Positions 1 to 28,976 of a stretch of 28,976 nucleotides of DNA are shown one piece after another (the stretch's first letter is position 1; every line of letters begins with the position of its first letter). The stretch covers positions 1 to 28,976 of the IMG/VR virus record IMGVR_UViG_3300042884_000633; one strand, 5' to 3'. Under the pieces are notes generated by a model. That model was not told where the DNA came from, did no database searches, and was given only the letters and a program-made list of their open reading frames with translations. The stretch is from a virus. The translations under genes were made by a program, and so were the position numbers.

Positions 1-11
1 TGGCCCGACAC
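1..11. repeat. Left copy of 11-bp terminal direct repeat (candidate cos overhang)
   Basis: TGGCCCGACAC at the start of the window is repeated exactly as its last 11 bases. It lies 53 bp upstream of the small terminase start codon, where cos sits in lambda-like phages. A 5-bp inverted repeat (CGTGG, 7-nt centre, CCACG) spans the joined ends, centred on base 7, one base off the middle of the repeat. This would fit 5' cohesive ends that were filled in before sequencing. A plain assembly overlap is the alternative. Confidence 0.6.
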
Positions 12-57
12 CACGAAGGTTTTTCGTCGGGTCGAACAGAGGAAACAAGCAGTTTAG
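1..57 (+). CDS. 3' end of the HNH endonuclease gene, if the ends are joined
   Basis: If the last 11 bases of the window are overlaid on the first 11, the open frame of the HNH gene at the right end continues here in phase for 18 codons and stops at TAG (55-57), seven bases before the small terminase start. Nothing conserved is visible in these residues, which lie well past the HNH core, so they may simply be frame running through a cos-like site. The eight-C run at 28947-28954, just upstream, is a possible site of an indel error that would change this tail. Confidence 0.55.
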   Translation, partial: WPDTTKVFRRVEQRKQAV

Positions 58-63
58 CAAACT

Positions 64-612
64 ATGGCCTTAACCAACTCAGAACTGGGTTTGGCGCTCG
101 GCGTCACCGCGCAACGCATCTCGGTGCTTCGCCGCGAAGGCATGCCGACCGACAGCATCGACGCGGCTCGGGCGTGGCGGGAAGCCCGGGCGAACGTGCA
201 GCGGGCCGCGGCACCCAAAGCCGCACCGGCGCAGCTCGACGACGGCTCCCTGGCTGACACGATCAGCGAACATCGGACCTTGGTCAGTCGGGCGCGTGGA
301 GTCTGGCAGGCCGCGATGGAAGGGGGCGACCCGAACCAGGGGAAGTACCAGTCGAGTTATAACGCCTCGCTCAAGACGCTGGTCGCCCTCGAGGAAGAGC
401 AGGAGCGTCGGCTTATCCTGACGAAGGATTACATCTCGGCCAAGGAAGCCACCGAGGCCATGCGCGAGATGACGGCGGGCATCGTCAACCGACTCGATAA
501 ACTCGCCCTCGATGTCGCAGAAGGATGTAACCCCGAGAACCCTGCGAAGGCGGTGAAAGTGCTCGAGGCTTGGGTGCGCCGCGTGAAGGCCGACCTGTCC
601 ACCGATGAATAA
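64..612 (+). CDS. Terminase small subunit (Nu1-like)
   Basis: DNA-recognition subunit of the packaging motor, expected to bind near cos and load the large subunit. The protein has 182 aa, the usual size for the family. Residues about 5-38 form a helix-turn-helix of the Nu1/excisionase winged-helix type (SELGLALGV, then SQRIS-like recognition helix and the REGMPTDS wing), followed by a long helical region rich in Glu and Arg suited to oligomerisation. It is the first gene after the candidate cos and overlaps the large-subunit gene by 8 bp, the normal coupling for terminase pairs. No Shine-Dalgarno is seen; AGAGGAAA lies too far upstream of the ATG. Family assignment rests on domain pattern and position. 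Confidence 0.82.
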   Translation: MALTNSELGLALGVTAQRISVLRREGMPTDSIDAARAWREARANVQRAAAPKAAPAQLDDGSLADTISEHRTLVSRARGVWQAAMEGGDPNQGKYQSSYNASLKTLVALEEEQERRLILTKDYISAKEATEAMREMTAGIVNRLDKLALDVAEGCNPENPAKAVKVLEAWVRRVKADLSTDE

Positions 613-2392
613 GTCCGACCTCCTCCGCGTAGGCCGTGACGTGCTGCGTCCGTCCGACTCGGGCGACGTCGTCGAGTGGCTGGAGTCTAACGTCCACGCC
701 ATCCCTGACTCGCCGATGCCCGGGCCGTTCCGCTCCGACCGCACGCCTTGGGTGGCCGAGGCCCTACGCATCGCCGCCGATCCAGAGACCAAACTCCTCA
801 CCGTCCTGGCCAGCATCCAGTCCGGCAAGTCCCTCTTTGCGCGCCTGCTCACCTGTCACATCATCGCCAACGCTCCCGGGCCGACGATGGTGCTTCAGGC
901 CACCGACCCCGAGGCCAAGGACTTCGCCCTGCGTTACCTCCGCCCGGTCTGGAACAACTGCCCGCCGGTGAAGGCGCGTCTCTCTGGCGACGACCTCGAC
1001 CGATCGACGACGGCGGACTTCGACCGCATGACGCTTTACTGCCGCGGCATCTGGAACGAGGCCAACCTTCAGCGCCTGTCCCTGCGTTACACCATCGCCG
1101 ACGAGTGCTGGATGGCGCCGCCCGGACACTTGGCCGAACTGAGCGCGCGCGTGACGGCGTTCGGCTGGATGGGCAAACGCATCTTCCTATCCCAGGGCGG
1201 ACGGGCTGGGCAGGAGTTCCATCAGCTGCACGAGACGACCGACCAACGCGATTGGAACATGAGGTGCCCGAAGTGCGACCACCTTCAGCCGTGGGTCTGG
1301 GAACAGATCAGGTTCCCCGAGGATGCCAAGGCCACCGGCACATGGGACTTGCACAAGGTCAGCGTCGGCACGACCTACGAGTGCGCGGCCTGCCGCACGC
1401 TCCTGCCCGACACGAACGCCAGCCGCCTCGAGGCTAACGCCAGGGGAACCTTTGTAGCCACATCGGCCGCCGCTAACTCCGGGCACATCGGCCTGCATTG
1501 GAACAGCCTTGCGACGATGAGCTGGGGCGAGCTGGGCGTGCTGATGCTCAAGGCCAAGGAGTCTGTCGACCAATACGGCGACGAAGAGCCGCGGCGCATC
1601 TTTAAGCAGAAGCGGCTGGCGTTACCCTGGAGCGAAGAGGGCGGCGAGATGGTGGCCCTGGCGGAGGCCGCGAACTACAAGATGGCCGACCCTTGGGACG
1701 CCGAGGCCGCGATCACCCCGAAGGCCCGCGTCGTCGAGCAGAAGGACGCCGTGCCCGGGAGCATCCCTTTCCGCACGATGGGGGTCGACGTCCAGCGTGG
1801 CCACTTCTGGGTGACTGTGCGCCGCTGGGCCAAGACCGGGCATAGCCGCCTGATGGCCTTCGCCCGCATCGACTCATGGGGCAACGTCGAAGCGTTCGCC
1901 AAACAGCACGGCGTGCATCATGCCATGGTGCTCGTCGACTCCGGCGACAACACGACCGAGGTCTACCGCGAGACGGCCAAGCGGAACTGGAAGACGGCCA
2001 AGGGCTCAGGCTCCGACGACTTCGCCGTCACCGACAAGTCCGGCAACACGACCCGCCGCTTCTACTCCGAGAAGCAGTCCATCGTCGTCCCTGGCATCCC
2101 GCAGCGGGCCATCCTGATCGTGCACTCGGCGACCGCCGGCAAAGACCTCCTGCACGGCTTGAGGGCTCGCCGCGTCTGGAGCTATGCGCTGGACGCTACC
2201 CCCGAGTATGTCGAGCAGCTGAGCGCCGAAGTCCGCGTAAAGGACAAGCGAACCGGCAAGCCCATGTGGATACTTCCCCAGGGCAAGAAGGATAACCATG
2301 CCCTCGATACTGAAATCCTCGCCCTGCTGGCCGCTGTCCGCTGGGGCATCGCCGGGCGGGAAACTGCCGAAACCGACTTGCAACCGTCATGA
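605..2392 (+). CDS. Terminase large subunit, GpA family
   Basis: ATP-driven packaging motor and cos nuclease, acting at the portal vertex. The 595-aa protein has an N-terminal ATPase with a Walker A-like SIQSGKS (about 70-76) and a Walker B ending in YTIADE (about 162-167). A zinc-finger-like pair, CPKC then CAAC, separates it from the C-terminal nuclease. There the block GVDVQRG, a second acidic stretch (LVDSGDN) and a final NHALDTE supply likely metal-binding residues. Size and order match lambda gpA, whose family makes staggered cuts at cos, in line with the 11-nt terminal repeat here. The start overlaps the small-subunit gene by 8 bp. Confidence 0.93.
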   Translation: MNKSDLLRVGRDVLRPSDSGDVVEWLESNVHAIPDSPMPGPFRSDRTPWVAEALRIAADPETKLLTVLASIQSGKSLFARLLTCHIIANAPGPTMVLQATDPEAKDFALRYLRPVWNNCPPVKARLSGDDLDRSTTADFDRMTLYCRGIWNEANLQRLSLRYTIADECWMAPPGHLAELSARVTAFGWMGKRIFLSQGGRAGQEFHQLHETTDQRDWNMRCPKCDHLQPWVWEQIRFPEDAKATGTWDLHKVSVGTTYECAACRTLLPDTNASRLEANARGTFVATSAAANSGHIGLHWNSLATMSWGELGVLMLKAKESVDQYGDEEPRRIFKQKRLALPWSEEGGEMVALAEAANYKMADPWDAEAAITPKARVVEQKDAVPGSIPFRTMGVDVQRGHFWVTVRRWAKTGHSRLMAFARIDSWGNVEAFAKQHGVHHAMVLVDSGDNTTEVYRETAKRNWKTAKGSGSDDFAVTDKSGNTTRRFYSEKQSIVVPGIPQRAILIVHSATAGKDLLHGLRARRVWSYALDATPEYVEQLSAEVRVKDKRTGKPMWILPQGKKDNHALDTEILALLAAVRWGIAGRETAETDLQPS

Positions 2393-2417
2393 CCCTTGGC
2401 AGACTCTCCTCAAGGGT
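2392..2417 (+). other. Hairpin directly after the large terminase stop codon
   Basis: ACCCTTG (2392-2398) pairs with CAAGGGT (2411-2417), a 7-bp stem with a 12-nt loop starting inside the TGA stop codon. No T-tract follows, so it is not a standard intrinsic terminator; it may protect or process mRNA. The rest of the 113-bp gap to the next gene holds a C-rich stretch and the 21-bp start motif. Confidence 0.45.
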
Positions 2418-2484
2418 ACGCCGTTTAGTGTCGTGGGAGGAAGAGACCTATGGCGTGGGCTGGGCGGCGTACCCCCTCTCGGGC

Positions 2485-2505
2485 TTCCATTCTCGGCAAG
2501 TTTAA
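2485..2505 (+). promoter_or_regulatory. 21-bp start-proximal motif, copy 1 (before the gpW-like gene)
   Basis: Pattern TTCCAWT, four variable bases, GCAA, four variable bases, AA. This copy reads TTCCATT, TCGGCAAG, TTTAA in blocks and ends immediately before the ATG at 2506. Four further copies precede other virion genes. Nine of the 21 positions are the same in all five. Its job (promoter, translation signal or other) is not known. Confidence 0.6.
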
Positions 2506-2760
2506 ATGGCTCAAGGACTATTCATCGGCCTCACTGAATGCGAACTCCTTGCGATCAAGGAGAAGGCTGTCGCCCTAATTACTGAGGGGAAGACCCTCAT
2601 GAGTTACAGTGACAGCGGTTCGAGCGCCAGCCGCCAGATGGTTCTACCCGCCAAAGAAATGTTGAGCGAGGCTCTGTTCGCCCTGTCGAGGCTGGACCCT
2701 GCCACCTACGGCGCTCGTCGCACCATCGTCTCGACCGACTGGCAGAACCGTCAGGACTAA
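2506..2760 (+). CDS. gpW-like head-tail joining protein
   Basis: Small 84-aa protein lying between the large terminase and portal genes, exactly where lambda W sits. It shows an N-terminal helix (about residues 9-27), a short Ser-rich hairpin region (about 32-48) and a second helix (about 49-62), the alpha-beta-alpha layout of gpW. The lambda protein closes the filled head and provides the site for connector attachment. The C-terminal tail is longer and polar. The ATG directly follows motif copy 1. Identity comes from position and predicted fold rather than a diagnostic residue. Confidence 0.6.
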   Translation: MAQGLFIGLTECELLAIKEKAVALITEGKTLMSYSDSGSSASRQMVLPAKEMLSEALFALSRLDPATYGARRTIVSTDWQNRQD

Positions 2761-2766
2761 CTTTCC

Positions 2767-4293
2767 ATGGCCATCCGCAAGAAGATTAAGACCGTCAGCC
2801 TGCGTCCCAAGCCGGTGACGCCTGCCCCGACCGCCCCGCAGCCGCAGGCTTCCTACGGCGATTGGCAGAGCATCGGCGTGACGCGTGCCCGCCGTGCGGC
2901 CTACGGCGCTGAACCGCGTGACCTTCGCCGTGACCTGACCCCTTACGACCGCCTGACGATGGTCCGCAAGTGCCGCTGGGCCGAGCGTAACTCCGGCCTG
3001 TTCAAGCAAATCCTCGCGGACATCTGCCTCTACACCGTGGGCGACGGAATCAAGCCCCAGAGCCACGCGTCGACCCCTGAGATGCAGGAACGCTACGAGG
3101 CTTACTTCGCCGAGAAGGCCAAGCGCATCGACATCACGAACCGCTTCTCGTTCTACCAGGCTCAGTCCATCCTTCTCCGCGGCATGATCCGCGACGGTGA
3201 TTCCTTCGCCGCTAAGGTGCGTAACGGCGCCGGGGAAGCGAAACTCCAGCTGATGGAAGCCCACCGCGTCGGCGACCCTCTCGAAGGCAAGGTGCCCGAG
3301 GGTATGCACGACGGCATCCAGTTCGGTCCTTATGGCGAATACATCGCCGTGAACATCTACCGATCCGACGGCTCGTCCCGCCAGATCCTCGCTCAGTCGA
3401 TGATGATGGTGGTCGACCAGGAGTACGCATCCGGCGCCCGTGGCGTGCCCCTGCTCCAGCACTCCATCAACTCCATCCAGGACGAGATGGAAATCCTCGC
3501 CCTCGAGAAGCAGGCCGTGAAGGACAACGGCGACGTGACCCGCATCATCAAGAAGGCGGGCGGCATCATCGACGGCGACATGGCCAACGAACTAGGGGCG
3601 ACCGGCACAGGCTCCTACGCCAACCTCGCCAACACGATGGGCGGCAAACTCATCGCCCTTGAGCCCGGGGAGGACATGACGTCCTTCCAGAGCAACCGCC
3701 CCAACGCCACCTTCACCGGCTTCCTCGCGGCGCTCGAACGCGACATCTCCCAAGGCGTCCTGCCTTACGAGTTTGTCGGTGACTCCTCCAAGCTCGGCGG
3801 CGCCACCGTTCGCCTCATTACCGCCAAGGCTGGCCGCGTCTTCTCGAAGTATCAGACCATCATGATTGAGAACTTCTGCGTTCCGACGTGGGGTTACATC
3901 ATCGGCCAAGGCATCGCCGCCGGCGAACTGCCTGACGACCCGGACTGGAACCGCGTCTCCTGGACGACCCCGAAGTCCGTCACCGTCGACGCTGGCCGAG
4001 AAGCCGCGAACGACCGGGCCGACGTCGAGATGGGCCTGCTGTCCATGTCTGAGCTCTACGCCCAGCGCGGCCTAGACTTCCGCACCGAAATGGCCAAGCG
4101 GGCTTCCGACATGGTCCACATCAAGGACTTGGCCGAACAATACGGCATCCCGTTTGAACTGCTGTTCCGTCCGTCCAACACCCCGGTCGGCACGATCAGC
4201 GGCGATGTCATGGAAGGCCCCGAGTCCCCCGAGATGGAGGACGAACCCGCTGACCAGGAAGAGCCCGAATCCGAAGACCAACCCAACTCCTAA
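2767..4293 (+). CDS. Portal protein, lambda gpB family
   Basis: Dodecameric ring at the packaging vertex through which DNA enters and leaves. The 508-aa length is close to lambda gpB (533). Family hallmarks are visible: the N-terminal block with RDLTPYDR and RKCRWAERNSG, then VGDGIKP, the RDGDSFA segment and the helical region around LLQHSINSIQDEMEI. The C-terminal 40 residues are acidic and Pro-rich. The gene starts six bases after the gpW-like gene and ends four bases before the protease gene, so it belongs to the head operon. The leader ACTAACTTTCC has no Shine-Dalgarno. Confidence 0.93.
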   Translation: MAIRKKIKTVSLRPKPVTPAPTAPQPQASYGDWQSIGVTRARRAAYGAEPRDLRRDLTPYDRLTMVRKCRWAERNSGLFKQILADICLYTVGDGIKPQSHASTPEMQERYEAYFAEKAKRIDITNRFSFYQAQSILLRGMIRDGDSFAAKVRNGAGEAKLQLMEAHRVGDPLEGKVPEGMHDGIQFGPYGEYIAVNIYRSDGSSRQILAQSMMMVVDQEYASGARGVPLLQHSINSIQDEMEILALEKQAVKDNGDVTRIIKKAGGIIDGDMANELGATGTGSYANLANTMGGKLIALEPGEDMTSFQSNRPNATFTGFLAALERDISQGVLPYEFVGDSSKLGGATVRLITAKAGRVFSKYQTIMIENFCVPTWGYIIGQGIAAGELPDDPDWNRVSWTTPKSVTVDAGREAANDRADVEMGLLSMSELYAQRGLDFRTEMAKRASDMVHIKDLAEQYGIPFELLFRPSNTPVGTISGDVMEGPESPEMEDEPADQEEPESEDQPNS

Positions 4294-4297
4294 CTTT

Positions 4298-5083
4298 ATG
4301 CGTTTCCTCACCAACGGACTGTCGGGCCGCGAGCCCCTTCTCATCGACCCGACCAAGGCGAAAGACCACGCTGTCCTCGCCGAGAAGTTCGGCTTCACGG
4401 ATATGCTCGCGCAGCTCTTCGGCGTGGCTCCCAAGCCCTACGTCGTGGACGGCATCGGCATCATCCCGGTCGTCGGCGTGATCGGCAAGGGCCTGTCTCC
4501 TCTCGAAAAGATGATGGGCGCCGTGGACGTGAACGAAATCTCCGAGGCTCTGGACGCGTTCGCCGCCAGCCCCGAGGTCGAGAAGGTCGCCCTGCAAATC
4601 TCCTCCCCTGGTGGCACGGTCACCGGCGTCGAGGAACTCGCCAACAAGGTCCGCTCCTTCGGCAAGCCTACCCTCGCCTACACCGACTCAGAAATGGCCT
4701 CCGCCGCCTATTGGATTGGCTCCGCTGCCGACCGCGTCGTCGCCAGCCCCTCCAGCACCGTCGGCTCCATCGGAGTCTACATGGCCATCCCTGACTACTC
4801 CGAAGCCGCCAAGATGGCTGGTATCAAGATGGTCGTAATCAAGTCCGGCAAGTTCAAGGGCGCTGGCATCGAAGGCACGTCCCTCGACGAAGGCCAACTC
4901 GGCAACCTTCAGGCTGGCGTCGACACGATCCACGCCGAGTTCAAGGAAGCCGTGAACATGAAGCGCAAGATGGTGAAGGCCGAGGCCATGGAAGGCCAGG
5001 TCTTCTCCGGCAAGCAGGCCGCCGCCCAGGGCTTGGTCACGGGCTTGGCCGACTCTTTCAACGACGCCCTGCGTTCGTTCTAA
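4298..5083 (+). CDS. Prohead protease, S49 (SppA/ClpP-fold) family, gpC-like
   Basis: Capsid-maturation protease expected to digest scaffold and portal N-termini inside the prohead. The 261-aa protein carries the S49 core: SSPGG (about 102-106), the nucleophile Ser135 in MASAAYW, TVGSIGV (about 154-160), and a Lys-rich KSGKFKG (about 182-188) that should hold the catalytic Lys. The ATG at 4298 is chosen because it follows the portal stop by four bases and the frame upstream is the shadow of the portal gene. Lambda C carries its scaffold nested in its own C-terminus; here the scaffold is a separate downstream gene and the protease is correspondingly short. Confidence 0.88.
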   Translation: MRFLTNGLSGREPLLIDPTKAKDHAVLAEKFGFTDMLAQLFGVAPKPYVVDGIGIIPVVGVIGKGLSPLEKMMGAVDVNEISEALDAFAASPEVEKVALQISSPGGTVTGVEELANKVRSFGKPTLAYTDSEMASAAYWIGSAADRVVASPSSTVGSIGVYMAIPDYSEAAKMAGIKMVVIKSGKFKGAGIEGTSLDEGQLGNLQAGVDTIHAEFKEAVNMKRKMVKAEAMEGQVFSGKQAAAQGLVTGLADSFNDALRSF

Positions 5084-5104
5084 TTCCATTAACCGCAAAT
5101 CTAA
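5084..5104 (+). promoter_or_regulatory. 21-bp start-proximal motif, copy 2 (before the scaffold gene)
   Basis: Blocks TTCCATT, AACCGCAA, ATCTAA fill the whole intergenic space except one base, beginning right after the protease stop codon and ending two bases before the ATG at 5106. Sixteen of 21 positions match copy 1. Confidence 0.55.
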
Positions 5105-5105
5105 G

Positions 5106-5546
5106 ATGACCATCGAAGAGCAACTCCTCGCCGCCACCGCCGCCGTTTCTGGCCTCACCGCCGAACGCGACGACCTCCGCACCATTGTCGAGAAGATGAC
5201 GGTCGGCGTCTCTGCCGAACTCGAAAGCCTCAAGGTCGAAGCCGCGTCCAAGGACGCCAAGCTCGCCGAGCTGACCGCCGCCCTCGAAGTGGCCGTCAAG
5301 GAGTCCGAGTCCTTCAAGGCCCTCGTCGCCGAGCACGAAGCCAGCAAGGTCAGCGCCTCCAAGGAAGCCGCCAAGATCGTGGCCTCCGTCGGCGTCTCCC
5401 CGGTCGAACTCAGCCCCGCGGATGGCAAGCCCACCGCCGAAGCCGTTGACCACCTCGCGACCTTCATGTCCCTGCCCGTCGGCAGCAAAGAGCGCAACGA
5501 ATACTTCGCCGCCCACCGCAACGCCATCATCAAGGCTTGCATCTAA
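5106..5546 (+). CDS. Capsid scaffold protein (Nu3-like)
   Basis: A 146-aa, highly charged, largely helical protein directly between the protease and the major capsid gene, the scaffold position. Residues about 15-85 form heptad-rich coiled coil with alternating Glu/Lys and Ala/Leu. The C-terminal part (about 105-146) is less charged and could bind capsid protein, as in lambda Nu3. It would guide capsid subunits into the prohead and then be removed by the S49 protease. No specific family motif is expected in scaffolds, so the call depends on coiled coil plus location. Preceded by motif copy 2. Confidence 0.72.
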   Translation: MTIEEQLLAATAAVSGLTAERDDLRTIVEKMTVGVSAELESLKVEAASKDAKLAELTAALEVAVKESESFKALVAEHEASKVSASKEAAKIVASVGVSPVELSPADGKPTAEAVDHLATFMSLPVGSKERNEYFAAHRNAIIKACI

Positions 5547-5580
5547 TTTCCCCTTAACCCTCACCCAATCATAACACATC

Positions 5581-6453
5581 ATGGCTAACTCCATCGTCGC
5601 CGCTCCCAGCATCCTCGCTGAAAGCGTCATCGCTTCCCTCAAGGGCAAGCTCCCGGCCCTCCGCGCCTTCTCGTCCGTCTTCACCGCTGCCGAATCCGGC
5701 GCCGGCAAGACGGTCCAGGTTCCGCTGATCGGCACCTCCACCGCCACCGAGTTCTCGACCGGCGGATATCTCACCCAGGACGACGCAACGATCACGGCCG
5801 CCAACGTAACCTTAAAACATTTTAAGGTTTCGAGCCGCTTCTCGCCCCTCGACGTCAAGATGTATGGCGCCCAGTTCCTCTCGAACGCCTTCGTCCCGAC
5901 CGCCGCCAACGCCCTCGCTGAAAAGTGCCTGGCTGAAATCGGCGCGCTCATCACGAACGCCAACTACGCTTCGTCCGTCGACACTGGCGCCGCGCTGACC
6001 TACGCTGAAGTCGTGACCGCCAAGGGCGTGCTCGACGCCGCCAAGGCCGCCGAGCCCCGCGCGTTCATCCTGAACAGCACCTACGCCAACGGCCTCCTGG
6101 GCGACGCTACCATCATCGGTAACTCCGTCCTCGGTGCTGGCATCCTGACCTCCGGCCAGATCGGTACCCTCGCCGGTGCCGCTGTCTACCAGTGGAACAG
6201 CCTCCCTGCGAACGCCGAAAACCTCGCTGGCTTCGCCTGCGGCGCTGACGCCATCGCCGTCGCCTCGGCCCTCCCGATGTCCGAAATCCCGGGCTTCGAA
6301 GTCGCCAACGCTGTCGACGCCGACACCGGCCTCGGCGTCCAGGTCCTCATGGGCCAGGAGCAGAGCGGTTACTACAACGTCACCGCCACGCTGCTCTTCG
6401 GTGCCGCTGTCGGTCGCGCGACCTCCCTCCACCGCCTCAAGACCGCCGCCTAA
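5581..6453 (+). CDS. Major capsid protein (HK97-fold expected)
   Basis: A 290-aa protein after the scaffold and before a strong terminator, the standard place of the main head subunit. Features include an N-terminal helical arm (residues 1-30), a beta-rich segment with GKTVQVPLIG (about 43-52), a long central helix, and a C-terminal region rich in Gly, Ala and Val. Codons are strongly biased to G/C at the third position, as expected for a highly expressed gene, except the AT-rich palindrome at 5810-5827. It is shorter than lambda gpE (341 aa), and no gpD-like decoration gene is visible between scaffold and capsid, so the head may lack a cementing protein. The 34-base leader is C/A-rich with a TTTCCCC stretch and no Shine-Dalgarno. 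Confidence 0.85.
   Translation: MANSIVAAPSILAESVIASLKGKLPALRAFSSVFTAAESGAGKTVQVPLIGTSTATEFSTGGYLTQDDATITAANVTLKHFKVSSRFSPLDVKMYGAQFLSNAFVPTAANALAEKCLAEIGALITNANYASSVDTGAALTYAEVVTAKGVLDAAKAAEPRAFILNSTYANGLLGDATIIGNSVLGAGILTSGQIGTLAGAAVYQWNSLPANAENLAGFACGADAIAVASALPMSEIPGFEVANAVDADTGLGVQVLMGQEQSGYYNVTATLLFGAAVGRATSLHRLKTAA
5810..5827. repeat. Perfect AT-rich inverted repeat inside the capsid gene
   Basis: CCTTAAAA and TTTTAAGG flank a two-base centre, giving an 8-bp perfect dyad. It encodes Thr-Leu-Lys-His-Phe-Lys-Val using TTA and AAA, unlike the surrounding C/G-ending codons. Could be an operator-like site or a chance result of the codons; no function is shown. Confidence 0.5.
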
Positions 6454-6475
6454 TAGCGGTCCAAGGCTCGAACGA

Positions 6476-6501
6476 GGCTCCCAGCAATGGGGGCCTTTTT
6501 T
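6476..6501 (+). terminator. Rho-independent terminator after the major capsid gene
   Basis: GGCTCCC (6476-6482) pairs with GGGGGCC (6489-6495), with one G-T pair and a six-base loop AGCAAT, followed by six Ts (6496-6501). This is the clearest terminator in the window. It would limit read-through from the head operon into the tail genes and give the capsid mRNA a stable 3' end. Confidence 0.88.
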
Positions 6502-6509
6502 GTGCCCCC

Positions 6510-6530
6510 TACCAATCCGGGCAAGTATAG
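6510..6530 (+). promoter_or_regulatory. 21-bp start-proximal motif, copy 3 (after the terminator)
   Basis: Blocks TACCAAT, CCGGGCAAG, TATAG lie nine bases after the terminator T-tract and end two bases before the ATG at 6532. A restart of transcription is expected here after the terminator, so this copy favours a promoter role. Confidence 0.6.
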
Positions 6531-6531
6531 G

Positions 6532-6912
6532 ATGAGCCTCTACGGAACCGAGTTTCTCAATGACGCCAAAGAGATGGTGGCGGACTTCGGCGTGGCCGGG
6601 TCGGCCAACTCTGGGGCCATCACCTTCTCATGCCTGATCTCCGACCCCGCCGTCTCGACCGTCCTCGAAGCAGGGGGGTATATGGAGCGGACCCAGTATA
6701 CGGTCAGGCTCCCCGCTGTAACGGCCTCCTGGAGCCAGCCAGACGGGTCTACGGGGGCATCGGCGGCCCTACTGTCCTCGGGTGCCCCCATCGCCTCCCT
6801 CGCCCAGGGGAAGAAGATCGTGGCCGGCGGGAAGACCGTCCGCATCACGACCCAGACCTACAAGCCCGGGTCGGCATGGATCACGCTCGTCGTCATCGAC
6901 GATAACCAGTAA
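6532..6912 (+). CDS. Head-tail connector, gpFII-like
   Basis: A 126-aa protein in the position of lambda FII, first gene after the capsid. It has an N-terminal helix (about 5-18), then beta-strands, including a segment ERTQYTVRLP and a C-terminal run with GGKTVRITT and WITLVVIDD, similar in layout to the small FII beta barrel. It would seal the head and dock the tail. The ATG at 6532 is preferred over an in-frame ATG at 6487 because the latter lies inside the terminator hairpin and the former follows motif copy 3. Assignment is by size, layout and order. Confidence 0.5.
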   Translation: MSLYGTEFLNDAKEMVADFGVAGSANSGAITFSCLISDPAVSTVLEAGGYMERTQYTVRLPAVTASWSQPDGSTGASAALLSSGAPIASLAQGKKIVAGGKTVRITTQTYKPGSAWITLVVIDDNQ

Positions 6913-6917
6913 CCCCT

Positions 6918-7907
6918 GTGGTCAAGGTCGTCATCGAGCCCAAGTCCTACGCGGACTTCATGGCGGCCATCCAGAAGTACGCCTCTAAGTCCAAGCAGAC
7001 CCTACGAGACGCGGCGCTGGAACAGGCCGCCTTGGCTTGCAGTGACGCGGCGACCTTTACCCCTCCCCTGGCTAAGGGCGGGGGTGACGGCCTTTCCAAA
7101 GCCGCAAAGAACGCAGGCGAACAGGCCATCGACCGAGACGTCGGCAAGGTAGTCGTCCCAATGTCTGGCGGCACGAAGGACACCCAGCGTGCCCGGGTGG
7201 TCAAGCGCCTCGGCTCCCTAGCCCTTACGGATAACGCCTCGTTGTTCTGGAAAGTTGCGGCCAAGAACTCGCCTATCCTTAACAGCAACGGCTTCCTGGC
7301 CCGGATGCTCTCTGACCGTTACAACGGCTTTGGAACTGTCTGGGGCTTCAAGAAGCTGCGGAACTACTTTAACCGCATCGGGACTAAGGTCGCCAATCAA
7401 TCTCTTAATCAAGCCAGCCTTCAGTCCATCGGAGAAATCCACTCGGCTTTTAAGCCTGTCTATCAGCGCGAGGGAGGAAGGCTATGGAAGTCAGGCCGCA
7501 ATGTCAGCGGCATCTCTCCAATGAACAGGTTTGTGGCCGAAGAGAAAGGCGACTTAGACCGCTACGTCATGCAGCGCCAGAAGACGGTCGGGGCTATCAA
7601 GTCAGGCTGGGCGATGGCTCTGCGTACCCTGCCCAAGCCTGTCATCAACGGCGTGCCAAAAGACTATGGCGTCAAACTGCTGAACGCAGGCTGGATCACG
7701 CGCCACAAAAGCGTGCAGGGAAAGAACACCATCTCGTCTTCAGCTAAGGACGTCGACATCATCATCTTTAACGCCGACGGCAACACCAACGGCATAGCCG
7801 ATCAGGCTAACACCCTTGGGCTTGTCTACGGCAACCGTGTCAAACAGATGCCCGCCCGCGTCCGACGATTGCTTCAGCAGGACGTCGACTCATTTAACAA
7901 GAAATAA
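6918..7907 (+). CDS. Putative tail-completion / minor tail protein (gpZ position)
   Basis: A 329-aa basic protein placed between the connector and the tail terminator, where lambda Z and HK97 gp10-type proteins are found. The N-terminal region (about 1-120) has the helical and beta pattern of a neck or tail-completion protein. The middle (about 120-230) is rich in basic and aromatic residues, and the C-terminus (about 265-329) has strands such as DVDIIIFNADG and a final helix. It is much longer than lambda gpZ (192 aa), so there may be an added domain. The start is GTG at 6918, five bases after the previous stop. Function is inferred from synteny only. Confidence 0.4.
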   Translation: MVKVVIEPKSYADFMAAIQKYASKSKQTLRDAALEQAALACSDAATFTPPLAKGGGDGLSKAAKNAGEQAIDRDVGKVVVPMSGGTKDTQRARVVKRLGSLALTDNASLFWKVAAKNSPILNSNGFLARMLSDRYNGFGTVWGFKKLRNYFNRIGTKVANQSLNQASLQSIGEIHSAFKPVYQREGGRLWKSGRNVSGISPMNRFVAEEKGDLDRYVMQRQKTVGAIKSGWAMALRTLPKPVINGVPKDYGVKLLNAGWITRHKSVQGKNTISSSAKDVDIIIFNADGNTNGIADQANTLGLVYGNRVKQMPARVRRLLQQDVDSFNKK

Positions 7908-7909
7908 CC

Positions 7910-8341
7910 ATGGGAACCAAATCTATCCGCCACATCGTAGAGGCCACCTTGGCCACCTACCTATCCACCCAGACCGGGCTGACCACTGTGTCCTTCCTGA
8001 CCGGGGACAGCGCCGCGACCCAGACCCTGCCCAAGGCCGTGGTCCTCTGCGAGTCCGCCCGTAGCCCTGCCGACCTCCCCGAGGGCGAAGGCAACTTCAG
8101 CTGCTCGGTCCGTATCACCCTCTTCTCGAACGCCGACGACACGACCCTCGCCGATCACCGCGCCCGCTGCGCCGCCCTGTCCGGCAATATGCGCGACCTG
8201 ACCTCCATCAAGGCGGCCTTCGTCGCCTCGACCGACGCGGCCTGTTACGACGTCACGATGCAGTCCGAAGACGAAGGCATCGACGAGCGCTCCTGGGCGA
8301 CTTCCTTCTCGTTCGACGTGCTGGTGGTCCTGCCCGCCTAA
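7910..8341 (+). CDS. Tail terminator protein, gpU-like
   Basis: A 143-aa protein starting two bases after the previous stop. It opens with a helix (RHIVEATLATYLST), followed by TLPKAVVLCES, a strand pair around FSCSVRITLFS, a helix with the DHRARCAALSG stretch, and a last strand FSFDVLVVLP. This helix plus sheet plan is that of tail terminator proteins (gpU, neck type), which cap the tail tube and join it to the head. Position before the tail tube gene agrees. No catalytic motifs are expected. Confidence 0.55.
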   Translation: MGTKSIRHIVEATLATYLSTQTGLTTVSFLTGDSAATQTLPKAVVLCESARSPADLPEGEGNFSCSVRITLFSNADDTTLADHRARCAALSGNMRDLTSIKAAFVASTDAACYDVTMQSEDEGIDERSWATSFSFDVLVVLPA

Positions 8342-8346
8342 GCCAA

Positions 8347-8367
8347 TTCCAAAGCCCGCAATTACAA
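8347..8367 (+). promoter_or_regulatory. 21-bp start-proximal motif, copy 4 (before the tail tube gene)
   Basis: Blocks TTCCAAA, GCCCGCAA, TTACAA end directly before the ATG at 8368. This is the most divergent copy: it keeps the TTCCA and GCAA blocks and the final AA. The distance to the start codon equals that of copy 1. Confidence 0.5.
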
Positions 8368-8748
8368 ATGGCCGCCATCTCAAACGGAACCACCTGCATC
8401 TACGGAGTCGCGGGTACTGTCGCTAACCTCTTCGTCCAGAGCTACAGCCTCTCGTCCTCGTTCAACTCCGAGGCCATGGTCGTCGATGAGACGGGCATCA
8501 CGAAGACGCACCGCCTCGATGACCGCAAGAGCGAGATCACCATCGAAGGCATCGCCAAGACCTCTTCCATCCCTGTCCTCGGCGCCACCATCACCTTCAC
8601 GGTCAACACCCTCTCTGCCTATCCGTCTGGCTCGGCTTCAGTCTCGTTTGCGGGAGTCGTGACCAAGGTCGATGACAAGGGCACCAACAAGGGCTTTACT
8701 TCTGTCACCGTTACGGCGGTCGACTTCGAAGGTATCACCTACTCGTAA
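8368..8748 (+). CDS. Probable major tail tube protein
   Basis: A 126-aa, almost purely beta-strand protein in the place of lambda V, between tail terminator and tail chaperone. Recognisable strands include LFVQSYSLSSS, KSEITIEGIAK and ATITFTVNTL, ending with TSVTVTAVDFEG. The pattern of a loop (VDETGITKTHRLD) followed by a strong strand resembles tail tube and Hcp-like folds. The codon bias is strong, fitting an abundant protein. It is short for a siphovirus tube subunit (lambda gpV is 246 aa with its extra C-terminal domain). The assignment is by fold pattern and order. Confidence 0.55.
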   Translation: MAAISNGTTCIYGVAGTVANLFVQSYSLSSSFNSEAMVVDETGITKTHRLDDRKSEITIEGIAKTSSIPVLGATITFTVNTLSAYPSGSASVSFAGVVTKVDDKGTNKGFTSVTVTAVDFEGITYS

Positions 8749-8754
8749 TTGACA

Positions 8755-8768
8755 CCCCCGAAAGGGGG
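8755..8768 (+). other. GNRA-tetraloop hairpin after the tail tube gene
   Basis: CCCCC (8755-8759) and GGGGG (8764-8768) close a GAAA loop, six bases after the TAA stop. There is no T-tract, so it is probably an mRNA stabiliser or attenuator between an abundant tube protein and the less needed chaperone. Confidence 0.6.
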
Positions 8769-8783
8769 GCAGTCTAGAGGGTA

Positions 8784-9386
8784 GTGGATAAACGCTTCCT
8801 CAACGCCTACGTCGACCCGGCTCCTTTTAGGATTCTGGGTCGCACGCTTTACCCCTGGTGCCTCAAGTATCGCGTGCGTCTGGAGGCTTTCCAATCACCG
8901 CTGGTGGACAGCCACCGCGCGATCACCCCGGCCGACCTTATCCTCGCCGTGCAACTGTGCGCCGAGGAGCCCATCGGTAAGTTCGGAATCAGGGACACTT
9001 GGCGGGTCTTGCAGCTCGAGCGATACCCCGAGGAGTTCCAGCGCCAACTCAACTTGTTTTCGTCCTACATCCTTGTCGGTCATTGGCCTAAGTTCTGGGA
9101 ACAGACCAAGACCAAGGGCGGCAACGGCAAGAACATCCCGTGGCCTTTGGCTATCGTGGCCGGACTGATTGCCAACGGGATACCCGAGCAGCGTGCCTGG
9201 GAGATGCCCGAGTGTCAGGCCATCTGGCTTAACACGGCCTTCGGTGTCCGCAACGGTGCCGATGTCTCCATCATGTCCACGGAGGAGGAAGCCTTCATGG
9301 CCGATGAGGAAGCCCGGGAAGCCTACTTCTCCGCTTCCAATCCTGCAAAGGAAAGCCCCCCTACCACCGATGGCCCAATCACTTGA
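8784..9386 (+). CDS. Tail assembly chaperone-like protein
   Basis: A 200-aa mostly helical protein between the tail tube and tape measure genes, the position of lambda G/T chaperones, which keep the tape measure in solution during tail assembly. The C-terminal half has helices such as AWEMPECQAIWLN followed by an acidic tail with EEEAFMADEEAREAY. The start is GTG at 8784, with a weak AGAGGG just upstream. It ends 17 bp inside the tape measure gene. A six-C run (9356-9361) near the end is the only obvious place for a programmed frameshift; a +1 shift there would enter the tape measure frame. Function is from position. Confidence 0.5.
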   Translation: MDKRFLNAYVDPAPFRILGRTLYPWCLKYRVRLEAFQSPLVDSHRAITPADLILAVQLCAEEPIGKFGIRDTWRVLQLERYPEEFQRQLNLFSSYILVGHWPKFWEQTKTKGGNGKNIPWPLAIVAGLIANGIPEQRAWEMPECQAIWLNTAFGVRNGADVSIMSTEEEAFMADEEAREAYFSASNPAKESPPTTDGPIT

Positions 9387-10224
9387 AGTCCAGATCAAGG
9401 CTACCTCCGATGTCCCGCAGGCGGTCGACCGCGCCAAGGAAGCCATCACGAGCCTGGAGAAGCGTGCTTCGTCCGTCAAGGTAGGTACCGCGGGCGGCGC
9501 CGTCGAGCAGACCACGACCAAGGCCACCGGCAAGGTCGAGACGCAGTTCGACAAGATCGGTAAGTCTTTCGGCAATACCATCTCATCCGTATTCCTGTCC
9601 TTCCTCGGCCCCCTTGCCATCATCTCCGGCATCATCGCCTTTGTCAGCAACGCCATCGCCGAAGCCAATCAACTTGCGACTGACGGCGTAAACCGAATCG
9701 CCGAAGGAAAAACCAAACTTGCTACTGATGAAGAAACAAAAATGGCGAACTTCTTTAAGGCTAAGGACGCCAGAGAAAAGGAAGAACGCGAAGTAAAGGC
9801 TGGCCGCGAACAACTCACACGGCGCTTCCTTGAGGAAACGGAAGAAGGTAGGAGATTGGCTCCCCATGCAAGACGGACAATTAGGCCTGGCTCCGGAGAT
9901 ACTATTGAGAAAGACCCTGCCATGCAAAGGCGTGCCTTAGAAGCATTCTTGGCAAGCCCTGAAGGCAAGAAGTACGCCTCAATCTTTGAAGACGAAAAAG
10001 CCACCAAGGAAAACTCCTTCAAGGCCCCCGAGGGCTTCTCCAACGTCGTCGGCGTCGGCGCCAACCCGGTGCTTCAAGCCCTCGACGATTCCCTTGCGGA
10101 AGCACGGAAGCAGACCGAACTGCTCGACAAAATCGCCAGCAAGGGAGAGCAGAGCACCGCCCCCGACTTCACCAAGACAGAACTGAAGGCGCAATACAGC
10201 GCCTCGATTATGTCCACTCTCTGA
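9370..10224 (+). CDS. Short tape measure protein
   Basis: A 284-aa protein with an N-terminal amphipathic helical region (1-65), one strong hydrophobic segment at about 72-96 (with SVFLSFLGPLAII), and a charged coiled-coil region with Lys/Glu repeats from about 97 to 180. This helix-plus-hydrophobic plan in the slot after the chaperone fits a tape measure. At about 0.15 nm per residue it would give a tail near 43 nm, very short for a siphovirus. The ATG at 9370 is chosen because the upstream frame only shadows the chaperone. The central part (9690-9970) uses more A/T-ending codons than its ends, hinting at exchange. A membrane-active ejection protein is an alternative. Confidence 0.55.
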   Translation: MAQSLEVQIKATSDVPQAVDRAKEAITSLEKRASSVKVGTAGGAVEQTTTKATGKVETQFDKIGKSFGNTISSVFLSFLGPLAIISGIIAFVSNAIAEANQLATDGVNRIAEGKTKLATDEETKMANFFKAKDAREKEEREVKAGREQLTRRFLEETEEGRRLAPHARRTIRPGSGDTIEKDPAMQRRALEAFLASPEGKKYASIFEDEKATKENSFKAPEGFSNVVGVGANPVLQALDDSLAEARKQTELLDKIASKGEQSTAPDFTKTELKAQYSASIMSTL

Positions 10225-10233
10225 TCTACTAAC

Positions 10234-11109
10234 ATGGCACGCATCGACTACGGCAACGCAATGGTGAACGCCATCCTGCAACCAGGATGGAAAGTCCAAG
10301 GGGACGGCTTCGGTCTGATGACCGGGACTTGCGTCTTCAAGTCCGACCAGAACGGCAACTTCAACGTGGCCGTCATCGGCTCCTCCCACCCGGACTCCAG
10401 CTACACCTACATGAAGGCCCACAAGGTCGGGGTCTCCTACGACGCGCTGAACATCGCCACCATCACCGTGGATTATGTGGGCATCGACACGGCCTACACG
10501 GGAAGCAATTACACGCTTCCGCAGATGATCGCGAGCAACTCGCTCGGCTCCGAGAACATCACGACCCACATCAATTTCCTCGACCAAGCGGCTGGCTGGG
10601 AAGGCCCCATCGCCGGACGCGGAGACGCCGCCCCTGGAGACCCTCCTGACTATCCTGAAAGCGACCTAGGCCCGACGGTCAAAGGCCCGACAGGAAACCC
10701 GGTCAAGTCCCGCATCGGGGACAACGGCGCCTGCTTCGAGAAAGCCAGCGGTGGCCGTTTCATCGGCTTCGTCGACCCCACCGTCCGCGAGCTCTACGGC
10801 AAGACCAACTACCTCACGCCGACGACGACCTTCTCTGGATTCTTCTACACGACCGACACGGCCGCACCGGCTGAGTTCGTCGACTTGCTCGGAGCGTCCT
10901 CGAACAACGGGACTTGGGGAGGGGTGTTCTCCGTCTCCATCATCCCGTCATATGTCGGTGCCGGTGGCGATGGGGAGTTCGGCCCCAAGCTCTTGCTGTC
11001 TAACGCAAACATCGAGCGCTACGCTGGGTCTGTCCTGAAAATCTCCTACGAGGTACGCTACAGCAACGAAGGCTGGAGCCGTAAGGTCTACTACGCCGCC
11101 ACCTCCTAA
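10234..11109 (+). CDS. Unrecognised tail-tip protein 1
   Basis: I do not recognise this 291-aa protein. It is beta-rich with many Gly, Thr, Ser and Tyr residues, has no signal peptide or membrane segment, and contains a Pro/Gly-rich linker at about 125-150 (GDAAPGDPPDYPESD). The N-terminal part (1-120) and C-terminal part (155-291) look like two domains. It lies directly after the tape measure, the place where a distal tail or hub protein would be expected, so it may form the tail tip. The leader TCTACTAAC has no Shine-Dalgarno. Confidence 0.6.
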   Translation: MARIDYGNAMVNAILQPGWKVQGDGFGLMTGTCVFKSDQNGNFNVAVIGSSHPDSSYTYMKAHKVGVSYDALNIATITVDYVGIDTAYTGSNYTLPQMIASNSLGSENITTHINFLDQAAGWEGPIAGRGDAAPGDPPDYPESDLGPTVKGPTGNPVKSRIGDNGACFEKASGGRFIGFVDPTVRELYGKTNYLTPTTTFSGFFYTTDTAAPAEFVDLLGASSNNGTWGGVFSVSIIPSYVGAGGDGEFGPKLLLSNANIERYAGSVLKISYEVRYSNEGWSRKVYYAATS

Positions 11110-11112
11110 GCC

Positions 11113-11700
11113 ATGGCTATCCGCAACGGAGACGGCTACGTCTTTTCGACGACTAACAATCAGTCGATACTCGGCATCCAGAGGGAGTTCGCCGACATGT
11201 ATGACGGGGCGGCGCAGGACACTTGCTCGCCCTTCAAGGTCAAGAACGTACAAGAGGTCACGGTGGGCGAGTCTACGATCGTCACCTACGAGATCTGCCC
11301 TGGCACATTTAACAACCTGATGCCACAGGTCTACAACGAGACGGAAGAGGAGTTCGAGTATCTCGACGACCTGACGGAAGGCTATCAGCTAATCCTCGAC
11401 TTCGCGTCGACCTCGTCGTGCATCGTCTACCTCCGCGTAGGCCCTGACGCGTCTACCAATCAGTTCCCCCCTTCTGCACCTATCAGCCCTTACGACCCGG
11501 ACGACCCCTACCCGACCGTGTTCAATACGGGTGGAACCCTTCCCACCGACACCGACACTTACGGATACCTTGCTTTGGCTAAGGTGAACTCGCTCGGCAG
11601 TGGAGTCTATTCAGTAGACCAATACGTCACCGGCTCGCTTTGGGCTGACCGCATCAAGCTCGGAACCGCGACGGCGACCTATTACTACGCCCGCATCTGA
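11113..11700 (+). CDS. Unrecognised tail-tip protein 2
   Basis: A 195-aa acidic, beta-rich protein of unknown function, starting three bases after the previous stop with the leader TAAGCC. It has an acidic patch (ETEEEFEYLDD, about 77-87) and a Pro/Asp-rich loop (SPYDPDDPYP, about 124-133). The C-terminal 50 residues look like a small beta domain ending in ATATYYYARI. It shares its stop TGA with the start of the next gene (TGATG), so the two are likely translated together. Probably part of the tail tip or fibre attachment, from location only. Confidence 0.6.
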   Translation: MAIRNGDGYVFSTTNNQSILGIQREFADMYDGAAQDTCSPFKVKNVQEVTVGESTIVTYEICPGTFNNLMPQVYNETEEEFEYLDDLTEGYQLILDFASTSSCIVYLRVGPDASTNQFPPSAPISPYDPDDPYPTVFNTGGTLPTDTDTYGYLALAKVNSLGSGVYSVDQYVTGSLWADRIKLGTATATYYYARI

Positions 11701-12137
11701 TGGGAAGCATCGTAGGCAGCTCTTCATCGGTCTCGACTTGGGGCAAGTTCCGTTGCGCGTGGTGCCTTGAGAGCAACTACGATTATTTGGTATATGATTT
11801 TACCATCGAATATTATTCAGGTCAAAAATCGGCTGCGACTGGAAGCGGATTAATCAGGTGGCCGCGTGGGGTTCAAAGCATAAGCGACCAACAGCCTACC
11901 ATCTTCAGCGCCATGAGGTCTGGTAATTATACTTTCTTCATGGTTCCAACCGATCCAACATTCCCTGGTACTGCGGCAACAACTGAGTTTAAGAATGAGA
12001 TGATTGGGGAACTGGTCGCCGTGACAGGCACTTCTTATGCCCTTACTTCGACCTTCTTCGACACAGGATCCCAGAACACGGGAAGCACAACGCCGCTCGA
12101 CCCCATCACCTCCATCGGTAAACTGACGGCCTTCTGA
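11700..12137 (+). CDS. Unrecognised tail-tip protein 3, AT-richer insert
   Basis: A 145-aa protein of unknown function, coupled to the previous gene through TGATG. Residues about 27-110 (11778-12030) use clearly more A/T-ending codons than neighbouring genes, with runs such as TATATGATTTTACC, while both ends return to the GC-rich style. It has many aromatic residues (YDYLVYDF, NYTFFMV) and no membrane segment. The codon contrast suggests that the centre was swapped in, as happens in receptor-facing proteins. An adsorption or fibre-linking role is possible but unproven. Confidence 0.55.
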   Translation: MGSIVGSSSSVSTWGKFRCAWCLESNYDYLVYDFTIEYYSGQKSAATGSGLIRWPRGVQSISDQQPTIFSAMRSGNYTFFMVPTDPTFPGTAATTEFKNEMIGELVAVTGTSYALTSTFFDTGSQNTGSTTPLDPITSIGKLTAF

Positions 12138-12146
12138 CCCCCCCCC

Positions 12147-12167
12147 TTCCAATCGGGGCAAGGTTAA
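12147..12167 (+). promoter_or_regulatory. 21-bp start-proximal motif, copy 5 (before the fibre module)
   Basis: Blocks TTCCAAT, CGGGGCAAG, GTTAA follow a nine-C run (12138-12146) and end six bases before the ATG at 12174. It is the copy closest to copy 3 and opens the fibre module. Confidence 0.6.
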
Positions 12168-12173
12168 GACCCG

Positions 12174-12494
12174 ATGAGCTGCACAAATCAAGTTAGCCTA
12201 TCGCAGGGTAACACCTTCGCCTGCACCTTTACCTGGACGCCCGGGGCGACGGGTCCGGCCAACCTCCTGACGACGACCATCAGCTCGTCCCTCGAAGACC
12301 GCCAGAACAACGTCTACGCGATGACGGTGACCAAGGCCGGAGACGGCCTGTCCTTCACGGTGACCTACCCGGGCTCGACCGCTGACTGGGCGATCGGCCT
12401 CGGCAAGTGGGACATCAAGTTCGTCTTCCCGGGCTCGACCATCTCGCGCACCGAACTCTTCCGCGTCAACGTCATCGACTCCGTCACCGTCTAA
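12174..12494 (+). CDS. Ig-like / BppU N-terminal-like structural protein
   Basis: A 106-aa all-beta protein. The pattern of an early aromatic strand (FACTFTWTP), a TTTISSS strand, then a central strand (LSFTVTYPG), a W-containing turn (GLGKWDIKFVF) and a final RTELFRVNVIDSVTV is that of the small immunoglobulin-like domains that attach fibres to tail tips, as in the N-terminal part of baseplate BppU proteins. It lies immediately before the large fibre gene, separated by three bases, so a fibre-anchoring role is likely. It carries motif copy 5 upstream. Confidence 0.5.
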   Translation: MSCTNQVSLSQGNTFACTFTWTPGATGPANLLTTTISSSLEDRQNNVYAMTVTKAGDGLSFTVTYPGSTADWAIGLGKWDIKFVFPGSTISRTELFRVNVIDSVTV

Positions 12495-12497
12495 GCC

Positions 12498-15400
12498 ATG
12501 CCCGACGCGACGATCACCTCGACGGCTTCGACCTTCGGGACCATCTCGGGGGTATTCTCCGCTGACCAGTCCACCATCTCGGGCACCATCTCGGGCATCG
12601 TCCCTGGCACCCTGACGGGCAGCGTCGGCGTCCCCGGGCCGGCTGGCCCTGCTGGTATCGGCCTGCCTGCTGGCGGCACCTCTGGTCAGTTCCTTCAGAA
12701 GACCTCGGGCGTCGATTACGCGACCGACTGGGTGACGGTCAACCTGACGGGTTTGGCGACCGAGTCTTGGGTGACCGCTGGCTTCTATCCCCTGACGGGT
12801 AACCCGAGCGGATTCCTGACTGCCTCCTCGCTTACGCCCTACCTGACCAAGGCGGATAATCTGGCCTCCGTAGCGTCGCCCTCTTCGGCCCGCACGAACC
12901 TCGGGCTTGGCACGCTCGACACCCCGACCTTTGCCGGCGTCACGGTGCAGGGTTCAGGCGCTAACGTCGCGAACCTCACGCCGACATCCCTCTCACTGAC
13001 CCATGTATCGTCCGGGTCTTTCACGATCCAGCCTTCCGTCGGTATCACTTTCCCTGACGCGTCCGTCCAGACCACCGCCTTTACGGGCATCCCCTCTGCC
13101 TACATCTCGAGCGTCTCGTCCCCTCTCTCCGTCACGTCCGGCAATCTCTCCGTCGACCTGTCGGCCTACCTGACCTCGGCGACGGCGGCCTCGACCTACC
13201 AGACGCTTTCGGGAATGAGCTCGTATCTGACGACCTCTGCCGCCGCGTCCACTTACCAGACCCTCGCGGGAATGTCGGACTATCTGGCCAAGGCCGGGAA
13301 TCTGGCAGGGCTGGCGAACACCGGCACGGCCCGCACGAACCTCGGCCTCGGTTCCCTGGCTGTCGTCAATGACGCCCCTTCGGACGGCTCGCAGTACGCC
13401 CGAAAGAACGCGGCTTGGGATGTGGTCATCCCGGGCGACCGCTACCTGACGACCTCGACGACGAGCAACACTGTCAGCAACGGGAACAAGACCTTCACGA
13501 TTGGCACGGGCCTCTCGTACACGCCGACCCAGAACATCACGATTTCTTACGACGCGTCGAACCATATGCACGGCGAGGTGCTGACGTACAACTCCGGCAC
13601 GGGTGTGCTGACCGTGGACATCAATCACCACACCGGGTCGGGAACCTACGCGGCTTGGGTGGTCAACGTAGGCGGCGTCACTCCTGCGACCTCCGTAGCC
13701 TGGGGAGCCATCACCGGCACTCTCAGCTCGCAGACCGACCTTGTGACGGCGCTTGGTACAAAAAGAAGTGTGAACGCATCCGTCCCGATTCCTTCGGGTG
13801 AGTCTTTAATTATCAACGACGGGGGGATTCACCCTAACGATGTAATTGCAGACAACAATGGATTTTATATCCGCAACGGAACAACCTTTGCGGAAGTCGC
13901 TACATTCAGGACAGACCAAGTCCTCATCCCTTCGGTCGGCATCACCTTCTCGGACGCCACCAACCAGACCACTGCGGGCCTTAGCCCTGCCACGGCGGCC
14001 TCGACGTATTACCTCCAGACCAACCCGGCGGGCTACATCACCAGCGCGGCCATCGCTGGTCTGGCCCCCCTCGCCAGCCCCGCCCTGACGGGCAACGTCA
14101 CGATCACGTCGAACTCTTCCGGTGCTGCGCTCTTCATCGAGCAGTCTGGAACGGGCAACATCCTGACCCTGCACGACCAGGCTTCGGATACGTCCTTCGT
14201 CGCCATCGACCAGAACGGTAAGGTAAACACCATCCCTTCGACCACGGCCAACGCGGGCTTCAACGTCCCGCACGGAACGGCCCCGACCACCCCGGTCAAC
14301 GGCGACATCTGGACGACGACCACTGGCCTGTTCATGCGCATGAACGGCGTGACCAAACAGTATGTGGACTTCGACACCTCGCAGACCATCAATGGTAACA
14401 AGACCTTCTCGAACGCCAACCTGACCCTCGGCAACTCTACGGCGGCTGGCACAATTAACATCGGAACGGGTGCAACGCTGACTGCTACCACGAAGGCCAT
14501 CAATATCGGCACGAACGGCGTCTCTGGCTCGACGACCAACGTGACCGTCGGTTCGTCCGTCGCTGGCTCTGGCGTCAATGTCACGGTCAATGGAGCGCTG
14601 ACGACGACTGGTGCGACCCAGACCATCGGCAACTCGACCGCCGCGTCTACGCTTAACCTCGCCACGGGTGCGACCCTCACGGCGACGACCAAGGCGGTCA
14701 ATATCGGCACCAACGGCGTGGCTGGCTCGACCACGAACATCGCCATCGGTTCGACCACCGGCACTTCGACCACCACGCTCCAGGGCACGACCAACGGCGT
14801 CACCGCCGCAGCTGATACGAACAGCGTCGCCCTTGCGACCACGGCCTACGTCGTTGGTCAGGCTGGTTCGGCCACGCCCCTGGTCGACGGCACCGCCGCC
14901 GTCGGCACTTCCCTCCGCTACGCTCGTCAGGATCACGTCCATCCGACGGACACGACGCGCGCTCCGCTGGCTTCTCCGGCTCTGACGGGAACCCCGACCG
15001 CCCCGACGGCCACGGCTGGAACGAACACCACGCAAATCGCGACGACGGCTTTTGTCACTGCGGCGGTTCCGGCTGTCGCTACGGCTTCTCAGGCTCGTAC
15101 GTTTACCAACAACACCACGGCGATGAGCCCTCGCCAGGTTCTCTGGTCGATGTTGTCTCAGGACTTCATCGACATCGCTGGGCCTAGCATGACCGTGACC
15201 AACACTGGCACGATCACCTCAGTCACTGTCGGACAACTTTCTCGTGTTATCCGACCGGGCAACGCCGGAGCCTGTTCAAGCCGTATTCGTACTTTCGGAA
15301 CATCCCAGGTTGACCAGACTTGGACGGCTAGTTCCCGTCCGCAGCCAGCCTCATTCCTTAACTTCTCCCTGCGCAGCATCCACTCTGGTCGCTCGACGAC

Positions 15401-15815
15401 CGGGGGCGTTACGGATGCGAACTACACTTGCGCCGTTTACTACGGCAAGGCCGAGGCCGACGGCGTCGGAAATCTTACACGTCGAGGCTATGGCTGGAAG
15501 ATGGTAGGCGGAGCCGGTTCCCGGTTCCTAGAGCTACAAGCCCATAACGGAACGACTCTCTCCAGCGTCACTTCGTCCTTCGCCGTCACCGCTGGTGTCG
15601 CTTTCGACTGGGACATCGAATCGGACGGCGCTGGCAACGTCACCCTCTACGTCAACGGCTCTTCCGTGGCGACCTCCACTGGCGGCCCGACTGGGTCGGT
15701 CAACATCACGGCCGTCGCTTGGCAGGAAGAGGTCGTCGCTGCCGCCGCCCTTTCGAGCCCGTTCATGGACTTCGTAAACTCTCGCGGGCGATACATCGTC
15801 ATCAACACATGGTAA
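12498..15815 (+). CDS. Tail fibre protein with collagen-like stretch and lectin-like C-terminus
   Basis: At 1105 aa this is the largest protein and the likely receptor-binding fibre. Order: a short N-terminal repeat of TISG-type units (1-42), a short collagen-like stretch GVPGPAGPAG (about 44-53), repeated fibre blocks with ARTNLGLG, TAASTYQTL and VGITFxDA motifs, a duplicated 43-residue block (645-687 and 711-753), the common fibre motif YARQDHVHPTDTTRAPLASP near 810-835, and a C-terminal beta-rich domain (about 880-1105) with a LamG/concanavalin look, including FDWDIESDG and VTLYVNGSSV. AT-rich codons at 13765-13920 mark a possible insert. No self-cleaving chaperone domain is obvious. Confidence 0.88.
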   Translation: MPDATITSTASTFGTISGVFSADQSTISGTISGIVPGTLTGSVGVPGPAGPAGIGLPAGGTSGQFLQKTSGVDYATDWVTVNLTGLATESWVTAGFYPLTGNPSGFLTASSLTPYLTKADNLASVASPSSARTNLGLGTLDTPTFAGVTVQGSGANVANLTPTSLSLTHVSSGSFTIQPSVGITFPDASVQTTAFTGIPSAYISSVSSPLSVTSGNLSVDLSAYLTSATAASTYQTLSGMSSYLTTSAAASTYQTLAGMSDYLAKAGNLAGLANTGTARTNLGLGSLAVVNDAPSDGSQYARKNAAWDVVIPGDRYLTTSTTSNTVSNGNKTFTIGTGLSYTPTQNITISYDASNHMHGEVLTYNSGTGVLTVDINHHTGSGTYAAWVVNVGGVTPATSVAWGAITGTLSSQTDLVTALGTKRSVNASVPIPSGESLIINDGGIHPNDVIADNNGFYIRNGTTFAEVATFRTDQVLIPSVGITFSDATNQTTAGLSPATAASTYYLQTNPAGYITSAAIAGLAPLASPALTGNVTITSNSSGAALFIEQSGTGNILTLHDQASDTSFVAIDQNGKVNTIPSTTANAGFNVPHGTAPTTPVNGDIWTTTTGLFMRMNGVTKQYVDFDTSQTINGNKTFSNANLTLGNSTAAGTINIGTGATLTATTKAINIGTNGVSGSTTNVTVGSSVAGSGVNVTVNGALTTTGATQTIGNSTAASTLNLATGATLTATTKAVNIGTNGVAGSTTNIAIGSTTGTSTTTLQGTTNGVTAAADTNSVALATTAYVVGQAGSATPLVDGTAAVGTSLRYARQDHVHPTDTTRAPLASPALTGTPTAPTATAGTNTTQIATTAFVTAAVPAVATASQARTFTNNTTAMSPRQVLWSMLSQDFIDIAGPSMTVTNTGTITSVTVGQLSRVIRPGNAGACSSRIRTFGTSQVDQTWTASSRPQPASFLNFSLRSIHSGRSTTGGVTDANYTCAVYYGKAEADGVGNLTRRGYGWKMVGGAGSRFLELQAHNGTTLSSVTSSFAVTAGVAFDWDIESDGAGNVTLYVNGSSVATSTGGPTGSVNITAVAWQEEVVAAAALSSPFMDFVNSRGRYIVINTW
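14430..14558 (+). repeat. Fibre internal repeat, copy 1
   Basis: Encodes a 43-residue block beginning GNSTAAGTINIGTGATLTAT. The second copy begins 198 bp downstream and retains about 35 of the 43 residues while the DNA has drifted at many third positions, so the duplication is not recent. Confidence 0.75.
14628..14756 (+). repeat. Fibre internal repeat, copy 2
   Basis: Encodes the matching block beginning GNSTAASTLNLATGATLTAT, in frame with copy 1 at a 66-codon period. Such periodic blocks build trimeric fibre shafts. Confidence 0.75.
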
Positions 15816-16003
15816 GCACCTATCAAGTCACCGTCATCGGCGTGGCCGTCAACGATTGGATGGCCCTCCGCGACATCATCTTCGGCTCTGCCCAGCCCGT
15901 CGAGGAAACCTACGGCGGCCAGATCGGCACGTTCACCTTCGCCACCCCGCAGACCCCCGCCGACCTCGGCCCTCTCGTCAAAGTCGAAATCCTTTCCGAA
16001 TAA
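15809..16003 (+). CDS. Small protein after the fibre gene
   Basis: A 64-aa protein of unknown function beginning MVSTYQVTVIGVAV. Its ATG overlaps the last two codons of the fibre gene in another frame, implying coupled translation. It has a beta-alpha-beta look (VTVIGVAV; WMALRDIIFG; FTFATP; PLVKVEILSE) and no membrane segment. Small proteins in this position sometimes assist fibre assembly, but nothing in the sequence proves this. Codon usage matches the neighbours. Confidence 0.55.
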   Translation: MVSTYQVTVIGVAVNDWMALRDIIFGSAQPVEETYGGQIGTFTFATPQTPADLGPLVKVEILSE

Positions 16004-16007
16004 CACC

Positions 16008-16139
16008 ATGATCACCCACCTCATCGCCCTCCTCGTCGGCTTCGTCGCCGGTGCCCTCGTCTTCCGCAAGCACGCCGCTAAAGCCTCCGAACTAGAAGCC
16101 AAGGGCAAGTCCATCCTCGACGCCCTCAAGGGCAAGTAA
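16008..16139 (+). CDS. Small membrane protein (43 aa)
   Basis: Starts MITHLIALLVGFVAGALVF, a single hydrophobic segment (about 4-19), followed by a short basic/charged helix ending in DALKGK. The leader TAACACC and the four-base spacing to both neighbours make it a real gene in spite of its size. It opens the lysis-type cassette and could be a pinholin-like or antiholin-like factor, or a scaffold for the lipoprotein downstream. No family is recognised. Confidence 0.6.
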   Translation: MITHLIALLVGFVAGALVFRKHAAKASELEAKGKSILDALKGK

Positions 16140-16143
16140 GGCC

Positions 16144-16878
16144 GTGCGCTTGCTCCTAGTCATCGCCCTCGTGGCCCTGGCTGGGTGCAAGTCTAAGCCC
16201 GCCGACGCTCCCCTGCCTGTCCAGCCTCCGGCCCCGACCAAGCCTGACGCCGTCCAGACCCTAGGCAAAGACCTCGACAAGACGGATCACCGCGTAGGCG
16301 CTGCCCTCGTGGCCATCGAGAAGAACGCCGACAAGCCGAAGGTGGTCGTCGCGGAGTCTCGACTCGCTCAGTCCTATCTGCCCCCGCCCCCCGAGGGGGA
16401 CGTGGCCTTCGCCGTTGCCCGGGCTACCAAGGCCGACCCCATCGACTACGCCAAGCAGATGGAGTTCGGACGCAAACTCGCCACCGCCGTCAACAAGGCT
16501 TGGGAGAAACTCGAGGCCGACCAGAAGGAAGCCGCCCGCGTCTCGCAGCTGAAGGACGCCCGCATCGTCGAGCTGACGAAGGAGGTCGAGCGCGTGAAGA
16601 AGGACGCCTCCGCTCAGACATGGACGCTAGTCGGTGCTGGCCTCGCCGTCATAGGTGCGCTCACGACCGCCTTCCTCGGCCCGCGCATCGGTCTGCCTCT
16701 GCTACTCTGCGGAGCCTTCTGCGGATCGGTGCCATTCATCATCGACTCGCCCTGGTTCGAATACGCAGCCGGAGCGACCCTCGTCATCTCCTGCGGCCTC
16801 GGTCTCTGGTGGCTGGCCGACAAGGTGCGCGACTCGGTGAACAAGCCCTCTCCCACCGATGTCCCGCCGCAAGAATAA
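16144..16878 (+). CDS. Lipoprotein with coiled coil and three C-terminal membrane segments (spanin/holin-like)
   Basis: A 244-aa protein with a lipoprotein signal ending in the lipobox LAGC (12-15) and Lys16 at +2, which normally sends lipoproteins to the outer membrane. A Pro-rich linker (20-35) and a charged coiled coil (about 100-158) follow, then hydrophobic segments at about 160-178, 182-200 and 207-225, and a polar tail. A lipidated N-terminus plus a C-terminal membrane anchor is the plan of unimolecular spanins such as T1 gp11, but those have one anchor. The start is GTG at 16144. The gene overlaps the zincin gene by 20 bp, within the lysis cassette. The spanin role is inference. Confidence 0.6.
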   Translation: MRLLLVIALVALAGCKSKPADAPLPVQPPAPTKPDAVQTLGKDLDKTDHRVGAALVAIEKNADKPKVVVAESRLAQSYLPPPPEGDVAFAVARATKADPIDYAKQMEFGRKLATAVNKAWEKLEADQKEAARVSQLKDARIVELTKEVERVKKDASAQTWTLVGAGLAVIGALTTAFLGPRIGLPLLLCGAFCGSVPFIIDSPWFEYAAGATLVISCGLGLWWLADKVRDSVNKPSPTDVPPQE

Positions 16879-17146
16879 GGGAGCCAAGGTCATCTGGCGC
16901 AAACTCGGCAAGGAGCGCGCATGGGGTCAGGCTACCATCGGCGAGAACCTCATCGAGATTGACCCCCGCCTCGGAGCCAAGCGTCAGCTCGAAGTCCTCT
17001 GCCACGAGCAGATTCACCTGACCTTCCCCGAACTCAGCGAGCCCCAAGTCGACCGCGCTGGGAAAGACCTCGCCGCCCTGCTCTGGGCTCAGGACTACCG
17101 CCGCGTCCTCATCTCGCCCAACTCTAAGCCGCCCCGCATCTCGTGA
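16859..17146 (+). CDS. Mini-zincin (HExxH) protein
   Basis: A 95-aa protein with a central HEQIH motif (49-53) that should bind zinc, with Glu61 or a nearby residue as a possible third ligand. The block LEVLCHEQIHLTFPELSE resembles short putative metallopeptidases seen in phages and proteobacteria. The N-terminal 20 residues are very basic. It is coupled to the previous gene by a 20-bp overlap and to the holin gene by GTGA. Its place between a spanin-like lipoprotein and a holin suggests a lysis or maturation link, though such proteins also occur elsewhere in phage genomes. Proteolysis itself is not shown. Confidence 0.65.
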   Translation: MSRRKNKGAKVIWRKLGKERAWGQATIGENLIEIDPRLGAKRQLEVLCHEQIHLTFPELSEPQVDRAGKDLAALLWAQDYRRVLISPNSKPPRIS

Positions 17147-17526
17147 GCCCTCCCGCTTCCCCCATCGACCCCGAGGCCATCTCGCCCGAACTTAAGCAGG
17201 CCGGCATCGCTGGTCTCCTGGGCATGATGGGCATGGCCGTCAAAATCATCCTGACCGAAGAGAAGATGAAGGTCGGCCAAATCGTCCTGCACCTCTTCGC
17301 CGCGATCGTCGTGGCCATCCTCTCCGGGTACGCCCTATCGGATTACCTGACCAACCCGAAGATGCTCTGGGCGGCCAACGGCGTCGCCGGCTTCATGGCC
17401 ATCCGCATCGCCATGTGGGCGGAGCGCGTCGTCGGGGCCAAGCTCGACGAGGCCGAGGCCAAGATTACGAAGAAACCCAAGACCAAGAAGACCGATGCAA
17501 AGCGACCAGCAAAGCGCCGCAAGTAA
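17143..17526 (+). CDS. Probable holin with three membrane segments
   Basis: A 127-aa protein with hydrophobic segments at about 20-37 (GIAGLLGMMGMAVKIIL), 45-66 (IVLHLFAAIVVAILSG) and 74-92, and a highly basic C-terminal tail (KKPKTKKTDAKRPAKRRK). Three segments with a charged tail is the class I holin plan. It would make the inner-membrane lesions that time lysis. The start is the GTG that overlaps the zincin stop (GTGA). The gene overlaps the next one by 32 bp. Holin families are very diverse; the call rests on topology and position. Confidence 0.6.
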   Translation: MSPPASPIDPEAISPELKQAGIAGLLGMMGMAVKIILTEEKMKVGQIVLHLFAAIVVAILSGYALSDYLTNPKMLWAANGVAGFMAIRIAMWAERVVGAKLDEAEAKITKKPKTKKTDAKRPAKRRK

Positions 17527-17821
17527 CCTCCTCTGGGCGGTCATGCTTCTTACGCTCGCTGCCGGGGCGACGGCGACCGCGTCTGCCTATACCGCCTCAT
17601 TCGTGCTCGACCAGTTACAGTCGACTGATGCGCTCGTGCTTCTGATCGTAGACGGCCAAGGCCTGAAGTCCGACTCCGCCAGCCTGGAGCGGAACCTATC
17701 CTCGGCGACATTGGCCCTTCAGTCCGTCCGCGACTTCGGAATGGCCCTTGGCTTCGGTTGCGTGGCCGTGGCCGGGGCGGTCGGTTTTAGGGTTTGGACG
17801 GGTAGACAGTCGGCCAAGTAG
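17495..17821 (+). CDS. Two-segment membrane protein (lysis cassette)
   Basis: A 108-aa protein with a hydrophobic segment near the N-terminus (about 12-32, LLWAVMLLTLAAGATATAS) and another near the C-terminus (about 82-101), separated by a 50-residue polar helix rich in Ser and Asp. It starts within the basic tail of the holin gene, in another frame, so translation is coupled. An antiholin or second holin is the likely role in this setting, but there is no decisive motif. It is the last gene before the large hairpin-rich gap. Confidence 0.55.
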   Translation: MQSDQQSAASNLLWAVMLLTLAAGATATASAYTASFVLDQLQSTDALVLLIVDGQGLKSDSASLERNLSSATLALQSVRDFGMALGFGCVAVAGAVGFRVWTGRQSAK

Positions 17822-18057
17822 GCAAAACGCCTCCTAGGGCAAGCCAGAGGGGTCTATTGCCCCTTGACGGAGGCGACCCTAAGGGCAAACTGAACTCAGT
17901 CAGATAGGGGTACGTTTAATATGGCGGGCCTCGATGACCTGAGGGCGTATCATATGTAGCGCCCTGACCCCTTGAGTGGGGTCACAGGGTATTTGCGGAA
18001 AGGTGCTTGACGAATGTGGAACAGTCCGCCAAGGTTATTGACGCACCACCAATAACC
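17822..18057 (+). promoter_or_regulatory. Hairpin-rich intergenic region between late and early genes
   Basis: This 236-bp stretch is the longest without a supported gene and divides lysis from early genes. It holds several short hairpins: AGGGG/CCCCT (17848-17852 with 17860-17864), CCCT/AGGG, ACTGA/TCAGT, and a strong one at 17962-17989. TTGACG occurs three times (17864, 18007, 18038), but none has a good -10 box at the normal distance; TATCAT (17948-17953) and TAATAT (17917-17922) are -10-like but lack good -35 boxes. An early promoter is expected here but cannot be placed with confidence. Confidence 0.5.
17962..17989 (+). terminator. Strong bulged hairpin, possible terminator of the late operon
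   Basis: CCCTGACCCC (17962-17971) pairs with GGGGT (17978-17982) and CAGGG (17985-17989), with a CA bulge and a TTGAGT loop. Ten G-C-rich pairs make it stable, but only TATTTG follows, so termination would be weak or would need a factor. Confidence 0.4.
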
Positions 18058-18216
18058 ATGAACACCAAGCCCGCTATGATTAAACACACCAACGCCGAAC
18101 TGGCCGCCGCTTTTCGCAAAGCTATGACCGGCGTCTTTTCAAACATGGAGGCCAACGCCAAGCGAGTCGAAGCTCAGCGCAAGGCTCGCATCGCCGCCGT
18201 CAACTGCAGCCGCTAA
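18058..18216 (+). CDS. Small basic early protein (52 aa)
   Basis: Unknown function. A 52-aa, helical, basic protein with TNAELAAAFRKAM and a Lys/Arg-rich second half. The ATG at 18058 is preferred to a TTG at 18007 because it has the AATAACC leader used by other genes here. It is the first gene after the large gap and so probably among the first expressed. Small basic proteins in this position often block or redirect host functions, but that is only a general expectation. Confidence 0.5.
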   Translation: MNTKPAMIKHTNAELAAAFRKAMTGVFSNMEANAKRVEAQRKARIAAVNCSR

Positions 18217-18228
18217 TAGCCTACCCAC

Positions 18229-18378
18229 ATGAAGACCCTCATCGCCCTGTCCTTCCTCATCATCTTCGGTTGGACCGCCGTCGTCACCTTCGCCGGCCCC
18301 GATCTCGCCAAGGCCATCGACCGCTCGCTTCCCGGCTACGTCGCCAAGAAGCCCGCCGCGGTTAAGCGCGTCCGCTAA
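18229..18378 (+). CDS. Small membrane or secreted protein (49 aa)
   Basis: Begins MKTLIALSFLIIFGWTAVV, one hydrophobic segment (about 3-22), with a following AGPDLAKAIDRS that could be a signal-peptidase site at TFA-GP or a short periplasmic helix. The C-terminus is basic (KRVR). It has the leader GCCTACCCAC and good codon usage. Function is unknown; a membrane-acting early protein such as a superinfection-exclusion factor is one possibility. Confidence 0.55.
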   Translation: MKTLIALSFLIIFGWTAVVTFAGPDLAKAIDRSLPGYVAKKPAAVKRVR

Positions 18379-18391
18379 TTTCCCACCCACC

Positions 18392-18658
18392 ATGCCCAAC
18401 GCAAACCACCCCTACACCGAGACGCTGACCTTCGCCGGTCGCGTCCTCCCCCTCAAGCGCCCGATGGCCGAATACGCCGCCCGACGCCTTCAGGCCATCC
18501 TCCCGCAGATCGCCGCGCTCAACGCCGCCGGCAAGTCTCAGGCCGATGCCGCCGCCGCCCTGGACACGACCGTCTGCACCCTCCGCCAGTGGCTCGACAT
18601 CACCGGGACGCAGTGGGTCAACCTCAAGAAGCGCGGCCCCTACAATCGCCATGCCTGA
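18392..18658 (+). CDS. Helix-turn-helix protein
   Basis: An 88-aa protein with a probable helix-turn-helix at about 47-72 (GKSQADAAAALDTTVCTLRQW), in which a first helix, a turn at LDTT and a recognition helix are visible. The preceding helix (about 26-44) could serve for dimerisation. The tail is basic. It may be the phage's early transcription regulator or a DNA-binding accessory. The leader contains TTTCCCACC, found in front of two other early genes. No closer family is recognised. Confidence 0.55.
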   Translation: MPNANHPYTETLTFAGRVLPLKRPMAEYAARRLQAILPQIAALNAAGKSQADAAAALDTTVCTLRQWLDITGTQWVNLKKRGPYNRHA

Positions 18659-18683
18659 CCCTTCCCACCGCCCATACCGACCC

Positions 18684-19022
18684 ATGACCATCATCCGACC
18701 CGACTCCCTCCCCCGCCTCTGGTGGCTCTTCCCCTGGAGCGTCTGCCGTCAGCTGCACAAGAACGCCGTGGCCATCCGCGAGATGGCTGACAACCAGTCC
18801 ACGACCATCACCAATCAGGCCAACATCCTTGGCCGATACATGGATGAGAACCGCGACCTGAAGGCCGAGGTCAGCCGGCTCTCTCACTCCCGCGAGCATT
18901 GGATCGCGAAGCACGACCGGGCCTACGCCGTCGCCATGCACAACGAGCGCGTCATCGCCGACATGGAAAGCCGTATCATCCGCGGCTCGACCATCATCCC
19001 CGACGCTCACCCCCATGAGTAG
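18684..19022 (+). CDS. Hypothetical coiled-coil protein
   Basis: A 112-aa protein with an aromatic N-terminus (LPRLWWLFPWSVCRQ) followed by an almost continuous helix with heptad-like spacing (about 30-90) rich in Glu, Arg and Asn. The ATG at 18684 follows a TTCCCACC leader. An in-frame ATG at 18651 would add 11 residues and overlap the previous gene by 8 bases. The hydrophobic N-terminus could insert in a membrane, leaving a cytoplasmic coiled coil. It overlaps the next gene by 8 bp. Function unknown. Confidence 0.55.
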   Translation: MTIIRPDSLPRLWWLFPWSVCRQLHKNAVAIREMADNQSTTITNQANILGRYMDENRDLKAEVSRLSHSREHWIAKHDRAYAVAMHNERVIADMESRIIRGSTIIPDAHPHE

Positions 19023-19299
19023 TTTCCGCCACCTCGACGGCATGGTCGCCCTGCTCTCCGAGGTCTATGAAATCAACGAGCGCATCATGACCGGGGACAT
19101 CTGCTCCGCCAAGACGGCCATCCAGTCCGACCGCATGAAGAAACTCCTGCACCACTACCACGAGGCCCTGCACGAGGACGGCGCCGTGAAGGTATCGCTC
19201 CAGGCTTACGCCGCCGCCGGTGGCTGGGTCGGCATCCAATACTCCTACGAGCTCGACGGCTTCGAGGTCGCCGGATCACAAGTCCCGAGACGCGTATGA
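19015..19299 (+). CDS. Hypothetical early protein (94 aa)
   Basis: Unknown function. N-terminal two thirds are helical (LDGMVALLSEVYEINER; KKLLHHYHEALHEDG), and the end is strand-rich (GGWVGIQYSYELDGF). It overlaps neighbours by 8 bp and 4 bp (ATGA), so it belongs to a tightly coupled set of small genes. Codon usage is typical of the genome. No motif suggests an enzyme. Confidence 0.55.
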   Translation: MSSFRHLDGMVALLSEVYEINERIMTGDICSAKTAIQSDRMKKLLHHYHEALHEDGAVKVSLQAYAAAGGWVGIQYSYELDGFEVAGSQVPRRV

Positions 19300-19544
19300 C
19301 CATCGAAGAACTCAAGGCCGAGAACACCCGCCTGAAGACCGAGGTTCAGCATCTGATGGTTTTCTGCAATTGCACCCTTATCCCTAACAAGGAATTACAG
19401 GCCAAGGTCGAGCGGCTGACCAAGGCCGGGGACTTATTGGCCTTTCATTACATCTCGCTTGGTCGTAAGTTCTTCCCCAATGACCCGCTTCCGTCCAGCC
19501 TCTCGGACTGGAACGCCGCCAAGGAGGGCAAGGGCCAGCCATGA
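19296..19544 (+). CDS. Hypothetical small protein with N-terminal coiled coil
   Basis: An 82-aa protein beginning with a short coiled coil (MTIEELKAENTRLKTEVQHL) and a Cys pair (FCNCT), then a second helix and an aromatic segment (LLAFHYISLGRKFF). The ATG overlaps the previous stop (ATGA) and the stop overlaps the next start in the same way. The coiled coil implies self-association or partner binding. Function is unknown. Confidence 0.55.
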   Translation: MTIEELKAENTRLKTEVQHLMVFCNCTLIPNKELQAKVERLTKAGDLLAFHYISLGRKFFPNDPLPSSLSDWNAAKEGKGQP

Positions 19545-19993
19545 CCCTCAACCAGCGCTTCTCCGTCGTCGCCCTGCTGCTCCTCGGGTTGAACGCCCAA
19601 GCCAAGACTGACGCCGCCTTCCTCGAGGCCGTCGCCGCGGTCGAGTCCGGGCACAATCGCAAGGCCATCGGCAAGGCCGGTGAGCGTGGGATGTATCAGG
19701 TCGGAAAGGCCGCATGGGACGACGCCTCCGCCCGCCTCAAGGCCGAGGGCCACTACGCCTTCCCCTGGTCTAAGTGGCGCGACGCTACGGCGCAGGACAT
19801 GGTGGCCGCTTCGCACCTCCGCTGGATCAGGTCGAACTTCCACCGCCTCGGCATGACCGACCCGACCCCCGAACAGATGGCGCTCGTCTGGAATGTCGGT
19901 TGGTCCGCAGCTCAGGCCCAAGGCTTCCGAGCCAACGGCTACGCCTTCCGCGTGGCTAACCTTTTCCGCTTGTCCTTAGCCAAGCCGCGTTAA
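19541..19993 (+). CDS. Exported lytic transglycosylase-like endolysin
   Basis: Cell-wall hydrolase of the lysozyme/SLT superfamily, 150 aa. A Sec signal peptide (1-21, core VVALLLLGLNAQA) precedes the catalytic block AVAAVESGHNRKAIGKAG, where Glu35 is the expected acid, and GERGMYQVG (about 47-55), the conserved substrate-groove motif. The C-terminal helices (about 75-145) complete the fold. Its own export signal would let it reach the periplasm without the holin pore. It stands more than 2 kb from the holin cassette, among early genes, so it may be a lysin or instead a cell-wall-opening enzyme. The start overlaps the previous gene (ATGA). Confidence 0.8.
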   Translation: MTLNQRFSVVALLLLGLNAQAKTDAAFLEAVAAVESGHNRKAIGKAGERGMYQVGKAAWDDASARLKAEGHYAFPWSKWRDATAQDMVAASHLRWIRSNFHRLGMTDPTPEQMALVWNVGWSAAQAQGFRANGYAFRVANLFRLSLAKPR

Positions 19994-20006
19994 AGGGTCT
20001 TGCCGA
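19991..20006. repeat. Left arm of 16-bp inverted repeat around the resolvase gene
   Basis: TAAAGGGTCTTGCCGA begins with the endolysin stop codon TAA and ends with the A of the resolvase ATG. Its exact reverse complement lies at 20479-20494. Confidence 0.8.
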
Positions 20007-20467
20007 TGCATCTCCTTGTGGCGATTGACCCTGGCGTGAACGGCGGACTCTGCTGGTCCCTAGACGGCGACCCGGTCGAGTGCGCTAAGATGCCCGGCTC
20101 TGATGTCGAGGTCTGCCAACTCCTCGCCGATCTCAGCTGCAAGGCCAAGGACGTAAGCCTCTACCTTGAGGAGCCCCCGCTCTTCGCCGGCAAGAACATC
20201 CCCGGCTCCGCCATCGGCAAACTGATGTGGAACACGGGCGTCCTCTACGGCGCCGCCGTCGCCATGGGCTGGAAGATACACCGCATCCGCCCGGCCATCT
20301 GGCAGAAGACGCACACCTGCGGCACCAAGGGCGAACTGACCACGACCCAGTGGAAGAACAAACTCAAGGCACGGGCTGCCGAACTGTTCCCCTCGGTCGA
20401 CGTCACCCTCTGGAACGCCGACGCCCTCCTCATCTTCGACTCCGCCACCCGCGGCGCCATCAACTGA
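20006..20467 (+). CDS. RuvC-like Holliday junction resolvase
   Basis: A 153-aa RNase H-fold nuclease. The first strand holds Asp8 in LLVAIDPGVNGG, the second acidic residue is in LYLEEPP (Glu55/56), and the C-terminal helix has WNADALLIFDSA with Asp139 and Asp145 as candidates for the remaining metal ligands. Size is close to RuvC (173 aa). It would resolve branched DNA before packaging. ATG at 20006 is preferred to the in-frame TTG at 20000. The gene is bounded by exact 16-bp inverted repeats, unlike any other gene in the window. Confidence 0.85.
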   Translation: MHLLVAIDPGVNGGLCWSLDGDPVECAKMPGSDVEVCQLLADLSCKAKDVSLYLEEPPLFAGKNIPGSAIGKLMWNTGVLYGAAVAMGWKIHRIRPAIWQKTHTCGTKGELTTTQWKNKLKARAAELFPSVDVTLWNADALLIFDSATRGAIN

Positions 20468-20494
20468 GTTAACATAACTCGGCAAGACCCTTTA
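20466..20494. repeat. Right arm of the inverted repeat plus adjacent hairpin
   Basis: TCGGCAAGACCCTTTA (20479-20494) is the exact reverse complement of 19991-20006. Just before it GAGTT/AACTC (20466-20470 with 20476-20480) can form a hairpin with a five-base loop starting in the resolvase stop codon. CTCGGCAAG also occurs in copy 1 of the 21-bp motif. Confidence 0.8.
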
Positions 20495-20515
20495 CTTTGT
20501 AACCTCTACCCTCAC

Positions 20516-20737
20516 ATGAAGAAAGACCCGAAACTCCCCGCCGACTACCGCATCATCGCGGACTCGTCATACATCGTTTTACCTGATCAGAAGGTCGCCC
20601 GTCTCCTGACCCCGACTGTCCGGGGCGGCGTGACCTTCTACAACCTCTTCGTCCCCGACTATACCCGCATGAGCCTCGCCGACATCGAGGCCAGCATCAA
20701 GGCCGGTGAAATCACCAAGGCCGAACCGACCAAATAA
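20516..20737 (+). CDS. Hypothetical small protein (73 aa)
   Basis: Unknown function. A compact alpha/beta protein: strands around RIIADSSYIVLP and GGVTFYNLFVP, then an amphipathic helix (SLADIEASIKAG). It is separated from the resolvase by 48 bp, which hold the inverted repeat, and from the annealing protein gene by 8 bp. Its leader is TCTACCCTCAC. The position beside recombination genes suggests an accessory part, without direct evidence. Confidence 0.5.
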   Translation: MKKDPKLPADYRIIADSSYIVLPDQKVARLLTPTVRGGVTFYNLFVPDYTRMSLADIEASIKAGEITKAEPTK

Positions 20738-20745
20738 TCTCCACC

Positions 20746-21207
20746 ATGAGCACCAAACCCACGCCCTCCTCCGCCACCGCCTCCCTCGTCCAAGCGCTCG
20801 CCGCCCTGGACAACGTGAAGGCCAACAAGATCAACCCGGCCTTTAAGGCCAAGTACGTCTCCCTCGACGCGCTGCTCGACGCCATCAAGCCGGTGCTGCT
20901 CGACCACGACCTCGCTCTGATCCAGACGCTCGTCAGCCAGGAGGGCAAGGTCGGCGTCTCGACCGCCTTCCTGCACAGCTCCGGCGAACGCTTTGAGTTC
21001 GGCACCCTGCTCGTCAAGGCCGAGGGACTGACCGCCCAGCAGATCGGCGGAGCAATCACCTACATCCGCCGGCAGTCCATCCAGACCGCGTGCGGCATCT
21101 CGGTCGACCTCGACGATGACGGCGCCGTGGCCTCTGGCTTCCGCTCTGCGGCCTCTTCCCCATCCGCCCCTGCCTTCTCCCCCACCCCCCGCCCGCTGAC
21201 CAAATGA
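20746..21207 (+). CDS. ERF-family single-strand annealing protein
   Basis: A recombinase that anneals complementary single strands at resected ends, 153 aa. The ERF signature is clear: NPAFKAKYVSLDALLDAIKP (about 31-50), a central strand pair with VGVSTAFLHSSGE, then QQIGGAITYIRRQSI (about 99-113), and CGISVDLDDDG. The C-terminal tail is Ser/Pro-rich and probably disordered, a site where such proteins often bind SSB or nuclease partners. It would work with the RecE-like nuclease and the SSB-like protein downstream. The gene overlaps the next one by ATGA. Confidence 0.9.
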   Translation: MSTKPTPSSATASLVQALAALDNVKANKINPAFKAKYVSLDALLDAIKPVLLDHDLALIQTLVSQEGKVGVSTAFLHSSGERFEFGTLLVKAEGLTAQQIGGAITYIRRQSIQTACGISVDLDDDGAVASGFRSAASSPSAPAFSPTPRPLTK

Positions 21208-21467
21208 GCAAGCCTGACTTCGACCCCTTCGACCCGGTGAACGCCGCCATGCGGCACCTCCACAATCAGAACCTCGCGTCGGCTGCCGAAGCCCGCGCCG
21301 AGGCTCAGGCCAAGACCATCTCCGAGATGCGCTACGCTGGCAACGAACTCGCCCGCGTCCTCGACGACATCATGCAGTCTGAGCTCTGCCAGTTCGACGC
21401 TATCTCCAAGGCTTGCTGCATCGCCACCATCGCCAAGTGGAACCGCGCCAAGACCGGGCAACTCTGA
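21204..21467 (+). CDS. Hypothetical helical protein (87 aa)
   Basis: Unknown function. Mostly helical with an Ala/Glu-rich centre (ASAAEARAEAQAKT) and a C-terminal helix with three Cys (CQFDAISKACCIA). It is coupled by ATGA to the annealing gene and by TGATG to the next gene, so it is made together with the recombination proteins. A small partner of the annealing protein is possible, but there is no homology evidence. Confidence 0.5.
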   Translation: MSKPDFDPFDPVNAAMRHLHNQNLASAAEARAEAQAKTISEMRYAGNELARVLDDIMQSELCQFDAISKACCIATIAKWNRAKTGQL

Positions 21468-21715
21468 TGGCTGACGTCCCCAAGGGCATCGAACGGATCG
21501 CGGCCACCGTGCCCAAGCAGTACGCCCTCCTGCTGCTCCTGGACGGCTTCCCCTACGTCGAGTTGACGGCCCGCAAGCACGCCGACTTCCTGACCGACCT
21601 CAACTCATGGAAGCGCAAGACCTACCCGTCCCTGTCCCGCTCCGCCGTCCGCTTCTTTACGCTTGCCCCTAATGGGGAGATAAAGGAACTTACCTTCACG
21701 CCCGTCCGCTCATGA
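21467..21715 (+). CDS. Hypothetical small protein (82 aa)
   Basis: Unknown function. The start is the ATG in the TGATG junction. Helix (KGIERIAATVPKQYALLLLLDG), a middle basic part (NSWKRKTYPS), and C-terminal strands (AVRFFTLAP; IKELTFTPV). The hydrophobic YALLLLLDGF is too short for a clear membrane segment. Linked to the next gene through ATGA. No family is recognised. Confidence 0.5.
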   Translation: MADVPKGIERIAATVPKQYALLLLLDGFPYVELTARKHADFLTDLNSWKRKTYPSLSRSAVRFFTLAPNGEIKELTFTPVRS

Positions 21716-22065
21716 CCAATCGCGAAAACATCAAGCGCCTCGTCGAGAACATCACGGGCTCGCTCGCCACCGTCCAGCACATCGCCGGACGTTATGAACA
21801 GCACGACTCCGACATCATCACGCTCTCCGACCTCAACCGCTCGGCCATCACCGAGCTTCAGGTCTTCGCCGATCACATCGAGACCGCCGATGAGTCCGCC
21901 CAGGTCAAGCCGCTCCATGACCGTGTCCACGTCCTCGTCGTCCAGCTGCGCGTCCTGCGGAATACGCTCGAGGCCATGGAGAACGCCGCCGAGTCCGCCC
22001 TTGAAGACGTGCGCCGCATCTCCGCCAGCGTCGAAGAAGCCAGCCCCGAAGATGACAGCCTGTGA
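21712..22065 (+). CDS. Hypothetical coiled-coil protein (117 aa)
   Basis: Unknown function. Nearly all helix, with two long amphipathic stretches (about 5-55 and 65-108) and an acidic end (EEASPEDDSL). It would form a helical bundle or coiled-coil oligomer. It overlaps the next gene by 14 bp. Its place in the recombination-associated block is the only hint about its role. Confidence 0.5.
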   Translation: MTNRENIKRLVENITGSLATVQHIAGRYEQHDSDIITLSDLNRSAITELQVFADHIETADESAQVKPLHDRVHVLVVQLRVLRNTLEAMENAAESALEDVRRISASVEEASPEDDSL

Positions 22066-22348
22066 ACTTTGCAAGGGTGCGTGCTGTGAAAGCATCCTCC
22101 TGCCCATCGACGCGTCCCCGACCACGACCGAGTTCTACGCCGCCCGCGGCGAGGTCTTCATGATCGTCGCACGCACCTTTGCCGAACTGCCTTCCCGTTG
22201 CCCGCACCTCTCCGGCTCCGGCAAGTGCAAGACCTACGCCAACCGCCCGGTCGCCTGCTCCCGCTTCACCGTCGGCTCCGTGATGTGCCTGACCGCCATC
22301 GAGCGCCGTCGCCCCAATCAGGCCGATGCCATCATGGCCCTTCTTTGA
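22052..22348 (+). CDS. YkgJ-like cysteine-cluster protein
   Basis: A 98-aa protein with the Cys pattern of the YkgJ/Fe-S or zinc cluster family: CELCKGACC at the N-terminus (Cys4, 7, 11, 12), then RCPHLSGSGKCKTYANRP and ACSRF, supplying further ligands (Cys50, 59, 69) and the typical CxxY-x-RP-xxC arrangement. It should bind metal. Biological role of the family is uncertain; in phages it is often near DNA-metabolism genes. The ATG at 22052 is inside the previous gene, the upstream frame being a shadow. Confidence 0.7.
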   Translation: MTACELCKGACCESILLPIDASPTTTEFYAARGEVFMIVARTFAELPSRCPHLSGSGKCKTYANRPVACSRFTVGSVMCLTAIERRRPNQADAIMALL

Positions 22349-22378
22349 CCTTTCCCACCAACACCCAATAACACACCC

Positions 22379-23185
22379 ATGCCCGACCTCATCACCGAAC
22401 GCGTCATCTATGACGGCATCCAAGCGCTCAACCAATCCGGCGCCAAGGAGCTGCTCAAGTCCCCCGCCCACTACCAGGCGTATCTCGCCCGCACCCGCGA
22501 GGACTCCAAGGCCCTCCGCGTGGGCACCGCCGTCCACAAGCTCGCCCTCGAAGGGCTGGACGCCTACAACGCCACCCACGCCATCGCCCCGGACGTGGAC
22601 AAGCGGACGAAGGAAGGCAAGGCCGAGTGGGCCGAGTTTGTCACCGCCAACGAAGGCAAGGCCATCCTGACCGCCGAAGAAGGCGCCCTTGTCGACGCGG
22701 TGGCCAACTCCGCTGCGGCCTGCATGAAGAACAATGGCATCGTCCTGACGAAGACCGAAGTGATGTTCACCGCCTTCCTCGGCGATACCCTGGTCAAGTG
22801 CGCCATCGACGGCATCTCCGACGACGGCTACATCTACGATCTGAAGACTTGCGAGGACGCCAGCCCGCACGGCTTCCTTCAGTCCGTCCGAAAATACAAG
22901 TACGCCCTCCAGGCTTACTTCTACCGGCACGCCGTCGAGTCCGCCTACAAGTGCCGCGTCCTCGGCTTCCGCTTCATCGCCGTCGAGAAGGAGCCGCCCT
23001 ACGCCCACGCGGTCTATGAGCTGGGGCCGGAACTGATGACCGGCGCCGCCTTCGACTTCGAGCGCGCGCTGACCCTCTACAAGGAATGCACCGCCTCGGG
23101 CAACTGGCCCGGATACCAGACCGAGATCACCACAATCGACATCGCCGCCAAGCCTAGCGCCGCGACCAACATCAACTTTGCCTAA
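22379..23185 (+). CDS. RecE-like PD-(D/E)XK exonuclease
   Basis: A 268-aa nuclease expected to resect double-strand ends for annealing by the ERF protein. Motifs of the RecE C-terminal/DUF3799 type: an early helix (GAKELLKSPAHYQAYL), GTAVHKLALEG with His53, TKTEVMF with Glu127, CAIDGIS with Asp144, and YIYDLKTCED with Asp154-x-Lys156, then YALQAYFYR with Gln178. These give a complete catalytic set. The leader includes TTTCCCACC and no Shine-Dalgarno. Pairing with an ERF protein in place of RecT is a known mix among phages. Confidence 0.87.
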   Translation: MPDLITERVIYDGIQALNQSGAKELLKSPAHYQAYLARTREDSKALRVGTAVHKLALEGLDAYNATHAIAPDVDKRTKEGKAEWAEFVTANEGKAILTAEEGALVDAVANSAAACMKNNGIVLTKTEVMFTAFLGDTLVKCAIDGISDDGYIYDLKTCEDASPHGFLQSVRKYKYALQAYFYRHAVESAYKCRVLGFRFIAVEKEPPYAHAVYELGPELMTGAAFDFERALTLYKECTASGNWPGYQTEITTIDIAAKPSAATNINFA

Positions 23186-23277
23186 TGAAAGCTTTTGAGT
23201 GCATCATTAAGATTATCGTCACTCTGACATTCTTCGGCCTCATCGTCGCATCGCTCATCAAATACCTCTCCACCTAA
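23185..23277 (+). CDS. 30-aa single-span membrane peptide
   Basis: A tiny gene starting in the exonuclease stop codon (TAATG) and ending four bases before the SSB-like gene. The peptide has one membrane segment (about 6-26, with IIKIIVTLTFFGLIV) and a short basic end. Its codons are AT-richer than those of the neighbours. The tight fit between two recombination genes argues that it is real, but its role is unknown. Confidence 0.45.
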   Translation: MKAFECIIKIIVTLTFFGLIVASLIKYLST

Positions 23278-23281
23278 CATC

Positions 23282-23722
23282 ATGACCACCGAAAACAACC
23301 GCGTCCCGCTCACGTCCATCAGCACGAACGGCACCTACAAGCTGAAACTCATCAAGCCCAAGTTCGAGAAGGTCAAACAGTGGGAGGACGGCACCACGTC
23401 CTGCCGCCTGTTCTTCGTCGACGACAAGGGCTTCTGCCTGTCGAAGAACTTCTCCAGCAAGTACGGCAAGGCCCTCGCCATGCTCGTCGGCAAGTTCTCC
23501 GGCAAGTATACCAACGAGATCAGGCTCGACGCGACCCCTGCGGAGTACCTTCAGTACCTGGAGCCCGCCTGCGGCCAGACCATCCTCGTCGGCGTCGAGG
23601 TCGAGGCCAACGGCGAGTGGCAGGGCAAGCCTCAGTATAAGTATAAGATGACCTACCCGCGCGGCTCCCAGAAGCCGACCGCCCCCGAAGAGCCGCTGCC
23701 GCCCGAAGGCGTCCCCTTCTAA
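23282..23722 (+). CDS. Single-stranded DNA-binding protein-like
   Basis: A 146-aa beta-rich protein with strands fitting an OB fold (TYKLKLIKPKFE; SCRLFFVDD; QTILVGVEVEA), basic and aromatic residues on them, and an acidic/Pro C-terminus ending PLPPEGVPF. The last residues recall the partner-binding tip of SSB proteins (DDIPF), with Phe at the very end. It lies beside the nuclease and near the annealing protein, as expected for an SSB. Sequence does not match the classic SSB motifs, so it could instead be a DUF669-like protein of the same functional class. Confidence 0.6.
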   Translation: MTTENNRVPLTSISTNGTYKLKLIKPKFEKVKQWEDGTTSCRLFFVDDKGFCLSKNFSSKYGKALAMLVGKFSGKYTNEIRLDATPAEYLQYLEPACGQTILVGVEVEANGEWQGKPQYKYKMTYPRGSQKPTAPEEPLPPEGVPF

Positions 23723-23726
23723 TCCC

Positions 23727-24320
23727 GTGACCGAAGCACCCACGCCGATGTCCGCCCCGACGCTCGTCCTGATCGCAGGCTATGCCAGGGCGGGCAAGGA
23801 CACGCTCGCCTCCGGTATCCTCGAGTGGTCCCAGCGACCCGCCGAGCACATCAACTTCGCCGACGCCCTCAAGGAGGCCGCAAACCACTACATGGATTAC
23901 CTCGGCCTTGATGGGGACTTCTTCAAGGAGGACTTCAAGGTGGATAACCGCGACTTTCTCGTCCACGCGGGCAAGTTCGCACGGCGCATGGATCGGGACG
24001 TCTTCGCCCGCCACTTCGCCAACTGGTGCCCGGTCATGAAGCACCACGACCAACCCTCCCCCGAGACGGTCGTCTGCTCCGATTGGCGCTACGTCAACGA
24101 GCTGCGCGTCTGTCAGGACATCCTCTGGGAGAAGGGCTGGAAGGTCCGCACGATCTACGTCGCCACCGCTGGGGTCGGACCGGCCAACGACGAAGAGCTG
24201 GACAGCATCGCCGAGATCCGTGCGTCCCACCTGTTCGACCAGGAGTACATCTTCAGGCCGTCCTCGCGTAACGCGATCATGACCGAAGGCCGCAACCTCG
24301 CACGCTCATGGAAACTCTGA
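23727..24320 (+). CDS. Deoxynucleoside monophosphate kinase (T4 gp1-like)
   Basis: A 197-aa P-loop kinase that would raise the dNTP supply by phosphorylating dNMPs. The P-loop GYARAGKDT (18-26) has the exact GxxxAGKDT form of phage dNMP kinases. CSDWRYVNE supplies the Asp/Arg residues at the nucleotide base site, and FADALKEA early in the protein matches the family. The start is GTG at 23727, four bases after the previous stop; an ATG eight codons in would also keep the P-loop. The gene overlaps the next by 13 bp. Confidence 0.85.
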   Translation: MTEAPTPMSAPTLVLIAGYARAGKDTLASGILEWSQRPAEHINFADALKEAANHYMDYLGLDGDFFKEDFKVDNRDFLVHAGKFARRMDRDVFARHFANWCPVMKHHDQPSPETVVCSDWRYVNELRVCQDILWEKGWKVRTIYVATAGVGPANDEELDSIAEIRASHLFDQEYIFRPSSRNAIMTEGRNLARSWKL

Positions 24321-24622
24321 ACACCGACACGCTGCGCTGGGCGAACAAGGTCGGCCTGTCCCCCGACCGCGTGGCCTTCCTGCTGGCTTGCCCGAAGTAT
24401 ACCCGCACCGGGCGAAACGATAAGCCTGCCTACATCAAGGCCGAGAACCCCAACCACCACCTCCAGAAACTCGGTGACTGCTATTGGTTCCGCCTGCGTC
24501 GCCGCGGCAAGGACATCGTCGAGAACATCGCCAGCGACCTCGAGACCGCCCGCAAGCGCCGTGACGAGATGCTTGCGGCCTTCGACGCCGGAAAGCCCAT
24601 CCCTTATATCAATATTCGATGA
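24308..24622 (+). CDS. Hypothetical protein with integrase-arm-like domain
   Basis: A 104-aa protein. Residues about 50-90 (with DCYWFRLRRRGKDIVENIAS, then a helix of Arg and Glu) resemble the arm-type DNA-binding domain at the N-terminus of tyrosine recombinases: strands, a Gly-Lys turn and a helix. No catalytic domain follows; the frame ends at IPYINIR and the next gene is unrelated. It may be a stand-alone DNA-binding protein or a leftover. The start overlaps the kinase gene by 13 bp and the end overlaps the next gene by ATGA. Confidence 0.5.
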   Translation: METLNTDTLRWANKVGLSPDRVAFLLACPKYTRTGRNDKPAYIKAENPNHHLQKLGDCYWFRLRRRGKDIVENIASDLETARKRRDEMLAAFDAGKPIPYINIR

Positions 24623-24822
24623 GCGAAGCAATCAAAGGATGGCAACCAATGGAAACTGCCCCGAGAGATGGGTCTTACTTCATTGCTGGATACTATGACG
24701 ACATATGCGGTCGAAAGGCTTGGGTGTGTATGTGCAACTACGAGCTTGGAGCATTTAACGCGCAAGAGCAGGTTTGTGAACCAGACTTTTGGATGCCAAT
24801 TCCTAACCCTCCAAAACAATGA
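24619..24822 (+). CDS. DUF551-like protein
   Basis: A 67-aa protein with WQPMETAPRDGSYF at the N-terminus and a C-terminal FWMPIPNPP, the two ends of the DUF551 pattern (W-x-P-M/I-x-T-A-P, then W-M-P-L/I-P). Members are common in phage early regions, and their function is unknown. The gene is clearly AT-richer than its neighbours (for instance ATATCAATATTCG at the junction), which suggests recent arrival. It is tightly coupled on both sides by ATGA overlaps, so insertion was exact. Confidence 0.7.
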   Translation: MSEAIKGWQPMETAPRDGSYFIAGYYDDICGRKAWVCMCNYELGAFNAQEQVCEPDFWMPIPNPPKQ

Positions 24823-25583
24823 GCACCCCCACCCGCTTCGTCGCCTTCGGTGACAATCACGGCGACATGGCTGACGAGAACGCCGTCGAGGCCCTCGTCG
24901 AGTTCATCAAGGACTACAAGCCGACCGTGCGCGTCCACCTCGGAGACTGCTTTGACTTCCGATCCCTGCGCCGTGGGGCCGGGCAGGATGCCGAAGGCGC
25001 CGAATCCCTCATCTCCGACATCGAGGCCGGTGAAGCCTTCCTTGAGCGCACCAAGCCCACCGTCTACCTGATGGGCAATCACGAGCACCGCGCCCAAGCC
25101 CTCCAGCACACCTCAGGCTCCGCCCTGGTGCGTGACTACTGCGCCGACCTCGAGGCCCGGATAAAGACCGCCGCGAAGAGCTGCGGAGCCAAGACCATCC
25201 TGCCTTACCATGCCGAGAAGGGCGTATACCGACTAGGTCAGGTCGCCTTTATCCACGGCTACGCCCACGGCCTGAACGCCACCGCCGAGCAGGGCAAGCA
25301 CTACGCCGACCGCGGAGGCGCTCTGATCCACGGACACACGCACACGCTCGCCCAGGTCAACTTGACCAAGGCTGAAGGCGGCGCCGCTTTCTCCGCTGGC
25401 TGTCTCTGCCAGAAGGACGCCATGGCCTACGCGTCGCACCGCCTAGCCACGTCAAGGTGGGGCTCAGGCTTCGCCGCCGGCTGGGTCGACGGCAAGGACT
25501 GGAAGGTCTGGCTCGTCCACCGCGTCGGCTCCCGCTGGGTCTGGACAACCGACCTCAAGGTCTTCACCCCGAAGGCCCGATGA
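24819..25583 (+). CDS. Metallophosphoesterase
   Basis: A 254-aa calcineurin-like phosphoesterase. All five metal-binding blocks are present: GDNHGD (Asp12, His14), GDCFDF (Asp43), GNHEHR (Asn87, His88), FIHGYAHG (His146) and HGHTH (171-175). The enzyme should hydrolyse phosphodiesters or monoesters with two metal ions. The substrate cannot be told from sequence. In a phage it could act in DNA repair or end processing, in nucleotide salvage, or against host signalling nucleotides. The C-terminal 50 residues are Trp-rich (GWVDGKDWKVWLV). It overlaps both neighbours by 4 bp. Confidence 0.88.
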   Translation: MSTPTRFVAFGDNHGDMADENAVEALVEFIKDYKPTVRVHLGDCFDFRSLRRGAGQDAEGAESLISDIEAGEAFLERTKPTVYLMGNHEHRAQALQHTSGSALVRDYCADLEARIKTAAKSCGAKTILPYHAEKGVYRLGQVAFIHGYAHGLNATAEQGKHYADRGGALIHGHTHTLAQVNLTKAEGGAAFSAGCLCQKDAMAYASHRLATSRWGSGFAAGWVDGKDWKVWLVHRVGSRWVWTTDLKVFTPKAR

Positions 25584-26020
25584 AGCGCTTCGACGCCCAC
25601 GCCCTCGTCGCCGCGATCAACGCAGGAGACACTCCCGAAGGCTGGCACAAGACCACGGAGGTCGTCCGCCTCCTGGGATACAAGACCCGAGCCGGTGTTT
25701 CTCTGCCGCTCGCCCGCATCGTCAAGGCGGGCTTCGCCGAACAGAAGACCATCCGCCGAGGCCGCTTCATCTATCGCCTGTCGCCCAGGTTCAAGTCTTG
25801 GGCCGCCGCGAAGGACGCAGCCGAAGCCCTCGACAAGTTCAAGGCACCCAAGGGATGGGTCACCCTCTCCGAGTATGCCCACAAGCACCGGCGCACCGTC
25901 CGCGGCGTGCAATACCGCATCGACGGCATGGCCCTGCCTGTCCGCATCCTCCGCAACCCGCGGAGCGTCCCTTACTACCGCAAGGCCGACCTCGACCGCA
26001 TCCTACGCAAAGCATCTTGA
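25580..26020 (+). CDS. Double winged-helix DNA-binding protein
   Basis: A 146-aa basic protein with two apparent DNA-binding units: residues about 20-68, where WHKTTEVVRLLGYKTRAGVS and IRRGRFIYRLS give a winged-helix outline, and about 90-143, with WVTLSEYAHKHRRTVRGVQY and a basic wing (YYRKADLDRILRK). It directly precedes the helicase gene, so a replication-initiator or helicase-loading role is a fair guess. The ATG at 25580 overlaps the phosphoesterase stop (ATGA). No family is recognised with confidence. Confidence 0.55.
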   Translation: MKRFDAHALVAAINAGDTPEGWHKTTEVVRLLGYKTRAGVSLPLARIVKAGFAEQKTIRRGRFIYRLSPRFKSWAAAKDAAEALDKFKAPKGWVTLSEYAHKHRRTVRGVQYRIDGMALPVRILRNPRSVPYYRKADLDRILRKAS

Positions 26021-26060
26021 CCACGGGCACCCACGCCCACAAACCCCAACCCTCTCTTCC

Positions 26061-27371
26061 ATGATCCCGCCGAATAACGTCGCCGCGGAACGCCACCTCC
26101 TCGGCGTCCTCCTACGCGAAGCCGCCCACCTACCGGGCGACCTACAGCCCTCTGACTTCTTTGAGCCCGCCCATCAAGACATCGCCGCCGCCATGCTTTC
26201 GCTGGCAGTCGACGGCATCGCCCCTGATGAGCTGACCGTCAGCCAGCGCCTACGCCAGGTCAACAGCCCGGTGACCGAGGCCACCGTCTCGCTCCTGGTC
26301 AGTGACGCAGGCCAAGCGTCCTTCCGCCTTGAGCACGCCGACATGATCGCGGACGCGGCCATCCTCCGCCGTGCCCTAGTCGCCGCGGAACAGGCCACCG
26401 ACCCGGACACCCTGCTCGACCATTATGCCACCATCGCCGAGACGCGCAAGGGGCGGAAAGCAAAGCACGGCCCGCAGCGCATGGACTTCGATGCCCTGCT
26501 ATCCTTCGAGCGTAAGGAAGACCCATCCTGCATCCTCGGCAATCACCGCTGGCTCTGCAAGGGTGGCTCCCTCCTGATCGTCGGGCAGTCGGGCACCGGC
26601 AAGTCGTCCCTGATGATGCAGGCCGCCGTCCATTGGTGCATCGGCAAGGACTTCTTCGGCATCAAGCCCGCCAAGCCCCTGCGTGCCATCGTGCTCCAGG
26701 CTGAGAATGACGCGGGGGACATCTCCGAGGCCTTGCAGGACGTCATCGCCGGGGCATACCTAGACAGTAACGAACGCTCTCAGCTGCGCGAACACCTCGC
26801 CATCTTCCGCGACACCGTGAGCACCGGCACGACCTTCACCTCGGCCCTGCGTGACCTCATCATCGAGCATAAGGCCGACATCGTCTTCGTCGACCCTCTG
26901 CTATCCTTCGCAGGCATCGACGTCTCCGATCAGGAGCAGGCGTCCAAGTTCCTGCGCCATGACCTCGCCCCCATCCTCCTCGAGACAGGCGCCGTGCTCG
27001 TGGCCATGCACCACACCGGGAAGCCCAAGGCCGCCTCCGACAAGGAAGGCCACACCGTCGCCGACCTAGCCTATGCGGGCCTAGGTTCCTCGGAGTTCAC
27101 CAACTGGTTCCGCGAGGTCGCCGTCCTCTTCCGATGCCAGGGCGAAGAGCCGATCTACAAGTTCGGCCTGACCAAGCGCCGGGGCCGTGCCGGTCTCAAG
27201 GACCACGCCAACCAGTTCAAGGGCGAGATTTACATTCGCCACGCCGCCGAGAAGGGGGTCATCCGCTGGGAATACAGCCAGCCCCCCTCCGAAAGCCTAC
27301 CCGACAACGCCTCAAGGCATAGCGATTCCAGCCCCGCTAAGGGGTCGCCAAGGCGTTTTAAGGTCAACTGA
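26061..27371 (+). CDS. Replicative helicase: DnaB N-domain fused to RepA-like ATPase
   Basis: A 436-aa protein. Residues about 6-105 match the DnaB N-terminal domain (NVAAERHLLGVLL; FFEPAHQDIAAAML; VSQRLRQ), which contacts primase. From about 140 comes a RecA-fold ATPase of the RepA/AAA_25 type, with Walker A GQSGTGKS (175-182), an ENDAGD motif, Walker B IVFVDP (274-279), and HHTGKP (317-322). The C-terminus ends with a low-complexity Ser/Pro part. It would be the main replication helicase, since no DNA polymerase is encoded. The leader CCAACCCTCTCTTCC lacks a Shine-Dalgarno. Confidence 0.83.
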   Translation: MIPPNNVAAERHLLGVLLREAAHLPGDLQPSDFFEPAHQDIAAAMLSLAVDGIAPDELTVSQRLRQVNSPVTEATVSLLVSDAGQASFRLEHADMIADAAILRRALVAAEQATDPDTLLDHYATIAETRKGRKAKHGPQRMDFDALLSFERKEDPSCILGNHRWLCKGGSLLIVGQSGTGKSSLMMQAAVHWCIGKDFFGIKPAKPLRAIVLQAENDAGDISEALQDVIAGAYLDSNERSQLREHLAIFRDTVSTGTTFTSALRDLIIEHKADIVFVDPLLSFAGIDVSDQEQASKFLRHDLAPILLETGAVLVAMHHTGKPKAASDKEGHTVADLAYAGLGSSEFTNWFREVAVLFRCQGEEPIYKFGLTKRRGRAGLKDHANQFKGEIYIRHAAEKGVIRWEYSQPPSESLPDNASRHSDSSPAKGSPRRFKVN

Positions 27372-27536
27372 GGGTCAACACCCTGACCCCCACCTTTAGC
27401 CCAATGTCAAATCCCTTCTCAACTTCCAACTCAACTTCCGTCCCTGTACTACGTACAAGGGTGACTCTAGTCTCACCCCTTGTCGCTTACGCTCGGGGTT
27501 CGACCGAGTCTCTGGCGAGGAGGCAAGTTCTACGCG
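27362..27536. other. Candidate replication origin: repeats and hairpins after the helicase gene
   Basis: The noncoding stretch holds GGTCAAC twice (27362-27368, 27373-27379), TCAACTTCC twice (27419-27427, 27431-27439; 12-bp period), the palindrome TGTAC-TAC-GTACA (27445-27457), a long hairpin (27455-27483) and CTCGG/CCGAG (27492-27496 with 27504-27508). Iteron-like repeats plus palindromes next to a helicase gene fit an origin; a control region is the alternative. A 48-codon ATG frame (27404-27550) crosses it but looks accidental. Confidence 0.4.
27455..27483 (+). other. Long hairpin in the candidate origin
   Basis: ACAAGGGTGA (27455-27464) pairs with TCACCCCTTGT (27473-27483) with one bulged C on the right side and an eight-base loop CTCTAGTC. 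No T-tract follows, so a terminator role after the helicase gene is less likely but cannot be excluded. Confidence 0.6.
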
Positions 27537-27899
27537 ATGACCAAACCTAACCGTACCACCGCGCGGAGAGGTTGGGTTCTCCGTAAGCTCGCTCTGACCC
27601 GGTACCGCCAGAAAGCCTGGAGGGATCAGCCTGAGAGGATGGAGCATATCCGGCAGCAGGCCACCGAGGCCGCCAAGACAGTCAAGGAAAGGAAAGACAT
27701 GGAGCTGAGGGAAGTCATCAGCACATGGCCGGCAAAGATGACGTCAGCGGAACTTAAGGACATCGTCGAGCAGACCCTGGACTACTCGGGCAAGTACTCA
27801 TCCCTGACCTATCGCTTCACCCGCAAAGCAATGCTACGGTTCGACATGGACGGATACTGGCACAACCTTTGCCACTTGCCCCGCCGTCAAGATAGTTGA
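27537..27899 (+). CDS. Hypothetical basic protein (120 aa)
   Basis: Unknown function. A basic, helical protein with a strongly positive N-terminus (TTARRGWVLRKLALTRYRQ) and a later part with SAELKDIVEQTLDYSGKY. It may bind nucleic acid. This is the only gene with a good Shine-Dalgarno, GAGGAGG about 11 bases before the ATG at 27537, while almost all others lack one. It follows the candidate origin and overlaps the next gene by four bases (TTGA). Codons are less GC-biased than in the virion genes. Confidence 0.5.
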   Translation: MTKPNRTTARRGWVLRKLALTRYRQKAWRDQPERMEHIRQQATEAAKTVKERKDMELREVISTWPAKMTSAELKDIVEQTLDYSGKYSSLTYRFTRKAMLRFDMDGYWHNLCHLPRRQDS

Positions 27900-28420
27900 C
27901 GCTGTCGTGCGTGACACGCGCTAGGCTCAACGACCTGACGGCTCCGGCTAAGGAGGCCAAGTCGTTTGACGCTTGGTTCTTTGCGCAGCCGAAGAAGGTC
28001 CAGGAGAAGATGCGAGAGAACGGCGTGCTGCCTTACGCTGAGATGGCGCAACCTCGGCACGTCTTCAACATCGACGCCAATCATCCTGACTGGGCGTTCA
28101 ACCCGACGGACATCGGCAGACGCGAGGAAGTCGATGCGTTCATGTCACGCGATCATGTGGGCGTGATGCTCAAGGGTTTCATGGATGCGCTGGCCTGCAC
28201 GGATAACTTCGCCTTCCGTCGTCACGTCGAGCTCATACGCTGGGCGCTGAGTCTGCCCGGTTGTCTGTCGTCTCGCCTCATCGGGAAGATGTATGGACGC
28301 TCCCACTTCTGGATGCGTGCCAGGGCTAAGGAGATCCAACGCACGGTGAACTCAGACGCGTGCGGATTATTTCCTCACGTGAATGCCAGACGCGGCAAGA
28401 ATAAGCCCATTACCAAGTAA
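27896..28420 (+). CDS. Hypothetical protein with possible C-terminal helix-turn-helix
   Basis: A 174-aa protein of unknown function. The last third (RHVELIRWALSLPG; SSRLIGKMYGRSHFWMRARAKEIQ) looks like a helix-turn-helix, with LIGKMYGRS as the turn and a basic recognition helix. The middle part has conserved-looking aromatic residues (HPDWAFNPTDIGRR). The start may be the TTG at 27896, overlapping the previous stop, or the GTG at 27911. Lying just before the packaging genes, it could be a late regulator such as an antiterminator, but no family is recognised. Confidence 0.45.
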   Translation: MTLSCVTRARLNDLTAPAKEAKSFDAWFFAQPKKVQEKMRENGVLPYAEMAQPRHVFNIDANHPDWAFNPTDIGRREEVDAFMSRDHVGVMLKGFMDALACTDNFAFRRHVELIRWALSLPGCLSSRLIGKMYGRSHFWMRARAKEIQRTVNSDACGLFPHVNARRGKNKPITK

Positions 28421-28422
28421 CC

Positions 28423-28976
28423 ATGCAAAGAATCCCAACCGAGAAAAGGTCCAAAGGTCTGCAGTATTACTACGATAACATCGATCGTTTGCGTGAAGTT
28501 AACCGACTAAGGGCAAAGGCATACTATGATAAGAATCGTGGCAAGAAGTTGGCTGATAACTCCAAGTGGAGGAAGAAGAATAAAGTTAAGAATCAAGCAA
28601 TGAAGAAGTCCTGGAACAAGCGCCGCTTCTTTTACTGCAAGGCCATGATGCTCAAGGCCAACAACCGAGGAGGTGTTAGCTTCGAGACGACACAGCAACT
28701 TGCCCGAGGCTTGATGTTCCAATGGGTAAGGCAACGCGGCAGGTGCGCCCTGACCGGGCTCAAGCTAGACCGAACGGCTAACGCCGACCATATCCTGCCA
28801 GTGTGCAAGGGGGGAACCGACAACAGTAACAACTTCCAATGGCTGACGCCGGAGGCCAATCACTTCAAAGGATCGCTTACCCTGCAGGAATTGGCCCATA
28901 TGTGCCGTCTGGTGCTGGAAAACGTTGAAAAAAGGAATCTTTTACACCCCCCCCTACGTCACGCGTGGCCCGACAC
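28423..28976 (+). CDS. HNH endonuclease, running off the right end
   Basis: Begins MQRIPTEKRSKGLQYYYDNI and is open to the end of the window. The N-terminal 75 residues are very basic and helical, and the HNH core has CALTG (109-113), ADHILPV with His123, GGTDNSNNFQWL with Asn137, and a final NHFKG with His147. Joined to base 1 across the terminal repeat it gives 199 aa and stops at 55-57. HNH proteins beside terminase, as in HK97, help cut at cos during packaging, which fits here. Codons are AT-richer than the average, so it may be a recent arrival. Leader TAACC. Confidence 0.85.
   Translation, partial: MQRIPTEKRSKGLQYYYDNIDRLREVNRLRAKAYYDKNRGKKLADNSKWRKKNKVKNQAMKKSWNKRRFFYCKAMMLKANNRGGVSFETTQQLARGLMFQWVRQRGRCALTGLKLDRTANADHILPVCKGGTDNSNNFQWLTPEANHFKGSLTLQELAHMCRLVLENVEKRNLLHPPLRHAWPD
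28966..28976. repeat. Right copy of 11-bp terminal direct repeat
   Basis: Exact copy of bases 1-11. The base before it (G28965) and the preceding CG complete the left arm CGTGG of the dyad that continues on the other end. Eight Cs (28947-28954) lie shortly before it. Confidence 0.6.

Follow-up and report, generated by a model that had tools for sequence, protein, structure and literature searches.

A two-box motif ahead of virion genes, in a phage probably infecting Opitutae, changes between lineages together with a candidate phage-encoded factor

The late promoters of phages phiEco32 and 7-11 are described as being read by phage sigma factors (phi32_gp36 and SaPh711_gp47); their elements read tAATGTAtA or GTAAtg-16-aCTA, and transcription starts have been mapped 6–9 bp from them (PMC8948821). 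The stoperators of cluster A phages (L5, Bxb1 and TipsytheTRex) are 13 bp long, lie genome-wide in up to ~30 copies and are tied to lysogeny, as reported in PMC6550527 and PMC9283540. The SAS/ESAS elements of cluster K phages are 13-bp, mostly one-way sequences, typically placed 3–7 bp before start codons; part of the SAS is reported to be able to pair with 16S rRNA, and the element to be tied to non-structural genes (PMC3203893).

The locus analysed here is a viral record of 28,976 nucleotides (IMGVR_UViG_3300042884_000633), referred to below as the window. Its repeated motif resembles the phiEco32 and 7-11 elements as described (PMC8948821) in being short and standing at conserved positions before genes that are presumably late, judging from their virion roles, and in having a candidate phage-encoded factor; as between phiEco32 and 7-11, the consensus differs at similar genome positions and is paired with distantly related factors. 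It differs from those elements in that the two boxes lie about one helical turn apart and abut the start codon, and in that the candidate factor is a predicted helix–turn–helix (HTH)-type protein of 169 residues. With the cluster A stoperators, as they are reported, it shares asymmetry, one predominant orientation, short gaps and a consensus that differs between lineages together with an HTH-type protein; unlike them, it is present at six sites, before virion genes only, and no integrase match was found among the 39 window ORFs searched, nearly all of them against either PHROGs or Pfam but not both. Like SAS, it is a repeated phage sequence near starts, at the same genes among relatives, but relative to the SAS description (PMC3203893) it has no Shine–Dalgarno sequence, belongs to virion genes only and comes with a co-varying protein. 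A search of isolates by capsid returned only Verrucomicrobia phage P8625 (two records), with 29% identity. By eye, this distant relative also has a repeated element, in which 17 bp separate a TTGMCA box from TATTGG, ahead of gp08, gp13 and gp15. It too stands a few bases before an ATG, ahead of the portal region, behind a post-capsid terminator and ahead of the tube region; its TTGACA-like box and 17-bp spacing set it apart. No relative of the window's factor was found in P8625.

Table 1. Features of the window, with positions counted from its first letter.
Feature	Position	Strand	Remarks
Terminase small subunit (terS)	64–612	+	phrog_57, 2.5e-6; opposite record end from factor gene
Motif copy 1	2485–2505	+	TTCCATTCTCGGCAAGTTTAA; ends 0 bases before ATG of g2506
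g2506, small virion-region gene after copy 1	2506–2760	+	no PHROG match; gpW-like is the label of the initial annotation
Portal	2767–4293	+	phrog_21, 6.6e-38
Head maturation protease	4298–5083	+	phrog_53, 1.6e-57
Motif copy 2	5084–5104	+	ends 1 base before ATG at 5106, scaffold-like gene
g5106, scaffold-like gene	5106–5546	+	no PHROG match; label of the initial annotation, position fits
Major capsid protein	5581–6453	+	phrog_283, 9e-12
Intrinsic terminator	6476–6501	+	from sequence; follows capsid gene, precedes motif copy 3
Motif copy 3	6510–6530	+	TACCA variant; ends 1 base before ATG at 6532, connector-like gene
g6532, connector-like gene	6532–6912	+	label of the initial annotation; longer ORF 6487–6912 without PHROG match
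Motif copy 4	8347–8367	+	ends 0 bases before ATG at 8368, tail-tube-like gene
Tail-tube-like gene (tube)	8368–8748	+	label of the initial annotation; no PHROG match
Motif copy 6	9335–9354	+	TTCCAATCCTGCAAAGGAAA; 5-nt spacer; within 3' end of ORF 8784, before g9370
g9370, gene after copy 6	9370–10224	+	tape-measure-like by position only
Motif copy 5	12147–12167	+	ends 6 bases before ATG at 12174
g12174, gene after copy 5	12174–12494	+	phrog_1084, function unknown, 3e-4
Candidate recognition factor	27911–28420	+	169 aa, GTG start; predicted HTH at about residues 100–145; co-variation with motif type

The motif proves genuine and belongs to a larger system. The initial annotation had reported five copies of a 21-bp motif ending 0–6 bases before an ATG, and all five are present where it placed them (Table 1), with measured gaps of 0, 1, 1, 0 and 6 bases and with nine positions identical throughout (T1, C3, C4, A5, G12, C13, A14, A15 and A20). 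The TTCCA box that it assigned to all of them is found in four, the copy at 6510 reading TACCA. The strong terminator before one copy (stem 6476–6495, T-run 6496–6501) and the nine-C run by another (from 12138) were likewise located. It had missed the sixth copy, which is an exception to the 0–6 nt gap, as well as the factor and the lineage-specific versions of the site. Copy 1 forms the final seven codons of a 38-residue ORF (2389–2505) whose TAA closes the motif, and the motif persists where an upstream ORF touches or overlaps the start codon (g2506 and g9370). When each of the five copies was held out of the position-weight matrix (PWM) in turn, it ranked 1, 2, 1, 3 and 1 among ~57,900 positions on both strands. 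The pattern TTCCAN6GCAAN4AA has four forward matches in the window; the reversed control has none.

Conservation was assessed in 157 capsid-anchored loci, which were picked by capsid protein and not by motif. A strict pattern, T[ACT]CCA-N6-GCA[AT] within 60 nt, was used, and identical upstream sequences were counted once. Of 315 distinct upstreams of the five genes that follow copies 1–5, 246 contain it (g2506, 32/37; g5106, 56/78; g6532, 44/70; tube, 69/81; g12174, 45/49), versus none of 515 at eleven other gene families. The families with zero counts are terS (17), terL (33), portal (39), protease (87), capsid (86), g6918 (61), g8784 (75), g10234 (65), g11113 (34), g11700 (7) and g12498 (11). 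In random windows the chance rate is 0.9% for the strict and 4.9% for a looser pattern. The looser pattern raises g5106 to 69/78 and g6532 to 62/70; at g9370, where the spacer is 5, it finds 52/54 against 0/54 for the strict one. Upstreams of g7910 match in 20/85 (strict) and 24/85 (loose) cases, and loose matches are also seen at g10234 (13/65), g8784 (11/75), protease (2/87) and portal (1/39). Thirty-seven loose misses at the six motif genes were read by hand, in a set that, unlike the 157 loci, includes motif-selected ones: 21 are of TTKAC type, four of TTGCC type and six are a variant seen in L257 and L279, while five are TTCCA-type sites failing the pattern only (ATCCA) and one (L312) is unrelated.

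Of 458 distinct PWM matches of at least 11 bits, 375 lie ahead of the seven motif genes, a count that omits nine loci matching the pattern but lacking virion genes, along with the window's own copies (L001–L004) and the phage records L201 and L202. At 14 bits or more there are 614 matches over all loci; the matrix read in reverse gives 91, and four permutations of its columns give 6, 7, 49 and 145, so low-scoring matches alone prove little. Four contigs with the exact pattern (L113, L132, L134 and L141) and five further loci lack the window's virion genes and were set aside as chance. A PWM match at 28384, inside the factor gene, is present in G004 and G005 and absent from ten other larger records, and was dropped.

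In nearly all copies the start codon lies 19–35 nt from the first T of the motif, with the boxes 6–7 nt apart. This placement, together with the sense orientation, would suit an RNA-level translation element read by the ribosome or by a phage protein, in the manner of SAS, and Shine–Dalgarno sequences are not enriched in the phage or its likely host, which is probably a member of the Opitutae (Verrucomicrobiota). SD-like 4-mers precede 5 of 45 genes from one Opitutae MAG (6/45 in the control window) and 5 of 38 window genes, so a lack of Shine–Dalgarno is ordinary here. In six loci, nevertheless, an insert leaves the motif intact but at a distance from the tube start codon, 52 nt in five of them and 56 nt in L175. 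The spacing of the boxes is nearly fixed while the spacer sequence is free, no RNA pairing common to the lineages was seen by eye, and inspection for complementarity to the 3' end of 16S rRNA found no Shine–Dalgarno core in the consensus columns. The sites also switch with a protein of DNA-binding type, and no use of the motif was found in three candidate-host MAGs. We thus regard a translation element as improbable, and the ribosome-recruitment element proposed earlier is disfavoured. An RNA hairpin was rejected, as the dyad is perfect in the L487 type only.

In sister lineages nearly all copies are swapped together for another version at the same genes. The versions are TTCCA-N6-GCAA, TTKAC-N6/7-CCAAG, TTGCC-N6/7-GCA and TTGAC-N7-GCAA; L487 has the dyad TTGCC-N6-GGCAA in the four copies read. 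The site version goes with the version of the candidate factor. Partial Mantel tests on 18 related genomes gave r = 0.55 (p = 0.0002) for motif against factor given terL, and r = 0.08 (p = 0.16) for motif against terL given factor; these genomes are 18 of 38 distinct factor-plus-site units, hand-chosen with one or a few per lineage, and the motif distance uses the g2506 site only, with hand-curated boxes. G016 and L243 are 98% identical in portal and protease, 97% in capsid, 96% in g5106, 90% in g12174 and 86% in g2506 (terL 66%, terS 45%), yet their sites differ and their factors are 34% identical. G016 is further from the window in these genes (terL 53%, portal 60%, capsid 64%) and yet has the same site type and a factor with 67% identity. 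A second swap separates L470 and L476, which share terL (96%), capsid (94%) and g5106 (95%) and have different sites; the factor of L443, a genome tied to the L470 type by its flanks, is 34% identical to that of L476, the L443-type factor and its sites being linked by flanking sequence only. There are exceptions: L482 has one site type at g2506 and g5106 and another at g6532 and the tube gene, and L468 and L275 have TTGCCA at g6532 alongside sites of TTCCA type. The sixth-copy site of L275 carries a TTCCACT variant common to three other L275 copies. The pairing of site type with factor is well supported by these comparisons, and suggests that the virus encodes its own switch for its late genes.

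Two further readings bear on this pairing. The co-variation might reflect linkage with a tail cassette or a host switch, the actual binder being a host sigma factor or the product of another phage gene. The block g6532–g10234 does differ between G016 and L243 along with the factor and the sites, and independent swaps are few; but the sites before the 86–98% identical head genes and g12174 are re-typed too, and among 27 non-virion window ORFs compared only the factor is much more window-like in G016 than in G017–G019 (36, 34 and 32%). We give linkage little credence. The recombination linkers suggested in the initial annotation, kept as homology for cassette exchange at module borders, would fit copies lying at gene borders, a g7910 copy in part of the relatives only, and mosaic genomes. 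Linkers should stay while genes change, however, and here the sites change while the genes stay nearly identical, which makes this reading very improbable indeed.

The factor gene adjoins terS across the genome ends, on the upstream side. The window's protein has no match in PHROGs, Pfam or NCBIfam, and a sequence-profile search of the PDB gave none; other members of its family have weak HTH-type matches, with Sigma70_r4 in one of 16 (E = 0.032). A structure model from a 7-row alignment reached a pLDDT of 50, the alignment being too shallow, and one from 21 rows a pLDDT of 70, with ~84–91 over residues 101–140. The HTH part of the model is nearest to sigma region 4 chains, though not significantly (Foldseek E of at least 0.37; VIA Z of at most 4.3); among the matches listed, sigma chains make up 37 of 50 from Foldseek and 45 of 50 from VIA, all with weak scores. 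Against viral models Foldseek gave four matches with E ≤ 0.001, all to uncharacterised proteins of uncultured phages.

We lean towards the reading that the copies are sites on the DNA for a late regulator encoded by the phage, and that they probably act as promoter elements for near-leaderless mRNAs. Each copy would be a binding site of ~16–22 bp for the predicted HTH protein, which would be made with the early or middle genes. Bound to the TTCCA and GCAA boxes before every virion module, the protein would make host RNA polymerase begin transcription there. With the RNA starting on the start codon or just a few nucleotides ahead of it, the late transcripts would have little or no leader. The analysis supports the sites themselves, the fact that they are kept at the same genes and the way they vary in step with the factor; we infer that the protein binds them directly, when it is made, that it activates instead of blocking, and where the RNA begins. 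Late promoters with leaderless mRNAs had been one of three ideas in the initial annotation and remain the strongest of them; the check it had named, whether related phages keep the motif at these genes, gave a positive answer. A single orientation, the same genes throughout and no sites at neighbouring gene families favour the regulator reading. Against a promoter, and as had been observed before, the box geometry is not that of a canonical sigma70 promoter, there being no TTGACA/TATAAT hexamers 16–18 bp apart. Some copies have the start codon as close as 19 nt downstream of the first T, and the sequence is GC-rich where a −10 box would be; at this distance transcription would need to begin no more than a few nucleotides from box 2. 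A sigma54 promoter was rejected on box order and spacing. A T7-like promoter has similar geometry, but no single-subunit RNA polymerase was seen among the 39 ORFs, nearly all scanned in only PHROGs or Pfam.

The terminator behind the capsid gene bears on whether such a protein would activate or block. Among relatives, 105 of 126 distinct sequences upstream of g6532 contain a terminator, the T-run ending a median of 29 nt before the start, and transcription would therefore have to restart there. By a stoperator-like mechanism the HTH protein would instead halt RNA polymerase before the virion modules until late infection. Sites that are asymmetric, occupy short gaps between genes and mostly point the same way, and a lineage-specific consensus paired with a cognate repressor, are features that the stoperator accounts also describe, the L5 repressor being of similar size at 183 residues (PMC6550527, PMC9283540). 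Yet a silencing site right behind a conserved terminator would be redundant, conserved sites stand before virion genes only and are not spread over the genome in the 12 larger records searched by pattern, and no integrase was matched among the 39 window ORFs scanned. The one early match that two of these records (G004 and G008) have in common lies across the ATGAGCA with which a gene begins, and is taken as chance. Silencing of this kind is accordingly judged unlikely, if less so than the other alternatives.

More tentatively, and with some doubt, the promoter reading may extend to a new kind of late-gene control, in which a small HTH protein that belongs to no known sigma family would alone define two-box promoters that abut the start codon, with boxes one helical turn apart, would yield leaderless virion mRNAs in Shine–Dalgarno-poor bacteria and would have changed its specificity repeatedly, almost all of its sites changing with it. 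The literature searches made, with relevance judged by title, found no promoter study in Opitutae and no paper combining promoters, transcription start sites and leaderless transcripts in Verrucomicrobia. The relatives provide a test set of several site versions, each with a candidate factor and at the same genes, including pairs of genomes with near-identical head genes and switched sites. With such pairs one can therefore ask how a transcription factor and all of its sites change jointly, a standing question in regulatory evolution, and the system gives a way into the study of gene expression in Opitutae.

The five copies of the 21-bp two-box motif (TTCCA, box 1, then GCAA, box 2) that the initial annotation placed before virion gene starts lie exactly where they had been put, with nine invariant positions; the TTCCA said to open all of them opens four, whereas the copy at 6510 begins TACCA. 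With a leave-one-out weight matrix, the held-out copies ranked 1, 2, 1, 3 and 1 among ∼57,900 positions. Copy 1 also forms the last codons of a 38-aa ORF, itself overlapping the terL stop (ATGA), and is thus not only intergenic; by eye, the frame of this ORF is apparently kept in some relatives and in others ends before the motif. A sixth copy lies within the 3′ end of ORF 8784, ahead of gene 9370 (window genes and their homologues are named by start position).

Sites and other elements in the window and in phage P8625, with the versions of the site found in sister lineages
Feature	Position	Record or loci	Remark
Motif copy 1, before g2506	2485-2505	window	
Motif copy before g5106	5084-5104	window	
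Motif copy before g6532	6510-6530	window	
Motif copy before tube (8368)	8347-8367	window	
Motif copy before g12174	12147-12167	window	
Sixth motif copy, before g9370	9335-9354	window	5-nt spacer
38-aa ORF	2389-2505	window	
Capsid gene leader	5547-5580	window	conserved, CA-rich, G-poor, without motif
Tube gene to GTG of 8784	8749-8783	window	
ORF 8784/gene 9370 junction	9335-9386	window	
Candidate factor	27911-28420	window	169 aa, near record end
ORF between factor and terS	28423 on	window	HNH-like by our reading
Shared record ends	1-11, 28966-28976	window	
P8625 element before gp08	5410-5448	L201	
P8625 element before gp13	9620-9656	L201	
P8625 element before gp15	10740-10772	L201	
TTKAC-N6/7-CCAAG version		L242, L243, L248, L256, L263, L272	
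TTGCC-N6/7-GCA version		L235, L502, L504	
TTGAC-N7-GCAA version		L476, L478, L484	
TTGCC-N6-GGCAA version		L487	perfect dyad in four copies read

The motif proved to be conserved at the same genes in related phages. Relatives were selected by capsid protein, independently of the motif (157 loci among the matches listed, window included), and distinct 60-nt upstreams were counted. Among these matches, the strict motif (T[ACT]CCA-N6-GCA[AT] within 60 nt; 0.9% of random windows) precedes g2506 in 32/37, g5106 in 56/78, g6532 in 44/70, tube in 69/81 and g12174 in 45/49 upstreams, 246/315 over the five genes, versus 0/515 for terS, terL, portal, protease, capsid, g6918, g8784, g10234, g11113, g11700 and g12498. 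In the same matches it is found in 20/85 upstreams of gene 7910 and in 0/54 of gene 9370, where a looser pattern admitting the 5-nt spacer matches 52/54; this pattern has a chance rate of 4.9% and also matches g10234 (13/65) and g8784 (11/75). ORF 8784 and gene 9370 keep their relative frame in 49/51 distinct upstreams, with 26, 29, 32 or 35 nt from motif to ATG in those 49 and 30 nt in two; a +1 frameshift fusion of the two at the conserved TCC AAT CCT GCA AAG GAA is possible. Box 1 lies 19–35 nt from the start codon in nearly all copies of a set that includes motif-selected loci. In six loci the gap at tube is longer (52 nt in L009, L041, L066, L073 and L075, 56 nt in L175) with the motif intact, because a piece of 31–35 nt is inserted between motif and start; this piece is found behind three different motif versions and so seems to have moved by recombination.

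Most sites without TTCCA..GCAA belong to sister lineages that carry another version at the same genes. In locus L275, TTCCACT is present in four of six copies, including that before 9370, so the sixth copy changes together with the set; the other two are those of g2506 (TTCCAAG) and g6532 (TTGCCAAC). Off-type exceptions are the g6532 sites of L468 and L275, and contig L482, a mosaic in which g2506 and g5106 have TTGAC-type sites and g6532 and tube sites of another type; recent recombination may have left this contig with a mismatched set.

A screen of 27 non-virion window ORFs against 21 phage records gave a single outlier, the candidate factor. Its identity to the window protein is 67% in G016, which has TTCCA-type sites, and 36, 34 and 32% in G017, G018 and G019, all TTKAC-type; by most other comparable genes, G016, G017 and G018 are about equally distant from the window. 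G016 and L243 (the G019 record) are 98% identical in portal and protease, 97% in capsid, 96% in g5106, 90% in g12174 and 86% in g2506, and less similar in terL (66%) and terS (45%); their site types differ before g2506, g5106 and g12174, and factor identity is 34%. G016 is further from the window (53% identity in terL, 60% in portal and 64% in capsid), yet the two share the site type and 67% factor identity. A second pair, L470 and L476, has different sites at 96% (terL), 94% (capsid) and 95% (g5106) identity; L470 lacks the factor; one is present in L443, whose two flanks both match the L470 type, at 34% identity to the L476 factor. Shared inheritance with other genes could to some extent still underlie this co-variation of site and factor, as the block g6532–g10234 likewise differs between G016 and L243. 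In a partial Mantel test (18 genomes, 5,000 permutations; motif distance counted as box 1 and box 2 mismatches at g2506), motif and factor correlate given terL (r = 0.55, p = 0.0002), and motif and terL hardly do given the factor (r = 0.08, p = 0.16). With related genomes and hand-curated boxes, these p-values are no more than a guide.

The first gene in the record, terS, is separated from the factor by one further ORF. Given that the record ends share TGGCCCGACAC and that many contigs with the factor break off no more than a few hundred bases from it, the stretch between factor and terS probably contains the physical ends of the genome. Family searches gave no family name for the factor. The structure model (21 relatives) predicts a helical C-terminal part (pLDDT ∼84–91 over residues 101–140), and among the best 50 rows, sigma chains account by our count for 37 in Foldseek and 45 in VIA, none significant (E of at least 0.37; Z of at most 4.3); the VIA match ranked sixth, to a chain from an AlpA-loaded complex, is likewise non-significant. 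Of 16 factor members, several are matched weakly by HTH-type Pfam models, MarR_2 best (6e-5, under its cut-off), and Sigma70_r4 matches one of the 16, weakly. We regard the factor as a putative HTH-type protein.

The 28,976-base virus record carries terminase, portal, protease and capsid genes; Verrucomicrobia phage P8625 (L201) is the only isolate matching by capsid (29%). A portal profile scan of genomes found three loci, all in Verrucomicrobiota MAGs, two of them titled Opitutales or Opitutae. The motif seems to belong to the phage, since its extended pattern occurs only twice in these MAGs, one occurrence being in the phage contig itself and the other outside it. SD-like 4-mers precede 5/45 genes in ∼95 kb of the candidate host MAG (gene start taken as that of the longest ORF) versus 6/45 in a control window, so leaderless starts would not be odd in this setting. 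P8625 has a repeated element, TTGMCA-N17-TATTGGATAC-N3-ATG, before gp08, gp13 and gp15, placed like the window motif but different; by eye, its TTGMCA box is −35-like and stands 17 bp from TATTGG. Its gp15 copy contains a GTATCC/GGATAC inverted repeat; for gp13, the ATG at 9656 fits better than the annotated start (9620), which probably lies too far upstream.

The near-fixed box spacing with a free spacer, the dyad in one lineage and the co-variation with an HTH-type protein point to the motif acting as DNA, not RNA. In 105/126 distinct upstreams of g6532 the capsid unit closes with a strong terminator directly ahead of the site (counts in other families: capsid 5/156, terL 1/131, g10234 1/105, none in the rest), and the median 29 nt left before the 6532 start are where transcription would have to restart. 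This terminator, the longer start distance tolerated at tube without motif loss and the element with a −35-like box at similar positions in P8625 favour promoter action, one part of the proposal of late promoters yielding leaderless mRNAs; the argument against a simple sigma-type promoter is that some start codons come as soon as 19 nt after box 1 begins. The gap between the tube gene and 8784 contains TTGACA, a hairpin (CCCCCGAAAGGGGGG) and CAGTCT, which is TAGNNT in relatives; by eye, the stem and GNRA-like loop vary and TTGAC and the spacing are apparently kept. This may be a sigma70-like promoter for a leaderless transcript, its spacer holding the hairpin.

The main rival to promoter action is silencing by stoperator-like sites: in cluster A stoperators a site version is paired with an HTH protein, as in the window's group (PMC6550527, PMC9283540). 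Most alike in behaviour are the late promoters of phiEco32 and 7-11, where the two phages differ in consensus at comparable positions and each encodes its own sigma factor (PMC8948821), and nearest in placement are the cluster K SASs (PMC3203893); none of the three fits in all defining features tested. The presumed regulated set is the virion region from 2506 onward; the factor gene lies after replication-type genes and before terS, and its product would be made early.
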